A DNA stretch of 60,087 bases from an uncultured Pelagibacteraceae bacterium. Lineage in GTDB: Bacteria; Pseudomonadota; Alphaproteobacteria; Pelagibacterales; Pelagibacteraceae. Positions 1 through 60,087 of this stretch are shown here, in pieces. The DNA is taken from positions 1 to 60,087 of the forward strand of contig CACHMJ010000007.1 in NCBI GenBank assembly GCA_902580895.1, in the 5' to 3' direction. Numbering within the stretch: the first letter of the stretch is position 1; each line of letters opens with the position of its first letter. The translations under genes were made by a program, and so were the position numbers. The notes under the pieces were generated by a model. The model had not been told where the DNA came from. It saw only the letters and a list, made by a program, of their open reading frames with translations, and ran no database searches.

Positions 1-2
1 TT

Positions 3-767
3 GATCAACTTGTTGCAAATGGTAAGGTTGAAAGTAAATTTAATATAAGTTTTTTTACAAATGCTGACTCAAGAGAAGCTGAGCTAGCTGGAATAGCAAG
101 TTCATTTATGGGCTCAATTTTTTCTATACTTGTTTGTTTAATGATAGCTTTTCCTGTTGCGGTTCTAGCCGCAATCTATCTTGAAGAATTTGCCCCTAAA
201 AATAGATTTACTGATTTTATTGAAGTTAATATAAACAACTTAGCAGCGGTTCCATCTATAGTTTTTGGTCTATTAGGGTTAGGAGTTTTATTGGCTATAT
301 TTCATTTACCAAGGTCTACCCCATTAGTTGGAGGTATCACTTTGTCCTTAATGACTTTACCAACAATAATTATAGCTGCTAGAGCATCTTTAAAAGCAGT
401 TCCACCAAGTATAAGAGAGGCAGCACTTGCTATGGGAGCAAGTCGAATGCAAACCACAATGCATCATACAGTTCCTCTTTCTATGCCTGGCACGTTATCA
501 GGAACAATAATTGGTTTAGCTCAAGCTTTAGGAGAAACTGCACCCTTAATTTTAATTGGAATGGTTGCTTTTGTTAACACGATACCTGGATCACCCATGG
601 ATCCTGCTGCAAGCTTACCAGTTCAAATTTATATTTGGGCTGAAAGTGCTGAAAGGGGATTTGTAGAAAAAGTTTCGGCATGTATAATGGTCTTACTTGG
701 CTTTTTAATAATAATGAATTTATTTGCCCAAATAATAAGACATAAGTTTGAGAAAAAATGGAGTTAA
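3..767 (+). CDS. pstA: Phosphate ABC transporter permease PstA, 5' end cut off
   Basis: Inner-membrane permease of the high-affinity phosphate importer PstSCAB. The reading frame is open to the left edge, so the N-terminal part is missing; the first visible residues are [11 protein letters not shown]. Several hydrophobic segments follow, and the EAA loop of ABC permeases is visible as [21 protein letters not shown], the stretch that docks on the ATPase. The C-terminus is normal for PstA. It ends one base before the pstB ATG, so the two are probably translated together. Identity rests on the EAA loop, the overall PstA-like sequence and the pstB-phoU-phoB genes that follow. Confidence 0.95.
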
Positions 768-768
768 A

Positions 769-1524
769 ATGATAAAGATTAAAGCAAAAGATGTTGATGT
801 TTTTTATGGAAAAAAACAAGCGCTCTTTAATATAAGTTTAGATATTGAGGAAAATCAAGTAACGGCATTAATTGGTCCATCTGGTTGTGGTAAATCAACT
901 TTCCTAAGATGTCTTAATAGAATGAATGATGTAATTGATATCTGTAGTGTTAAAGGAGAAATTTTAATTAATGATTTTAATATCAATGATAAAAGTTGTG
1001 ATGTCGTAAGACTAAGAGAAAAAATTGGTATGGTTTTTCAAAAACCCAATCCTTTCCCAAAAACTTTATATGAAAATGTGTCTTACGGTCCAACAATTCA
1101 TGGTATGGCTCAATCAAAACAAGAAATGGATGAAATTGTTGAAACTAGTTTGAAAAAGGCTGCACTATGGGAAGAGGTAAAAGATAGGTTGCATGAACCT
1201 GGAACTGGATTATCTGGAGGACAACAGCAAAGACTTTGTATTGCTAGAGCGATTTCTGTAAGACCTGAAGTTATATTAATGGATGAACCTTGTTCAGCAT
1301 TAGATCCAATAGCAACAGCACAAATTGAAGAATTGATTGATGAGTTAAAAAAAGAGCACACAATAATAATTGTAACTCATTCTATGGCTCAAGCAGCACG
1401 TGTTTCTCAAAATACAGGTTTTTTTCATTTAGGTCAATTGATTGAACATGGATCTACTGATAAAATATTTAAGAATCCTGATAATAAAAAAACGCAAGAT
1501 TATATAACAGGGAGGTTTGGATAA
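769..1524 (+). CDS. pstB: Phosphate ABC transporter ATP-binding protein PstB
   Basis: ATPase that powers phosphate import. It shows Walker [10 protein letters not shown], the ABC signature [13 protein letters not shown] and Walker [14 protein letters not shown], with the H-loop in IIVTHSM. I place the start at the ATG at 769, one base after the pstA stop and with GGAG just upstream, rather than at the in-frame TTG at 748 inside pstA. That gives [14 protein letters not shown] and 251 residues, the usual PstB length. The stop overlaps the phoU start as TAATG, which indicates translational coupling. Confidence 0.97.
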
Positions 1525-2231
1525 TGTCTGAAGCACCACATACAGTCAAATCTTACGAAGAAGAATTAAAAAATCTTAATGCTAATATAATTAAAATGGG
1601 AAGTGCATGTGAAGATTCTTTAGGTAAAGCAATTCAAGCCATTACAACAAGAGATAATGATATTGCAGAAGCTGTTATTCAAGAAGATGAAAAAATAGAT
1701 AAATATGAGACTTTAATTGAACAGCAAGTTGTGAATTTAATTGCTTTAAGACAACCTATGGCAATTGATTTAAGAGAGACAGTAACGGCTTTGAAAATGT
1801 CTTCAGATTTAGAAAGAATAGGTGATTTAGCAAAAAATATATCCAAGAGAACACTTTTGCTTAACGAAAATCTTCCAAAGAACTTGGTAGACTCATTGAA
1901 TAGAGTATCTACCAATGTTCAAAAACAATTAAAATCAACATTAGATGCTTATCTAGAAAGATCTGCGCCAATGGCAGTAAATGTTTGGGAAGGTGATGAG
2001 CAAATAGATGATCTAACAAATCTTTGTATGCAAGAAGTTATAAAATATCTTAAAGAAAATGAAAAAAATTTAGAAGATGGAACCCATTTATTGTTTGTAA
2101 CTAAAAACATAGAGCGTATTGGTGATCATACTACAAATGTTGCAGAACAAGTTTACTATTTAGTTAAAGGCGAATATTTAGAAGGTGATAGACCCAAGGG
2201 AACAGAGCCAATTGTAACCGGAGAAAAATGA
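1524..2231 (+). CDS. phoU: Phosphate-specific transport accessory protein PhoU
   Basis: PhoU connects the Pst transporter to the PhoR-PhoB two-component system and represses the Pho response when phosphate is plentiful. The 235-residue protein is all helical with two PhoU repeats; the metal-binding repeat signatures appear as KMSSDLERIGDLAKNI and KNIERIGDHTTNVAE. It is coupled to pstB by a TAATG overlap and lies 3 bases before phoB, so transport, signalling and response regulator are in one transcript. No phoR is in the window. Confidence 0.95.
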   Translation: MSEAPHTVKSYEEELKNLNANIIKMGSACEDSLGKAIQAITTRDNDIAEAVIQEDEKIDKYETLIEQQVVNLIALRQPMAIDLRETVTALKMSSDLERIGDLAKNISKRTLLLNENLPKNLVDSLNRVSTNVQKQLKSTLDAYLERSAPMAVNVWEGDEQIDDLTNLCMQEVIKYLKENEKNLEDGTHLLFVTKNIERIGDHTTNVAEQVYYLVKGEYLEGDRPKGTEPIVTGEK

Positions 2232-2234
2232 TTT

Positions 2235-2918
2235 ATGTCAGCTCATGTTTTCATAGCTGAAGATGAAGCATCAATTGTTAGTTTGTTAAAGTACAATCTT
2301 GAAAAAGAAGGTTATAAAGTCAGTCATTCAGAAAATGGAGAAGATGCTCTTAAACAAATAAAATTAAAACAGCCAGATTTAATATTAATGGATTGGATGT
2401 TACCAGAATTATCTGGTGTTGAAATTTGTAAAAACTTAAAAAAAGATAATAAGTTTAATGATATTCCTGTCATTATGTTAACTGCAAAAGGGGAGGAAGA
2501 AGACAAATTAAAAGCATTTGATACAGGTGCAGATGATTATGTAACTAAACCTTTTAGTCAAAAAGAATTGAATGCTAGAATTAAATCTTTATTGAGAAGA
2601 TCTAAACCTCAATCATCATCAGACATTGTAGAATTTACTGATTTAAAAATAGATCGGATTACAAAAAGAGTTTATAGAAAAGATAAAGAAATTACTTTGG
2701 GTCCAACTGAATTTAAACTCTTAGATTTTTTTATCAAAAATCCAAAAAGAGTTTATTCAAGAGAACAACTCTTAAACAATGTTTGGGGAGAAAATATATA
2801 TGTTGAGTCTAGAACAGTTGATGTTCATATTAGAAGATTAAGACAAGCAATTAACATACAAAATACAAAACCTTTAATTAGAACAGTAAGATCAGCTGGT
2901 TATTCTTTAGAATCTTGA
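2235..2918 (+). CDS. phoB: Phosphate regulon response regulator PhoB
   Basis: OmpR-family response regulator of 227 residues. The N-terminal receiver domain has the acidic pair in AEDEAS, the phosphoacceptor Asp in LMDWMLPELSG, the Thr/Ala switch in MLTAKGE and the conserved Lys in DDYVTKPFS. The C-terminal winged helix has LGPTEFKLLDFF and SRTVDVHIRRLRQAI. It is the last gene of pstA-pstB-phoU-phoB. The 3' end overlaps the 3' end of the convergent SixA-like gene by 19 bases. The pst context makes PhoB the natural assignment among OmpR regulators. Confidence 0.93.
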   Translation: MSAHVFIAEDEASIVSLLKYNLEKEGYKVSHSENGEDALKQIKLKQPDLILMDWMLPELSGVEICKNLKKDNKFNDIPVIMLTAKGEEEDKLKAFDTGADDYVTKPFSQKELNARIKSLLRRSKPQSSSDIVEFTDLKIDRITKRVYRKDKEITLGPTEFKLLDFFIKNPKRVYSREQLLNNVWGENIYVESRTVDVHIRRLRQAINIQNTKPLIRTVRSAGYSLES

Positions 2919-3424
2919 AGATCTTTGGGTCTTATAAATTTTTTTAATACTCCCTTTTTCTCAACTTCATTCCAGGATTTAATATCAAACTCAATTTTTG
3001 CAAATGCTGCTGTTGGGAATTTATAATTCATTAGTTTAAAATTATTCGTATTATGATTTTTTGTAAGATTTCGTACTAAATTTTTCACTGATGGTTCATG
3101 GTTTATAATCAAAATTGATTTATATTCACTGGATATTTCTTTAATTTTTTTTACAATTGCATTCTCATCAACTAAATATAAATCTTTTGAAAAATTAACT
3201 TTTTTTGGCTTATTAATTTTCTTGGATAAAATTTGAAAAGTTTTTTTTGTTCTTTTTGATGATGAAATTAATGCATAATCAAATTCAAATTTTTTTTTAA
3301 CAAAAAATTCACAAATCATTTTTGCATTTTTCTTGCCTCTTTTAGTAAGTGGTCTATCAAAATCATTAATACTTAAATCATCCCAACTAGATTTTGCGTG
3401 TCTCATGACGTATAATTGATACAT
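2900..3424 (-). CDS. SixA-like phosphohistidine phosphatase (histidine phosphatase superfamily)
   Basis: Small histidine phosphatase of 174 residues. The catalytic RH motif is at the N-terminus in MYQLYVMRHAKSSW, followed by the superfamily pattern DRPLTKRGKKNA and a second catalytic His in INHEPSV. SixA proteins remove phosphate from phosphohistidine, classically on histidine phosphotransfer domains; the substrate here is unknown. I start at the ATG at 3424 because the RH motif must sit near the N-terminus; the longer in-frame extension runs into ppk. It converges on phoB (19-base overlap) and diverges from ppk with only 13 bases between start codons. Confidence 0.85.
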   Translation of the reverse strand: MYQLYVMRHAKSSWDDLSINDFDRPLTKRGKKNAKMICEFFVKKKFEFDYALISSSKRTKKTFQILSKKINKPKKVNFSKDLYLVDENAIVKKIKEISSEYKSILIINHEPSVKNLVRNLTKNHNTNNFKLMNYKFPTAAFAKIEFDIKSWNEVEKKGVLKKFIRPKDLQDSKE

Positions 3425-3437
3425 AAAATCTAAATAT

Positions 3438-5594
3438 ATGACTGCTTTAAAAAAACAACATAAAGAAGAGTTGAAATCTAAATATATAAATAGAGAGCTT
3501 TCTTGGTTAAAATTCAACGATAGAGTACTTTTAGAGGCGCAAAATATCGAAAATCCTCTTTATGAAAGAGTAAAGTTTTTATCAATTGCTGGGTCTAATC
3601 TAGATGAATTTTTTATGGTCCGTGTAGCTGGGTTATATAGTCAAATAAAACAAGAAGTTGACTCACTAAGCTCTGATGGTTTGACACCTGAAGAGCAAAT
3701 GGATGAGGTAGTGCTTGAAACTAAGAATCTATTAAAAAAACAGAACAAAATTTTTATTCAACTGATTATGGAATTAAAAAAAAATAATATCAATTTAGTT
3801 AAACCAGTTAATTTAAATACTAAGGATAAAAAAAAACTTTTAGAAATATTTAAAGAAGAGATTTACCCTTTATTAACACCATCAGCAATTGATCCTGCAC
3901 ATCCATTTCCATTTATAATCAATCAAGGAAGAGCAATTGTAATGAAGTTAAGAAAAAAAAATAAAAAAAGGATTTTAAACTCAATAATAGTAATACCAAA
4001 AGCATTATCTAGATTTATTGAAATTGAGTCTTCAAAAAATCATAAGAAATTTGTGATTCTAGATGATGTAATAAGTTTTTTTGCTAATGAAATTTTTCCA
4101 GATCATGATTTAGAAAAGAAAATGATTTTTAGAGTAATAAGAGACAGCGATGTAGAGATTCAAGAGGAAGCAGAAGATTTGGTTAGATCTTTTGAATTGG
4201 CTTTAAAAAGACGTAGAACGGGTGATATTGTTCGTTTAGAGGTTCTTGAAAATAGTGATAACGAATTGATAAGATTTATAACTAATAAATTAGATATAAA
4301 TCCTGACTATATTTATGATGTTGCTGGCCTTGTTGGAATTCAAGATATAGATCAAATATGTAAAGTAAAAAATCCAAAATTAAGATTTAAACATTTTACA
4401 CCTAGAGAAGTTGAAAGATTAAAAGAATATAATGATAATTTTTTTGAAACTATTAAAAAGAAAGATTTAGTTGTTCATCATCCTTTTGAAACATTTGACT
4501 CAGTAATTGAATTTTTAAACCAAGCAGCAAATGATAAAAAAGTTATAGCTATAAAACAAACTCTATATAGAACAACTCTAGACTCACCTATTGTTAAAGC
4601 TTTAATAACAGCTGCAGAAAACGGAAAAACAGTTACCGCTTTAATTGAAATTAAAGCTAGATTTGATGAGGAAGCTAATATTCAACTATCAAGAAGTTTA
4701 GAAAAAGTAGGTGTTCAAATTGTTTATGGTTTTGCTAAATATAAAACTCATGCAAAATCATCATTAGTTTTAAGAAGAGAACAGGGTAAAATACAAACTT
4801 ATTTTCATTTAGGAACTGGCAATTATCATCCAGTAAATGCTAAAATTTATACTGATTTGTCTTTATTTAGTTGTGATAAGAAAATGGCATCAGATGTTGA
4901 AAAGTTTTTCAATTATGTAACAGGATACGCAAAACCAAAAAATTTAAATAAAATTTCTATTTCGCCAGTAAATATGAGGCAAACCTTAAATGAAAATATT
5001 GATGCTGAAATTAAAAATTCTAAAAATGGAAAATTTGCAGCTATTTGGGCAAAAATGAACTCTTTAGTAGATCCAGAAATTATTGATAAATTTTATGAAG
5101 CTTCGAATGCTGGTGTAAAAATTCATTTATTTGTAAGGGGTGTTTGTTGTTTAAGACCAGGAGTAAAAGATAGATCAGAAAACATATTTGTAAAAAGTAT
5201 CATAGGAAGATTTTTAGAGCATTCTAGAATTTACTGCTTTAGTAATGGTACAAAAAAAATGCCTAATAGAAATGCAAAAGTATATATTTCGTCAGCTGAT
5301 TTAATGCCGAGAAATTTAAATCGAAGGGTAGAACTTCTAGTCCCAATTGAAAATGAGACTGTTCATGAACAGATCTTAGATCAAATAATGTTGGCAAATT
5401 ATCTTGATACTAATCAGAGCTGGGAACTTGAAGCTGATGGTAATTATAAAAAAATTAAATATAGTAAGAGCGATTCCTTTTCAGCTCATGAATATTTTAT
5501 GAATAATCCGAGCTTATCTGGAAGAGGTAAAGCTAAACTAAGAATGCAGCCTAAACAACTGCACTTAAGATTGATTAAAAGTGGAAGTAATTAA
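3438..5594 (+). CDS. ppk: Polyphosphate kinase (PPK1)
   Basis: Transfers the gamma phosphate of ATP to growing polyphosphate, reversibly. 718 residues, full length for PPK1. The N-terminal domain starts YINRELSWLKFNDRVL. The catalytic phospholipase-D-like region carries the autophosphorylated His in YKTHAKSSLVLRRE (about residue 438) and the second His in YFHLGTGNYH (about 457). The C-terminal part has AKVYISSADLMPRNLNRRVE. It overlaps ppx by 14 bases. Its place next to pst-phoB fits control by phosphate supply, but I see no clear PhoB box in the 13-base gap upstream. Confidence 0.96.
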   Translation: MTALKKQHKEELKSKYINRELSWLKFNDRVLLEAQNIENPLYERVKFLSIAGSNLDEFFMVRVAGLYSQIKQEVDSLSSDGLTPEEQMDEVVLETKNLLKKQNKIFIQLIMELKKNNINLVKPVNLNTKDKKKLLEIFKEEIYPLLTPSAIDPAHPFPFIINQGRAIVMKLRKKNKKRILNSIIVIPKALSRFIEIESSKNHKKFVILDDVISFFANEIFPDHDLEKKMIFRVIRDSDVEIQEEAEDLVRSFELALKRRRTGDIVRLEVLENSDNELIRFITNKLDINPDYIYDVAGLVGIQDIDQICKVKNPKLRFKHFTPREVERLKEYNDNFFETIKKKDLVVHHPFETFDSVIEFLNQAANDKKVIAIKQTLYRTTLDSPIVKALITAAENGKTVTALIEIKARFDEEANIQLSRSLEKVGVQIVYGFAKYKTHAKSSLVLRREQGKIQTYFHLGTGNYHPVNAKIYTDLSLFSCDKKMASDVEKFFNYVTGYAKPKNLNKISISPVNMRQTLNENIDAEIKNSKNGKFAAIWAKMNSLVDPEIIDKFYEASNAGVKIHLFVRGVCCLRPGVKDRSENIFVKSIIGRFLEHSRIYCFSNGTKKMPNRNAKVYISSADLMPRNLNRRVELLVPIENETVHEQILDQIMLANYLDTNQSWELEADGNYKKIKYSKSDSFSAHEYFMNNPSLSGRGKAKLRMQPKQLHLRLIKSGSN

Positions 5595-7092
5595 AAGTAA
5601 AAATAGTTTAAAATTAAATCAGGCAAAATTAGCTATAATAGACATTGGATCAAACTCTATAAGAATGCTAATTTATGAAGATTTCAGTTCTTCTCGTGTG
5701 CCTTTTTTTAATGAAAAAGCAGTTTGTGAACTTGGAAAAAATTTAGATAAATCCAAAAAACTTCACAGATCTGGTACCGAATATGCTTTAAAAGTTTTAA
5801 AAAGATTCTCTGAAATTTTAAATGTTTCAAAAATCACAAATCTTAAAATCATTGCAACAGCAGTTTTAAGAGAAGCGACTGATACAAAACCATTTATTAA
5901 TGAAGTTGAAAAACTTTTTAAAACTAAGATTAATATATTATCTGGTGAAGAAGAAGCTGAATGCTCAGCTGAGGGAGTAAAAATAGGCTTTGAAAATGTC
6001 AATGGATTAGTTGCTGATCTTGGAGGTGGAAGTTTAGAATTAGCTCGAGTTGAAAATAATATAGTTACTAATAAAACCTCATTACCTATTGGAGTTTTAA
6101 GATTATTAAATAATCCTATAGTTAAAAAAAGAAATTTAGCAAAATATATCAAAAAATTATTAAGAGAAGAAAAATGGCTTTCAAAAAAGAAATTTAATAA
6201 TCTATATTTAGTTGGAGGTACCTGGCGAGCATTATTTAAATTACATCTTTTTCAAAATAATCATCCGGTACATATAATTCATCAATATAGTATTGATAAC
6301 AATGTTTTATCTAAGTTTGTTGAAAAAATTTCATCTTTTAATAAATCTAAACTTAAAACAGTTGAGTATATTTCAAAATCTAGAACAGCGTATTTACCTT
6401 ATAGTTGCATTATACTTGATGAAATTATGAGAGTTACAAATCCAAGAAATATAATTTGTTCTATAAGTGGTTTGCGTGAAGGTTCTTTATCAATTGACTA
6501 TTTTAAAGATGTAAAAGAATCAGAAATTTTTCATAAAGCACTTGAGAATATTGCAAAAAAAAGAGGTGATCTAGGATCGAACTATAAAAAATATTATGAT
6601 TTTATTCAGCCAGTTTTTGAAGGCAATGAACATTTTAATAAGAAATTATTATATCTGGCATGTGTATTAAGTCATATGGATTGGGGATTAGGAGCATTTC
6701 AAAAAGCTGAATTGGTATTTCAAGAAACAATAAATACTCCTTTACTTAGATTGACTCATAAAGAAAGAATACAATTAGCTTTGTCATGTTATTGGCGGTA
6801 CTGTAGTATCAAGTATAATCCAAAGATGGAGTATCTAACTTTTTTAAATAATAATGAAATTTTTTCAAGCAAACAAGTTGGAGCAGCATTGAGATTTTCA
6901 CAATCATTGACCTCGATATCTACGATATTTCTTGAAGAGTTTAAATTGTATAAAAGAGGTAATGCTGTATTTTTAAAAATTCCATCACAACATCAAGAAA
7001 TAATCTCAAAACAAGTTACTAAAAGATTTAAAGCTCTTGCTAGAGAATTATTTTTAGAACCAAGAGTAATTTACTCAAATAATTCAAGATAA
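5581..7092 (+). CDS. ppx: Exopolyphosphatase, Ppx/GppA family
   Basis: Releases phosphate from polyphosphate ends, opposing PPK1; some family members hydrolyse pppGpp instead. 503 residues. The ASKHA ATPase-fold motifs are visible: IIDIGSNSIRMLIYE (phosphate 1), SGEEEAECSAEG, and VADLGGGSLELA (phosphate 2). The start is GTG at 5581, inside the end of ppk. A ppk-ppx pair coupled by overlap favours exopolyphosphatase over GppA. It is the last gene of the block; a 220-base spacer follows. Confidence 0.9.
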   Translation: MEVIKSKNSLKLNQAKLAIIDIGSNSIRMLIYEDFSSSRVPFFNEKAVCELGKNLDKSKKLHRSGTEYALKVLKRFSEILNVSKITNLKIIATAVLREATDTKPFINEVEKLFKTKINILSGEEEAECSAEGVKIGFENVNGLVADLGGGSLELARVENNIVTNKTSLPIGVLRLLNNPIVKKRNLAKYIKKLLREEKWLSKKKFNNLYLVGGTWRALFKLHLFQNNHPVHIIHQYSIDNNVLSKFVEKISSFNKSKLKTVEYISKSRTAYLPYSCIILDEIMRVTNPRNIICSISGLREGSLSIDYFKDVKESEIFHKALENIAKKRGDLGSNYKKYYDFIQPVFEGNEHFNKKLLYLACVLSHMDWGLGAFQKAELVFQETINTPLLRLTHKERIQLALSCYWRYCSIKYNPKMEYLTFLNNNEIFSSKQVGAALRFSQSLTSISTIFLEEFKLYKRGNAVFLKIPSQHQEIISKQVTKRFKALARELFLEPRVIYSNNSR

Positions 7093-7313
7093 ATTAAATT
7101 TAATTCTATTTTTAATTGAGTGATATTTTTTTGTAACATTATTTTAATTTAAATTCATTTAACTTTAACAATAAGTAAATAATTTTGTAATTTAGTTTAT
7201 GTATAAAGCACCATCAAAGTTTAAATATTCATTATTTCTTCCCCTGTTTAAATTTTGTTGATTAACTACTTTCTTCCTTCTCTTAAATGAGAAGGGAGAA
7301 AGACGATTTGGAA
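7093..7313. other. 221-base spacer between ppx and a convergent small gene
   Basis: No convincing gene. It is AT-rich apart from a hairpin at 7271-7300. A 20-codon frame (ATG at 7199, stop TGA at 7259) encodes MYKAPSKFKYSLFLPLFKFC but has no ribosome binding site and I do not call it. Confidence 0.5.
7271..7300 (-). terminator. 12-bp hairpin, probable terminator of the 69-residue gene
   Basis: TTCTTCCTTCTC pairs with GAGAAGGGAGAA across a TTAAAT loop (12 pairs, one G-U). It lies 14 bases beyond the stop of the minus-strand small gene. No strong T-run follows on either strand, so it may be an RNA-stabilising or processing hairpin instead of a simple intrinsic terminator. Confidence 0.45.
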
Positions 7314-7523
7314 TTAATTATTTATAGATGCAGGAGACTGCTCTGCATTTTTCTTAGCAAGCTTTTTTGCTTTTTTTTCTGCAACCTTTTTTTCTAGACC
7401 AGCAATTTTAATATTAAGGCTTGATAATTTTTTTTCTTTTGCTGTAATTTTATTTTTAAGTTTGTCTATTGATTTTAATATCTTTGTTTTTTTCTTTTCA
7501 TTTTTTTTTAGTTTTTTTCTCAT
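7314..7523 (-). CDS. Small lysine-rich coiled-coil protein, function unknown
   Basis: 69 residues, very rich in Lys, almost entirely charged and helical, with heptad-like spacing of Leu and Ile (KLKNKITAKEKKLSSLNIKI) suggesting a coiled coil. The tail ...AEQSPASINN is not basic. A strong ribosome binding site GGAGG lies about 7 bases before the ATG (GGAGGCATTAATG), which supports a real gene despite the low-complexity sequence. Highly basic small proteins of this kind can bind nucleic acid, as histone-like proteins do; nothing here proves it. No family recognised. Confidence 0.65.
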   Translation of the reverse strand: MRKKLKKNEKKKTKILKSIDKLKNKITAKEKKLSSLNIKIAGLEKKVAEKKAKKLAKKNAEQSPASINN

Positions 7524-7602
7524 TAATGCCTCCGAATTATTTAATATTTGATTTAATCATATAATCCTTAAATAAAAAAGATATTTTGATACAACCTTTA
7601 GT

Positions 7603-8094
7603 TTATAGTTTTTTAAGAACTGTTATTAAATAAAAAAACATTGCTATATGAGAACTATTATTGAATTTTTGATTTAATATTAATTTAAATATCTCTCTTT
7701 GATTAAAAAGATGAATTCTAATACCCTGTTCTGGTTTCGAAATTTTAATTAAGTCTTCTGTGTAATAACCAGTAATTTTAGTAGTTAGTCTTCCAGGTTC
7801 ATTATAAAAAGTTATTATTTTACTCAATTTTGATCTTGATCTATATCCTGTTTCTTCTCTTAATTCCTTATATGCTGATTGGAGAGTTGTTTCCTTTTTT
7901 TCCACTATGCCAGAAGGAAACTCGTAGTTAATTTTATTAATTGGAACTCTTTTTTGGGAAACTACTACATATTTGTCTTTAATCTTAGGTATTACTAATG
8001 AAAGATTAGAAGTTTTAAGATAATGATAAAACTCTTTTTTTTTAAATTTTTTGTTAATTAAACTTATTCGATTGGTAAGTTTTATATTTTTCAA
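7603..8094 (-). CDS. Nudix hydrolase
   Basis: 163 residues with a clear Nudix box: G-IVEKK-E-TTLQSAY-KELREETGY, one conservative change (K for R) from the consensus GX5EX7REUXEEXGU. It resembles the ADP-ribose pyrophosphatase branch, with FPSGIVEKKE before the box and FYNEPGRLTTKITGYY after it. Substrate is inferred only. It is the last gene of the minus-strand operon with the aquaglyceroporin gene, overlapping it by 4 bases. Its link to arsenic detoxification, if any, is unknown; it may simply ride along. Confidence 0.85.
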   Translation of the reverse strand: MKNIKLTNRISLINKKFKKKEFYHYLKTSNLSLVIPKIKDKYVVVSQKRVPINKINYEFPSGIVEKKETTLQSAYKELREETGYRSRSKLSKIITFYNEPGRLTTKITGYYTEDLIKISKPEQGIRIHLFNQREIFKLILNQKFNNSSHIAMFFYLITVLKKL

Positions 8095-8750
8095 TTTTTT
8101 TCTAAAAATAACTTTTTAACAATAAATACAGCAATTAACATTCCGATAAGTTCAGCTAAAATATAATATGGAGTATTTAAATAACTAATACCAGTAAAAG
8201 ACTCTGTAAATGTTCTAGCAATTGCAACAGCTGGATTTGCAAATGAAGTTGAGGAAGTAAACCAATAACCAGCAGTAATATAAAGACCAACACTAGCAGC
8301 AACAGCAATTTTGCCTGACTTCATAGACCCAAAAATTATAATTATAAGACCTAATGTTGCTATTACCTCAGATGTGAATATGTAAATCCCATCTCTTGAC
8401 TTAGTAGATAATTCATAAATTTCATGTTCAAAAAAGAAATTAGCTAAACCAACACCAATTAAGCAACCAACCAATTGAGCAATGATATAGTAGGGTAATA
8501 GTTTTTTTTTTAATTTACCCGTTATTGCCATTGCGATACTTACAAATGGATTAAAATGAGCTCCTGATACATCAGCAAAAACCGTGATAAGCACAAATAA
8601 ACCTGCTCCTGTTGCTATAGTATTAGCTATTAACATCACAGCAACATCATTAGTTAAGTTTTCAGCCATTAAACCTGAACCAACAATAATCATTACTAAA
8701 AAACAACTTCCTAATAGTTCAGCAAGAAAATAGCGACTTTTATTTTTCAT
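8091..8750 (-). CDS. MIP-family aquaglyceroporin, AqpS-like (probable arsenite channel)
   Basis: 219 residues with six hydrophobic segments of the aquaporin fold. The first half-helix signature is SGAHFNPFVS (NPF in place of NPA) and the second is SFANPAVAIAR, retaining the selectivity-filter Arg. The gene overlaps an arsenate reductase gene by 11 bases. In Sinorhizobium meliloti aqpS takes the place of the arsenite pump in an ars operon: ArsC makes arsenite and the channel lets it leak out. The same arrangement here suggests that role. A glycerol or small-solute facilitator is the alternative. Confidence 0.82.
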   Translation of the reverse strand: MKNKSRYFLAELLGSCFLVMIIVGSGLMAENLTNDVAVMLIANTIATGAGLFVLITVFADVSGAHFNPFVSIAMAITGKLKKKLLPYYIIAQLVGCLIGVGLANFFFEHEIYELSTKSRDGIYIFTSEVIATLGLIIIIFGSMKSGKIAVAASVGLYITAGYWFTSSTSFANPAVAIARTFTESFTGISYLNTPYYILAELIGMLIAVFIVKKLFLEKN

Positions 8751-9171
8751 AAAGCAGTTCCTTTATTCTTTTATGAATATTATTGTAAACTTTTTCTATT
8801 ATTTCATCTTTTTTATTTAAGTCGTTTGTTTCATTAAGTAATTTAACAGGATCCTCTATATCCCAATGAATTATCTGATCTTTATTTGGCCAAATAGGAC
8901 AGACTTCGTTATTGGCATTATTACAAACTGTAATCACATAATCCATTTTAATTTCGCTATCAACGAACGTATTAAAATTTTTAGATCTATAATTTGAAAG
9001 ATCATAATGTTTTGATAATAAATAATTCTTCACATCTTCATTAATTTTTCCTGTTGGATTACTCCCAGCACTAAAACCTTTATACATATCGTCATACTCG
9101 TTATTTATTATACTTTCAGCAATAATACTTCTTGCTGAATTACCTGTGCAAACAAACAATATGTTCTTCAT
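8740..9171 (-). CDS. arsC: Arsenate reductase ArsC, low-molecular-weight phosphatase type
   Basis: 143 residues with the phosphatase P-loop FVCTGNSARS (CX5R) at the N-terminus, catalytic Cys8. Two further cysteines, 83 and 91, lie in TVCNNANNEVCPIWP, where thioredoxin- or glutathione-coupled arsenate reductases place their redox cysteines. HWDIEDP carries the general acid Asp. Without these cysteines I would call a protein tyrosine phosphatase. It starts directly after the stop of the 73-residue membrane protein and overlaps the AqpS-like gene. No arsR is seen nearby. Confidence 0.85.
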   Translation of the reverse strand: MKNILFVCTGNSARSIIAESIINNEYDDMYKGFSAGSNPTGKINEDVKNYLLSKHYDLSNYRSKNFNTFVDSEIKMDYVITVCNNANNEVCPIWPNKDQIIHWDIEDPVKLLNETNDLNKKDEIIEKVYNNIHKRIKELLYEK

Positions 9172-9393
9172 TTAAAAAATAATCTTATAAATTCCAATAA
9201 CAAATAATGGAATTTGTAATCCAAAGTTAGTGAGTATCGCCTTATCTTTGCTAACAAATCCAGCGATAGTCCATCCAATAACTCCTAATCCATGAAAATA
9301 TATATTTAATGGATATATATTTAAGTTTGTAAGAAGTATTCCTACTAAAACTAAAAACGTACTAATCCACTTTAGATATTTTTTTATAAACAT
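9172..9393 (-). CDS. Small membrane protein at the head of the ars operon
   Basis: 73 residues with two or three hydrophobic segments (KWISTFLVLVGILLTNLNIY; LQIPLFVIGIYKII) and a short polar loop FVSKDKA. Family not recognised. AGGAGA precedes the ATG. Its stop abuts the arsC start, so it is the first gene of the four-gene minus-strand operon. A 14-bp palindrome lies 23 bases upstream of the start codon. Position suggests a part in arsenic or ion handling, but this is only context. Confidence 0.7.
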   Translation of the reverse strand: MFIKKYLKWISTFLVLVGILLTNLNIYPLNIYFHGLGVIGWTIAGFVSKDKAILTNFGLQIPLFVIGIYKIIF

Positions 9394-9415
9394 ATTTTCT
9401 CCTTCTTATTAATTA

Positions 9416-9429
9416 TAACATTAATGTTA
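9416..9429. promoter_or_regulatory. Palindrome TAACATTAATGTTA, candidate operator of the ars operon
   Basis: A perfect 14-bp palindrome 23 bases upstream of the first operon gene. It could serve an ArsR-type regulator or the neighbouring Zur; it resembles, but does not equal, the Zur box near znuA. Confidence 0.4.
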
Positions 9430-9453
9430 CAAATTTATTAAGATGTAACAGTA

Positions 9454-9792
9454 TTAGAGAAAATTTGTTATATATTTATGAATGAAGAAACCAACAATTA
9501 AAAATCCTAAGCCTGTGCCATAAATTAGGAAGAAATTCATATTAAATGATTTTGCAAAAAAGAAGGGTAAAAAAAATAAATAACTCACTGGTACCGCTAC
9601 TAGTATGCTCTTAGTAAAAAGAACTGTTTTTTCTATATCATTATGCTCATAGTAAGAAAAAGCTATAGCTATGAGTGATACAAGAGGCAAAGCAATAATA
9701 AAACCTGCAAGCTTTGGATTTTGTCCTGAAAGCCAACTAGCAAAGGCAATTATAATTGCAGCAAGAACAATTTTTAAGGTAAAAAATATCAT
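9454..9792 (-). CDS. Small polytopic membrane protein (GlpM/DUF3147-like)
   Basis: 112 residues with about four hydrophobic segments; the pattern of LASWLSGQNPKLAGFIIALPLVSLIA resembles GlpM/DUF3147-type proteins, of unknown biochemical role. I am not certain of the family. The start ATG lies inside the first copy of a duplicated 19-base palindromic sequence, with the second copy 31 bases upstream, so its transcription or translation is probably controlled there. It sits between the ars operon and zur. Confidence 0.65.
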   Translation of the reverse strand: MIFFTLKIVLAAIIIAFASWLSGQNPKLAGFIIALPLVSLIAIAFSYYEHNDIEKTVLFTKSILVAVPVSYLFFLPFFFAKSFNMNFFLIYGTGLGFLIVGFFIHKYITNFL

Positions 9793-9832
9793 TAATGATT
9801 TAACTTTATTAAAAAAATATCATTAATGATAT
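9781..9832. promoter_or_regulatory. Two copies of a 19-base sequence with palindromic core ATCATTAATGAT
   Basis: AAAAAATATCATTAATGAT occurs exactly at 9781-9799 and again at 9812-9830. Each contains the palindrome ATCATTAATGAT (9788-9799, 9819-9830); the second extends to a 16-bp perfect palindrome, 9817-9832. The centres are 31 bases apart, about three helical turns. The first copy overlaps the start codon of the 112-residue membrane protein. This looks like a paired operator; the regulator is unknown. Confidence 0.5.
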
Positions 9833-9836
9833 GATT

Positions 9837-10244
9837 TTATTTAAGTGTGCATTTTTTGCATAAACCAAAAAACTCAAGATTATATTTACTGTATTTCATG
9901 CCATCTTTGTCTTTGAAGTTAGCTAAGTATTTGGAAAGACCTGTACTACTTATTTCTGTTACTTTCTCACAAATCTCACAGATTGAAAACGCAGTAGCTT
10001 TAGCCACCTGACAACTTGAATTATGACATGCAATAAAGGCATTTCTACTTTCAATTTTATGAATTTTACCTATTTCAACTAACTTATCTAATGCTCGATA
10101 AACTTGCAGAGGAGCTTTAATACCTTTTTTTTGAACATTATAAAGTATTGAGTAGGCCTTAAGTGGCTGAGGTGATTTATCAATTAAATCAAAAATAATT
10201 TTCTGATTTTTGGTGAGATTATGTTCTTTGTGCATTTTATTCAT
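9837..10244 (-). CDS. zur: Zinc uptake regulator Zur (Fur family)
   Basis: 135-residue Fur-family repressor. The N-terminal winged helix contains KAPLQVYRALDKLVEIGKIH. The dimerisation domain has HNSSCQVAKATAFSICEICE and ends with a CKKC pair; together with CEIC these form the structural zinc site of the family. It lies 15 bases after znuB and in the znu cluster, which makes Zur far more likely than Fur. A second Met at residue 4 is an equally possible start. The expected target site is the palindrome at 11849-11863. Confidence 0.88.
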   Translation of the reverse strand: MNKMHKEHNLTKNQKIIFDLIDKSPQPLKAYSILYNVQKKGIKAPLQVYRALDKLVEIGKIHKIESRNAFIACHNSSCQVAKATAFSICEICEKVTEISSTGLSKYLANFKDKDGMKYSKYNLEFFGLCKKCTLK

Positions 10245-10259
10245 TTTACTGATTCCTCA

Positions 10260-11063
10260 TTAGTTTTTCAATTTAATTGATTGTTTGATATTAAATAATG
10301 AAAGTATGAACAAAAATAATGCTGCCGTTATAATTGATGGACCTGAGGAAGTATTAAATTCCAAAGATGTAAATAATCCTAAAATTACTGACAAAAGACC
10401 TCCAATGATTGAATAGATAACCATTCTTTGTGGACTAGACGAAATATTTCTAGCCATTGCAGCTGGTATGATTAGCATTCCTGTTATCAATAACAAACCA
10501 ACCATTTTAATTGATATAGCAATAATTGCAGCCATCAATATTGTGAATATTGCTTTTGCTCTATCAGGATTTAAACCTTCTGCTTCAGCTAATTCATAGT
10601 TTACTGTGGATGCGAATAAAGGTTTCCAAATTAATTTCAAAATTAACAGAATTACTGCTCCTCCAACCCATATTATTAATAGATCATCAACTGTAACAGC
10701 TAATATATCTCCAAATAATAATCCCATAATGTCAAATCTGATAAATGTTAAGAAACCAATAACAACAAGTCCTACGGCTAAAGATGAGTGAGCTAAAAGC
10801 CCTAATAAAGCATCTCCCGGAAGATTAGTTCTTTTTTGAAGTTGTATTAATGTTAAAGCAATTAAAGATGAGATAATAAATACAGATAACGCAATATTAA
10901 ATTCCATTGTAAATGCTAATGTTACTCCCAATAAAGCCGAATGGGCTAACGTATCACCAAAATAAGATAGTCTTCTCCAAATTACAAAACAACCAAGAGG
11001 CCCTGTAACGAAAGCAACTCCAATTCCAGCCACCAATGCTCTTATAAAAAAATCGTCGAACAT
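10260..11063 (-). CDS. znuB: Zinc ABC transporter permease ZnuB
   Basis: 267-residue permease of the manganese/zinc (ABC-3) type with about eight hydrophobic segments. Family features include GPLGCFVIWRRLSYFGDTLAHSALLG near the N-terminus and ALLITGMLIIPAA-type sequence (VGLLLITGMLIIPAAMAR) in the second half. It directly follows znuC (adjacent bases) and precedes zur by 15 bases, so znuC-znuB-zur form one minus-strand operon. Confidence 0.95.
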   Translation of the reverse strand: MFDDFFIRALVAGIGVAFVTGPLGCFVIWRRLSYFGDTLAHSALLGVTLAFTMEFNIALSVFIISSLIALTLIQLQKRTNLPGDALLGLLAHSSLAVGLVVIGFLTFIRFDIMGLLFGDILAVTVDDLLIIWVGGAVILLILKLIWKPLFASTVNYELAEAEGLNPDRAKAIFTILMAAIIAISIKMVGLLLITGMLIIPAAMARNISSSPQRMVIYSIIGGLLSVILGLFTSLEFNTSSGPSIITAALFLFILSLFNIKQSIKLKN

Positions 11064-11810
11064 TTAATTTTTCTTAATTTTACCCTCATCAGTATGAATA
11101 TGATCATGTCTATGTTCATATCTTGATAATATCTGTGAAGCTTGTTCACCAAACAAAGCTTTATATTCATTATTTTTTGCGACATCCATGGGTGTCCCTG
11201 AGCAGCATACATGACCATTTAGGCAAACAACGTGGTCTGTAGCACTCATTACAGTATGCAAATCATGAGAAATTAATAAGATACCACAATTCAATTCATC
11301 GGAAATTTTCTTTATAAGTTCATATAAAGCTATTTCACCTGTAAAATCTACACCTTGAACTGGCTCATCAAGAACTAACAAATCTGGTTTTTTTGAAATA
11401 GCTCTTGCTAGCAATACTCTTTGAAATTCACCACCCGATAAATCACCTAAGTTTTTATCTTTTAAATGAATAACGCCAGTTAATGATAGTGCCTCATCAA
11501 TTATTTCATTTTTTAAACTTTCAGTTAATACCATAAAATCATTGACCCTAAGTGGTAAAGTCCAATCAATTGAAATTTTTTGGGGAACATAACCAATTTT
11601 ATTTGTGTATTTTTCTACTTCTCCCTCAATTTTTTTATAAATTCCTAAAGCAATTTTAGCCGTTGTACTTTTACCTGATCCATTAGGTCCTATTAAAGTA
11701 ACTATTTTACCTTTTTCAACTTGAAGGGAAACGCCTTGAACGAGCCATTTATCGTTTATTTTAAAACCAGCGTCTTTTAATTTGACCAATATATTTTGAT
11801 TAGCATTCAT
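11064..11810 (-). CDS. znuC: Zinc ABC transporter ATP-binding protein ZnuC
   Basis: 248-residue ATPase with Walker A GPNGSGKSTTAK, signature LSGGEFQRVLLARA, Walker B LLVLDEPVQGVD and H-loop LLISHDLH. The C-terminus is His-rich (RYEHRHDHIHTDEG), common in zinc transporter ATPases. It starts 70 bases from the divergent znuA, with the Zur box in between, so one repressor site can control both directions. Confidence 0.95.
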   Translation of the reverse strand: MNANQNILVKLKDAGFKINDKWLVQGVSLQVEKGKIVTLIGPNGSGKSTTAKIALGIYKKIEGEVEKYTNKIGYVPQKISIDWTLPLRVNDFMVLTESLKNEIIDEALSLTGVIHLKDKNLGDLSGGEFQRVLLARAISKKPDLLVLDEPVQGVDFTGEIALYELIKKISDELNCGILLISHDLHTVMSATDHVVCLNGHVCCSGTPMDVAKNNEYKALFGEQASQILSRYEHRHDHIHTDEGKIKKN

Positions 11811-11848
11811 TATATCACTTGACTTATAAACGTTATATTATTACATAG

Positions 11849-11863
11849 TGTTATATTATAACA
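11849..11863. promoter_or_regulatory. Zur box between znuC and znuA
   Basis: TGTTATATTATAACA is a perfect 7-1-7 palindrome and matches the core of the known Zur consensus TGTTATANTATAACA. A weaker relative (CGTTATATTATTACA) lies next to it at 11831-11845. The site is in the 70-base divergent spacer of znuCB-zur and znuA. Confidence 0.85.
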
Positions 11864-11880
11864 ATTAAAAAAATTAAACT

Positions 11881-12945
11881 ATGAAAACTATTAAAAAAAT
11901 CCCATTATTAATATCACTTTTATCATTCCTAATAATTTTTTCACCTGTTAATGCTGAAGTTAAGGTAGTAGCATCAATAAAACCAATTCATTCACTCGCA
12001 AGCTATTTGATGGACGGTATTGGTAAACCAGATTTAATAGTTGATGGCTACGCATCACCTCATGGATTTGCACTTAAACCATCGCATGCAAAAATGATCC
12101 AAAATGCAGATATTATTTTTTGGGTAGGTGAAGACATAGAAAGTTTTTTAGAAAAACCATTAAAATCTATTGCAAAAAAAGCTGAAAAAATTGAATTAAT
12201 GGAAATTAAAGGGATAACCAAACTTAAGTTTAGAGAAAGAAATATTTTTGAAGGTCATGACGATCACGGTCATAAAGAGGATGATCATGATGATCATGCT
12301 AAAAAAGAAGACGATCATGATGACCACGATCATGATAAAGAAGAGAAAGAACATGGTCATGACGAACATGATCATGACAAAGAAGGTCATAAAGAAGACG
12401 ACCATGATGATCACGGCCATGGACATGAAGGACATGCTCATGGTGAGTACGATCCGCACATTTGGTTAGATCCAATGAATGCAAAAGTTATTTTAAGCGA
12501 AATGGCAGAGCACTTGATTGAGAATGATCCAAAAAATACTGCCAAATATAAAGAAAATTTAAAAAAAGCACATAAAGATTTAGATAAGTTAACTAAGAAA
12601 GTAAAATCTGAATTAAATAAAGATTTTAAATCAATAGTATTTCATGATGCGTATCAATATTTTGAAGAGAGATTTGGTGTTAATATTTTAGGCGCATTTA
12701 CGGTAAATACAGATGTTATGCCCGGTGCTGAGCAATTGGCTGAAATTAGAGAAGTAATTGAGCATGATAAAGTAAGCTGTATATTTTCAGAGCCACAGTT
12801 TAACCCTGATATTATTAAGGCTGTAGCAAAAGATACTAACGTTGCAACAGGCGTAATTGATCCATTAGGGGCAACACTTAACCCTGGCAAAGATCTATAC
12901 TTCGATTTAATTGGCAATATGTCTAAATCTTTTAAAGGCTGTTAA
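11881..12945 (+). CDS. znuA: Zinc ABC transporter substrate-binding protein ZnuA
   Basis: 354-residue periplasmic zinc-binding protein. A signal peptide is clear (MKTIKKIPLLISLLSFLIIF, cleavage near VNA-EVK). Zinc ligands are expected at His in YASPHGFALKPSHA, DPHIWLDP and FHDAYQYFEE. Between them, residues about 124-192, is an unusually long loop of His, Asp, Glu and Lys repeats (HDDHGHKEDDHDDH and similar), typical of ZnuA but large here; such loops are thought to gather or sense zinc. It faces znuC across the Zur box. Confidence 0.95.
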   Translation: MKTIKKIPLLISLLSFLIIFSPVNAEVKVVASIKPIHSLASYLMDGIGKPDLIVDGYASPHGFALKPSHAKMIQNADIIFWVGEDIESFLEKPLKSIAKKAEKIELMEIKGITKLKFRERNIFEGHDDHGHKEDDHDDHAKKEDDHDDHDHDKEEKEHGHDEHDHDKEGHKEDDHDDHGHGHEGHAHGEYDPHIWLDPMNAKVILSEMAEHLIENDPKNTAKYKENLKKAHKDLDKLTKKVKSELNKDFKSIVFHDAYQYFEERFGVNILGAFTVNTDVMPGAEQLAEIREVIEHDKVSCIFSEPQFNPDIIKAVAKDTNVATGVIDPLGATLNPGKDLYFDLIGNMSKSFKGC

Positions 12946-12987
12946 ATAAAAATTGATCTTTAACCATTAATAATATCTAATATTGGG

Positions 12988-13986
12988 ATGAGTACCGTTT
13001 CCCTCACATTAGATGAAATTTTTGATTTAGCTAAAAAGACTTTACTAGCTAATGGCTGTGATGATGAAACAGCATCTATTCTCTCTGATTTAATAAGAAA
13101 TGCTGAAAGAGATGGATCTTTATCTCATGGTTTGTTCAGGTTGCCTGCATATGTGAGTGGTTTAAAAAGCGGAAAAATTAATGGTAAAGGAAAACCTGAG
13201 GTAAAAAAAATTTCAGCATCAGTAATAAAAGTTCAAGGGAATAATTGTTTAGCCCCTGTAGTTTTAAATAAAGGATTACCTGAATTAGCAAAAGCTGCAA
13301 AAGAAAATGGAGTGGCCGTACTTGCTATAAATAATTCTCATCATATGGCTGCGATGTGGCCTGAAACAGAAAAATTAGCAGAGGAAGGTTTAGTTGCCTT
13401 CGCTTGCACATCCTACAAGCCTGCTGTAGCACCCGCTGGAGCTATCAAACCCTTGTTTGGAACAAATCCAATTTCTTTTGCATGGCCACGACCAGGAAAA
13501 ACTCCTGTAGTTTACGATATGGCAACTGCATCAATGGCAATGGGTGAAGTTCAAGTTGCTAAAAGAGAAGGGCATAAAGTTCCACTTGGAACTGGTTTAA
13601 CTAAGGATGGTAAAGAAACAACTGATCCAGGAGCAATAGCGGATGGAGGTGTATTACTTCCTTTTGGGGGATATAAAGGTTCTGCCATAGCAATGATGGT
13701 AGAATTAATGGCTGGCGCATTAATTGGTGATAATTTTAGTTTTGAGACAGCTGCAAAAGATAATAATGACGGCGGACCTCCTAGTGGTGGAGAATTTATT
13801 CTTGCAATTTCACCTGACAAAACTTCAGGAACTGATTGGCAAAAACATGCTGATGAATTTTTTAATAAAATGAAAACATTTGATGGAGTTAGACTTCCAG
13901 GAGAGAGAAGACATAAAAATAGATTAGATAAGGGCCCTCGAAATATTAATGAAGAGCTGGTTAATAAAATAAAATCTTTAAGCTAA
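12988..13986 (+). CDS. Ldh2-family imine reductase, DpkA/LhpD-like (delta1-piperideine/pyrroline-2-carboxylate reductase)
   Basis: 332 residues of the malate/L-lactate dehydrogenase-like fold. Several stretches match the delta1-piperideine-2-carboxylate reductase group well: AINNSHHMAAMWP, KPLFGTNPISFAWP, DMATASMAMGEVQVA, LLPFGGYKGSAIAMMVELMA and RLPGERRHKNR. Such enzymes reduce the cyclic imines formed from D-lysine or hydroxyproline to pipecolate or proline using NAD(P)H. The exact substrate is inferred. The gene stands alone after znuA; its end overlaps the convergent exonuclease gene by 9 bases. Confidence 0.8.
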   Translation: MSTVSLTLDEIFDLAKKTLLANGCDDETASILSDLIRNAERDGSLSHGLFRLPAYVSGLKSGKINGKGKPEVKKISASVIKVQGNNCLAPVVLNKGLPELAKAAKENGVAVLAINNSHHMAAMWPETEKLAEEGLVAFACTSYKPAVAPAGAIKPLFGTNPISFAWPRPGKTPVVYDMATASMAMGEVQVAKREGHKVPLGTGLTKDGKETTDPGAIADGGVLLPFGGYKGSAIAMMVELMAGALIGDNFSFETAAKDNNDGGPPSGGEFILAISPDKTSGTDWQKHADEFFNKMKTFDGVRLPGERRHKNRLDKGPRNINEELVNKIKSLS

Positions 13987-14754
13987 AGTAATTTCTATTG
14001 GAGTATGGTCTGATGGTTTTTCACGGCCTCTTGGATCTTTATTAATATTAATAGCTTTAACTTGGTCTATTAAAGAATTAGATACTAAAAAATGATCTAT
14101 TCTCATTCCATTATTTTTCTGCCATGCACCCCTCATGTAATCCCAAAAAGTATATCCTTCTTTAGTTTCATTAAAATGTCTATAAACATCATTAAATCCT
14201 AGATTAATCATTTCTCTTAATTTTTTTCTTATTTCTAATCTAAATAGAGCATCGTCCTCAAAGCTTTTTGGATTATAGACATCCTCTGCTGCAGGAATAA
14301 TGTTAAAATCACCACCAAGAATTATATTTTGATTTTTTTTAGTTAAAGCTTTTAATTGTTTAATTAAATCATCGAGCCATTTTTTTTTGTAATCATATTT
14401 TTCAGTATCAACAGGGTTACCATTTGGCGTATAGATATTGATTAATTGAATATTTTTCTTTTTGTGTTCAAGTTCAGCTGAAATTATTCTTGATTGTTTT
14501 AGTTTATCTTTGATTAAGTCTGTTTTAACATTTTTTAATTTTCCTTTTGAAATAATAGCAACACCATTGTAACTTTTTTGACCAAATACATGACTTTCAT
14601 AGTCCATTGAGGAAAAATCATCATAAGGAAAGTTTACATCCTCAGTTTTAATTTCTTGCATCATCACAACATCAGGTTTGTATTTTAGTAGATAACTTTT
14701 GATATTTTCAATACGTGCTCGCACAGAATTTACATTCCACGAGGAAATAATCAT
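13978..14754 (-). CDS. xth: Exodeoxyribonuclease III (AP endonuclease)
   Basis: 258 residues. Base-excision repair enzyme that cuts at abasic sites and trims 3' ends. Motifs of the exonuclease/endonuclease/phosphatase fold: SWNVNSVRAR, MMQEIKTED, ILGGDFNIIPA, MRIDHFLVS and the final SDHTPIEI. I start at the ATG at 14754 (MIISSWNVNS), which overlaps the erpA stop as TAATG; a longer frame inside erpA is not needed. Confidence 0.92.
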   Translation of the reverse strand: MIISSWNVNSVRARIENIKSYLLKYKPDVVMMQEIKTEDVNFPYDDFSSMDYESHVFGQKSYNGVAIISKGKLKNVKTDLIKDKLKQSRIISAELEHKKKNIQLINIYTPNGNPVDTEKYDYKKKWLDDLIKQLKALTKKNQNIILGGDFNIIPAAEDVYNPKSFEDDALFRLEIRKKLREMINLGFNDVYRHFNETKEGYTFWDYMRGAWQKNNGMRIDHFLVSNSLIDQVKAININKDPRGREKPSDHTPIEITLA

Positions 14755-15071
14755 TAAAGAGAAAACGAAACACCACAACCACAAGAAGATTTGGTTTGCG
14801 GATTAGTTATTTTGAATTGTTCACCAATTAATTCAGAAACATAGTCTATTTCTGATCCTTTTAATAAATCTGCAGAGGTTTTATCTATCAATATATTTTC
14901 ATAATTTAAATCATCGGCTGCTTTTTCTTTGTCAAAAGTAAATTCATATTGGAAGCCTGAGCAACCACCACCTTTGATAGCGATTCTAAAAAACGACCCT
15001 TTGTCTTTTTTAGACAGCAAAACATTGATCTGTTTTAGAGCCTTATCAGTAAATTTAATTTCTTTAATCAT
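14754..15071 (-). CDS. erpA: A-type iron-sulfur cluster carrier, ErpA-like
   Basis: 105-residue HesB/IscA/ErpA family protein that delivers Fe-S clusters to apoproteins. The three conserved cysteines are in GGGCSGFQYEF and SSCGCGVSF. Coupled to xth by a 1-base overlap and divergent from the dGTPase gene, a gene order seen in other alphaproteobacteria. ErpA against IscA cannot be settled from sequence alone. Confidence 0.88.
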   Translation of the reverse strand: MIKEIKFTDKALKQINVLLSKKDKGSFFRIAIKGGGCSGFQYEFTFDKEKAADDLNYENILIDKTSADLLKGSEIDYVSELIGEQFKITNPQTKSSCGCGVSFSL

Positions 15072-15121
15072 TATTGATCACTGGTATTACTAATATAATA
15101 CTTAAATTTTAATTTTAAAGG

Positions 15122-16240
15122 ATGAAAAAATACTCAAAGATTGCTCTTACTAAAAGCAAAGGAAGAATATTCAAAGAATCTGTATCAAAATATAGATCGC
15201 CATTTCAAAGAGATAGAGATCGAATAGTTCACAGCGCCTCATTTCGAAGGCTCAAACACAAGACACAAGTATTTGTAAACACAGAAGGTGATCATTACAG
15301 AACAAGATTAACCCATTCAATGGAAGTTGCTCAAATCGCACGATCTATTGCAAGATATCTTGAATTGAATGAAGATCTAGCTGAAACCTTAAGTTTGGCA
15401 CATGATTTGGGCCACCCACCTTTTGGTCATGCTGGTGAGGACTCTCTTAATGAATGTATGGAAGATTATGGAGGCTTTGATCATAATTTACAAACTCTTC
15501 GTGTGGTTATGTTTTTGGAGAATAAATATCTTAAGTATAGTGGATTAAATCTTTCAATTGAAACTTTAGAGGGATTGCTTAAGCATAATGGTCCCATTTA
15601 TGAATTAAATTTAGTTGATAGTCTTATTGGTGTAAAAAAATTCAATCATAAGATTAATTTTGAGACTTATCCATCAATAGAAGCTCAAGTTTCAGCTATT
15701 TCAGATGATATAGCTTATAACAATCATGATATTCAAGATGGTATAAATGCAAATTTATTTAAACTAGAGGAGTTAATTGAAATTAACTTTTTTAAAGATA
15801 TTTATAAAAAATATAAAAAAAAGATAAACAAACATAACTATAAAATTGCAACATATCAGATTATAAGAGATTCTATTGATCAAATGATTAGAGATTTAAT
15901 TAAAAATACCAAAACTAATTTGAAGATTAATAAAATAAAAAATTATAAAGATATTACTAAAGCAAATTTAACAATGGTAGATTTTTCTGAAAAAGTCAAA
16001 GACTCTGTAAATGAAATAAGATTTTTTTTAAAAACAAAGATGTATAATAATAAAGCAGTTCTGAAAAAAAACGATAACGGCAAATTAATAATTAAAAAAC
16101 TGTTTAACAAAATACAAAAAAACCCTAAAAAATTTATTTCAAAAGATCATCTCTCAAAGGATAAATATAGAGCAATTTCAGATTTTATATCAGGAATGAC
16201 AGACAGATATGCAATCAACCTTCACAAAAACTTTAAATGA
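15122..16240 (+). CDS. dgt: dGTPase-like HD-domain triphosphohydrolase
   Basis: 372 residues, the shorter type-2 dGTPase-like form. It would hydrolyse dNTPs to nucleosides and triphosphate. The motif SPFQRDRDRIVHSASFRRL is typical, and the HD metal site is in THSMEVAQIAR and LAHDLGHPPFGHAG. The middle (residues about 225-300) is lysine-rich and diverged. It overlaps argS by 4 bases (ATGA). Confidence 0.9.
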   Translation: MKKYSKIALTKSKGRIFKESVSKYRSPFQRDRDRIVHSASFRRLKHKTQVFVNTEGDHYRTRLTHSMEVAQIARSIARYLELNEDLAETLSLAHDLGHPPFGHAGEDSLNECMEDYGGFDHNLQTLRVVMFLENKYLKYSGLNLSIETLEGLLKHNGPIYELNLVDSLIGVKKFNHKINFETYPSIEAQVSAISDDIAYNNHDIQDGINANLFKLEELIEINFFKDIYKKYKKKINKHNYKIATYQIIRDSIDQMIRDLIKNTKTNLKINKIKNYKDITKANLTMVDFSEKVKDSVNEIRFFLKTKMYNNKAVLKKNDNGKLIIKKLFNKIQKNPKKFISKDHLSKDKYRAISDFISGMTDRYAINLHKNFK

Positions 16241-17967
16241 ATATTTTTGAACAATATTTAGATAAAATAAAAGAAATCCTTTCAACACTATCTTCAAATG
16301 GAGATTTAATTTTACCAGATTCACTAAACGGGATAACTGCTGAAATTCCACCTTCAAAATTTGATAGTGATATTTCTACCAATGTAGCCATGGTCCTTTC
16401 TAAGATTAATAATAAATCTCCATTAGATCTGGCGTCAATCTTGGCAGAAAAAATCAAAAAAGAGGACAAGTTTATTGAGGATATATCAGTAGTTAAACCT
16501 GGTTTTATCAATATTAAATTTAAACCTATTTTTTGGACAAACTTTATTAAAGAAGTAATTAAAAATTCTAATTCTTTTGGAACAAATAAAAATATTAAAA
16601 GAAATTACCTAATAGAATTTGTATCTGCTAATCCAACAGGACCTTTACACGTTGGTCATTGTAGAGGGGCCATTTTAGGCGATGTGATGGCCAATCTTTT
16701 ATTGTTTAATAATAATAAAGTCACAAAAGAGTATTATATAAACGACTACGGTAATCAGATTATAAATTTTACAAAGTCAGTTTATTATAGAATAAGAGAG
16801 ATTTCTTTTAATGAACCTTTTCCAATAGATAATGAAGATTTATATCCCGGAGACTATTTAATTGACTTTGCTCAAAACATTTTAAATTCAAATAAAAATG
16901 TTGATTTTAATAATTTTGACAAAATATCTCAAGAATTGACTTCTTTAGCTATTAATGAAGCATTAAAGTTAATCAAAAGTAATCTTAAAAGTCTTGGTAT
17001 TAATCATGATAACTTTGTCAGTGAAAAGAAAATAGTTGAAAATCAAGAAGTGGAAAAAGTTGTTGAATTTCTTCAAAAAAACAAATTTGTTTATAAAGGA
17101 AAAATAAAGGCACCGGCAGGTGAAGATGATAGTAATTGGGTTGAGCGTGAGCAGTTGCTTTTTCGATCGACTGATTTTGGAGATGACAAAGATAGAGCAT
17201 TACAAAAATCTGATGGCGCTTGGACTTATTTTGCAAGTGATGTTGCATATCACAAAAATAAATTAGACAGAAAATTCGATAGGCTTATTAATATTTTAGG
17301 CGCAGATCATGCTGGTTATATAAAAAGAATTTCATCATCTGTTGAAGCTTTATCAAACTCTAAAGATAGATTAATTTGTAAAGTTAGCCAACTTGTTAAA
17401 CTTATTAAAGATAAGAAACCCTTTAAAATGTCTAAAAGAAAAGGGGACTATATAACTATAGATGATTTAATTAATGAGGTAGGAAAAGATGCAACAAGAT
17501 TTATAATGCTAAATCGAAGTAGTGATGTTGAACTCGATTTTGATTTTGATAACGTTATAGAAAAATCAAAAGATAACCCCCTTTATTACGTTCAATACTG
17601 TTATGCAAGAATATGTTCAGTATATAGACATCTTGATAAAGATTTAAAATCAGATCTAGATATTACTAAGTACGATTTTGAATATTCCAAAGATGAAATA
17701 AAAATCTTAAAAAAATTATCTGAATGGCCCAAGTGTATTGATATATCTTGTAATAAGCTTGAGCCGCATAGAATACCGACCTATTTATATGAATTAGCCT
17801 CTTTATTTCATTCATATTGGAATTTAGGTAAGGAAAATCCAGACAAAAGATTTATCAATGATCAAAAAAAAATAACTGATGATAAATTAATTTTCCTAAA
17901 AGCTATTTCCAATGTAGTAAAATCTGGGATGAATATAGTTGGAGTGTCTACGCCAGATAAAATGTGA
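16237..17967 (+). CDS. argS: Arginyl-tRNA synthetase
   Basis: 576-residue class I synthetase. HIGH-type motif in ANPTGPLHVGHCRGA, KMSKS-type in FKMSKRKGDYI, DALR anticodon domain at the C-terminus (YVQYCYARICSVYR). An N-terminal Add-1-like domain is present. It overlaps both the dgt-like gene and the next small gene, starting the alphaproteobacterial run argS-X-nagZ-scpA-scpB. Confidence 0.97.
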   Translation: MNIFEQYLDKIKEILSTLSSNGDLILPDSLNGITAEIPPSKFDSDISTNVAMVLSKINNKSPLDLASILAEKIKKEDKFIEDISVVKPGFINIKFKPIFWTNFIKEVIKNSNSFGTNKNIKRNYLIEFVSANPTGPLHVGHCRGAILGDVMANLLLFNNNKVTKEYYINDYGNQIINFTKSVYYRIREISFNEPFPIDNEDLYPGDYLIDFAQNILNSNKNVDFNNFDKISQELTSLAINEALKLIKSNLKSLGINHDNFVSEKKIVENQEVEKVVEFLQKNKFVYKGKIKAPAGEDDSNWVEREQLLFRSTDFGDDKDRALQKSDGAWTYFASDVAYHKNKLDRKFDRLINILGADHAGYIKRISSSVEALSNSKDRLICKVSQLVKLIKDKKPFKMSKRKGDYITIDDLINEVGKDATRFIMLNRSSDVELDFDFDNVIEKSKDNPLYYVQYCYARICSVYRHLDKDLKSDLDITKYDFEYSKDEIKILKKLSEWPKCIDISCNKLEPHRIPTYLYELASLFHSYWNLGKENPDKRFINDQKKITDDKLIFLKAISNVVKSGMNIVGVSTPDKM

Positions 17968-18221
17968 TGCTAAAAGAGATTAAATATTTAATATTTTTAT
18001 TACTCATCAGTTTTTTTATATTTTTTACAGGTAAGTATTATTTTTCAGATAATAATAAAAAAAATTCTTTTAGATCCTTGAGTAATATTGACAAAAAAAT
18101 TGATATTTATTCTGAAAAATTACCATTTCTAGAAAATGATACTAAAGATATCATTCAATATGTAGAGAAATCTAATAAAGATAAAAAGAAAAAATTTAAT
18201 TTTTGGAAACTTCTAGACTAA
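17967..18221 (+). CDS. Single-pass membrane protein in the place of a SPOR-domain protein
   Basis: 84 residues: one N-terminal membrane segment (YLIFLLLISFFIFFTGKYYF) and a short charged tail with many Lys. In many alphaproteobacteria a membrane-anchored SPOR protein lies between argS and nagZ; here only an anchor and linker-like tail remain and I see no SPOR fold. I start at ATG 17967 (TGATG with the argS stop) over the GTG at 17964. It overlaps nagZ by one base. Function unknown; septal peptidoglycan is suggested only by position. Confidence 0.7.
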   Translation: MLKEIKYLIFLLLISFFIFFTGKYYFSDNNKKNSFRSLSNIDKKIDIYSEKLPFLENDTKDIIQYVEKSNKDKKKKFNFWKLLD

Positions 18222-19168
18222 TGAATAATCGAAGATCTTTTATTATCGGTATTAAATCAACAAAACTTAACCTTAGAGAAAAGAATTTTCTTAGAAAATA
18301 TAAGCCATGGGGAGTAATTTTATTTACTAGAAACATAAAAGATATTAAACAAGCGAAACAATTAACCACGTCTATACGTAAGATCTTTAATGACAATAAA
18401 TATCCAATCTTAATTGATCAAGAAGGTGGTAGAGTAAACCGACTTAAAAATATTATATCTTTTGAAAATTTAACCTCTGAATTTTTTGGCAAAAAGTTTA
18501 TAAAAAAACCTAAGGAATTTAATTTTTTCTATAAACTATTTATTGATAAAACTTCATATTTATTAAAATTGATAGGAGTTAATATTAATACTTGTCCTGT
18601 TTTAGATCTTAGAAAGAAAGGTTCATCATCAATTATTGGAGACAGATCTTTCTCTAGTAATCCCAAAATAGTTTCTAAAATTGGCGATTATTGTATCAAC
18701 TATCACCATAATAATGGCGTAGGAACTGTTATTAAACATATACCAGGACATGGTTTAGCAAAAGTTGATAGCCACCATTTTACACCCATAATTAATAAAA
18801 AATTAGATTACTTATTAAAAAATGATTTTCTTACTTTCAAAAGAAAAAATTCTTTTTTTGCAATGACAGCACACATTATATTCAAAAAGATTGATTTAAA
18901 AAATACAGTAACGCATTCTAAAAAAATGATAAAATTAATAAGAAATAGAATAGGTTTTAAGAATATTTTGATTTCAGACGATATATCTATGAAAAGTTTA
19001 AAAGGTAAAATTAAAGAAAATACAATCAATGCGTTTAATGCTGGTTGTGATCTTGTTTTACATTGTAATGCTAAAGAAAATGAGATGGAAATTGTTGCTC
19101 AAAATTCACCTTTCATAAGCAAATTTGTAATAAAAAAAACATCACAATTTTACAAGATAATAAGTTAG
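18221..19168 (+). CDS. nagZ: Beta-N-acetylhexosaminidase NagZ (GH3)
   Basis: 315 residues. Removes N-acetylglucosamine from muropeptides in the cytoplasm during cell-wall recycling. The GH3 motif KHIPGHGLAKVDSHH carries the catalytic loop with its Asp and His; LIDQEGGRVNRL and LISDDISM are also typical. I start at ATG 18221 (TAATG coupling) because the in-frame TTG at 18203 lies inside the previous gene. It is followed 9 bases later by scpA. Confidence 0.92.
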   Translation: MNNRRSFIIGIKSTKLNLREKNFLRKYKPWGVILFTRNIKDIKQAKQLTTSIRKIFNDNKYPILIDQEGGRVNRLKNIISFENLTSEFFGKKFIKKPKEFNFFYKLFIDKTSYLLKLIGVNINTCPVLDLRKKGSSSIIGDRSFSSNPKIVSKIGDYCINYHHNNGVGTVIKHIPGHGLAKVDSHHFTPIINKKLDYLLKNDFLTFKRKNSFFAMTAHIIFKKIDLKNTVTHSKKMIKLIRNRIGFKNILISDDISMKSLKGKIKENTINAFNAGCDLVLHCNAKENEMEIVAQNSPFISKFVIKKTSQFYKIIS

Positions 19169-19177
19169 TATTCGTTT

Positions 19178-19915
19178 ATGACAGAAAATGATTCCTCACT
19201 TTTTAGCGTTGATATTGAAAATTATAACGGTCCATTAGATATATTGTTAGACCTTGCAAAATCTCAAAAAGTGAATTTAGAAAATATTTCTATTACAAAA
19301 CTAGCAGATCAATTTCATGATTTTATTACAAATCAAAAAAATTTAAACCTAGAGTCTGCCTCTGAATATTTACTTATGGCCACATGGCTTGCTTATTTGA
19401 AATCTAAACTTCTTTTACCAGGAACGCCTGAGGAAGAATTTAAAGTCCAAGAAGTAGCAGAAAAACTAAAACTCCAACTTAAAAAATTAGAACTAATAAG
19501 ATTATTGTCAGAACAAATGTTAAAACGTAAAAGATTAGGGCGTGAAATTAGAACAAGAGGTTTAAGAGCAGGCATTAGACCAATCTATAATAGTGAAATT
19601 AAAGTAAATTTATTTGAATTACTAAAAACATATTCAACAATTATTATGACTAAAGATTTTCAAAAAATAAATATCCCCAAACTCCCTGTTTTTACAACTG
19701 AAGAGGGGATTAAGACAATTAGAGATTTTTTTGGAAAATTAACTGATTGGAAAAAATTAGAGGACTTGATACCTAAAAATTTTAAGAGTGTTACAAAGTA
19801 CAAAAAAACTGGTACAGCAGGTATTTTTGCAGGATCTCTTGAACTTGTTAAAGAAGGTAATTTAAAAATTAAACAAGAAAATTTATTTGATGATATTTTT
19901 ATTAAGGAAAAATAA
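19178..19915 (+). CDS. scpA: Segregation and condensation protein A
   Basis: 245-residue kleisin subunit that with ScpB closes the SMC ring and helps chromosome segregation. The N-terminal ScpA signature is present: YNGPLDILLDLAKSQKVNL and ATWLAYLKSKLLLPGTPEE; a C-terminal winged-helix part follows. It shares the last base of its stop with the scpB start (TAATG). Confidence 0.93.
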   Translation: MTENDSSLFSVDIENYNGPLDILLDLAKSQKVNLENISITKLADQFHDFITNQKNLNLESASEYLLMATWLAYLKSKLLLPGTPEEEFKVQEVAEKLKLQLKKLELIRLLSEQMLKRKRLGREIRTRGLRAGIRPIYNSEIKVNLFELLKTYSTIIMTKDFQKINIPKLPVFTTEEGIKTIRDFFGKLTDWKKLEDLIPKNFKSVTKYKKTGTAGIFAGSLELVKEGNLKIKQENLFDDIFIKEK

Positions 19916-20622
19916 TGAATAAAAAAATTACAAAAAAAGATAATGTTATTGATTTTCCTAATAAATTATCCTCAATTGAAAAAGAAATTGAAGCCATAGT
20001 TTTTGCAGCTGCCGAGCCACTTGATATTGAAACTATAGAAAATAAGATTTCAAAAAAAACTAATGTTGAAAAAATTTTATTAAAATTACAAAACGAATAT
20101 TCTAATCGAGGTATTAATTTAGTATGTATTTCAAAAAAATGGTCATTTAGAACGTCCCCAAATCTTTCTGAAATTATGAAACAAGAAAAAACTGTTGAAA
20201 AAAAATTATCAAGAGCTGCAATTGAAACACTTGCAATCATTGTTTATCATCAACCGGTGACGCGTGCTGAAATTGAAGAAATTAGAGGTGTTGCATTTGG
20301 TACAAATACTCTTGAAATTTTGATGGAGTTAAACTGGGTAAAACCAGGTGGTAGAAAAGATGTCCCCGGAAAACCTATTCAATATGTTACGACTGATGAT
20401 TTTTTAAGTCATTTCAATCTTCAAAAGTTATCGGATTTACCAACCGTTGATGAATTGGGTGCCGCTGGTCTAATCGATAGTACAAATATTGATAATGCTA
20501 TTTTTGGAACTGGTAAATTTTATAAAGAGAAACAAGATGGTAAAAAAGAGGATATTTATTCGAATATTGATGAAATGCTAAGCAGCACTTTAGACTCTGA
20601 GGAGAAAAATAGGAATTCATAA
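19915..20622 (+). CDS. scpB: Segregation and condensation protein B
   Basis: 235 residues with tandem winged helices. Typical stretches are SRAAIETLAIIVYHQPVTRAE, IEEIRGVAFGTNTLEILMEL and GRKDVPGKPIQYVTTDDFL. The C-terminal extension (KEKQDGKKEDIYSNIDEM) is acidic and variable. Partner of ScpA, translated with it. Confidence 0.93.
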   Translation: MNKKITKKDNVIDFPNKLSSIEKEIEAIVFAAAEPLDIETIENKISKKTNVEKILLKLQNEYSNRGINLVCISKKWSFRTSPNLSEIMKQEKTVEKKLSRAAIETLAIIVYHQPVTRAEIEEIRGVAFGTNTLEILMELNWVKPGGRKDVPGKPIQYVTTDDFLSHFNLQKLSDLPTVDELGAAGLIDSTNIDNAIFGTGKFYKEKQDGKKEDIYSNIDEMLSSTLDSEEKNRNS

Positions 20623-20677
20623 CTTAGGTTAAAAAAAGTCACTTTTAAATTGAGAGTAAAAGATATATAAGTTTTCT

Positions 20678-20878
20678 ATGAGCATAGGTATTTGGCAAAT
20701 AGCAATTGTTGTTATACTTGTAGTGTTACTTTTTGGAAGAGGTAAGATTTCAAGTCTGATGGGAGATGTTGCTAAAGGAATTAAAAGCTTCAAAAAAGGT
20801 ATGGCATCAGATGTTACTGATGACAACGAACCTAAAAATATTTCCGAAGATAATCAAGATAATAACAAAAAAGATTAA
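20678..20878 (+). CDS. tatA: Twin-arginine translocase subunit TatA
   Basis: 66 residues: an N-terminal membrane helix ([20 protein letters not shown]), the hinge [13 protein letters not shown] and amphipathic helix [11 protein letters not shown], then an acidic tail. Forms the channel of the Tat system for folded proteins. First of tatABC; 5 bases separate it from tatB. Confidence 0.93.
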
Positions 20879-20883
20879 ATCAC

Positions 20884-21099
20884 ATGCCTACTATTGGTTG
20901 GTTTGAGATTTTAATTATCGTAGCAATAGCTATTGTTGTTCTTGGACCAAAAGATTTTCCAATAATGTTAAAAAAAGTTGGCTCATGGATTGGTACAATT
21001 AAGAATTATATCAACAACGTCCAAAATGAAGTTTCAAATATTGATATTGAAAATGACAAGATAGAAAAAAAAGAAGAAAAAAAGCATGAGTCAGAATGA
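20884..21099 (+). CDS. tatB: Twin-arginine translocase subunit TatB
   Basis: 71 residues, short for TatB. Signature MPTIGWFEILIIVAIAIVVL then LGPKDFPIMLKKVGSWIG; the Gly-Pro after the helix separates TatB from TatA. The tail is charged and shortened. It overlaps tatC by 14 bases. Confidence 0.9.
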   Translation: MPTIGWFEILIIVAIAIVVLGPKDFPIMLKKVGSWIGTIKNYINNVQNEVSNIDIENDKIEKKEEKKHESE

Positions 21100-21856
21100 T
21101 AAAGAAGGCAGTTTTGTAAGCCATTTAGCTGAACTAAGAAAAAGACTTATACATAGTTTTATTTTTCTAATTGTTTTTTTTATTGGATGTTATTTTTTTG
21201 CAGAACATTTATATGGTTTTTTAGTAGATCCTTTCGCCCAAGCTGTTAAAGACGATGGAACCAACAGACGATTAATATTTACTGCACTCCAGGAAACCTT
21301 TTTAACATATCTAAAAATTTCTTTCTTTACAGCATTCTTTGTCACTTGCCCGTTTATACTAATGCAAATTTGGAAATTTATAGCGCCTGGTTTATATAAA
21401 CATGAAAAGCATGCAATATTACCTTATCTAATATTAACTCCAGTGCTTTTTTTTCTTGGAGGGATGTTAGTTTATTATTTGATAATGCCTTTAGCGATAA
21501 AATTTTTTTTATCGTTTGAAAGCACAGGTTTATCTACAAATTTACCAATTCAATTAGAAGCTAAGGTAAATGAATATTTATCACTAGTCATGAAACTTAT
21601 TTTTGCTTTTGGTATAAGTTTTCAATTACCTGTAGTCTTAAGTTTACTAGCAAGAATTGGTGTTGTTGATTCTGAATTTTTAAAGAAAAGAAGAAAATAT
21701 GTTGTAGTTATAATTTTTGCTGCAGCAGCATTATTAACACCACCTGACCCTATAACCCAAATTGGTTTAGCCATTCCATTATTAATTTTATATGAATTAT
21801 CAATTTTTTCTGTAAAGTTTATAGAGGACAAGAAATTTAAAGATTCTAATGCATAA
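21086..21856 (+). CDS. tatC: Twin-arginine translocase subunit TatC
   Basis: 256 residues with six hydrophobic segments. The N-terminal signal-peptide-binding motif SFVSHLAELRKRLIHS and the loop FALQETFLTYLKIS-like sequence (FTALQETFLTYLKIS) are conserved. It recognises twin-arginine signals; one probable substrate, an M48 protease, is encoded at 34.9 kb. Overlaps serS by 8 bases. Confidence 0.95.
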   Translation: MSQNDKEGSFVSHLAELRKRLIHSFIFLIVFFIGCYFFAEHLYGFLVDPFAQAVKDDGTNRRLIFTALQETFLTYLKISFFTAFFVTCPFILMQIWKFIAPGLYKHEKHAILPYLILTPVLFFLGGMLVYYLIMPLAIKFFLSFESTGLSTNLPIQLEAKVNEYLSLVMKLIFAFGISFQLPVVLSLLARIGVVDSEFLKKRRKYVVVIIFAAAALLTPPDPITQIGLAIPLLILYELSIFSVKFIEDKKFKDSNA

Positions 21857-23108
21857 CTTAAAGGAAATAAGAAAAAATTTTGATGATTTTAAAGACGCTC
21901 TGAAAAGTAGATTTCTTAAGATAGATTTTAATGAAATTAAAGATTTAGATACCAAAAATAGAAATCTTATTCAAAAAAAAGAATCTTTAGAAAATGAAAA
22001 GAAAGAAATTTCAAAATCTAAAGATGAAAAATTATTTAAAAAATCAAAAGAAATTTCAAATGAAATAGACGAAATATCAAAACAGCAAAAAATAATAAAA
22101 GACAAACTAGATAAAATTTTATCATTTATCCCAAATATTCCTCATAAAGATGTTCCGAGTGGAAAAGATGAAAATGATAACGTAGAAATAATGAAATCAG
22201 GTCGAATACCAAATTTTGATTTTAAACCTTTATCACATTATGAATTAGGTGAAAAACTTGGAATGCTTGATTTTGACCTGGCCACAAAAACTTCAGGTGC
22301 ACGGTTTGTATTTGTTAAAAATAAACTAGCACTACTAGAAAGGGCTATTTCAAATTTTATGTTAGATACACACATTTTAAAAAATGGTTATGAAGAAATT
22401 TCACCACCTTTATTTGCCTCTGAAAGTACAATGTTTGGTACAGGTCAACTTCCTAAATTTGAAAATGATCAATTTGAAATCAAACTGGATGATAATGGGG
22501 AAAGAAAGTTTTTGATACCTACTGCAGAAGTGATTTTAACTAATATTGTTAAAGATAAAATTATTAATCAAAAAGATCTACCAATGAGATTTGTTGCATC
22601 TACACCATGCTTCAGAAAAGAGGCGGGTAGTTATGGTAAAGATACAAAAGGTATGATTAGACAGCATCAGTTTTACAAAGTTGAAATGGTTAGTATCGTC
22701 GAACAAGAAAAATGCCTAGAAGAACTTGAGAGAATGACGAAATGTGCAACATCAATTTTAGATCTATTAGAATTACCATACAGAAAAATGATCTTATGCA
22801 GTGGTGACATGGGATTTAGTGCTGAAAAAACATATGACATTGAAGTTTGGCTACCTTCAGAAAAAAAATATAGAGAAATTTCTTCTTGTTCTTCTTGTTC
22901 AACTTTTCAAGCTGTAAGAATGAAAGCAAGATATAAGAATCAGAAAAAAGAAACTCTTTTTGTTGGTACTTTAAATGGGAGCGGTCTAGCTGTAGGTAGA
23001 ACTTTAATAGCAGTTTTAGAAAATAATCAACAAAAAGATGGTTCCATAATAATTCCAAAAGTTTTAAGACCGTATATGGACAATTTGGAAAAAATTTTCG
23101 TCAAATAA
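21849..23108 (+). CDS. serS: Seryl-tRNA synthetase
   Basis: 419-residue class II synthetase. An N-terminal coiled-coil arm (residues about 30-100, Lys/Glu/Ile rich) binds tRNA; motif 2 is PCFRKEAGSYGKDTKGMIR and motif 3 NGSGLAVGRTLIAVLE. A complete gene following tatC as in other alphaproteobacteria. Confidence 0.97.
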   Translation: MHNLKEIRKNFDDFKDALKSRFLKIDFNEIKDLDTKNRNLIQKKESLENEKKEISKSKDEKLFKKSKEISNEIDEISKQQKIIKDKLDKILSFIPNIPHKDVPSGKDENDNVEIMKSGRIPNFDFKPLSHYELGEKLGMLDFDLATKTSGARFVFVKNKLALLERAISNFMLDTHILKNGYEEISPPLFASESTMFGTGQLPKFENDQFEIKLDDNGERKFLIPTAEVILTNIVKDKIINQKDLPMRFVASTPCFRKEAGSYGKDTKGMIRQHQFYKVEMVSIVEQEKCLEELERMTKCATSILDLLELPYRKMILCSGDMGFSAEKTYDIEVWLPSEKKYREISSCSSCSTFQAVRMKARYKNQKKETLFVGTLNGSGLAVGRTLIAVLENNQQKDGSIIIPKVLRPYMDNLEKIFVK

Positions 23109-23162
23109 AGTTGTTTTAATCTTTTAGATGGTATAAATAATCAATTTTAATTAAGGAGTTTT

Positions 23163-23450
23163 ATGGATAGTGCAGGAATAGGACAATTTATACCGTTAAT
23201 TTTGATTTTTGTTATTTTTTATTTTTTCTTAATAAGACCTCAGCAAAAAAAAGTTAAAGAACATAAAGCCATGGTTGAGAGTTTAAAGAAAGGTGACAAA
23301 ATTGTAACCTCTGGTGGTATTACAGGAACGATTTCAAGAGTTGTAGATAATGATAAAATTGAAGTAGAGATTGCTGACAACGTAACAGTTGAGGTGATTA
23401 GAGGTACTGGTGTTCAAAGTTTAATGAATTCTCAAGAAGTAAAAAAATAA
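23163..23450 (+). CDS. yajC: Preprotein translocase accessory subunit YajC
   Basis: 95-residue single-pass protein: IPLILIFVIFYFFLIRPQQK, then the conserved KVKEHKAMVESLKKGDKIV and TSGGITGTI. Binds SecDF. AAGGAG precedes the ATG, and TATAAA at 23131-23136 could be a -10 element, so a yajC-secD-secF transcript may start here. Confidence 0.94.
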   Translation: MDSAGIGQFIPLILIFVIFYFFLIRPQQKKVKEHKAMVESLKKGDKIVTSGGITGTISRVVDNDKIEVEIADNVTVEVIRGTGVQSLMNSQEVKK

Positions 23451-23466
23451 TTTTTTTGAATTTAAA

Positions 23467-25020
23467 GTGTTATATTTTTCAAAATTAAGAATTATTTTTA
23501 TTACTATAATTTCCTTACTTTTTATTATATTTGCTTTATCTAACCTTTTTAATTTCGATAACAAAATATTAAATAAAAAAATTAATTTAGGCTTAGATCT
23601 ACAAGGTGGGTCTTATCTTTTATTGGAAATTGATAATGATCCAGTAATCGAGCAAAAACTTCAAAATTTAACAGTTACGATAAGAAATTATTTTAAAGAA
23701 AAAAATGTCAGAATTACAAATTTTAAACTTTTAAATCAGACCTTATCATTTACCTCAGATGAAAATTCAAAACAGACTATATTGGATGAATTTACGTCTG
23801 AAGAAAGTGAATTAAATCCTTATTATCAAAGATTTAAATCACATCAATTAGATATAGTTGAGGAAAATAATTTTTTTAAAGTTTCGTTCTCTAAGCAAGG
23901 AATTATTAATTTAAAAACATCATCTCAAGATCAAGCGCTAGAAATAGTCAGAAGAAGGATAGATGAAATCGGTACAAATGAACCCAATATTTTAAAAAGA
24001 GGTAATGACAGAATATTAGTTGAGTTGCCAGGTTTAGATGATCCAATGAGAATAAAATCTTTACTTGGAAAAACTGCAAATTTAACATTTAGATTTGTTA
24101 CGAATGATACTGAAAGTTCATTCGGAGCAGAAAAATTAGAATTCGAAGATGGTACCGAGGAAGCAATGGTTAGTAAAAGAATTATACTAAGTGGTGAAAA
24201 TCTTCTAGATGCTCAACCAAGAATGGATACAGAAAACAATGAGACTGTTGTGACCTTTTCTCTGGATAGAGTAGGAGCAAAAAGATTCGGTAAAGCAACA
24301 TCAAATGGTATTGGTAAAAGATTAGCTATCGTTTTGGATGGAAAAGTTATTAGTGCACCAGTTATCAGAGATACTATTGCAACTGGGTCTGGTCAAATTA
24401 GTGGAGGATTTACATTTCAATCAGCAACAGATCTCGCTTTACTTTTAAGATCAGGTGCATTGCCTGCTCCTCTAAATATTATTGAAGAGAGAACTGTTGG
24501 TCCAGATTTAGGACAGGACTCTATAAACGCAGGTATGATTGCTTTATTAATTGGTTTTATATTGGTCATACTTTATATTATTGTTAAATATAAAATCTTT
24601 GGAATCATTACTAATATTGCTTTAATATTAAATCTTTTCATATTAGTTGGAGTACTAACTATTTTTGAAGCAACCTTAACTCTACCTGGTATAGCAGGAA
24701 TAATCCTTACCGTAGGTATGGCCGTTGATGCAAATGTTCTAATTTTTGAGAGAATTAAAGAGGAGTTAAAGAGCGAAAAAAATAATTTAATAGCATTTGA
24801 TAGTGGTTATACAAAATCCAGAACTGCTATATTAGATGCGAATATTACTACTTTATTAGCAGCGATTATTTTATTTTTTATGGGATCAGGTCCAATTAAA
24901 GGTTTTTCATTAACACTAGGAATTGGGATATTTACAACATTATTCACTGTCTATTTTATTGCAAGATTATTGACCGTTTTGTATGTATCAAAAAACAAAG
25001 AAAAAGAGGGACTGATTTAG
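23467..25020 (+). CDS. secD: Protein translocase subunit SecD
   Basis: 517 residues. Uses proton motive force to help complete protein export. N-terminal anchor, then NLGLDLQGGSYLLLEID, the periplasmic P1 region, and six membrane segments with the conserved GMAVDANVLIFERIKEEL. The start is GTG at 23467 without a good ribosome site. The stop abuts the secF start. Confidence 0.96.
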   Translation: MLYFSKLRIIFITIISLLFIIFALSNLFNFDNKILNKKINLGLDLQGGSYLLLEIDNDPVIEQKLQNLTVTIRNYFKEKNVRITNFKLLNQTLSFTSDENSKQTILDEFTSEESELNPYYQRFKSHQLDIVEENNFFKVSFSKQGIINLKTSSQDQALEIVRRRIDEIGTNEPNILKRGNDRILVELPGLDDPMRIKSLLGKTANLTFRFVTNDTESSFGAEKLEFEDGTEEAMVSKRIILSGENLLDAQPRMDTENNETVVTFSLDRVGAKRFGKATSNGIGKRLAIVLDGKVISAPVIRDTIATGSGQISGGFTFQSATDLALLLRSGALPAPLNIIEERTVGPDLGQDSINAGMIALLIGFILVILYIIVKYKIFGIITNIALILNLFILVGVLTIFEATLTLPGIAGIILTVGMAVDANVLIFERIKEELKSEKNNLIAFDSGYTKSRTAILDANITTLLAAIILFFMGSGPIKGFSLTLGIGIFTTLFTVYFIARLLTVLYVSKNKEKEGLI

Positions 25021-25905
25021 ATGATAGCCTTTAACAAATATTATAATAAATTTAATATTCTTTCAGTATCTTTAGTAATTGTTTCTTTATTATTACTTAT
25101 GTTTAAAGGTTTAAATTTTGGAATAGATTTTAAAGGTGGAACTCTTATTGAATTAAGATCTACAGACAGTAAAATTAATGTTTCCTCACTAAGGGATAAT
25201 TTAAGTCAAATGAATCTGGGCGATGTATCTGTTAAAAACTTTGGTAATGAGACTGATTTTTTAATTAAGTTTGAAAATAATGAAAATAAAAATGTAATTG
25301 AAGAAATTAAAAAGAATTTAGATAAATCATTCGGGAACAACTTCAATTTCAGAAGAGTAGAAAATGTTGGTCCTAAAGTTAGTGCTGAATTATTAAGATC
25401 AGGTGTTATTGCAATATCAGTGGCTTTGTTTTTGATGCTTGTCTATATTTGGATAAGATTTGAATGGCAATTTAGCTTAGGTGCCATAGTAGCTTTATTC
25501 CATGATGTCATTGTTACACTTGGTCTCTTTTCTTTATTGGGTCTAGAGATTAATCTTTCAATAATTGCAGCTGTACTCACAATAGTTGGTTATTCAATGA
25601 ATGATACAGTTGTTATTTTCGATAGAGTTAGAGAAAATTTAAGAAAATATTCAGACATAAAAATTTTTGAATTAACAAATATTTCTATAAACGAAACTTT
25701 ATCTCGAACTTTGATTACTTCTGTAACAACTCTGTTAGCCTTATTTTCAATATTCTTTTTTGGTGGTGAAGTATTAAAAGGTTTTTCTTTAGCCATGATA
25801 TTCGGTGTAATTTTTGGAACTTATTCATCAATTTATATTGCAAATACAGTGCTAGTTAGACTCAATGTGTCTCAAAAAACAGTTCTTAGAGAAGATAAAA
25901 ATTAA
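25021..25905 (+). CDS. secF: Protein translocase subunit SecF
   Basis: 294 residues. Conserved LNFGIDFKGGTLIELR after the first membrane segment, NVGPKVSAELL, and GYSMNDTVVIFDRVRENLR in the membrane half. Partner of SecD, with zero bases between them. Its end overlaps the convergent PuuD-like gene by 4 bases. Confidence 0.96.
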   Translation: MIAFNKYYNKFNILSVSLVIVSLLLLMFKGLNFGIDFKGGTLIELRSTDSKINVSSLRDNLSQMNLGDVSVKNFGNETDFLIKFENNENKNVIEEIKKNLDKSFGNNFNFRRVENVGPKVSAELLRSGVIAISVALFLMLVYIWIRFEWQFSLGAIVALFHDVIVTLGLFSLLGLEINLSIIAAVLTIVGYSMNDTVVIFDRVRENLRKYSDIKIFELTNISINETLSRTLITSVTTLLALFSIFFFGGEVLKGFSLAMIFGVIFGTYSSIYIANTVLVRLNVSQKTVLREDKN

Positions 25906-26504
25906 TATAAATTTTGAGCAGCTACCATTGAAAGTAGCATTGGTAAAGATAATAAAGTATTCGTTCTTGAAAACAACATTGCTGTTTTAGCTGATTTTGC
26001 TTTTACCTCAGGTTCACATTCCACTATACCTAAAGCTTTTTTCTGATTTGGCCAAATTACAAACCATACATTAAAAGCCATAACAACACCTAACCACATT
26101 CCAATTCCAATTGCAGTATGTTTTGGCACTCCTGATCCTATACTTAAAGTCATTGCGTCGTGAAGATATCCATTTAACCATGCGAGTATAAATCCTGATA
26201 GGATTGTAAGTGCTGCTGCCCATCTAAAATAAAAAAGAGCAGCTGGAGCAATTACCTTACCAATTGCAGGTTTTTGCTCATCAGGTATTTTACCCATATT
26301 AGGAATTTGAACGAAATTAAAATACCACAAAAGACCTATCCACATTATAGCTACTACTACGTGAAAAAATCTTGTCAACCAAGACCAGAAAAGTCTATCG
26401 AAACTAAATCCGTCATTTTGATAGAACAATCCTATAAAAACAATTACAGCTAATCCTAATGAAGCATGAATTGTTCTTGGTAGAGAGGCTAATAATTTAT
26501 CCAT
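25902..26504 (-). CDS. PuuD-like membrane protein (urate oxidase N-terminal domain family), no cytochrome domain
   Basis: 200 residues with about five membrane segments. It resembles the membrane part of the PuuD-type urate hydroxylase family (RFFHVVVAIMWIGLLWYFNFVQ, then FNVWFVIWPNQKKALG). Full PuuD has a C-terminal cytochrome c domain; here no CXXCH motif exists and the protein is membrane part only. The family-typical His in RFFHVV and in VPKHTAIG could bind heme. Whether it acts on urate is unknown; no purine-breakdown genes are near. Confidence 0.75.
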   Translation of the reverse strand: MDKLLASLPRTIHASLGLAVIVFIGLFYQNDGFSFDRLFWSWLTRFFHVVVAIMWIGLLWYFNFVQIPNMGKIPDEQKPAIGKVIAPAALFYFRWAAALTILSGFILAWLNGYLHDAMTLSIGSGVPKHTAIGIGMWLGVVMAFNVWFVIWPNQKKALGIVECEPEVKAKSAKTAMLFSRTNTLLSLPMLLSMVAAQNLY

Positions 26505-26546
26505 AACTAAATATACTAATTTTGATTATGTTTAACAATGATTTTT

Positions 26547-29402
26547 TTAATTTAAAAGTTGTCTTAAAAATTTTCCAGTATAACTCTCATTAATTTTACA
26601 AATTTCCTCTGGCTTTCCTTCTGCGATAATTTTTCCACCTTTAACACCACCTTCAGGTCCCATATCAACAATATAATCTGCTGTTTTTATAACATCTAAA
26701 TTATGTTCAATTACAACAACAGTATTCCCTAAAGCTACAAATGTATGGAGAATTTCAAGTAATTTTTTTATATCATGTTGATGTAAACCAGTAGTTGGTT
26801 CATCTAGTATATACATTGTTCTACCTGTAGATCTTTTTGATAATTCTTTTGCTAATTTGATTCTTTGAGCTTCACCACCTGATAAAGTTGTAGCTTGTTG
26901 GCCGATTTTTATATACCCTAAACCAACTTTCTTTAGTGTGAGTAATTTTGTTTTAATATTAGATATATTTTCAAAGTATTCGCACCCCTCATCAACAGTC
27001 ATATTTAAAACATCAGCAATACTCTTGTCTTTAAATTTAATTTCTAAGGTTTCTCTATTGTATCTAGTGCCTTTGCATTCATCACATTGTATATAAACAT
27101 CTGGCAGAAAGTGCATTTCGTAAGTTATCACTCCATCACCCTCACATGCTTCACATCTACCACCTTTAACATTAAATGAAAATCTACCAGGCTTATAACC
27201 TCTAGACTTTGACTCAGGTAAACCTGTGAACCAGTCCCTAATAGGACCAAACGCGCCTGTATAAGTAGCAGGATTAGATCTTGGAGTTCTTCCAATAGGT
27301 GATTGATCAATATCAATGATTTTATCAATCAACTCTGTTCCTTTAAAACCTTTAAATGGCTTTGGAATTTTTCTAGACTTATTATTGTTTAATGTAAGAT
27401 TTAAAGCATTGTAAAGCGTCTGCAATACAAGAGTAGATTTTCCGCTACCTGATACTCCTGTTACACAAGTTAAACTTCCTAATGGAATTTTTAAGTTAAC
27501 ATTATTAAGATTGTTTCCAGTTGCACCAGTAATTTCTAAAAATCTACCATTCTTGGCCAACCTTCTTTTTGAGGGCACATTTATTTTTAATTTGTTTGAT
27601 AGATATTTTCCAGTAATACTATTTTGATTTTGACTTATTTCTTTAATTGAACCTGCTGCAACAACTTCACCACCTTTGTTACCGGCTTCTGGCCCAAGAT
27701 CAATTATATGATCTGCATTCTCCATTGTTTCAGTATCATGTTCAACTACTATAACTGTATTGCCTAAATCTCTTAATCTTTTTAAGGCATTAATAAGCTT
27801 TACATTATCTTTTTGATGAAGACCTATTGATGGTTCGTCTAAAACATATAAAACTCCAGTTAAACCAGAACCGATCTGTGATGCTAATCTTATTCTTTGT
27901 GCTTCACCACCAGATAAAGTTCCAGACTCTCTTGAAAGAGTAAGATAATCAAGACCAACATTGAGTAAAAAATTTAATCTTTCGTTAATTTCTTTTAAAA
28001 TATGTTCAGCAATTTTAACTTGTCTTTTGTCTAAATTATTTTTTAAATTATCAAACCATATTGCAGCATCAGAAATTGATTTTTCTGTAACTTCACTAAT
28101 ATGAAGACCATCTATTTTTACGCATAATGCTTCATCTTTTAACCTATGACCATTGCATCTTTCACATTTAGTATCTGATTGATATTGAGCAATTTCCTCT
28201 CTTTTCCAGTCACTATCTGTCTCTAGGTATCTCCTTTCTAGGTTATTTATTACACCTTCAAAGGTTTTTTTATGTGAATATTTTTCATAACCATCATCAT
28301 ATGTAAATTTTATTTCCTCATCATCAGATCCATAAAGAATAATATCTTTTATTTTTTTTGGTAATTTTGACCATTTTTCCTCTAGCGAGAATCCATAATG
28401 TTTAGCAAGAGAGCTTAATGTCTGAGCATAATACAATGTTGTTGTTTTTGCCCATGGTTCAATTGCGCCATCAACTATACTTTTTTTCTCATTTGGTATA
28501 ACTAAATTTGGATCAACATTTAGTTTTATTCCAATGCCTTCACATTCTTCACAAGCTCCAAACGGACTATTGAAAGAAAATAATCTTGGTTCAATTTCTT
28601 CTATGGTAAATCCACTTTCAGGACATGCAAATTTGGTTGAAAAAATCAATTTTTCTAATTTTCTAAATTTTTTTGGTAAAGTTTCATCCTCATATTCAAC
28701 AAATAAAAGACCATTAGCTAGTTGTATTGAAGTTTCTATACCTTCAGCGAGACGATTTCCTAAAGATGAATTGAGGACTATTCTGTCGACAAGTATTGAT
28801 AAATCATGTTTAACTTTCTTATTAAGTTCTGGCACTTTTTCAATATCATATAAAACATTATCAATTTTAATTTTTCTAAAACCTCTTTTTTTATAATTTA
28901 AAATCTCTTTTTTATATTCACCTTTCCTCCCTCTAACTACAGGAGCATAAAGATAGATAGTTGATTTTTTTGGTAATCTCTTAATCTTATCTACTATTTG
29001 ACTTATTGTTTGTGACTCGATTGGTTTACCAGTAAAAGGTGAATAGGGAATACCAGCCCTAGCATATAATACCCTCATATAATCATAAATTTCAGTAACA
29101 GTTGCAACTGTAGATCTCGGATTTTTTGATGTATTTTTTTGCTCGATTGATATCGCAGGACTTAAACCCTCTATAAGATCTACATTTGGCTTTTTCATTT
29201 TATCTAAAAATTGTCTTGCATATGCCGATAAACTCTCGACATATCTTCTCTGACCTTCAGCATAAATTGTATCAAACGCCAATGAAGATTTTCCAGACCC
29301 AGATAATCCGGTAATTACAATAAATTTATCTTTTGGAATTTCTAAAGATATATTTTTTAAATTATGTTCTTTTGCACCCTTTATAACTATCTTTTTGATC
29401 AT
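26547..29402 (-). CDS. uvrA: Excinuclease ABC subunit A
   Basis: 951 residues. Damage-recognition ATPase of nucleotide excision repair. Two ABC modules: Walker [16 protein letters not shown] and [13 protein letters not shown], signatures [12 protein letters not shown] and [12 protein letters not shown]. The C-terminal zinc finger is complete (CEACEGDG...CDECKGTR). In the first finger the second Cys is Ser (CPESGF), a change I recall as common in alphaproteobacterial UvrA. Divergent from ssb, as in many bacteria. Confidence 0.97.
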
Positions 29403-29492
29403 AATTTATGTTGCTTTGGCCTAATAAAATTAATATTCAGAGTAAAATTGTGATATAAATTAATTAACTAATAAAATAAATATTAAAATATT

Positions 29493-29948
29493 ATGGCTGG
29501 AAGTTTAAATAAAGTACTTTTAATTGGTCGTTTAGGCGCAGATCCCGAAATCAAGCAAATGGTGAATGGAAAAAGTGTTGCGAGACTTAGTCTTGCAACA
29601 AGTCAATCATGGAAAGATAAAAATACAGGAGAAAAAAAAGAAAAAACCGAATGGCACCGTATAGTTGTATTTAATGAGGGTTTAGTAAATGTTGTTCAAC
29701 AATATCTTAAAAAAGGTGCTCAAGTTTATGTCGAGGGTCAAATATCAACAAGAAAATGGAAAGATGAACAATCGGGACAAGACAAATATTCAACTGAAGT
29801 AGTTATACAAGGCTACAATTCATCTCTTACTATGCTTGGAGGTGGAAATTCAGGCGGCGGTATAGCAAATGATAATTCACAAATATCAAATAATGCTGAG
29901 GATTTATCACAAGTGCAAAATGATATGGACGACGATATTCCATTTTAA
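29493..29948 (+). CDS. ssb: Single-stranded DNA-binding protein
   Basis: 151 residues: OB-fold ([42 protein letters not shown]), a short flexible linker and the acidic tail DMDDDIPF that recruits partner proteins. Five bases before gyrA, divergent from uvrA across a 90-base AT-rich spacer that should hold both promoters. Confidence 0.97.
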
Positions 29949-29953
29949 TCATC

Positions 29954-32533
29954 ATGGAAAAAAACGAAGTTTCTAAAGATAAAAATATAAAATTAATTTC
30001 AATGCATGATGAGATGAGCTCATCTTATCTCTCATATGCTATGAGTGTTATTGTTAGTAGAGCTCTCCCAGATGTTAGAGATGGCTTAAAACCTGTGCAC
30101 AGAAGAATTTTATATGCAATGTATAAGGGTGGTTACGATTGGACGAAACAATTTAGAAAATCTGCAAGAATTGTTGGGGATGTAATAGGTAAATATCACC
30201 CACATGGTGATCAATCAGTTTATGATGCCCTTGTTCGTATGGTTCAGGATTTTTCAATGAGTTTACCTCTCGTTGATGGTCAAGGTAATTTTGGATCTAT
30301 AGATGGTGATCCAGCAGCCGCTATGAGATATACAGAAACTAGATTATCAAAAGTTTCGCAATTTTTAATTGATGATATTGAAAAAAACACAATTGAATTT
30401 AAAAGCAATTATGATGAAACAGAAAAAGAGCCATCTGTATTACCTGCGCAGTTTCCAAATTTGTTAGTAAATGGAGCAGGGGGTATCGCTGTTGGTATGG
30501 CGACAAGTATTCCACCCCATAATTTAGGAGAGATTATTAATGGTACATTAGCTTTAATTGAAAACAAAGATATCAAGATTAAAGATTTAATGAAGCACAT
30601 ACCTGGACCTGATTTTCCAACAGGTGGTGTGATTATTGGTAAAGATATTATTAAACAGGGTTATAACAAAGGTAGAGGCTCTTTTAAAATTAGAGGTGAA
30701 ATATCAAACGAAACTCTTAAAAATGGTAGAGATAGATTAGTTATAAATTCTATTCCTTATCAAGTTAATAAATCTGTGTTGAATGAGAGAATAGCACAAT
30801 TAGTTAGAGAAAAGAAAATAGAGGGTATTAGAGATATACGAGATGAGTCTAACAGAGAAGGTATAAGAGTCTCGATAGATTTAAGAACAGGTGTTGAACC
30901 TGAGACTGTTAAAAGACAATTATACAAGAACACTCAAATAGAAAGTTCATTTGGGTTTAATACTCTTGCAATTGTAGATGGTAAGCCAAAGACTTGTAAT
31001 CTTAAAGAATTTTTAGATAATTTTTTAAAATTCAGAGAAGATGTTGTACTCAAAAAAACAAAATTTGATCTCAATAAAGCAGAAGATAGAGCTCATATCT
31101 TGATTGGTCTATCAGTATCCGTTGAGAATTTAGATAAAGTAATAAAGATTATAAGAGGTTCAAAAACTCCAGATGATGCAAAAAAATCTTTATTAAATAC
31201 TAAATGGAAAATTAATAAATCAAAAAAAATGGTTTCTTTGATAGAGAGCAAAAATTCAAAAGGTTTATATAATTTATCAGTAGTGCAAGTTGAAGCTATA
31301 TTAGAATTAAGATTACAAAAATTGACAGCGCTTGGTATTAATGAAATAGAAGTTGAAATAAAAAAACTGTCTGAGTTAATTTCATCATTAAAAAAAATTA
31401 TATCTTCAAAAAAAGAATTATTAAAAGTAATCAGCAATGAACTTAAAGAAATAAAAGAAAAATATGCAACACCAAGAAGGACAAAAATTATTGATGCGGT
31501 ACTTAATTACGACATTGAGGAAACAATTCAAAAAGAAACTGTTCTTATAACTGTTACTTTACAAGGTTATATAAAAAGAGGATCACTTAAAACTGTAAAG
31601 ATTCAAAAAAGAGGAGGTAAAGGTAAAACTGGTATTACAACTAGAAATGAAGACTCTGTAGTTCAAACTCTATCAGTTAATACTCATACTTCTGTTTTAT
31701 TTTTTTCTACTGAAGGTCTTGTTTATAAAGTAAAAGCATGGAAAATTCCTGAAGGTTCAGCATCATCAAAAGGTAAATCTCTTTTCAATATTTTGCCACT
31801 TAAAAATCATCAATCAATAAGTTCAATTATGCCATTTCCTGAAAGTGATGAAGATCCAAGTAAATATCAGATAGTTTTTGCAACTTCACAAGGCAAAGTT
31901 AGGAAAAATAGTTTAGAAGATTTTGCCTCAATTAATACATCAGGAAAAATAGCAATGAAGCTAGATACTAATGATAAAATAATTGGAGTTAAGATTTGTA
32001 AAGATGATCAAGATATAATTTTAAGTACAAAATTTGGAAAGTGTATTAGATTTGAGTCTAAAAAGTTAAGAATATTTAAGGGAAGATCATCAAAAGGTAT
32101 AAAGGGAATAGAATTAGCATCTAATGATGAAATAGTCTCATTATCAATTATTGATAATAATAAGTTAAAGAAAAATGGAAAAAATACAAAAGATGATAAG
32201 TCTGAATTAGCAGCTAAACAAAAATTTATTTTATCTATTAGTGAAAATGGTTTTGGCAAAAAAACCTCGCATTATGACTACAGAACAACAAATAGAGGTG
32301 GTAAAGGAATTATTGGAATAATTAATTCACCAAGAAATGGAAATATTTCATCATCATTTCCTGTATATGAGGGAGACGAAATTATGATTTCTACAAACAG
32401 GGGTAGAGTGATAAGGTTAGCTGTTAAAGAAATTAGAACAGCTGGAAGAAACACACAAGGAGTAAGAATAATTAAGTTGTCTGGTGATGAAAAAGTTGTT
32501 TCAGCAATTAAAATTGATGATAATTTAATATAA
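29954..32533 (+). CDS. gyrA: DNA gyrase subunit A
   Basis: 859 residues. Catalytic Tyr in [12 protein letters not shown]. The quinolone pocket reads [15 protein letters not shown]: the position of Escherichia coli Ser83 is Gln, while Asp87 is kept. A GyrA-box (QRGGKGK, in [12 protein letters not shown]) and beta-pinwheel repeats mark the C-terminal domain, so this is GyrA and not ParC. A Lys-rich insert lies near residue 735-750. The stop overlaps coaD (TAATG). Confidence 0.96.
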
Positions 32534-33027
32534 TGTCTAAGACAGCTATCTATCCAGGTACTTTTGATCCAATTACTTTTGGTCATATAGATGTAATAAA
32601 AAAGGCATTAAAATTATTTGATAAAATTGTTGTAGCTGTATCAGATGGTGAAAATAAAGATTATCTATTTGATGCAGAGGAGAGACTAGAAATTGTAAGA
32701 AATGCTCTCTTTAAAGATCTTAAAATGAATAAAAAAAAAATAATTTTAATTTCATTTAAATCATTAACAACTAATCTTTGTAAAAAATACAAATCAAATA
32801 TTATATTGAGAGGACTAAGAGCAGTATCAGATTTTGAATACGAGTTTCAACTCGCTGGTATGAATAGAAAATTGAATAATAATATTGAAACTTTATTTTT
32901 AATGTCAGATGTTGAAAATCAAATCATTTCTTCAAAATTTGTTAAAGAAATCATTAAACTTAATGGAGATATAAAAAAATTCACAACCAAGAGCACTATC
33001 AAAGCTTTGAAAAATAAATATGAATAA
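32533..33027 (+). CDS. coaD: Phosphopantetheine adenylyltransferase
   Basis: 164 residues; the penultimate step of coenzyme A synthesis. Nucleotidyltransferase motif YPGTFDPITFGHIDVI, then ILRGLRAVSDFEYEFQLA and ISSKFVKEI near the end. Coupled to gyrA and overlapping the cyclophilin gene by 8 bases; the gyrA-coaD-cyclophilin order is common in alphaproteobacteria. Confidence 0.96.
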   Translation: MSKTAIYPGTFDPITFGHIDVIKKALKLFDKIVVAVSDGENKDYLFDAEERLEIVRNALFKDLKMNKKKIILISFKSLTTNLCKKYKSNIILRGLRAVSDFEYEFQLAGMNRKLNNNIETLFLMSDVENQIISSKFVKEIIKLNGDIKKFTTKSTIKALKNKYE

Positions 33028-33580
33028 ACTTTTTATAAAGATATTAATTATTTTTTTATTTACAATTAATCAATCGTTAACAGAGGAGAATATAATGATT
33101 TTAAAATTAAAAGATGGTGATGTGAAGATAGAATTATTTTCAGATACAGCACCTAATCATGTCAAAAGAATAAAAGAATTGGCTGATGCTGGTAAATATG
33201 ATAATGTTGTATTTCATAGAGTTATTGACGGCTTTATGGCACAAACGGGTGATGTTAAATTTGGTAATTCTAATTCAGACGATTTTGATTTGAGGAGAGC
33301 TGGAATGGGTGGATCAGATTTACCTGACCTTAAACAAGAATTTAGTAATCTCCCACATGATCGAGGTACATTGTCTATGGCAAGATCATCAGATCCTAAT
33401 AGCGCTAATAGTCAATTTTTTATTTGTTTTAAACCAGCTCCTTTTCTTGATAATCAATATACTGTTTTTGGAAAAGTTATCGAAGGAATGGAATTTGTTG
33501 ATAAGATAAAAAGAGGAGATGAAAATAATAATGGTGCAGTAACCGATCCTGATAAAATTATTAGTTTCAAATCTTTATAG
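33020..33580 (+). CDS. Cyclophilin-type peptidyl-prolyl isomerase, with a possible second internal start
   Basis: 186 residues. An N-terminal hydrophobic segment (KLFIKILIIFLFTINQSLT) looks like an export signal. The isomerase domain starts about residue 27: FHRVIDGFMAQTGD, SANSQFFICF and NQYTVFGKVIEGM carry the active site. A second ATG at 33095 (residue 26) has GAGGAG six bases before it and would give a leaderless cytoplasmic protein of 161 residues. In many relatives two cyclophilin genes stand here, one exported and one not. Confidence 0.92.
   Translation: MNKLFIKILIIFLFTINQSLTEENIMILKLKDGDVKIELFSDTAPNHVKRIKELADAGKYDNVVFHRVIDGFMAQTGDVKFGNSNSDDFDLRRAGMGGSDLPDLKQEFSNLPHDRGTLSMARSSDPNSANSQFFICFKPAPFLDNQYTVFGKVIEGMEFVDKIKRGDENNNGAVTDPDKIISFKSL
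33083..33097 (+). promoter_or_regulatory. Internal ribosome binding site in the cyclophilin gene
   Basis: GAGGAG at 33083-33088, then six bases, then in-frame ATG at 33095. It is a better site than the one in front of the first start codon, which lies inside coaD. Confidence 0.45.
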
Positions 33581-33594
33581 TACTCTGATTTAAA

Positions 33595-34701
33595 TTGAAA
33601 AAATTTGAATTTAAAGTTTTAAAAAAAAATAAATTTGCAAGACTAGGCTTAATTGAAACTCATAGAGGTAAAATTGAAACACCAGCTTTCATGCCTGTGG
33701 GAACTCAGGCTACAGTAAAAGCTTGTACAATAGATGATATAAAAAAAACAGGTTCACAAATTATCTTATCAAATACTTATCATTTAATGATAAGGCCAGG
33801 TGTCAAAAGAATTGAAAATGCTGGTGGACTTCACAAATTTATGAATTGTGATTTACCAATACTTACTGACTCTGGTGGCTTTCAAGTTATGTCCTTGTCA
33901 AAACTAAACAAAATAGATAAAGAAAAAGGTGCAATCTTTAATTCACATATTGATGGAAAAAAGTTTTATCTTAGTCCCGAAGAAAGTATAAAAATACAGT
34001 TAGGACTTAATTCAGATATTGTAATGGTGATGGATGAATGTCCAAAAAAAACTAATGATTATCAAACTATAGATAAATCCATGAATTTGTCTTTGTACTG
34101 GGCTGATAGATCAAAGAAAGCTTTTGGCCATAATCCACAAAAAGCTTTATTCGGTATTGTCCAAGGTGGTTTGTTTAAAGATTTACGAGAAAAATCATTA
34201 AAAGGACTTTTGAAAATTGGATTTGATGGTTATGCTTTAGGCGGTCTAGCTGTAGGAGAGACACAAGATGAAATGTTTACAGTTTTAGACAATATAAAGG
34301 AACATTTACCAAAAGATAAACCCCACTATTTAATGGGTGTTGGTACACCAAACGATATTTTGGGTGCTGTCAAAAGAGGTATTGATATGTTCGATTGTGT
34401 TTTGCCAACTAGATCAGGTAGAACCGGACTTGCTTTTACTTGGCAGGGAAGGGTAAATATTAAAAATAACAAATATCAAAATGATAATACTCCTTTAGAT
34501 CCAGAGTGTAGAAATTTAAATTTGAATAAATATTCAAAAAATTATCTGAATCACTTGTTTAATACAAATGAGATTCTTGGATCAATGATGTTGACATTAC
34601 ACAATATAAATTTCTATCAAGAATTAATGAAAGCAATTAGAGAAAATATCCAAAATGACACATTCGATACTTTTCATGATAAATACATAGATAAGTTGTA
34701 A
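33595..34701 (+). CDS. tgt: Queuine tRNA-ribosyltransferase, zinc site incomplete
   Basis: 368 residues. Exchanges guanine 34 for a queuine precursor in tRNAs with GUN anticodons. TIM-barrel motifs are intact: LTDSGGFQVMSL with the catalytic Asp, and MFDCVLPTRSGRTG. The zinc site is not: Escherichia coli ligands Cys302, Cys304, Cys307 and His333 correspond, without gaps, to Cys305, Asn307, Leu310 and His336 here (PECRNLNL ... LTLHN). The start is TTG at 33595. Follows the cyclophilin by 14 bases. Confidence 0.93.
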   Translation: MKKFEFKVLKKNKFARLGLIETHRGKIETPAFMPVGTQATVKACTIDDIKKTGSQIILSNTYHLMIRPGVKRIENAGGLHKFMNCDLPILTDSGGFQVMSLSKLNKIDKEKGAIFNSHIDGKKFYLSPEESIKIQLGLNSDIVMVMDECPKKTNDYQTIDKSMNLSLYWADRSKKAFGHNPQKALFGIVQGGLFKDLREKSLKGLLKIGFDGYALGGLAVGETQDEMFTVLDNIKEHLPKDKPHYLMGVGTPNDILGAVKRGIDMFDCVLPTRSGRTGLAFTWQGRVNIKNNKYQNDNTPLDPECRNLNLNKYSKNYLNHLFNTNEILGSMMLTLHNINFYQELMKAIRENIQNDTFDTFHDKYIDKL

Positions 34702-34730
34702 ATTGTTAAGGGTTTTTTTTAAATTCATGT

Positions 34731-34758
34731 TTGAAATATTTAGATTATTCTATATATA
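34731..34758 (+). promoter_or_regulatory. Probable sigma-70 promoter of tRNA-Lys
   Basis: TTGAAA, a 16-base spacer, then TATATA; transcription would begin about 12-15 bases before the tRNA. Confidence 0.5.
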
Positions 34759-34780
34759 GATTTCATTCTGAAGTGAATAT

Positions 34781-34856
<76 letters not shown>

Positions 34857-34860
34857 TATT

Positions 34861-35682
34861 TTAAGCAATAGGTGGGTACTTAATAATTATTTCGTTTAAC
34901 CATGTTTGTATATTTCTTATTCTACTATCAGATGAAGGATGAGTGCTCATAAATTGAGGAGGCTCTTTTCCTTTGTTTGCTTCTTTCATTCTCTCCCATA
35001 TTTTTTCTGTTTCTCTAATATCATAACCAGATAAAGACGAAAAAATCATTCCTAAATAATCAGCTTCACTTTCTTGTTTTCTATTAAAAGGATTCATTAT
35101 ACCAATTGAAGATATAAGACCCACTGTGTCCATACCAGTTGATCTATTAATTTGACTTAATGCTCCACCACTAAAAATATCAATAAGAGTGGTACCCGTT
35201 TGCACTAAAACACCACGACTTGCTCTTTCGACAGAATGTTTTGCAACAGCATGAGCAATTTCATGACCCATGACAGCTGCTAATCCATTAGTATTTTTTG
35301 TTATTTTAAGCATACCACTATAAACAGCAATTTTACCTCCAGGCATGCACCAAGCATTTTTTACTTTATCATTATCAATTAAGATATATTCCCAATTAAA
35401 ATTGACTGTCGGATCTGGTAGATTTGATTTATCAAAATAAATTGATATAGCATCTTCCATTTTTTTTCCAATTTCTTTTATTTCATTTATAGATTTTGTG
35501 TCTTTAATTAATTTTTCTTTTTCTTTCACTTTTTCGTAAATTTGTGCGGCCTGAGCATTTAATTTTGCCTCTGGAATCAGCTTCAATTGTTTTCTTTCTG
35601 TTATAGGGGCACTTGTACATGAGTTAATTATAAACCCACAACACCCACAACCTGCATATGTTAAAAATTTTCTTCTATCCAT
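34861..35682 (-). CDS. M48-family metalloprotease, probable Tat-exported lipoprotein
   Basis: 273 residues. Zinc protease motif HEIAHAVAKH and third ligand Glu in QESEADYLG; GGKIAVYSGML is typical of the LoiP/BepA-like M48 family that handles outer-membrane protein quality. The N-terminus MDRRKFLTYAGCGCCGF fits a twin-arginine signal, and IINSC could be a lipobox with Cys as the lipid site. A cysteine cluster CGCC inside the hydrophobic part is odd. It ends 4 bases after tRNA-Lys, convergent with it. Confidence 0.88.
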   Translation of the reverse strand: MDRRKFLTYAGCGCCGFIINSCTSAPITERKQLKLIPEAKLNAQAAQIYEKVKEKEKLIKDTKSINEIKEIGKKMEDAISIYFDKSNLPDPTVNFNWEYILIDNDKVKNAWCMPGGKIAVYSGMLKITKNTNGLAAVMGHEIAHAVAKHSVERASRGVLVQTGTTLIDIFSGGALSQINRSTGMDTVGLISSIGIMNPFNRKQESEADYLGMIFSSLSGYDIRETEKIWERMKEANKGKEPPQFMSTHPSSDSRIRNIQTWLNEIIIKYPPIA

Positions 35683-35712
35683 TTTTATAAGACATTGATA
35701 ATATATTAAATA

Positions 35713-35790
35713 ATGAATCTAAATAATAAAATATTATTAATATTATTCATAATAGCAATAGTTTTTGTGGTATACTCAAGTTTCAAATAA
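35713..35790 (+). CDS. 25-residue membrane peptide coupled to the DUF502 gene
   Basis: ATG at 35713 opens a 25-codon frame, MNLNNKILLILFIIAIVFVV then YSSFK: one hydrophobic helix with Lys near both ends. Its TAA overlaps the ATG of the next gene (TAATG at 35788-35792), the coupling seen elsewhere in this window. No good ribosome site is visible. It may be a real mini-protein, a leader peptide, or chance in AT-rich DNA. Confidence 0.45.
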   Translation: MNLNNKILLILFIIAIVFVVYSSFK

Positions 35791-36410
35791 TGGCAAAACC
35801 AAAGAAAAAAAAATCATTTAGTTTAATTTTAAGAAACTATTTTATTACCGGTGTAGTAGTTTTGATACCTATTGGTTTTACATTATATTTAAGTAAAATT
35901 TTGATTGGTATTTCATCTAATATAATTCCAGAAAATATTAATCCTAATAACTACTTACCTTTTGCAATACCCGGTGTAGAAATTATCATATCAGTAATAT
36001 TTATTACTATTGTTGGTGGTTTATCTTTATCTTTTTTAGGTAAACGAATTCTCAAACTTATTGATGACTTATTTAAAAGAATTCCAGTTTTAAGAACTAT
36101 CTATACTGCAATAGTTCAAATGACAGAAACTTTTTCTAATAAAGATAACAATGATAAAAAAAGTGTTGTTTTAGTTGAGTACCCCAGGAAGGGTGTGTGG
36201 GCCGTTGGTTTTGCTACAAAAGAAAATAAAGGAGAAATGGCAGAAAAAACAAGTAAGAAATTAATAAACGTTTTTGTTCCTACAACACCAAATCCAACTA
36301 GTGGTTTTTTACTCATGTTTCCAATTGATGAAGTAATATATCTTAATATGACATTTGAAGAAGCATCTAAGTTTATTGTTTCGGCCGGAACATCTTCAGG
36401 AAAGAATTAA
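35790..36410 (+). CDS. DUF502 family membrane protein
   Basis: 206 residues with two hydrophobic segments near the N-terminus (NYFITGVVVLIPIGFTLYL and VEIIISVIFITIVGGLSLSF) and a soluble C-terminal half. DUF502 hallmarks are IPVLRTIYTAIVQMTETF, VVLVEYPRKGVWAVGF and FVPTTPNPTSGFLLMFP. Biochemical role unknown. It overlaps the convergent recG by 4 bases; DUF502 next to recG is a common alphaproteobacterial arrangement. Confidence 0.9.
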   Translation: MAKPKKKKSFSLILRNYFITGVVVLIPIGFTLYLSKILIGISSNIIPENINPNNYLPFAIPGVEIIISVIFITIVGGLSLSFLGKRILKLIDDLFKRIPVLRTIYTAIVQMTETFSNKDNNDKKSVVLVEYPRKGVWAVGFATKENKGEMAEKTSKKLINVFVPTTPNPTSGFLLMFPIDEVIYLNMTFEEASKFIVSAGTSSGKN

Positions 36411-38458
36411 GCTATATCATTAATTATATCTGCTCTATCATATAATTTAATTAACGGTTTAAATTTACTTATATCCTCATTTTGATTTTCAATTCTTTTT
36501 ATCTCTTTTTCAGCTAAAATGAAAAGATTATGATTATGTACCGGATCCGCCAATTTAAAATTCTTAATACCACTTTGTTTAAAACCAAGAATATCACCAA
36601 AACCTCTTAATTTCATATCCTCTTCAGATATCTCGAAGCCATCATTAGAATCTTTTAATATATTAATTCTTTTTTTAGCTGTTTCACTTAGATTTGATCT
36701 AAACATCAGTATACATGAAGACTCTTTATTACCTCTTCCAACTCTACCTCTAAGTTGATGTAATTGAGACAAACCAAATTTATTAGCATTTTCTATTATA
36801 ATCACGTTTGCATTAGGAAAATCAATACCAACCTCGATGATAGTAGTTGAAACTAAAATCTTAAATTCATTTTTTAAAAATTTGTTTAAAATTTTCTCTT
36901 TTTCCTCAATGGTTGTTTTTCCATGAAGTAAATAAACTTGGTTAGGAAATATTTTTTTAAGATATTCAGACTTTTTAACTGCCGAAGTATGATCAATTTT
37001 TTTGGACTCTTCTATTAAAGGGCATACCCAAAAAATTTGATTTCCAAGCTGTATTTCTTTTTTAATAAATTTTATTACGTCATCTATTTTATTTTCAATT
37101 TTACTATAGGTTTTTACAGGTTTCCGGTTACTAGGTTTTTCTCGTATGATTGATAGATCCATATCTCCATAAATAGTCATTGTTAAAGTACGTGGAATTG
37201 GTGTAGCAGTCATCAAAAGAACATCGCAATCTTTCCCAGCTTTATCTGATAATTTTTTTCTTTGACTGACACCGAACTTATGTTGTTCATCAATTATTAT
37301 TAATCCAAGTTTTTTAAATTCTACTTTTTTTTGAAATAAGGCATGAGTTCCAAACACGATATCAATCTCTTTTTTTAACAATTTATCTAATATATTCTTT
37401 TTATCTTTATAAGACGATTTTCCAGAAAGTAGTTCTATTTTAATATTTTTTGGAAATATTTTTTTTGCAAATAAAAAATGTTGTCTAGCTAATATTTCAG
37501 TAGGAGCCATTACTGCCACCTGGAAATCAGAATTGATTGTATTAAACGCAGATAATAACGATACTACTGTTTTACCACTTCCAACATCACCTTGAAGCAA
37601 TCTGAACATCTTTTTATCTGAACATAAATCATTATTAATTTCTTTTAATGTTTTAGTTTGATCATTAGTTAATGAAAAGTCTAACTTGGATATTATTTCA
37701 TTTTGTTTTCTAGCATCAAATTTTTTCTTTGTTTTTTTAATCTTTTTAATTTTTTTTCTAATTTCTGAATTTACTAGAAAAGTTGAAAAAATTTCATCAA
37801 AAGCAAGTCTTTGATAAAAATTTTCTTTAAATTTACCAATATTTTCTGGTTCATGTAATTTTTTGATTGAATCATTCCAACCAATATAACCAAATTTTTT
37901 TAATATATCTTTTGAATGCCATTCATCAATTTTAGGTAAATTTTTGATAATTTGTAATATGATTTTGTTATAAATCTTTTCACTAATGCCTTCAGTTAAT
38001 GAATAGCTATTATGCTTTTGTTTTATTATTGATGCGTCTTCTGAAATATACTTAGGATTAGTTAATTGATATCTATTTCGAAAGTGTTTGATTTTTCCAC
38101 TTATTGTTACCTCTTTTCCAATAGGTAATATTTTTCTAATATATCCTTCGAAACTATTAAAAAAAACACAATCTATTTCACCAGACTCATCCTTACATAA
38201 CACTCGATTTGGTAAGTTTCTTACTCTTGGAAATGAATATTTTTGAGGTACTATAGTTACAGTTTGAATTTCATCTATTTTTAAATCTTTAATTTTTGAA
38301 GATAAACTTCTATCCGTATAGGATTTTGGCAATTTCCACAATAAATCAAAAATATTATAAATCTTTTTCCTTTTTAATAAATTTGATGTTTTAAGTCCTA
38401 CGCCTTTAAGAGAACTTAGATCAGATAATAAATATTCATAATTTCTTTTAATATCCAT
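36407..38458 (-). CDS. recG: ATP-dependent DNA helicase RecG
   Basis: 683 residues. Remodels stalled forks and branched DNA. An N-terminal wedge OB-fold (residues about 60-170) precedes the helicase: Walker A GDVGSGKTVVS, DEQH box LIIDEQHKFG, motif III LLMTATPIPRTLTMTI, motif VI QLHQLRGRVGRG, and the TRG region FGDILGFKQSG. Divergent from sdhE by 22 bases. Confidence 0.96.
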   Translation of the reverse strand: MDIKRNYEYLLSDLSSLKGVGLKTSNLLKRKKIYNIFDLLWKLPKSYTDRSLSSKIKDLKIDEIQTVTIVPQKYSFPRVRNLPNRVLCKDESGEIDCVFFNSFEGYIRKILPIGKEVTISGKIKHFRNRYQLTNPKYISEDASIIKQKHNSYSLTEGISEKIYNKIILQIIKNLPKIDEWHSKDILKKFGYIGWNDSIKKLHEPENIGKFKENFYQRLAFDEIFSTFLVNSEIRKKIKKIKKTKKKFDARKQNEIISKLDFSLTNDQTKTLKEINNDLCSDKKMFRLLQGDVGSGKTVVSLLSAFNTINSDFQVAVMAPTEILARQHFLFAKKIFPKNIKIELLSGKSSYKDKKNILDKLLKKEIDIVFGTHALFQKKVEFKKLGLIIIDEQHKFGVSQRKKLSDKAGKDCDVLLMTATPIPRTLTMTIYGDMDLSIIREKPSNRKPVKTYSKIENKIDDVIKFIKKEIQLGNQIFWVCPLIEESKKIDHTSAVKKSEYLKKIFPNQVYLLHGKTTIEEKEKILNKFLKNEFKILVSTTIIEVGIDFPNANVIIIENANKFGLSQLHQLRGRVGRGNKESSCILMFRSNLSETAKKRINILKDSNDGFEISEEDMKLRGFGDILGFKQSGIKNFKLADPVHNHNLFILAEKEIKRIENQNEDISKFKPLIKLYDRADIINDIA

Positions 38459-38480
38459 AAACTAATATTATATTCCTAAT

Positions 38481-38738
38481 ATGACTGCTGATATAGAACA
38501 AATAAAAAAAAAGATAATATACAGATCAAATTATCGCGGCACAAAAGAAATGGATAAACTTTTAGGAGCTTTTACTAAAAAATACTTAGATCAACTAAAT
38601 ATTGATGATTTAAATGAATTAATAAAATTCCTAGAAATAGATGATAATAATCTTTACAATTTCTATAATGGTTTAAAAACCAATATAGAATTTGAAAATA
38701 ACAAGATTAACAATTTATTTAAAAATTTTAGATATTAA
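38481..38738 (+). CDS. sdhE: Succinate dehydrogenase assembly factor SdhE (DUF339)
   Basis: 85 residues. Helps attach FAD to the succinate dehydrogenase flavoprotein. The key motif RGTKEMD (RGXXE) is in place: IIYRSNYRGTKEMDKLLGAF. Divergent from recG as in other alphaproteobacteria, although the usual next gene mfd is absent. The stop is immediately followed by the 3' end of the opposed tRNA-Ser gene. Confidence 0.88.
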   Translation: MTADIEQIKKKIIYRSNYRGTKEMDKLLGAFTKKYLDQLNIDDLNELIKFLEIDDNNLYNFYNGLKTNIEFENNKINNLFKNFRY

Positions 38739-38828
38739 TGGCGGAGAGACTGGGATTCGAACCCAGGAAAGAGTTGCCCCTTTGCCGGTTTTCAAGACCG
38801 GTGCTTTCAACCGCTCAGCCATCTCTCC
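38739..38828 (-). tRNA. tRNA-Ser (anticodon TGA), CCA encoded
   Basis: 90 bases with the long variable arm of class II tRNAs. Anticodon arm CCGGT-CTTGAAA-ACCGG gives TGA. Acceptor GGAGAGA pairs with TCTCTCC, followed by discriminator G and CCA. The CCA end touches the sdhE stop codon. Confidence 0.97.
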
Positions 38829-38972
38829 GTGGTCTCGGTTTTATTAGTATAATCTTAAATATCAACTAAAAAACAAAGGTATATTTTTCAAATTTTTTGA
38901 AATAACAGTACTCTTTAATGTAAAATCTTTAATCATTTGATATTAATATAGTCAACACATCATTTGTTAATA

Positions 38973-40235
38973 ATGAATTACAATTTTTCTAAAACTCACA
39001 ATGTAATTTTTGTATTTGTAGGACTTTATATTTCACTTTTAATAGGCTTTTTTTTTAACGAAAATTTAAATCTTGGGGCTAAACCAGATTGGTACTCGGG
39101 TGATTTAATCGTAATTAATGATTTATCATTAAGCCTTAAAAAAACTCTTCTCAATTATGAAATTTATGGACATAGACATTCACCTGTATATTTAGTTTTT
39201 TTAAGTTTCTTAAAAAAAATTGGTTTTTCATTTGATATAATAAGATTTATTCATTTAAACTTATCAATTCTATTAATTTATTTCTTTTATAAATGTTTAT
39301 CCTTAAAATTTGATAATGTTGAAAAAAATTTACTTTTAATTTTTTCATTTTCAATATTTCTGTCACCAACTTTTAGATCTTTGGCTATTTGGCCAAGTTC
39401 GAGAGTAATTGGTTTACTTTTTTTTACAATTTCAATTCTAGAATTCTTAAAATATCAAAAATTTGATAAAAAAGAATATATATGGAAGAATACAATTTTT
39501 TTAATTCTAGCCTCATATATAAGTCCAAACTTCTCACTTTTTATATTTTATTTTTCTTACCATTATCTTAAAAAAAATAATTTAGTAGATTTAATACCTA
39601 TATATATTTTTGGTTTGTTTTGTTCTTTTCCAGTTTTTTATTATCTTATTATTTTAGATATTAATTTTCTAATGGTTAATACTCCAGGTACTATAACTGG
39701 TGAAAATATAAGTTTAAGTTTTAATTTTTCTGACAAAATCTTAATTATAAGTAGTATTATATTATTTCACTTTTCTCCATTTATAATTAATAAAGATTTT
39801 TTATATGATATTCTAAAGAGTCTTCAAAAAAATATTTTCTTTATAGGTGCATTATTTGTTTTACTTGTTTATTTTTTTAATTATCAGATAAATTATACTG
39901 GGGGCGGAATTTTTTTTCAAATTTCAAATTTATTTTTTAAGAATAATATTTTTTTCTATTTTATTAGTTTTATATCCTTAACTTTCATATTTTATTTAAG
40001 CAAAAATAGTTTGTGTAATTTGATTATTTTTTGCACACTTATAATTTCCAACATTCAAAATACAATTTACCATAAATATTATGATCCTCTTTTGATGATA
40101 CTATTCTTCTCTTTAATTAATTTTCCAAAAAAAATAAATTTTTTTGAAAGGAAATATAATATTTTGATAATTTATCTTTTCTACGCTTTATTTATTTTTT
40201 CTAGGATTTTTAAAAACATTCTTTCAACAACTTAA
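38973..40235 (+). CDS. Polytopic membrane protein, possibly GT-C glycosyltransferase-like
   Basis: 420 residues with about ten hydrophobic segments and very high Phe/Ile/Leu content. An N-terminal loop (GAKPDWYSGDLIVINDL) followed by HRHSPVYLVFLSFLKK recalls polytopic GT-C enzymes that use lipid-linked sugars, but no decisive motif is seen and I do not recognise the family. The ATG at 38973 is preferred over the TTG at 38964. It precedes rarD by 8 bases. Its extreme AT content could mark an acquired gene. Confidence 0.7.
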   Translation: MNYNFSKTHNVIFVFVGLYISLLIGFFFNENLNLGAKPDWYSGDLIVINDLSLSLKKTLLNYEIYGHRHSPVYLVFLSFLKKIGFSFDIIRFIHLNLSILLIYFFYKCLSLKFDNVEKNLLLIFSFSIFLSPTFRSLAIWPSSRVIGLLFFTISILEFLKYQKFDKKEYIWKNTIFLILASYISPNFSLFIFYFSYHYLKKNNLVDLIPIYIFGLFCSFPVFYYLIILDINFLMVNTPGTITGENISLSFNFSDKILIISSIILFHFSPFIINKDFLYDILKSLQKNIFFIGALFVLLVYFFNYQINYTGGGIFFQISNLFFKNNIFFYFISFISLTFIFYLSKNSLCNLIIFCTLIISNIQNTIYHKYYDPLLMILFFSLINFPKKINFFERKYNILIIYLFYALFIFSRIFKNILSTT

Positions 40236-40243
40236 AAACTTCT

Positions 40244-41122
40244 ATGAATCAACAATTTAATAAAGGCTTAATTCTCACTTCATTAGGATCTTTTTGGTGG
40301 GGGTTTGTAGGTGTTATATATTTTGAAATGGTTACTTTTATTGGCCATATAGAATTAGTAGTCCATAGATGTTTATGGACAGCTGTTATGTTGATAATAA
40401 GTACTCTTTTTTTAAATAAATGGAAAACTTTTATAAAAACAATTTCAAATAAAAAAAATATCATTTATCTTTTTATTTCTGGATTATTGATTTTTATAAA
40501 TTGGGCCATTTGGATTTACGCTGTTGCAACTAATAGAATTATCGATGCCAGCTTTGGTTACTTTATAATGCCAATAATTAGCGTTCTATTAGGCTATTTA
40601 TTTTTTAAAGAGAAGCTAAATCAAAAAAGAATCTTTTCAATATTTTTAGTATTTATATCTATTTTTTTTATGATTTTCTTAAATATTAAAACGCTTCCAT
40701 GGGTCGGTTTGATAGTTGCTTTAAGTTGGGCTTTTTATAATTTAGTTAGAAAAAAAATTAACGTTGATACCGATATTGGTTTATTAATTGAAAGTTTATA
40801 TATTTTTCCATTTGCATTAATTGTTTTTTATATGATATTTGCAAAAGGTTTAAATGATTTTAGTTTAGGAAATCCAGGATTAAGTTTATTTCTTTTACTT
40901 GCAGGACCAATGACAGTGATTCCTTTATTTTTGTATGTAAGGGGAGTTGAATTAATTGGTCTTGGTGCCACTGGAATGATTTTTTATATTACGCCAACAT
41001 TGCAGTTTATTTTAGGCTATTTTTATTACGATGAGGATTTTTCGTTAATTAAATTAGTGAGTTTTATTATTATCTGGATTGCTGTAATTATATACCTTAA
41101 AGATCTTTATGAAAGTAATTAG
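40244..41122 (+). CDS. rarD: EamA-family permease RarD
   Basis: 292 residues with ten hydrophobic segments of the drug/metabolite transporter superfamily. Opening KGLILTSLGSFWWGFVGVIY, WAIWIYAVATNRIIDASFGY and RGVELIGLGATGMIFYITPT are typical of RarD proteins. Substrate not known; chloramphenicol resistance is only the historical link. Overlaps the next gene by 14 bases. Confidence 0.88.
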   Translation: MNQQFNKGLILTSLGSFWWGFVGVIYFEMVTFIGHIELVVHRCLWTAVMLIISTLFLNKWKTFIKTISNKKNIIYLFISGLLIFINWAIWIYAVATNRIIDASFGYFIMPIISVLLGYLFFKEKLNQKRIFSIFLVFISIFFMIFLNIKTLPWVGLIVALSWAFYNLVRKKINVDTDIGLLIESLYIFPFALIVFYMIFAKGLNDFSLGNPGLSLFLLLAGPMTVIPLFLYVRGVELIGLGATGMIFYITPTLQFILGYFYYDEDFSLIKLVSFIIIWIAVIIYLKDLYESN

Positions 41123-42110
41123 CCGAATATTTTTTTTATTTTTTCTCACAATGTTTAATTGTAATTCTAGTGAAATCATAAATTTTAAAGAATGGAAAGA
41201 AAATTTCAAAAAAGTGGCATTAGCCAATGATATTTCTGAAAAGACTTTTAATCAGGCAATGCAAAATGCAAAATTTCTACCCAAAGTTATTGAGTATGAT
41301 CGATTTCAACCAGAGTTTTATGAAGACACAAAAACATATATTGGTAAACGTACCTCAGATAAAAAATTAAAAAAGGGCATCGATTTTTATAATAATAATT
41401 CAAATCTTATAAATTTAGTTGAAAAAAACTTTGGTGTAGAAAAAGAATTACTTTTATCTTTAATGGGTATCGAGACTAACTTTGGTACCTACGTTGGAAA
41501 AATGGACATAATATCATCATTAGCGACATTAAGTTATGATAAAAGAAGATCAGAATTTTTTTCTAGTGAACTTTTAACATTACTGAAATTAATTGACGAC
41601 AATCAAATAGACTATAAAACTCTATATGGTTCATGGGCTGGAGCATTCGGTTTTTTTCAATTTATGCCATCTACAATTAAAAATTATGCTTTTGACTATA
41701 ATAATGATAATTATATCGATTTAAAAAATTCTGAGGATGCATATGCATCTGCCGCTAACTATTTAAATAAGATAGGATGGAAAAAAAACGCCCATTGTTT
41801 TAAAAAAATTGAATTAGATAAAGATATTCCTGTCAAATTTTTAAACGTTTCGGCTAGAAATCTACATAGTAAAAAAAAAATTAAATCATTTAAAAAATAT
41901 ATTAAAAACTACCCTGAATTAAAGATCAATAATGAAAATCTAAAAATAGCAATAATTACTCCAGATAAAGATATTATTCCTAATGCCCAAACCTTAAGTC
42001 CTGCCTATATAGTTTTTGAAAATTATGAAATAATTCTTAAATGGAATAGGTCTCTAAGATTTGCACTTGCTGTATGTACCTTGAAAGATAAATTAAGAGA
42101 TGAAATTTAA
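41109..42110 (+). CDS. Lytic murein transglycosylase, MltB family
   Basis: 333 residues. Cleaves peptidoglycan glycan strands in the periplasm. An N-terminal signal (VISRIFFLFFLTMFNCNS) with Cys18 may be a lipobox. Catalytic Glu in LSLMGIETNFGTYVG, then the MltB pattern GSWAGAFGFFQFMPSTIKNYA and a calcium-loop-like DYNNDNYIDL. Head of the cell-wall run MltB-RlpA-DacC; overlaps the next gene by 11 bases. Confidence 0.92.
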   Translation: MKVISRIFFLFFLTMFNCNSSEIINFKEWKENFKKVALANDISEKTFNQAMQNAKFLPKVIEYDRFQPEFYEDTKTYIGKRTSDKKLKKGIDFYNNNSNLINLVEKNFGVEKELLLSLMGIETNFGTYVGKMDIISSLATLSYDKRRSEFFSSELLTLLKLIDDNQIDYKTLYGSWAGAFGFFQFMPSTIKNYAFDYNNDNYIDLKNSEDAYASAANYLNKIGWKKNAHCFKKIELDKDIPVKFLNVSARNLHSKKKIKSFKKYIKNYPELKINNENLKIAIITPDKDIIPNAQTLSPAYIVFENYEIILKWNRSLRFALAVCTLKDKLRDEI

Positions 42111-42852
42111 TATTTATATCATCTTTAGTACTTTATTTTTATTATTGAGTTGTGATCAATCAACAATAAATCAAGGTAAAAAAGTAAATACTATTTTTGA
42201 AAAAAAATATAAGAATAGTGGATTTTCTTTGATTTACGATGATCAATTAAAAATTAAAAAAATTGATCAAAGATCTTTAACAATATTTCATAAAAATTTG
42301 AAAAGAAAGTCATTAGTAAAAATTACTAACCCTTTAAATGGAAAATCACTTATCGCAGAAGTAAAATCAAATAAAGTAAAATTTTCACCTTTTTATAACT
42401 CAATTATTACACAAAGAATTTCAGAGGAGTTAGAACTTGATTTGAATGAACCTTATATAGATATAGTTTTGATTTCTAAAAATTCTACTTATATCGCAAA
42501 AAAAACTAAAACTTTTGAAGAAGAAAAAAAAGTTGCCGAGAGTGCCCCAATAGATGGTATTAAGATAAGTGATTTGAATTCATCTGCCAAAACAAAAAAA
42601 AAATTAGTTAAAATCAATAAATTTTCTTATTATATAAAAATAGCTGATTTTTATTATAAAAAATCTGCCAAAAATATGAGCAATAAAATTAAAAGGGAAG
42701 TCAAATTAAGAAATATTAAAATCATTGAACTTACTAAAACAAATTATAGGTTATTATTAGGACCATTTAATGATATAAATTCTCTAAAAGACTCATTTGA
42801 AAAAATGAACTCTTTATACTTTGAAAATCTAGAAATAATAAAAGATGTTTAA
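42100..42852 (+). CDS. Degenerate RlpA-like lipoprotein with SPOR domain
   Basis: 250 residues. Lipoprotein signal ending LFLLLSC (Cys19). Residues about 35-130 follow the RlpA double-psi barrel: SLTIFHKNLKRKSLVKITNP then LNGKSLIAEVKSN aligns with [32 protein letters not shown]. The His is kept, but the NGEXYD acidic residues and the NDRGP loop are lost. The C-terminal 75 residues (SYYIKIADFYYKKSA ... YRLLLGPFND) fit a SPOR domain that binds septal peptidoglycan. It lies between mltB and dacC as rlpA usually does. Confidence 0.75.
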   Translation: MKFNIYIIFSTLFLLLSCDQSTINQGKKVNTIFEKKYKNSGFSLIYDDQLKIKKIDQRSLTIFHKNLKRKSLVKITNPLNGKSLIAEVKSNKVKFSPFYNSIITQRISEELELDLNEPYIDIVLISKNSTYIAKKTKTFEEEKKVAESAPIDGIKISDLNSSAKTKKKLVKINKFSYYIKIADFYYKKSAKNMSNKIKREVKLRNIKIIELTKTNYRLLLGPFNDINSLKDSFEKMNSLYFENLEIIKDV

Positions 42853-43996
42853 AAAATTATTTATTACTATTACAATATATCTATCTTTATTTTCCTCTGT
42901 AAATGCTAATATTGATATAAAAGCAAGAACAGCAATTCTCCAAGATTTTCTATCAGGTGAAATTTTATACGAAAAAGAACCTGATAGTACAATTTACCCT
43001 GCTTCAATGACTAAAATCATGACCTCAATAATTGCGTTTGATTTAATAAAATCTGGTGACTTATCTTTAGATGATAAATTTATAATATCTGAAAGAGCTT
43101 GGCGTTTATCAACTGCTGGATATTCATCGATGTTTATAATGGTTGGTGACGAAGTTTCGGTAGAGGATTTACTATTGGGTATTATTATTGCTTCAGGTAA
43201 TGATGCTTGTGTTGCACTTGCTGAGGGTATTGCTGGCACAGAGGAAGAATTTGCAATTTTAATGACCTCAAAAGCAAAAGAACTGGGTATGGAGAATACA
43301 AACTTTGCTAATTCGTCTGGTATAAATGATCCAGACAATTACTCAACAGTAAGAGATATTTTAAAAATGTCCTCTTATCTAATAAAAGAACATCCAAAAT
43401 ATTACGAATGGTTTGCAGAAAAAGAATTTACGTGGAATAGAACTGGAGGTGATCCTATAACTCAGGGAAATAGAAATCCTCTTTTATATAAAAATATTGG
43501 TGCAGATGGTATCAAAACTGGGTATTTAGCAGTAGAAAAGTATTCTTTGGCATCATCTATAAATAGAAAAGGAAGAAGATTAATTGCTGTTGGTAGCGGT
43601 TTTGAAACAAAAAATTCAAGATCTAGAGAAAGTTCGAAATTATTAACTTATGGTTTAACAAACTTTGATTTAGTAGAAATAAATAAAGCTAACAAAATTA
43701 TAAATCAAGTTGAAGTATGGTTGGGTAAACAAAAATATGTAGACGTACATGTGAATAAAGACATTTACAAAACAATTAAAAAAGCAAAAAAAAAATTGCT
43801 GAAAATTTCAATCAAATATAACGGACCAATAGAGGCGCCAATCAAAAAAAACCAAAAAGTTGGAACATTTAAAGTTGTGTATGATCAGGAGTTAATTGGT
43901 GAATATGATTTATTAGCCTCTAACGATGTGCAAAAGGTGAATATTTTTACTAGATTAATAAAATCTTTGAATTATTTAATCTGGGGTGATGTCTAG
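42845..43996 (+). CDS. dacC: D-alanyl-D-alanine carboxypeptidase (DacC/PBP5-PBP6 type)
   Basis: 383 residues with a signal peptide ending VNA. Trims the terminal D-Ala of peptidoglycan stems. Penicillin-binding motifs: SMTK in YPASMTKIMTS, SGN in IASGNDACVA and KTG in ADGIKTGYLA. A C-terminal PBP5 domain and amphipathic end (IFTRLIKSLNYLIWG) that could hold it to the inner membrane. Overlaps the RlpA-like gene (8 bases) and tmk (8 bases). Confidence 0.95.
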   Translation: MFKKLFITITIYLSLFSSVNANIDIKARTAILQDFLSGEILYEKEPDSTIYPASMTKIMTSIIAFDLIKSGDLSLDDKFIISERAWRLSTAGYSSMFIMVGDEVSVEDLLLGIIIASGNDACVALAEGIAGTEEEFAILMTSKAKELGMENTNFANSSGINDPDNYSTVRDILKMSSYLIKEHPKYYEWFAEKEFTWNRTGGDPITQGNRNPLLYKNIGADGIKTGYLAVEKYSLASSINRKGRRLIAVGSGFETKNSRSRESSKLLTYGLTNFDLVEINKANKIINQVEVWLGKQKYVDVHVNKDIYKTIKKAKKKLLKISIKYNGPIEAPIKKNQKVGTFKVVYDQELIGEYDLLASNDVQKVNIFTRLIKSLNYLIWGDV

Positions 43997-44603
43997 AAAA
44001 CCTGTTATTGTTTTCGAGGGTATTGAAGGAAGTGGGAAGACTCATCATTTAAATAAAATTTCAAAATATCTTAAAAAAAGAAAACTTTCTTTTATCAAGA
44101 TAAGAGAACCAGGAGGAAGTTTAAATTCAGAAAAAATAAGAAAATTGATACTTAATAAAAAATCTAATTTTAATAAAAATACAGATTTGCTGCTTTATTT
44201 AGCTTCTAGAAGTGAAAATATCAATCTATTAAGAAAATATTACAAAAAAAAAATTATATTAATCGATAGATTTGTCGACTCAACTATTGCGTATCAACAC
44301 TATGGTATGGGTGTAAATTTAGATTTAATAAATAGTATTAACAAACATATTTTATCAAATTTTAAAGTCTCTTTTACTTTTTTAAACCTAGTAAATCATA
44401 AAAATATGGTAAAGCGACTTAGATTAAGAAAATCTACTAACAGATATGATAATTTCAAAAAAAATTTTTACAGTAAAGTTCAAAAAGGTTTTGTAAAACT
44501 ATCAAATAAGAATAAAAAAAAATATCAAATAATTGACTCAAATTTAGATATTAAGATGAATGAAAAATACGTTTTAAAAAAAATTGAAAAATTGATAAAA
44601 TGA
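43989..44603 (+). CDS. tmk: Thymidylate kinase
   Basis: 204 residues. Phosphorylates dTMP. P-loop FEGIEGSGKTHHL, the DR-type motif ILIDRFVDSTIAYQ and a lysine-rich LID region. I start at ATG 43989 over the adjacent GTG at 43986. It overlaps holB by 4 bases, the usual tmk-holB pair. Confidence 0.94.
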   Translation: MSRKPVIVFEGIEGSGKTHHLNKISKYLKKRKLSFIKIREPGGSLNSEKIRKLILNKKSNFNKNTDLLLYLASRSENINLLRKYYKKKIILIDRFVDSTIAYQHYGMGVNLDLINSINKHILSNFKVSFTFLNLVNHKNMVKRLRLRKSTNRYDNFKKNFYSKVQKGFVKLSNKNKKKYQIIDSNLDIKMNEKYVLKKIEKLIK

Positions 44604-45529
44604 GCCTAAGTCCAATAAATCAAACTAATTTGTTTTCACTCGATAAATATTTGTTAGAATTTGTAGAACTTTATAAGAAAAGAAGATTACCTACAAAAAT
44701 TTTACTTAGTGGTGATAAAGGTTTGGGTAAGTCAACTTTAGCGTTTCATTTAGTAAATTATATATTGTCAATTAACGAAGAACATCCCTATATTATTAAA
44801 GAATCTAAAATTAATCCTGACAATAAATCTTATAAACTTGTAATAAATGGATCAAATCCCAACTTATTATTAGTTGATACCTTAAGTGAAAAAAAAAATA
44901 TTGATATTAATCAAATTAGAGAATTGATTAATAAGTTGAATAAATCATCTTTTAATAACAAGGAAAGATTTATAATTATAGATAATATCGAAACATTAAA
45001 TATTTCCTCTATTAATGCACTTTTAAAAGTTTTAGAGGAACCACCATCAAACACTTATTTTATATTGATAAATAACGATAGATTTATTTTACCTACTTTA
45101 AAATCGAGATGTATCAATTTTAAGATATCTTTAGATCATAAAACTTCGATTTCAGTTGTTAATAAGATTTTAGATAAAGATATTATGAAATTTATTAATA
45201 AAGATTTGATAAACTACTATTTAACACCTGGACAAATATATCATTTAATTGAATTTTTTAAAATACAGAAACATGATTTAAAGAATTATGATTTAGAAAG
45301 TTTTCTAAAACTTGTTATTAAAGATAATTTGTATAAAAAAGATGCTTTAATTAAAAATATAATATTTCAATATTTTGAGTTTTATTTTTTAACAAAAGTA
45401 AAATTAGCAAAATCAAGAACCTTTGAATATTATGATTATTTTTTAAAGAGAATAAATGATACTAAAAAATTTAATTTAGATGAAGAGTCTTTATTTATGG
45501 AGTTTGAATATAAAATTTTAAATGGATAA
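44600..45529 (+). CDS. holB: DNA polymerase III subunit delta'
   Basis: 309 residues, clamp-loader subunit of the AAA+ type. LLSGDKGLGKSTLAF is the Walker A region, IIIDNIETLNISSINALLKVLEEPP the conserved core with the sensor region SRCINFKI. The zinc-binding cysteines of some clamp-loader proteins are missing. C-terminal region is diverged and AT-rich. Overlaps tmk and metG. Confidence 0.9.
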   Translation: MSLSPINQTNLFSLDKYLLEFVELYKKRRLPTKILLSGDKGLGKSTLAFHLVNYILSINEEHPYIIKESKINPDNKSYKLVINGSNPNLLLVDTLSEKKNIDINQIRELINKLNKSSFNNKERFIIIDNIETLNISSINALLKVLEEPPSNTYFILINNDRFILPTLKSRCINFKISLDHKTSISVVNKILDKDIMKFINKDLINYYLTPGQIYHLIEFFKIQKHDLKNYDLESFLKLVIKDNLYKKDALIKNIIFQYFEFYFLTKVKLAKSRTFEYYDYFLKRINDTKKFNLDEESLFMEFEYKILNG

Positions 45530-47063
45530 AAATTTTTATATTACTACTCCGATATATTACCCATCTGGAAAACCTCATATGGGGCATGCATATTCAAGTA
45601 TTATAGCTGACTTTTTTGCGCGATTTAAATCAATTGATGATTATAAAGTTCATTTTTTAACTGGTACAGATGAGCATGGTTTAAAGATACAAAGATCAGC
45701 TGAAAAAGTGGGTAAGAAGCCCAAGGAATTCTGTGATCAAATTAGTCAAACATTTAAAGATCTCTCAAAAACATTAAATTTATCTAATACGGATTTTATA
45801 AGAACTACTGAGGATAGACATAAAAAAACAGTTCAGCATCTCTGGTCTCTTCTTGAAAAAAATGATGACATTTATTTATCAAATTATTCTGGATGGTATT
45901 CAGTCTCAGATGAAGCCTTTTACAATGAAGATGAAATAGAGGAAATAAATGGAAAAAAAATTGCAAAATCGTCAAAATCTAAAGTTGAATGGATAGAGGA
46001 GGAGTCTTATTTTTTTCGACTTTCAAAATGGCAAAAACCTTTATTAGAATTTTATGAAAATAATCCAGATTTTATATTACCTGAGTCTAGAAAAAACGAG
46101 GTAATTAGTTTTGTAAAAAGTGGTCTTAAAGATCTTTCTGTAAGTCGTAAAACTTTTACATGGGGAATTCCAGTTCCTAGTAACGATAAACATATTATTT
46201 ATGTATGGCTCGATGCATTAACAAATTATTTAAGTGCTTTAAATTATCCAGATACTAATGATGAACTTTTTAAAAAATTTTGGCCAGCATCTATCCATTT
46301 GATTGGTAAAGATATTTTAAGATTTCATGCAGTTTATTGGCCTGCTTTCCTTTTAGCTGCTAAAATTGAATTACCAAAAAAAGTTTATGGTCATGGTTGG
46401 ATATTATCTGGCGAAGAAAAAATGTCAAAATCTAAAGGAAATATTTTAGATCCATTAAAAATTATTGAGGAATATGGTTTAGACCCTTTGAGATATTATT
46501 TGGTTAAGGAAGTTTCATTTGGAAACGATGGTAATATTTCTCAAGAAAGACTTGAAGATTGTATAAATAGCGATTTAGCAAATAATTATGGTAATTTATG
46601 TCAAAGAGTTACTGCTTTTGTAATGAAAAATTGTGATGGAAAAATTCCTGCAAAAATTGATTTTCAACCAGATGATTTAAAGATATTAAATAAATATCAA
46701 GAAAATTTAGATACTATAAGGTCTAAAATAAATGAACAAAATATAAATTTTTATATTGATTTCATTGTTAATTCTCTGTTTGACGCAAACAAATATTTTA
46801 ATGATCAAGAGCCATGGAAAAAAAAGGATAATTTAACTAGATTAAATACTATAGTTTATACAACGTTAGAAATAGTCAGGAAAATTAGCTTTTTACTTTA
46901 TCCAATTATTCCCGAAACATCATTGAGAGCATTAAAAATTTTTAATTTATCAGAAAAAGATATCAAATTAGAAACTATTTCTAATAATGAATTTATTATT
47001 AAAGGTAATATGATAAATAAGATTGATATATTAATTAAGAAAATAGAAAAAGAAAATGATTGA
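45522..47063 (+). CDS. metG: Methionyl-tRNA synthetase
   Basis: 513 residues, class I. HIGH-type motif YYPSGKPHMGHAYS, KMSKS in EEKMSKSKGN, and YVWLDALTNYLSAL. The connecting domain reads YSGWYSVSDEAFYNEDEI without zinc-knuckle cysteines, the zinc-free type; the C-terminal dimerisation domain of longer MetG is also absent. Lies between holB and tatD, the common alphaproteobacterial order. Confidence 0.96.
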   Translation: MDKNFYITTPIYYPSGKPHMGHAYSSIIADFFARFKSIDDYKVHFLTGTDEHGLKIQRSAEKVGKKPKEFCDQISQTFKDLSKTLNLSNTDFIRTTEDRHKKTVQHLWSLLEKNDDIYLSNYSGWYSVSDEAFYNEDEIEEINGKKIAKSSKSKVEWIEEESYFFRLSKWQKPLLEFYENNPDFILPESRKNEVISFVKSGLKDLSVSRKTFTWGIPVPSNDKHIIYVWLDALTNYLSALNYPDTNDELFKKFWPASIHLIGKDILRFHAVYWPAFLLAAKIELPKKVYGHGWILSGEEKMSKSKGNILDPLKIIEEYGLDPLRYYLVKEVSFGNDGNISQERLEDCINSDLANNYGNLCQRVTAFVMKNCDGKIPAKIDFQPDDLKILNKYQENLDTIRSKINEQNINFYIDFIVNSLFDANKYFNDQEPWKKKDNLTRLNTIVYTTLEIVRKISFLLYPIIPETSLRALKIFNLSEKDIKLETISNNEFIIKGNMINKIDILIKKIEKEND

Positions 47064-47817
47064 CTCACATTGCCATCTAGATCATGAACCTCTACTTAGT
47101 GATCTTTCAAATGTACTTAAAAGATCCAAAAATGTTGGTATTAAAAAGTTATTAACTATATCTACATCTTTTGAGAGTTTTTCTAGAATTAAAGATATAG
47201 TCAATAGAGATGAAATCATATATGGAACAGTAGGCATACATCCACATGAAAGTGACACTAATACAATAACTAAGAATGAAATAGTTAAAAGTCTTAAAGA
47301 AAATCCTAAAATAATTGGAATAGGAGAAACGGGATTAGATTATTACTATAATAACAGTGATAAAGATAAACAAATAACTAGTTTTAAAACACATATTGAA
47401 GCAGCGATAGAGTGTGACGTTCCTATCATCATACATTCAAGAGATGCAGAAGATGATACCTTTAATATACTCAATGAGTATAAGGGACATAACCCAAGAA
47501 TTTTGATGCACTGTTTCACTGGATCAAAAAAATTTTCAGAAAAACTTCTTACATTAAATTCTTATTTTTCAGCAAGTGGAATTATAACTTTTAAAAATTC
47601 AGTTAATCTTCAAGAAACCTTTAGATCTCTACCATTAGATAAACTTTTAATAGAAACTGATAGTCCATATTTGGCACCTGTACCTAATCGAGGAAAAAAG
47701 AATGAACCATCCTTTATTGATTTTACAGCAGAAAAATTAGCTCAAATTAAAGATGTATCCAAATCAGATCTTATAGAATTCACTTCAAATAACTTTAATA
47801 AATTATTCTTTAATTAA
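47056..47817 (+). CDS. tatD: TatD family metal-dependent deoxyribonuclease
   Basis: 253 residues. TIM-barrel hydrolase; family members act as 3'-5' DNases. Metal ligands in MIDSHCHLDH, GIGETGLDYYYN, IIHSRDAEDD, MHCFTGS and LLIETDSPYLAP. Despite the name it belongs to the metG-tatD-MBL run, not to the tat operon at 20.7 kb. Overlaps metG by 8 bases. Confidence 0.93.
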   Translation: MIDSHCHLDHEPLLSDLSNVLKRSKNVGIKKLLTISTSFESFSRIKDIVNRDEIIYGTVGIHPHESDTNTITKNEIVKSLKENPKIIGIGETGLDYYYNNSDKDKQITSFKTHIEAAIECDVPIIIHSRDAEDDTFNILNEYKGHNPRILMHCFTGSKKFSEKLLTLNSYFSASGIITFKNSVNLQETFRSLPLDKLLIETDSPYLAPVPNRGKKNEPSFIDFTAEKLAQIKDVSKSDLIEFTSNNFNKLFFN

Positions 47818-47823
47818 AATATT

Positions 47824-48594
47824 ATGAAATTTATCATTCTAGGATGTGGGAGTTCAATGGGTGTACCAAGACCAGATGGTTTCTTTGGAAATTGTGATCC
47901 AAAAAACAAAAAAAATTATCGTTCAAGGTGTTCTGGTTTTATAAAGACCTCTTATGAAAATATTCTTATCGATACATCGCCAGATTTAAGACATCAATTA
48001 CTAAGACACAAAATTAAAAAGATAGATAAAGTTTTATATTCACATATGCATGGAGATCATACACATGGTATAAATGATTTAAGGGCATTTTATATAAATT
48101 CAAAAAAACAAGTGAATGTATATGCTGATAAAGACACTTCTGATTATTTAAAAAAAACTTTTACATATATTTTTAAAAGTTACTCAAGAGAATATCCAGC
48201 AACTTTAAAATTACATACACTAAAAAAAATTTTATCAGTTAAAAATTACAATAAGATTATAAAGATAAGATCAATTAAAGTTGATCATGGTAAAGTCAAA
48301 TCGAATTGTTTTATAATAGATAAAAAGATTGCATATATAAGTGATGTAAGTAAAATTTATAAAAAAGACTACAAATTTTTCAAAAATCTCAAATTTTTGG
48401 TAATTGATTGTTTGTGGTATAAACCACACCCATCTCATTTCAATTTGGAAGCATCTTTATCGATGATAAAAAAATTTAAACCCAAGAAAGCAATTTTGAC
48501 GAACTTATCTCCAGTGTTAGATTATAATGAGCTTAAGAGAGTTTTACCAAAGAATGTTATTCCTGCTCATGATGGATTAACAATTAACTTATAA
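47824..48594 (+). CDS. Metallo-beta-lactamase fold hydrolase (PhnP-like)
   Basis: 256 residues. The metal motif is YSHMHGDHTHG; other features are ILGCGSSMGVPRPDG at the start and a late HDGLTI. This is the PhnP-like phosphodiesterase branch (MBL-fold proteins after tatD). Substrate unknown; a cyclic phosphate or nucleotide diester is the family expectation. The end overlaps the glutathione peroxidase gene by 6 bases. Confidence 0.87.
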   Translation: MKFIILGCGSSMGVPRPDGFFGNCDPKNKKNYRSRCSGFIKTSYENILIDTSPDLRHQLLRHKIKKIDKVLYSHMHGDHTHGINDLRAFYINSKKQVNVYADKDTSDYLKKTFTYIFKSYSREYPATLKLHTLKKILSVKNYNKIIKIRSIKVDHGKVKSNCFIIDKKIAYISDVSKIYKKDYKFFKNLKFLVIDCLWYKPHPSHFNLEASLSMIKKFKPKKAILTNLSPVLDYNELKRVLPKNVIPAHDGLTINL

Positions 48595-49134
48595 AATTTT
48601 TTCAATTATATTTGTTATTTTCTTAGACATTGGATTTGTAAATGATGAAAAGGTATTTTCAATTTTTCCTTGTCGATTAATTAGAATTTTATAAAAATTC
48701 CATTTTGGGATTGCTGATTTTCCATAATTTTCTTTTGCCCACTTATATATTTCATGAGCATTTTCACCTTTTACATCGGTAATTGATGTTAATGGAAAAT
48801 CTATATCAAAATTTACTTCACAAAATTCTTTAATTTCAGAGTTTGAACTTTTTTCTTGGTTAAAAGAATTAGATGGAATACCTAAAACAATTAAACCCTT
48901 GAATTTGTATTTCTCCCAAAGTGTTTGCAACTCAGCATATTGTTTTGTAAAACCACAATAACTGGCAGTATTTACAATCAAAACAACTTTGTTTTTAAAG
49001 TCATTCAAATCAATAATTTCTCCCGAGATACTATCTACCTTAAAGTCAAAAAAAATCTTGTCATAATTTGCAGTTGCTGAATTTTTAAAAAAAAACATGA
49101 TTATAGTTAATCCAATGATTGTAATTTTTTTCAT
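48589..49134 (-). CDS. Glutathione peroxidase family protein, exported
   Basis: 181 residues. N-terminal hydrophobic segment TIIGLTIIMFFFKNSATA looks like a signal peptide, so it probably acts in the periplasm. Catalytic motif VNTASYCGFTKQY has Cys in place of selenocysteine; Gln is replaced in the usual FPCNQF by GIPSNSFNQE, and KWNFYKILINRQG carries the Trp/Asn. Such enzymes usually take electrons from thioredoxin rather than glutathione. Confidence 0.9.
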   Translation of the reverse strand: MKKITIIGLTIIMFFFKNSATANYDKIFFDFKVDSISGEIIDLNDFKNKVVLIVNTASYCGFTKQYAELQTLWEKYKFKGLIVLGIPSNSFNQEKSSNSEIKEFCEVNFDIDFPLTSITDVKGENAHEIYKWAKENYGKSAIPKWNFYKILINRQGKIENTFSSFTNPMSKKITNIIEKIL

Positions 49135-49143
49135 TATTATAAA

Positions 49144-50316
49144 TTACTTATTTGGGGTGAGTAATATCAAAAAGTAGCCAAATAAAGTTGATAATAATGA
49201 CCCAGTTAATACTCCGATTTTAACACCATCCATATATTGCATATTGTCAACAAAAGCTAAGTTTCCAACAAAAAGACTCATTGTGAAACCAATACCAGTC
49301 AATACACCTACACCATAAAAATTATACCAACTCGTGTTATTTGGCATCTGAGCTATTTTTGTTTTTATAGCAACATATGAAAAAGCAAATACACCTAATT
49401 GCTTACCTAAAAATAACCCTAAAACTATTCCTAATGGCACTTTATCTAGCAAAGAGCTAAGAGATAGACCCTCTAATGAAACACCAGCATTTGCAAATGC
49501 AAATAAAGGCATGATACCAAAAGCAACATAAGGGCTTATTGCATGTTCAATTTTGATTAATAAAGAAAAATCTTTTTCTTTTTTACGATGAGGGATTGTC
49601 ATTGCTAACAAAACACCTGCAATTGTTGCATGTATTCCTGAATTATGAGTAAAATCCCAAAGGAAAATACCAACTATTAAATAAGGTAAGAATTTTTTAA
49701 TATTAAATTTATTTATAACCAACAATATTAAAAACGCTAACAACATAAGACTTAAATATTTAATACTTAAATCTCCGGAATAAAATAGCGCTATAATTAC
49801 AATAGCACCCAAATCATCAATAATAGCAAGAGCTGTTAAAAAAACTTTTAATGATAAAGGTACCCTTTTACCTAATAAAGATAATACTCCAAGAGAGAAA
49901 GCGATATCTGTTGCGGAGGGTATTGCCCATCCATTCATTGTCTCACTATCTCCAAAATTGATAAATACATAAAATAATGCAGGGACTAACATTCCACCAA
50001 CTGCTGCAATTATTGGGAGAAGAGCTTGTTTTATATTAGAAAGTTCACCTTGCAAAAATTCTCTTTTTATTTCTAAAGTTACAAAAAAAAAGAATATTGC
50101 CATTAAAGCATCATTTATCCAATGAAGAACTGATAATTTTAATCCTAAATTGTTTATGCCAATAAATAAATATTGATTTAAAGTTGAAAAATATAACTCT
50201 GATAAACCTGAATTACTTATTATTAACGCAATAATTGCTGCGAATAATAAAACTAGACCACTAGCAGCTTCAAGTTTAAAAAACCAAATAAAGGGTTTCG
50301 ATAAATAATTAATCAT
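49144..50316 (-). CDS. nhaA: Na+/H+ antiporter NhaA
   Basis: 390 residues with about twelve hydrophobic segments. The ion-binding aspartates lie in ALAIIDDLGAIVIIALFYSG, and IPSATDIAFSLGVLSLLG is the other signature. Exports sodium, useful in sea water. It begins one base after the stop of the zinc-ribbon gene on the same strand, so these two share a transcript. Confidence 0.96.
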   Translation of the reverse strand: MINYLSKPFIWFFKLEAASGLVLLFAAIIALIISNSGLSELYFSTLNQYLFIGINNLGLKLSVLHWINDALMAIFFFFVTLEIKREFLQGELSNIKQALLPIIAAVGGMLVPALFYVFINFGDSETMNGWAIPSATDIAFSLGVLSLLGKRVPLSLKVFLTALAIIDDLGAIVIIALFYSGDLSIKYLSLMLLAFLILLVINKFNIKKFLPYLIVGIFLWDFTHNSGIHATIAGVLLAMTIPHRKKEKDFSLLIKIEHAISPYVAFGIMPLFAFANAGVSLEGLSLSSLLDKVPLGIVLGLFLGKQLGVFAFSYVAIKTKIAQMPNNTSWYNFYGVGVLTGIGFTMSLFVGNLAFVDNMQYMDGVKIGVLTGSLLSTLFGYFLILLTPNK

Positions 50317-50763
50317 TTAATTAAGATCTTTAGCAAAAAGTATTAAATCTCTCAAGGTCTCAAATAAGTTATATAATATGAGTTCTAAATTAGGAAAAAT
50401 ATTACTTAATGGATCCTTAAATGTATCTAATATAATTATTATTGCAATAAAAGTAATTAAAGAGACAATTAAATAGCTTAAAAATTTTCCAAAAGTAAAA
50501 TTAGATTTTGGCTTGTATTTTACTAATTCTGATCCTGGTTTTATAGGTTCAATGAATTTTGATTTACTAGTATCTTCAGCTTCATATAAAAACTTTTTTT
50601 GTTTAATAGGTTTATTGATTAACGGTTTAGTTTGTTCACCAACATTTTTATTAAAAAACCACGTTTGATCACATGATCCACATTTCAATAATCTACCTTT
50701 TTCTGGAATTAGGTTTTCATCTACATCAAAATTTTTTCCGCATGATGGACACACAATTATCAT
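50317..50763 (-). CDS. MJ0042-type zinc-ribbon membrane protein
   Basis: 148 residues. The N-terminal ribbon MIIVCPSCGKNFDVDENLIP then LKCGSCDQTWFF has two CXXC pairs; one membrane helix follows (FLSYLIVSLITFIAIIIILD). Such proteins are frequent in alphaproteobacteria, function unknown. The lysine-rich linker is typical. In one operon with nhaA. Confidence 0.85.
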   Translation of the reverse strand: MIIVCPSCGKNFDVDENLIPEKGRLLKCGSCDQTWFFNKNVGEQTKPLINKPIKQKKFLYEAEDTSKSKFIEPIKPGSELVKYKPKSNFTFGKFLSYLIVSLITFIAIIIILDTFKDPLSNIFPNLELILYNLFETLRDLILFAKDLN

Positions 50764-50833
50764 ATGCTTTATATATCAGATTCTTATTAAAAATCCTTTG
50801 TTTTACACATCTTTATACATTGAAAAAATAAAT

Positions 50834-50852
50834 AAGTACTGTATTAGTACTT
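50834..50852. promoter_or_regulatory. Perfect 7-bp hairpin just upstream of tRNA-Pro
   Basis: AAGTACT-GTATT-AGTACTT, four bases before the mature tRNA end. It may be a processing element in the precursor or a protein-binding palindrome. Confidence 0.35.
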
Positions 50853-50856
50853 GTTC

Positions 50857-50933
<77 letters not shown>

Positions 50934-50939
50934 TCTATT

Positions 50940-51221
50940 ATGAAAAAAGCAAAAATTTATAAACCAAACAAAACTGCCATGCAATCAGGATTTGGTAAAA
51001 CTGATAAGTGGATATTAGAATTTGAAACCAAAGACCCGACTATAAATCCACTCATGGGATGGGAAAGTTCATCTGATACTTATTCAGTATTGAAGTTAGA
51101 GTTTTCCACAAAAGAACTAGCAATAAATTATGCAAAAAAAAAGAAAATTAATTTTGAATTGATAGAACCTAAAAAAAGAAAAATTGTTAAAAAATCATAC
51201 GCTGATAATTTTTTGAGTTAA
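50940..51221 (+). CDS. Complex I accessory subunit, NDUFS4 family
   Basis: 93 residues. Starts KKAKIYKPNKTAMQSGFGKT and has KWILEFE, NPLMGWESSSDTYSVLKLEF and YADNF, matching the NDUFS4 subunit of respiratory complex I, shared by alphaproteobacteria and mitochondria. It would lie on the cytoplasmic arm of NADH dehydrogenase. Isolated here from any nuo genes, six bases after tRNA-Pro, as is common. Confidence 0.93.
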   Translation: MKKAKIYKPNKTAMQSGFGKTDKWILEFETKDPTINPLMGWESSSDTYSVLKLEFSTKELAINYAKKKKINFELIEPKKRKIVKKSYADNFLS

Positions 51222-51225
51222 TAAT

Positions 51226-52224
51226 ATGTTTAAATTTTTTACAGATAAACGATGGCATTTGTGGAGTATCGGGGGAACAATACTTATACTTGCAGCAACG
51301 TGGTATCAAGTTCAATTAGATGTAAGAATTAATGAATGGTTTGGTGAATTTTATGATACACTACAAAAAGCTTTGGCTGAACCTGGTGCAGTCACAGAAA
51401 AAGAATTTATTGCTTATCTTTTTACTTTTGCCAAAATAGCAGCAGTTTATATATTAGTGGTTATATTTAGTGATTATTTTACTAGTCATTGGACTTTTAG
51501 ATGGAGAACTGCAATGGCTGATTTTTATCATGATAAATGGGACTTTGCTTCATCAATCGAAGGTGCATCTCAAAGAGTACAGGAAGATACACTTAAATTT
51601 GCAAGAATTATGGAAGGCTTAGGAGCTGAACTATTAAGAAGTATAATGACATTAATCGCATTTACTCCAATCTTGTGGGGTTTGTCTAAAAGTATAACTG
51701 TGCTTCCCTGGATAGGGGAGGTTAATCACGCATTAGTTTGGGTTGCTATTATTTCAGCTTTGGGGGGAACATTTATACTTGCTGCTGTTGGGATTAAACT
51801 ACCTGGTATCGAATACGATATTCAAAAAGAAGAGGCGGCGTATAGAAAAGAATTGGTTCTTGGTGAAGATTTTAAAGAAAATGCACAACCAGCAAGAATT
51901 GACTCTTTATATGGTGGTGTAAGAAAAATTCATTACAAAATGTATTTTCATTATCTTTATTTTAATGCTGTTAAATGGAGCTACTTACAAGGAATGGTAA
52001 TTGTTCCTTATCTAGCTTTAGCACCTACAATTGTAACAGGTGCAATCACTCTAGGTTTTGTTCAACAAATTATTAGAGCTTTTGGAAGAGTAGAAACATC
52101 TCTTCAATATTTAGTAAGAAGTTGGCCAATAATTGTCGAGTTAATTTCTGTTTGGAAAAGATTAAATGAATTTGAAAATAAACTAAAAGTTAATACAGAA
52201 AAAATCTCAAGAGAAAAAATTTAG
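51226..52224 (+). CDS. SbmA/BacA-like transporter
   Basis: 332 residues with about six hydrophobic segments. Typical SbmA/BacA family stretches are WYQVQLDVRINEWFGEFYDT, WRTAMADFYHDKWDF and IEGASQRVQEDTLKFA. Members import peptide antibiotics or long-chain fatty-acid precursors by proton drive and lack an ATPase domain. No Walker motif is present here either. Follows the NDUFS4 gene by 4 bases and shares its last base with glpX. Confidence 0.88.
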   Translation: MFKFFTDKRWHLWSIGGTILILAATWYQVQLDVRINEWFGEFYDTLQKALAEPGAVTEKEFIAYLFTFAKIAAVYILVVIFSDYFTSHWTFRWRTAMADFYHDKWDFASSIEGASQRVQEDTLKFARIMEGLGAELLRSIMTLIAFTPILWGLSKSITVLPWIGEVNHALVWVAIISALGGTFILAAVGIKLPGIEYDIQKEEAAYRKELVLGEDFKENAQPARIDSLYGGVRKIHYKMYFHYLYFNAVKWSYLQGMVIVPYLALAPTIVTGAITLGFVQQIIRAFGRVETSLQYLVRSWPIIVELISVWKRLNEFENKLKVNTEKISREKI

Positions 52225-53168
52225 TGGCTTTAAATAAAGAATTAATTAATCAGATTATCACTGTAACTTCAAAAGCAGCTATTTCTTGTCACAAATTTAT
52301 TGGTAAAAATAAAAAAAATGACACTGATAAAGCAGCTACAGACTCAATGAGAAATGAAATAAATAAGATACCTGTCAATGCTGAGATTGTTATAGGTGAA
52401 GGTGAAATGGATGAAGCACCTATGTTATACATAGGTGAAAAGTTGGGCTATGGTGGAAATTTAGATCTCGATATAGCAGTAGATCCGGTAGAGGGAACAA
52501 ATTTTGTTGCGAAAAATCTCCCTGGAGCATTATCAGTGATATCTGTTGCAGAAAAAGGGAATCTCTTTAGTGCACCTGAAACTTACATGGATAAAATTGC
52601 AGTTTCAAACAAGATTCCTTATGAAGCAACTGATTTAGATTTTTCATTAGAAAAAAATATAAGAAATATAGCCGACTCATTAAATAAAGATTTTAATGAT
52701 ATTACTGCTTGTTTATTAGATCGACCTAGACATAAGAAAATAATTGATAAATTAAAAGAAATGAATGTAAAAATGAAATTAATTTCAGATGGTGATGTAT
52801 CTGGAGCATTAATGGTAACTGACGATAAATATGATGTCGATATTTTTTTAGGTATTGGAGGTGGACCTGAAGGTGTTTTGGCTGCATCAGCTATTGACGC
52901 ATATAAATGTAAATTTCAGGGGAGATTTATTTTTGATAATGATAAAGATATTACAAGAGCTAAGCGGATGGGCATAAAAGATTTAAATAAAAAATATGAT
53001 TTAAATGAAATTATTAAAGGTGATTCAATTTTTTGTGCTACAGGTATTACTTCTGGTGATTTATTGAAAGGAGTAAATCTTAAAGATAATATTTATGTAA
53101 CTGAAACCCTAGTTACGCATAAAAGCTCGAATACATGCAAAATTGTTAGGATAGAAGACACTATATAA
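52224..53168 (+). CDS. glpX: Fructose-1,6-bisphosphatase class II
   Basis: 314 residues. Gluconeogenic phosphatase; metal site in VIGEGEMDEAPMLYIGE and IAVDPVEGTN; GIGGGPEGVLAASAI is also conserved. Start is GTG at 52224 overlapping the previous stop. Class II is common in SAR11-like and other alphaproteobacteria. A 41-base spacer leads to tRNA-Glu. Confidence 0.95.
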   Translation: MALNKELINQIITVTSKAAISCHKFIGKNKKNDTDKAATDSMRNEINKIPVNAEIVIGEGEMDEAPMLYIGEKLGYGGNLDLDIAVDPVEGTNFVAKNLPGALSVISVAEKGNLFSAPETYMDKIAVSNKIPYEATDLDFSLEKNIRNIADSLNKDFNDITACLLDRPRHKKIIDKLKEMNVKMKLISDGDVSGALMVTDDKYDVDIFLGIGGGPEGVLAASAIDAYKCKFQGRFIFDNDKDITRAKRMGIKDLNKKYDLNEIIKGDSIFCATGITSGDLLKGVNLKDNIYVTETLVTHKSSNTCKIVRIEDTI

Positions 53169-53209
53169 ACTTGATAAATATTATTTTTTACAATAAAAGA
53201 TCCAGATTT

Positions 53210-53284
53210 GGTCCCTTCGTCTATCGGTTAGGACACGTGGTTTTCATCCTCGAAAGAGGGGTTCGATTCCCCTAGGGACCGCCA
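53210..53284 (+). tRNA. tRNA-Glu (anticodon TTC), CCA encoded
   Basis: 75 bases. Acceptor GGTCCCT pairs with AGGGACC; anticodon loop TTTTCAT gives TTC; T-arm AGGGG-TTCGATT-CCCCT. The anticodon stem has a T-T mismatch at 29-41 (CGTGG/CCTCG). Discriminator G, CCA encoded. Confidence 0.95.
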
Positions 53285-53287
53285 ATA

Positions 53288-53539
53288 ATGTCATATTTTG
53301 TTTATTTAATTGTTACAAATCTCAAAAAAAACAAAAAAATCTCATATGTTGGATATACAAACAACCTAAAGAAAAGGCTAAGTTTACATAATTCAGGAAA
53401 AGGAGCAAAATTTACTAGGGGCAAAAAATGGAAGCTAGTTTACTATAAGAAATATGATTCGAGGTCTATTGCTATGAGAAATGAATTTCTGTTAAAAAAA
53501 AATTATAGACTTAGAAAAAAACTTAAAACAAATACATGA
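53288..53539 (+). CDS. GIY-YIG domain protein (UPF0213 type)
   Basis: 83 residues. GIY-YIG nuclease core: YFVYLIVTNLKKN then ISYVGYTNNLKKRLSLHNSG, with KGAKFTRGKKWKLVYY. The catalytic Arg (KKRL) and Glu (NEFLLKKNYR) are kept. Single-domain proteins of this kind are common; their substrates are mostly unknown. It begins 3 bases after tRNA-Glu and overlaps the large glycosyltransferase by 4 bases. Confidence 0.9.
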   Translation: MSYFVYLIVTNLKKNKKISYVGYTNNLKKRLSLHNSGKGAKFTRGKKWKLVYYKKYDSRSIAMRNEFLLKKNYRLRKKLKTNT

Positions 53540-55665
53540 AAATATCAATTTTACTGCCGTTAAAAGAGAATTTTTCACCTTCTTATGCCGGAGCTGTATC
53601 TTTATTTATAAATGATACATTAAAATTCAGTAAGTTTAGAAAAGATATAACTGTTTATGGTCATACAGACTATAAAAAAAAATTTGATCAAAAATATTTT
53701 AATATACATATTAAAAAAAATTTTTTTTCAAGCCAAAATAAAGAGTATGTAAAAAAATTTATTGAAATTGAAAAAAGAAATAATTCTCAAATTATAGAAC
53801 TTCACAATAGACCAATTTACTTAAAATATCTCGTCAACGATTTAAAAGAAAAAGATTATATATTGTATTTTCATAATGACCCTTTAACGATGTCTGGCTC
53901 TAAGAGCATAAAAGAAAGATCATTTCTATTAAATAATTGTTACAGAATTGTTTTTAATAGCAACTGGTCAAAAAAAAGATTTTTACAAAAAATGAAGTCC
54001 GACGCAATTAATAGTGAAAAATTAATAGTAATCAACCAGTCAGCCTCAAAAAATAAGATTAACTTTAAAAGTAAAAAAAAATTAATTACTTTTGTTGGAA
54101 AACTTAATAGATCGAAAGGTTATGATCTTTTTGGTAATGCGGTAATAAAGATTCTAAAAAAATATAAAGATTGGTCTGCATATGTTGTTGGAGACGAACC
54201 AAGAGATAAACTTAATTTTAAACATAGTCGACTTAAAAATTTTGGATTTAAAGAACATAAAGAAGTTATAAAGATTTATAAAAAAACAAGTATAGCAGTT
54301 GTTTGTTCTAGATGGGACGAACCTTTCGGTAGAACAAGTTTAGAAGCTGCAGCAAATGGGTGTGCAGTTATTATAAGTAATAGGGGAGGTTTACCTGAAA
54401 CAATTACCAATGGTCGAATATTAAAAAACCTAACCGTTAATGACATTTATAGAAATATTGAAGATTTGATTAAGAATTCATCTATTAGAAAAAAATATCA
54501 AAAATTGTCATATAAAAATTTTTACTTATCTCATGAATATGTATCTGATGAAATCGATAAAGTTAGAAATAATTTAATTAGAATAAGTAAACCCTTTTTG
54601 TCTAATTCACAATCAAATTTGAGAATATTACACATTACTAACTTTAATGAGAGGCATAATGGTAGACTTTTCTTTAATACTGGGAGAAGATTAAATAACG
54701 GTTTCATTAGACTTGGACATAGCGTTCTAGAATTTAGTGATAGAGATATTGTAAGTAGAGGAAAATCCCTAAAAGATTTTTATGGATCTGACACATTAAA
54801 TGACAAATTAATTAAAACTTGTTATCATTTTAAACCAGATCTAATTGTTTTGGGGCATGCAGATATGATATCGAAAGATATTTTGTATAACCTTAAAAAA
54901 GATTATTCTAATTTAAGAATAGCTCAATGGTTTCTTGATCCTTTGAACAAAAATGGTCCTGATTTTAGGAAAAACAAAAGAAGAATTCTTGATAAATCTG
55001 ATGTAATAGACTCAAATTTCTTGACTACTTCTCCTGATGCATTGAGTTTTTTATCTAAAAATAAATCAAATTATTTTATACCAAATCCATCTGATCAATC
55101 GATGGAAACTCTTAATAATTTCAGAAAAGATTGCTCGAATGATGTTTTTTTTGCTTTAAGTCATGGGGTACACAGAGGTCAATTAAAAAACCGATCGACT
55201 GATGATAGAGAAAAGTTTATAAAATCTCTAATCAATAAATGTAGGAATATTAGATTTGACATTTTCGGTATGGATAATATTCAACCAATTTGGGCTGATC
55301 AATATTTCAAAAATATATCAAATTCAAAAATGGGTCTTAATTTAAGTAGGGGAACACCAATAAAATATTATAGCAGTGATAGAATTACTCAAATTATAGG
55401 CAATGGTTTAGTTACTTTGATTGATGAAAAAACTTGTTATGGTGATTTTTTCGATGATACAGAGATGGTCTTTTATAAGAATGTAACGGATTTATCTGAA
55501 AAAATTGAAAAAATTTCAGAAAATGAAAAGTTACGAAAGTCAATTGGAAAAAAAGGTAAAGCTAAATACATGAAATATTTCAATTCAACACTTGTGGCTG
55601 ATTTTATCATTAATAAGACATATGAGACGAATGGCTCAAAAAAGTATTTATGGCATAAACCATAA
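53536..55665 (+). CDS. Double glycosyltransferase: GT4 module fused to a CgeB-like module
   Basis: 709 residues, two GT-B modules. Residues 1-355: GT4-like, with LITFVGKLNRSKGYDLF, and the donor-site pattern SRWDEPFGRTSLEAAANGCA (EX7E) and NRGGLPE. Residues about 362-700: begins LRILHITNFNERHNGRLFFN; IAQWFLDPL, LSHGVHRGQL and a C-terminal Glyco_trans_1_2-like end (IGNGLVTLIDEKTCYGDFF) resemble CgeB/spore-maturation glycosyltransferases. Both halves look intact. Likely makes surface polysaccharide or glycosylates protein; substrates unknown. One base precedes the GT2 gene. Confidence 0.85.
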   Translation: MKISILLPLKENFSPSYAGAVSLFINDTLKFSKFRKDITVYGHTDYKKKFDQKYFNIHIKKNFFSSQNKEYVKKFIEIEKRNNSQIIELHNRPIYLKYLVNDLKEKDYILYFHNDPLTMSGSKSIKERSFLLNNCYRIVFNSNWSKKRFLQKMKSDAINSEKLIVINQSASKNKINFKSKKKLITFVGKLNRSKGYDLFGNAVIKILKKYKDWSAYVVGDEPRDKLNFKHSRLKNFGFKEHKEVIKIYKKTSIAVVCSRWDEPFGRTSLEAAANGCAVIISNRGGLPETITNGRILKNLTVNDIYRNIEDLIKNSSIRKKYQKLSYKNFYLSHEYVSDEIDKVRNNLIRISKPFLSNSQSNLRILHITNFNERHNGRLFFNTGRRLNNGFIRLGHSVLEFSDRDIVSRGKSLKDFYGSDTLNDKLIKTCYHFKPDLIVLGHADMISKDILYNLKKDYSNLRIAQWFLDPLNKNGPDFRKNKRRILDKSDVIDSNFLTTSPDALSFLSKNKSNYFIPNPSDQSMETLNNFRKDCSNDVFFALSHGVHRGQLKNRSTDDREKFIKSLINKCRNIRFDIFGMDNIQPIWADQYFKNISNSKMGLNLSRGTPIKYYSSDRITQIIGNGLVTLIDEKTCYGDFFDDTEMVFYKNVTDLSEKIEKISENEKLRKSIGKKGKAKYMKYFNSTLVADFIINKTYETNGSKKYLWHKP

Positions 55666-55666
55666 G

Positions 55667-56506
55667 ATGATTTCCATAGTAATTCCAACTTATAATAATT
55701 TAGATTATTTAAAACTCTGTTTAAAAAGTTTAAAAAAAAACTCTTCTTTTAATCATGAAATTATAATCCATATTAATGACGGTTCAGATGGTACATTAGA
55801 TTTTATTAGAAATAACAATTACAAACATACAAGCTCAGATGATAATATTGGTCTTTGTTCATCAATCAATAAAGCTGCAAAATTAGTCTCAAATCAATAT
55901 ATTCTTTATAGCCATGATGATATGTATTTTTGTCCTAATTGGGATAAAGTTTTACTAAATGAAGTAAAAAGTTTAAATCATGATGATTTCTATCTATCTG
56001 GTACAATGATTGAACCTCACTCCGGTCATATAGCTTGTGATTTTGGAATTGATCTAGATACTTTTAAAGAAGACGAATTATTATCTAAATATAAGAATAT
56101 TAATTTTTATGATCATCAAGGAACTCATTTTGCTCCACATTTAGTCTCAAAAAAAATGTGGGATAAAGTAGGCGGTTTTAGCGAAGAATTTAATCCTGGA
56201 ATAGGTTCTGATCCAGATTTTAATATGAAATTATGGAAAGAAGGTGTGAGGATATTCAAGGGTTTAAATGATTTTAAAGTTTATCATTTTGGTTCTTTAA
56301 CAACTAGGAAAAAAAAGAATTTAATTCAAAATAGAGGGGATAAGACATTTTTAAAAAAATGGGGTATCACAACGAAGTTTTTTAAAAAACATTATTTGAA
56401 ATCAAAAACTAAATATAATGGACCCCTTAAAGAACCTAATATAACTTTTGGGTATGTATTTGGCTTTTTATCTTGTAAAATACAATCTATATTTTTACTT
56501 TATTAA
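55667..56506 (+). CDS. Family 2 glycosyltransferase
   Basis: 279 residues. GT-A fold with MISIVIPTYNNLDYLKLCL, IHINDGSDGT (donor-binding Asp), DXD-like SHDDMYF and FNPGIGSDPDFNMKLW with the catalytic acid. I start at ATG 55667, one base after the previous stop; the upstream frame runs inside the other glycosyltransferase. Its 3' end overlaps the convergent integrase by 20 bases. With the 709-residue protein it forms a two-gene surface-glycan cassette. Confidence 0.88.
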   Translation: MISIVIPTYNNLDYLKLCLKSLKKNSSFNHEIIIHINDGSDGTLDFIRNNNYKHTSSDDNIGLCSSINKAAKLVSNQYILYSHDDMYFCPNWDKVLLNEVKSLNHDDFYLSGTMIEPHSGHIACDFGIDLDTFKEDELLSKYKNINFYDHQGTHFAPHLVSKKMWDKVGGFSEEFNPGIGSDPDFNMKLWKEGVRIFKGLNDFKVYHFGSLTTRKKKNLIQNRGDKTFLKKWGITTKFFKKHYLKSKTKYNGPLKEPNITFGYVFGFLSCKIQSIFLLY

Positions 56507-57440
56507 GCGCATTATTTTTAAATATATTAGCTTCTTTTATATATCTTCTAACCATTTGTGTTGTTTTATGACCCGTCATAGCCATTATACTTCGCTCATC
56601 TGCACCAGACTCAGCAGCTACTGTTGCAAAACCTGACCTCAAACTATGACCAGCAAAATTTTTATTTTCTATACCTGCTAAATTTAAATATTCTTTTATC
56701 AATAAAACAACTGATTGATCGGTTAATCTTTTATCCGTTAATGATAAACCTTTAGAAAATCTTCTGAAAATAGCTCCAGACTTAATTTTAGAAACCTCTA
56801 ACCATTTTTTTAAATTCAGGACTGGACAGTAAAATTCATTGCTGAAGTAGGGTAGTCCCTTGATCGTTCCTTCGCCAAATTGATCAGTTTTCGATCTTTT
56901 AATAGAGATTTTCAGGCCCTCCGGCACAAATTCTAAATCCTCATGATCTATAGAAATTAGTTCTGTTCTCCTAAATCCACCTCCAAAGCCAATTAGTATT
57001 ATTGATTTGTCCCTAAGTTTTTTAATTTCATCAACTTTTTGCTCATCTATTACATTAATAATTAATTTTAAATGATTGATTAATAGAGGTTTTTTTCCTT
57101 TCTGAATACTTCCTTTCACCCTTCTTATGCCCATTAAATTTTCAACTATGATCGGATGTTTGGTATCTAGATAATGTCCTTTCAGTTTATGCACCATGCT
57201 AATTGATACTAATCTTCGTCTTAAAGTACTTATTTTTGAGTTTTTAGATAGATGAGTAAGATACAAGGAAACAATTTTTGGTTCAGTTGGCAATGAATTT
57301 AAGCCATGCTTTGCGCAAAAAACCCCAAAGTCTCTAAAATCAGATTTATAAGCTCTCAAAGTGTTATTTGCTTTAGAGCTTTTGAGGTTATTTAAAGTTG
57401 CCTCATGTAGTGATTTTAGGTCTGTAGTTAACTCATTCAT
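56487..57440 (-). CDS. Tyrosine recombinase / site-specific integrase
   Basis: 317 residues. N-terminal SAM-like core-binding domain (residues 1-105), then the catalytic domain with all active residues: Arg157 in GFGGGFRRTEL, Lys in KRSKTDQ, His265 and Arg268 in GHSLRSGF, His291 in TGHKTTQ and Tyr300 in RRYIKE. It is therefore probably active. It resembles stand-alone integrases of genomic islands more than XerC/XerD. No attachment repeat was found nearby. Confidence 0.9.
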   Translation of the reverse strand: MNELTTDLKSLHEATLNNLKSSKANNTLRAYKSDFRDFGVFCAKHGLNSLPTEPKIVSLYLTHLSKNSKISTLRRRLVSISMVHKLKGHYLDTKHPIIVENLMGIRRVKGSIQKGKKPLLINHLKLIINVIDEQKVDEIKKLRDKSIILIGFGGGFRRTELISIDHEDLEFVPEGLKISIKRSKTDQFGEGTIKGLPYFSNEFYCPVLNLKKWLEVSKIKSGAIFRRFSKGLSLTDKRLTDQSVVLLIKEYLNLAGIENKNFAGHSLRSGFATVAAESGADERSIMAMTGHKTTQMVRRYIKEANIFKNNALNKVKI

Positions 57441-57521
57441 ATTATTACTATTGATAACAATTAATTATCGTTAGTAATATATCAAGTGATTTATAATGTC
57501 AATAGTTTAAATTATGAATTT

Positions 57522-57698
57522 ATGGGTACAATTGATGGTGAAATTCCAGCTGTTTGGTTTTTGATAAGCTCAATTGGTTTTGTTATTTTGAGTTTCATTC
57601 AATATAGAAATACTGGTAAAAGTATTAATACATTTTTTTTAAGCATAATGGCCATTTTGTTTTTATGCAGCTATTTTATATTACTTTTTAAAACTTGA
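57522..57698 (+). CDS. Small membrane protein of unknown function
   Basis: 58 residues from ATG 57522 (70 from an in-frame GTG at 57486). Two hydrophobic segments: IPAVWFLISSIGFVILSFIQ and TFFLSIMAILFLCSYFILLF, joined by a short polar turn YRNTGKS. No family recognised and no clear ribosome binding site, so the start is uncertain. It lies divergent from the integrase, 82 bases away, and before the GC-rich structured segment. Confidence 0.55.
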   Translation: MGTIDGEIPAVWFLISSIGFVILSFIQYRNTGKSINTFFLSIMAILFLCSYFILLFKT

Positions 57699-57797
57699 TT
57701 TATCCCCACTATTCACAGAGAAATGAGAAAAATAATAGAATCACCTAAAAAGTGATACATTTCAAAATCAGTATTTGTTAAGTTAATTATGAATTAA
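57699..57797. other. Spacer with tandem DnaA-box-like sequences and a small hairpin
   Basis: TTATCCCCA (57700-57708) and CTATTCACA (57709-57717) abut; each is one change from the DnaA box TTATNCACA. A weak hairpin ATCAC-CTAAAAA-GTGAT lies at 57740-57756. No gene. Confidence 0.4.
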
Positions 57798-57975
57798 GGG
57801 GCAACTCTTAACTGGCCAATTGGAGAAAAGCCGAGAGGTACAATTCCAGGGGGCAGAAAGCTTCACAAAGCATCGCTGAACATGTGGAGCGGGAGGCATG
57901 GCGGTAGCGCATCAACGACGTGCCAAAACAACTGTTCTTTGCACCCTTAAAAGTGCAAGGAAACAGGGGTTTTTC
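57798..57975 (+). ncRNA. GC-rich structured RNA candidate, free RNA or leader of the alkyltransferase gene
   Basis: About 178 bases. G+C is 63 of 120 over 57841-57960 (52%), far above the surroundings. Stems found by hand: CTGG[CC]AATTG (57812-57822) with CAATTCCAG (57841-57849); GCTT-CACA-AAGC; GGCATG (57895-57900) with CGTGCC (57919-57924) around the inner hairpin GCG-GTAG-CGC; and a final 13-pair hairpin 57932-57966 followed by GGG and TTTTT. No convincing protein frame covers it. It matches none of tmRNA, SRP RNA, RNase P RNA or 5S rRNA that I can recall. The T-run end makes the plus strand the likely sense strand. Confidence 0.6.
57932..57974 (+). terminator. Terminator-like hairpin before the alkyltransferase start
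   Basis: CTGTTCTTTGCAC pairs with GTGCAAGGAAACAG (13 pairs, one bulged A) across CCTTAAAA, then GGGTTTTT. It ends 6 bases before the next ATG, and AGGGG (57965-57969) at its foot could be that gene's ribosome site, as in transcription attenuators. Confidence 0.6.
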
Positions 57976-57979
57976 TATA

Positions 57980-58255
57980 ATGATACTCAAAGGAACTAAA
58001 TTTCAAATTAAAGTCTGGAAATATCTAAGAACTATTCCTAAAGGTAAGGTAAAAACCTACAAACAAGTAGCTATTAGCATAAAAAGCCCTAAATCAGCTC
58101 GAGCTGTCGCTAATGCTTGCGCTAAAAACCCATATGCCCCAAAAATACCCTGTCATAGAGTTATTAGATCAGATGGAGCTCTTGGAGGATACTCTGGAAG
58201 AGGTGGAATCAAGCAAAAGATTAAATTACTTAAATCTGAAAAAGCAGCCATTTAG
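57980..58255 (+). CDS. Alkylguanine-DNA alkyltransferase-like protein (MGMT catalytic domain only)
   Basis: 91 residues from ATG 57980. Repairs O6-alkylguanine by suicide transfer to Cys. The active-site motif PCHRVIRSDGALGGYSGRGG is complete, and FQIKVWKYLRTIPKGKVKTY is the DNA-binding helix region. The N-terminal domain of Ada/Ogt is missing; the stand-alone catalytic domain is a known form. An in-frame start at 57920 lies inside the structured RNA and is unlikely. Cys in PCHR argues for true methyltransferase activity rather than the Trp-type ATL proteins. Confidence 0.88.
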   Translation: MILKGTKFQIKVWKYLRTIPKGKVKTYKQVAISIKSPKSARAVANACAKNPYAPKIPCHRVIRSDGALGGYSGRGGIKQKIKLLKSEKAAI

Positions 58256-58715
58256 CCTCATTTTAACGTTTTTTTATGTTAAAAACCCCAGTAAAATCAA
58301 CGTTTTTTGATCTTTTTAATTAAATTGATATAAAATAGCATAATTCACCCTTTAGTTGTACCATATATGAGCCTACGCTTAAAAGAGACCCCTATTTGGA
58401 CGTTTAAATGCTATATTCAATTAGTGCATCGCTCTACTATTTAACTATATCAACGCTTTTAAACAACCCCATATATTCATGATTTTCATTTTCCTTATGC
58501 TCAAAAAGTCTTGATTTTAAATGATAATTTAATATTTTTCAGATTTTGTCGAAAATTTATAACTTAAACCAAAGCCAACGATATTTTAATGTAGATAAAA
58601 CCATTTTTTTGTTAATTTTTATAAAATTTAGAATTTAATAAAATGTAATAATTACAATAGTTTACATATTATATTTAATCTATTACTTAAGATATTAGTA
58701 AATATATGATACCTA
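58256..58715. other. 460-base gene-free stretch
   Basis: The longest non-coding stretch in the window. It opens with a hairpin at 58261-58284 and otherwise shows scattered stop codons in all frames, a repeated AACGTTTTTT (58265-58274 region and 58299-58309 region), and no conserved motif I recognise. It may hold a decayed gene or an island boundary. Confidence 0.6.
58261..58284. terminator. AT-rich hairpin after the alkyltransferase gene
   Basis: TTTTAAC, 10-base T-rich loop, GTTAAAA; 5 bases after the stop codon. A weak stem, so the call is tentative. Confidence 0.35.
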
Positions 58716-59567
58716 TTATTTAATTTTTTTAACTATATTCTCTCTCCTAGAAATATAGATACCGCTTAATACAATAATAAATAATCCTAAAAAAGTCCAA
58801 TTATCTGGAAAATCACTAAAGAAATAATAACCTATGATTATGTTAGTAATTATCTCAAAGTAGCTAAATGGTGCTAATTTAGAGGCATCAGCGTATTTTA
58901 GAGATAATATTAGAAATAAATGCCCTATACATGCAAAAATCCCTATAGCAGCCATCATAGACCACTGATTAAAAGAAGGGGCAACCCAAACAAATGGCAT
59001 TATTGTAGAAACTATTATGGCCCCTACTACACCAGTTAATAATAAAGTTAATAAAGGGTTATCTGAAGTACTTAATTTCCGAGTAATAATTAAATAAAAC
59101 CCATACATTATTCCAGTTCCAAGAGCTGCTAAACTTGCTAAGTTAATTTCTACAAAACCAGGTCTTATAACCACTAATGAACCTATAAATCCTATAATTA
59201 CAGCAGACCATCTTCTAAAACCAACCTTTTCTCCTAAAAAAATTGGAGAAAAAGCTGTAACAATCAAAGGTGCAACAAAAGCTAAAGTTAATGCTTTTGC
59301 TAATGAAATTACTGAGATTGCATAAAAAAAACAGATATTTGCTGTTAAAAGAATTAGACCTCTTATAAATTGTAATTTTGGTTTATCTGTCCAAACAAGA
59401 TTTTCTCTAAAAAAGAAAAACATAATTGGAAGAGTAAATACAACTGTAAAAAAATACCTTGCCCATGTAATTTGTAAAACAGGAAGGTCTGCACTTAAAT
59501 ACTTTGCAAATCCGTCCATAATTGGAAGCATTACCCATGCTAAAAGATTGAAAGTTATAGCCTTCAT
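58716..59567 (-). CDS. EamA/DMT-superfamily permease
   Basis: 283 residues, ten hydrophobic segments in two EamA repeats. Start FNLLAWVMLPIMDGFAKYLS; second-repeat stretch LFLILSLKYADASKLAPFSY and FSDFPDNWTFLGLFIIVLSG. Substrate unknown: families of this kind move amino acids, nucleotides or other metabolites. Eighteen bases separate it from the AEC gene on the same strand, so one transcript is likely. Confidence 0.88.
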   Translation of the reverse strand: MKAITFNLLAWVMLPIMDGFAKYLSADLPVLQITWARYFFTVVFTLPIMFFFFRENLVWTDKPKLQFIRGLILLTANICFFYAISVISLAKALTLAFVAPLIVTAFSPIFLGEKVGFRRWSAVIIGFIGSLVVIRPGFVEINLASLAALGTGIMYGFYLIITRKLSTSDNPLLTLLLTGVVGAIIVSTIMPFVWVAPSFNQWSMMAAIGIFACIGHLFLILSLKYADASKLAPFSYFEIITNIIIGYYFFSDFPDNWTFLGLFIIVLSGIYISRRENIVKKIK

Positions 59568-59585
59568 TAACTTAAAGGATATAGA

Positions 59586-60087
59586 TTAATTAAAGTATTT
59601 TAAAGCAAAGAATACAACAATTGGAATAGTTATAAAAGACATCAAAGTTGAAACAACTATTGTGCTAGCAACGCTGTCAACTATCTTTTTTGGTGAATAT
59701 ATTGATGCAACAAGATAATTAAGGACTGCACTAGGCATTGAACATTGTATTAATAAAACTCCAGCAGCAAATCCTTCTAAATTAAAATTTAGAATTAATA
59801 AATATCCAATAATAGGTCCCACAATTACGCGTCCTATCGAGGAAAATATAGCTTTATTCAATGAAAATACCTTCAGTCTTGTTAATGCAATTCCTAACGA
59901 CATTAAGATCAAAAAAATCGTTGCATACATTAAAAGAAAGGTAGTATTTTCAACAAAACCAGGTAGTTCTAAATCATAATAGAGTAAAAAAACAGCAACA
60001 ATGATTGCATAGAATGGTGGGCTTTTAATTATAACCTGTAGACTAAATTTTCTATCGGCCAAAAAAACACCTAGTGTAAAGTGACAT
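59586..60087 (-). CDS. AEC-family transporter, N-terminal part beyond the window
   Basis: The frame is open to the right edge; residues before MADRKFSLQ (…HFTLGVFLA) continue upstream, so the visible part is the C-terminal half of an auxin-efflux-carrier type permease. Features: a helix SPPFYAIIVAVFLLYYDLEL, the GVLLIQCSMPSAVLNYLVAS segment with the conserved MP…N pattern, and five hydrophobic segments. Such permeases export or import organic acids such as malate; substrate unknown. Confidence 0.85.
   Translation of the reverse strand, partial: CHFTLGVFLADRKFSLQVIIKSPPFYAIIVAVFLLYYDLELPGFVENTTFLLMYATIFLILMSLGIALTRLKVFSLNKAIFSSIGRVIVGPIIGYLLILNFNLEGFAAGVLLIQCSMPSAVLNYLVASIYSPKKIVDSVASTIVVSTLMSFITIPIVVFFALKYFN

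What the first reader, a model, noticed from the sequence alone, without database searches (positions are those of the whole stretch)
34507..34602. Tgt missing two of four zinc ligands
Aligned without gaps to Escherichia coli Tgt, Cys302/Cys304/Cys307/His333 become Cys305/Asn307/Leu310/His336. The sequence there (PECRNLNLNKYSKNYLNHL) is otherwise normal and the catalytic aspartates are intact, so this is not a frameshift. The enzyme may have dropped zinc, in keeping with a zinc-poor ocean and the tightly regulated znu genes here.
Basis: partly seen in the sequence, partly recalled or inferred. Interest (0 to 1): 0.55.

Follow-up and report, generated by a model that had tools for sequence, protein, structure and literature searches.

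The report
Tgt enzyme that lost its zinc site
The tRNA-editing enzyme Tgt in this SAR11 ocean bacterium, like its counterparts in other SAR11 bacteria and in several of their relatives, has lost amino acids that hold a zinc ion in textbook Tgt, yet it still looks like a working enzyme.

Summary
In the window's tgt (33595-34701 +, 368 aa, open frame) the four zinc ligands of Zymomonas mobilis Tgt align without gaps to Cys305/Asn307/Leu310/His336. It is no sequencing error: 0 of 136 Tgt loci read from the order Pelagibacterales has all four ligands, and 23 of 133 different sequences have none. The gene is under purifying selection, keeps catalytic, preQ1-pocket and dimer residues, and is predicted to fold like Z. 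mobilis Tgt (TM 0.97).

The proposed cause, zinc-poor ocean water, is not supported: the site is also lost in 46 of 46 Hyphomicrobiales sequences read and in Caulobacterales, while several Rhodobacterales and a SAR116 genome keep it. 126 of 176 other alphaproteobacterial loci and 53 of 53 other Pseudomonadota are intact. The tree needs at least 14 changes, or 8 if branches under 95% support are collapsed.

SAR11 Tgt is also short of its pathway: QueA is absent in 25 of 25 family genomes tested, and QueC and QueF gave only weak matches. Precursor salvage is likely, as already proposed in print. I found no report of the zinc loss.

The parts
33595..34701 (+). tgt, tRNA guanosine(34) transglycosylase, 368 aa, TTG start
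   Evidence: fold match
34507..34509 (+). codon of Cys305, aligned to zinc ligand Cys318 of Z. mobilis Tgt (kept here)
34513..34515 (+). codon of Asn307, in place of zinc ligand Cys320 (lost)
34522..34524 (+). codon of Leu310, in place of zinc ligand Cys323 (lost)
   Evidence: Leu in 100% of a 99-locus group made up mostly of the genus
34600..34602 (+). codon of His336, aligned to zinc ligand His349 (kept here, Asn in 34% of that 99-locus group)
34531..34554 (+). codons of Tyr313-His320; Tyr313, Tyr317 and His320 align to Trp326, Tyr330 and His333 of the aromatic cluster in the Z. mobilis dimer interface
   Evidence: alignment; cluster described in PMC5395182 (passages); conservation
33868..33870 (+). 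codon of Asp92 (Z. mobilis Asp102, general acid/base; role recalled)
   Evidence: alignment; invariant in A2
34393..34395 (+). codon of Asp267 (Z. mobilis Asp280, nucleophile; role recalled)
   Evidence: alignment; invariant in A2
34240..34260 (+). codons of Gly216-Glu222 (GGLAVGE), substrate pocket of the preQ1 type
   Evidence: pocket meaning from PMC11570991 (passages)

Best explanation
The gene encodes an active, homodimeric, zinc-free bacterial Tgt that swaps G34 of GUN-anticodon tRNAs for a salvaged 7-deazaguanine base, most likely preQ1. Shown by sequence: the zinc site is broken in every Pelagibacterales Tgt read, while the catalytic, preQ1-pocket and dimer-interface residues are kept and the gene is under purifying selection. 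Inferred: in Z. mobilis and E. coli the metal only pins the loop that leads into the dimer-interface helix. In these alphaproteobacteria that loop is held by ordinary packing instead: at the old Cys323 position stands Leu in the window's genus, Leu, Ser or a leftover Cys in other SAR11 groups, and Ser or Ala in Caulobacterales and most Hyphomicrobiales, followed by a nearly invariant Tyr-Ser. Once the loop no longer needs metal, the remaining ligands drift. The loss happened several times in Alphaproteobacteria and is not a special answer to scarce zinc in seawater. In the family Pelagibacteraceae the enzyme works without QueA and probably without preQ1 synthesis, and depends on a QPTR (YhhQ-type) importer, so preQ1 may be the final modification.
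For: Ligands: 0 of 136 Pelagibacterales loci intact; of 133 different sequences, 90 keep two ligands, 20 one and 23 none. Different clades keep different leftovers (CNLH and V-x-L-N/H types in the genus, I/V/L-C-S-H in four f1 genera, SNCH in family f2), which no shared alternative site would explain. Loss elsewhere: 46 of 46 Hyphomicrobiales sequences and 50 of 176 other alphaproteobacterial loci lack the set, against 0 of 53 other Pseudomonadota. At least 14 changes on the tree, 8 with branches under 95% support collapsed. Function: pairwise dN/dS 0.038-0.048 over the gene and 0.02-0.10 over residues 300-345 against the nine relatives at 92-96% identity (13 compared). Tgt is found in 13 of 16, 51 of 53 and 100 of 105 genomes at least 90% complete. 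AF2 model pLDDT 90.9, best PDB match Z. mobilis Tgt at TM 0.97. Functional precedent in Hyphomicrobiales: Bartonella henselae bTGT partially complements an E. coli queDF tgt mutant with preQ1 (PMC11570991, passages); S. meliloti tgt, queC and queF mutants have strong symbiotic defects and a queA mutant little or none (PMC3568095, passages). Salvage: QueA 0 of 25 in f1 and 3 of 3 in f2; weak matches for QueC and QueF, of which the two checked are MnmA and FolE; QPTR family PF02592 in 27 of 28.
Against: No metal content or activity was measured for any of these proteins. The B. henselae and S. meliloti sequences themselves were not read; their lack of ligands is inferred from the order. PMC9508795 states that TGT requires zinc for activity, citing E. 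coli work of Chong 1995 (passages), so a zinc-free Tgt must differ in ways I could not pinpoint; no single compensating column stood out. AF2 does not model metals and would probably give this fold in any case; its confidence is low at residues 96-102 beside the active site. The window protein still has Cys305 and His336 and could bind a metal weakly or across the dimer. Five of 75 g1 genomes at least 90% complete, and 3 of 16, show no Tgt, which allows a decaying function. QueC matches pass the Pfam cut-off in 28 of 28 genomes and one QueF match does; I read them as paralogues after checking one of each. PMC11570991 also says that all alphaproteobacteria analysed except Bartonella had tgt, queA and queG, which does not fit QueA 0 of 25 here.
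Confidence: 0.75

Rival explanations
1. Zinc sparing: SAR11 dropped the zinc from Tgt because zinc is scarce in the open ocean.
For: The loss is complete among the Pelagibacterales loci read (0 of 136 intact), and the genome has a znuABC/Fur-family locus. UvrA in the window has CPES where a second Cys of the first zinc finger would be expected (expectation recalled).
Against: The same loss is found in 46 of 46 Hyphomicrobiales sequences and in Caulobacterales, including Caulobacter, Rhizobium, Mesorhizobium and a Brucella. Several marine-type Rhodobacterales and a SAR116 genome keep the site (habitats recalled). A Zn-ribbon protein and the second UvrA finger in the same window keep their Cys.
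Confidence: 0.12
2. Relaxed constraint: after losing the rest of the queuosine pathway, SAR11 Tgt is decaying, and the zinc site is the first casualty.
For: QueA is missing and QueC and QueF are probably missing in Pelagibacteraceae, and a few near-complete genomes lack Tgt.
Against: dN/dS is 0.038-0.048 against the nearest relatives, also low over the old zinc segment. Active-site, pocket and dimer residues are intact. Family f2 has QueA and lacks the zinc site too. Per PMC11570991, 64% of the alphaproteobacterial species analysed there encode the complete Q pathway, so loss of the site need not go with loss of the pathway.
Confidence: 0.08
3. The enzyme still binds a metal through Cys305 and His336 plus other groups, or across the dimer.
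For: The window protein keeps two of four ligands, as do 90 of 133 different Pelagibacterales sequences.
Against: In 23 of 133 none is left, and the leftover pair changes identity between clades. No other Cys lies after residue 290 in the window protein.
Confidence: 0.07

Closest known systems
Bacterial TGT of Zymomonas mobilis (PDB 1ozm, 1pud and others) and E. coli
   Same: Homology over residues 3-362 (427.9 bits to 1ozm), same predicted fold (TM 0.97), same catalytic Asp pair, GGLAVG pocket and aromatic dimer cluster.
   Different: The Cys3His zinc site is broken: two ligands lost here, up to four in other SAR11.
bTGT of Bartonella henselae and other Hyphomicrobiales (PMC11570991)
   Same: A tgt-only salvage organism with the preQ1-type pocket; the paper names Pelagibacter beside Bartonella (passages). 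All 46 Hyphomicrobiales sequences read here also lack the zinc ligands.
   Different: Leftover residues differ (mostly SCAN/SCSN types against CNLH types). The word zinc does not occur in the paper's main text. The B. henselae sequence itself was not read.
Queuine-inserting bTGT of Chlamydia trachomatis type
   Same: Organisms that keep tgt without QueA or preQ1 synthesis (described in PMC11570991).
   Different: Pocket there is GG[LS][AS]G according to the paper; here it is GGLAVG.

Membership tests
Bacterial tRNA-guanine(34) transglycosylase (TIGR00430) | Score above the equivalog cut-off | tested here: met
   474.6 bits against 306.75
Bacterial tRNA-guanine(34) transglycosylase (TIGR00430) | Catalytic Asp pair (Z. 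mobilis Asp102, Asp280) and substrate-binding Asp156/Gln203 | tested here: met
   Asp92, Asp267, Asp147, Gln190 aligned and invariant in A2; roles recalled
Bacterial tRNA-guanine(34) transglycosylase (TIGR00430) | Homodimer with aromatic interface cluster Phe92/Trp326/Tyr330/His333 | tested here: inconclusive
   Residues kept as Phe82/Tyr313/Tyr317/His320; dimerisation itself not testable here; cluster from PMC5395182 (passages)
Bacterial tRNA-guanine(34) transglycosylase (TIGR00430) | Structural zinc held by Cys3His (a usual annotation, not part of the model's cut-off) | tested here: not met
   The feature is absent in all Pelagibacterales and Hyphomicrobiales sequences read, so I do not take it as defining
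Bacterial tRNA-guanine(34) transglycosylase (TIGR00430) | Transglycosylase activity with preQ1 | not testable with these tools
   Needs biochemistry
preQ1-salvage organism (tgt + QPTR, no QueDECF, no QueA) | QPTR transporter present, QueA absent | tested here: met
   25 f1 genomes: PF02592 in 24, QueA in 0; 7 of the 25 were chosen because they showed no Tgt; own genome 82% complete
preQ1-salvage organism (tgt + QPTR, no QueDECF, no QueA) | No preQ1 synthesis (QueC, QueD, QueE, QueF) | tested here: inconclusive
   QueC and QueF gave weak matches, 18-32 bits, some over the Pfam cut-off; one of each was checked and is MnmA or FolE. QueD, QueE, QueG and QueH were not searched
Queuine-type TGT | GG[LS][AS]G pocket | tested here: not met
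   GGLAVGE

The most novel reading that the evidence does not exclude
The structural zinc that the literature calls a requirement of Tgt is dispensable. A zinc-free form arose several times in Alphaproteobacteria, probably on a loop already stable without metal, and today is the standard form in SAR11, Hyphomicrobiales and Caulobacterales. In Pelagibacteraceae this zinc-free enzyme makes preQ1-tRNA as the end product from scavenged preQ1.
Probability: 0.5. Interest if true: 0.55.

Novelty: new variant of a known kind. Interest (0 to 1): 0.42.

Why it matters
Zinc is cited as a requirement of Tgt (PMC9508795). If whole orders of Alphaproteobacteria run the enzyme without zinc, the metal is a replaceable brace rather than part of the mechanism, and the natural variants show which loops do without it. 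It also removes one zinc enzyme from the expected zinc budget of SAR11 and directs the queuosine question there towards testable preQ1 scavenging.

Tried and rejected
Sequencing error or double frameshift: rejected, because the motif is conserved across the genus and the loss across the order. Takeover by other cysteines: rejected for the order as a whole by the Cys/His inventory. A single compensating column that separates zinc-free from zinc-bearing Tgt: not found; the nearest candidates are the nearly invariant Tyr313-Ser314 and the residue at 310. Zinc-poor ocean as cause: rejected on the distribution. De novo queuosine synthesis in SAR11: judged unlikely on QueC, QueF and QueA. preQ1 riboswitch in the window: none among the five Rfam hits. 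Literature searches for queuosine with SAR11 or Pelagibacter, Pelagibacter with zinc or structural zinc, and Tgt with zinc and various partners showed no report of the zinc-ligand loss in their listings; searches returned no paper, and one search listed 15 of 534. The one paper found that discusses Pelagibacter Tgt (PMC11570991, passages) does not have the word zinc in its main text.

Partial sets: of 75, 120 and 130 genomes with a match I read 30 loci each, with overlap, plus 40 fetched regions. From the class survey (221 of 241 with a match) I read 30 loci and 80 fetched regions. The other alphaproteobacterial set of 176 is these 110 plus 66 of the 80 loci; the other 14 are SAR11. One search kept the best 80 of 588 matching stretches, itself a capped list. 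From the order of G404 (292 of 297 with a match; taken as Hyphomicrobiales from the position of its Tgt beside named Hyphomicrobiales and from the identity of its members to a Brucella Tgt, up to 83%) I read the 30 best loci, 15 further families and one small genome. From the phylum search (147 of 150 with a match) I read 53 non-alphaproteobacterial loci, 30 of them the best-scoring and so biased towards canonical forms. A few genomes were read twice, and the 133 different Pelagibacterales strings include longer and shorter readings of one gene. L199, titled Pontiellaceae, is counted among the 176. The tree uses 224 rows: rows of 330 residues or fewer, two copies of the window's own locus, near-identical rows and eight distant rows (L222-L229) were left out, the zinc columns were removed, and the loci came later and are not in it.

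Full report
Observation. The window's tgt runs from 33595 (TTG) to 34701 on the + strand, 368 codons, uninterrupted, and is the only PF01702 match in the genome. It passes the NCBIfam equivalog model for tRNA guanosine(34) transglycosylase. Aligned to Z. mobilis Tgt (PDB 1ozm) the region around the zinc site is gapless: ligands Cys318, Cys320, Cys323 and His349 become Cys305, Asn307, Leu310 and His336 (codon positions; ligand numbers recalled).

Not an error. In the 30 loci of the genus search, the window's own included, the segment reads with few exceptions C-x-[NK]-[LF]-x-LNKYSKNYLNHLFNTNEIL. Reading outwards, no locus in the order Pelagibacterales has the four ligands: 0 of 136 loci, 133 different sequences. 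The leftovers differ by clade: CNLH, CNLN, CKLH or V-x-L-[NH] in the genus; C-[IL]-L-H in g2 and g4; I/V/L-C-S-H in g5, g7, g9 and g12; S-N-C-H in the second family f2. Of the 133, 90 keep two ligands, 20 one and 23 none. If a lost Cys cannot return, the ancestor of the order had the whole site and broke it at least three times; if Cys can return, one loss suffices. I cannot decide between these.

Still a working gene. Against the nine relatives at 92-96% identity pairwise dN/dS is 0.038-0.048 for the whole gene and 0.02-0.10 for residues 300-345; four more distant ones give 0.05-0.13, with synonymous sites near saturation. Asp92, Asp147, Gln190, the GGLAVGE pocket and Asp267 are kept. The residues that match the dimer hot spot of Z. 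mobilis Tgt (Phe92, Trp326, Tyr330, His333; PMC5395182, passages) are Phe82, Tyr313, Tyr317 and His320 here, and Tyr313, Tyr317 and His320 are nearly invariant in the zinc-free groups compared. An AlphaFold2 model from 47 aligned sequences has mean pLDDT 90.9, with block means of 89 and 95 over residues 301-310 and 311-320 and a weak stretch at 96-102. It matches Z. mobilis Tgt at TM 0.97, rmsd 1.3. The model contains no metal and cannot by itself show that none is needed.

Not only SAR11, and not only the sea. Among the 80 named genome contigs the site is broken in Caulobacter segnis, Phenylobacterium, Brevundimonas, Rhizobium mongolense, Mesorhizobium helmanticense, Brucella rhizosphaerae, Aurantimonas, Hoeflea, Ponticaulis and two of three contigs titled Erythrobacter. 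It is intact in Pseudooceanicola, Loktanella, Pacificibacter, Rhodovulum, Thalassospira and a SAR116 genome. In the order that holds G404 (Hyphomicrobiales by its relatives) 46 of 46 sequences read lack it. Among the other alphaproteobacterial loci 126 of 176 keep it. Among other Pseudomonadota 53 of 53 keep it. On a FastTree of 224 sequences, zinc columns removed, the fewest changes between intact and broken are 14; collapsing branches under 80, 90, 95 and 99% support gives 13, 11, 8 and 2. Many deep branches of that tree are weak, and the count cannot tell gain from loss. This distribution does not fit ocean zinc scarcity as the cause, though habitats are recalled and were not tested formally. 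Within the window a Zn-ribbon protein (50317-50763) and the C-terminal zinc finger of UvrA are intact, while the first UvrA finger has Ser in one expected Cys place. The znuABC and Fur-family genes are present at 9837-12945.

The pathway around it. In 25 Pelagibacteraceae genomes, seven of them picked because they showed no Tgt, QueA was found in none; in 3 f2 genomes it was found in all, directly upstream of tgt. QueC and QueF profile matches were weak, about 18-32 bits; QueC passes the Pfam cut-off in 28 of 28 genomes and QueF in 1 of 28. The QueF example from the window's own genome is FolE, and a QueC example from G118 is MnmA, so I read these matches as paralogues without having checked the rest. 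The precursor transporter family PF02592 is present in 27 of 28. This agrees with PMC11570991 (passages), which already lists Pelagibacter with Bartonella as tgt-only with a preQ1-type pocket and proposes preQ1 salvage. Another sentence there, that all alphaproteobacteria analysed except Bartonella had tgt, queA and queG, does not fit the result here. The paper shows that B. henselae bTGT partially complements E. coli with preQ1, and PMC11130926 (passages) says that preQ1 was found in tRNA, suggesting it as the final modification there. Since every Hyphomicrobiales sequence read lacks the zinc ligands, that enzyme probably lacks them too, which would make it a published active zinc-free Tgt; I did not read its sequence. 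S. meliloti tgt, queC and queF mutants have strong symbiotic defects, while a queA mutant has little or none (PMC3568095, passages). Against this stands the statement that TGT requires zinc, with E. coli work by Chong and colleagues 1995 as cited in PMC9508795 (passages); I did not see the 1995 paper.

How it most likely works. Same chemistry as other bTGTs: Asp267 attacks C1' of nucleotide 34, guanine leaves, and preQ1 enters (established mechanism of the family, recalled). The zinc in other Tgts braces the loop before the dimer helix; here the loop is held without metal (inferred). Why Alphaproteobacteria lose the brace so readily is open. No compensating column was found that all zinc-free groups share and zinc-bearing ones lack.

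Verdict. A real variant of a known enzyme, present in every SAR11 Tgt read and unremarked as far as the listed searches show. The oceanic explanation is not supported. The salvage context was already in print.

Noticed in passing
33589-33597: The window's subclade has lost the ATG start of tgt used by most genus relatives and has a TTG two codons downstream instead.
   Followed up: partly
26547-29402 (-): UvrA keeps the C-terminal zinc finger (C750, C753, C773, C776), but the first finger reads CPES...CEEC, with Ser where a Cys is expected (expectation recalled).
   Followed up: no
57787-57926 (+): IMES-2 RNA motif, 142.6 bits; recalled as a marine-metagenome RNA family of unknown function.
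   Followed up: no
genomes G039, G309, G310, G313, G338: Five g1 genomes at 94-95% completeness show no Tgt; four of the five still carry the QPTR transporter. Gap or true loss not resolved.
   Followed up: partly
L218, L219 (genomes G477, G360): A small-genome alphaproteobacterial family has two PF01702 matches per genome; the Tgt read from each has an intact zinc site but aligns GGVWLNV at the pocket, unlike the other sequences in the alignment.
   Followed up: no
L383 (genome G726): The Tgt of this small genome (family code f163) reads LDQC where the window protein and Z. mobilis have the D-E-C pocket triplet.
   Followed up: no
34781-34856 (+): tRNA-Lys (TTT) directly downstream of tgt.
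   Followed up: no
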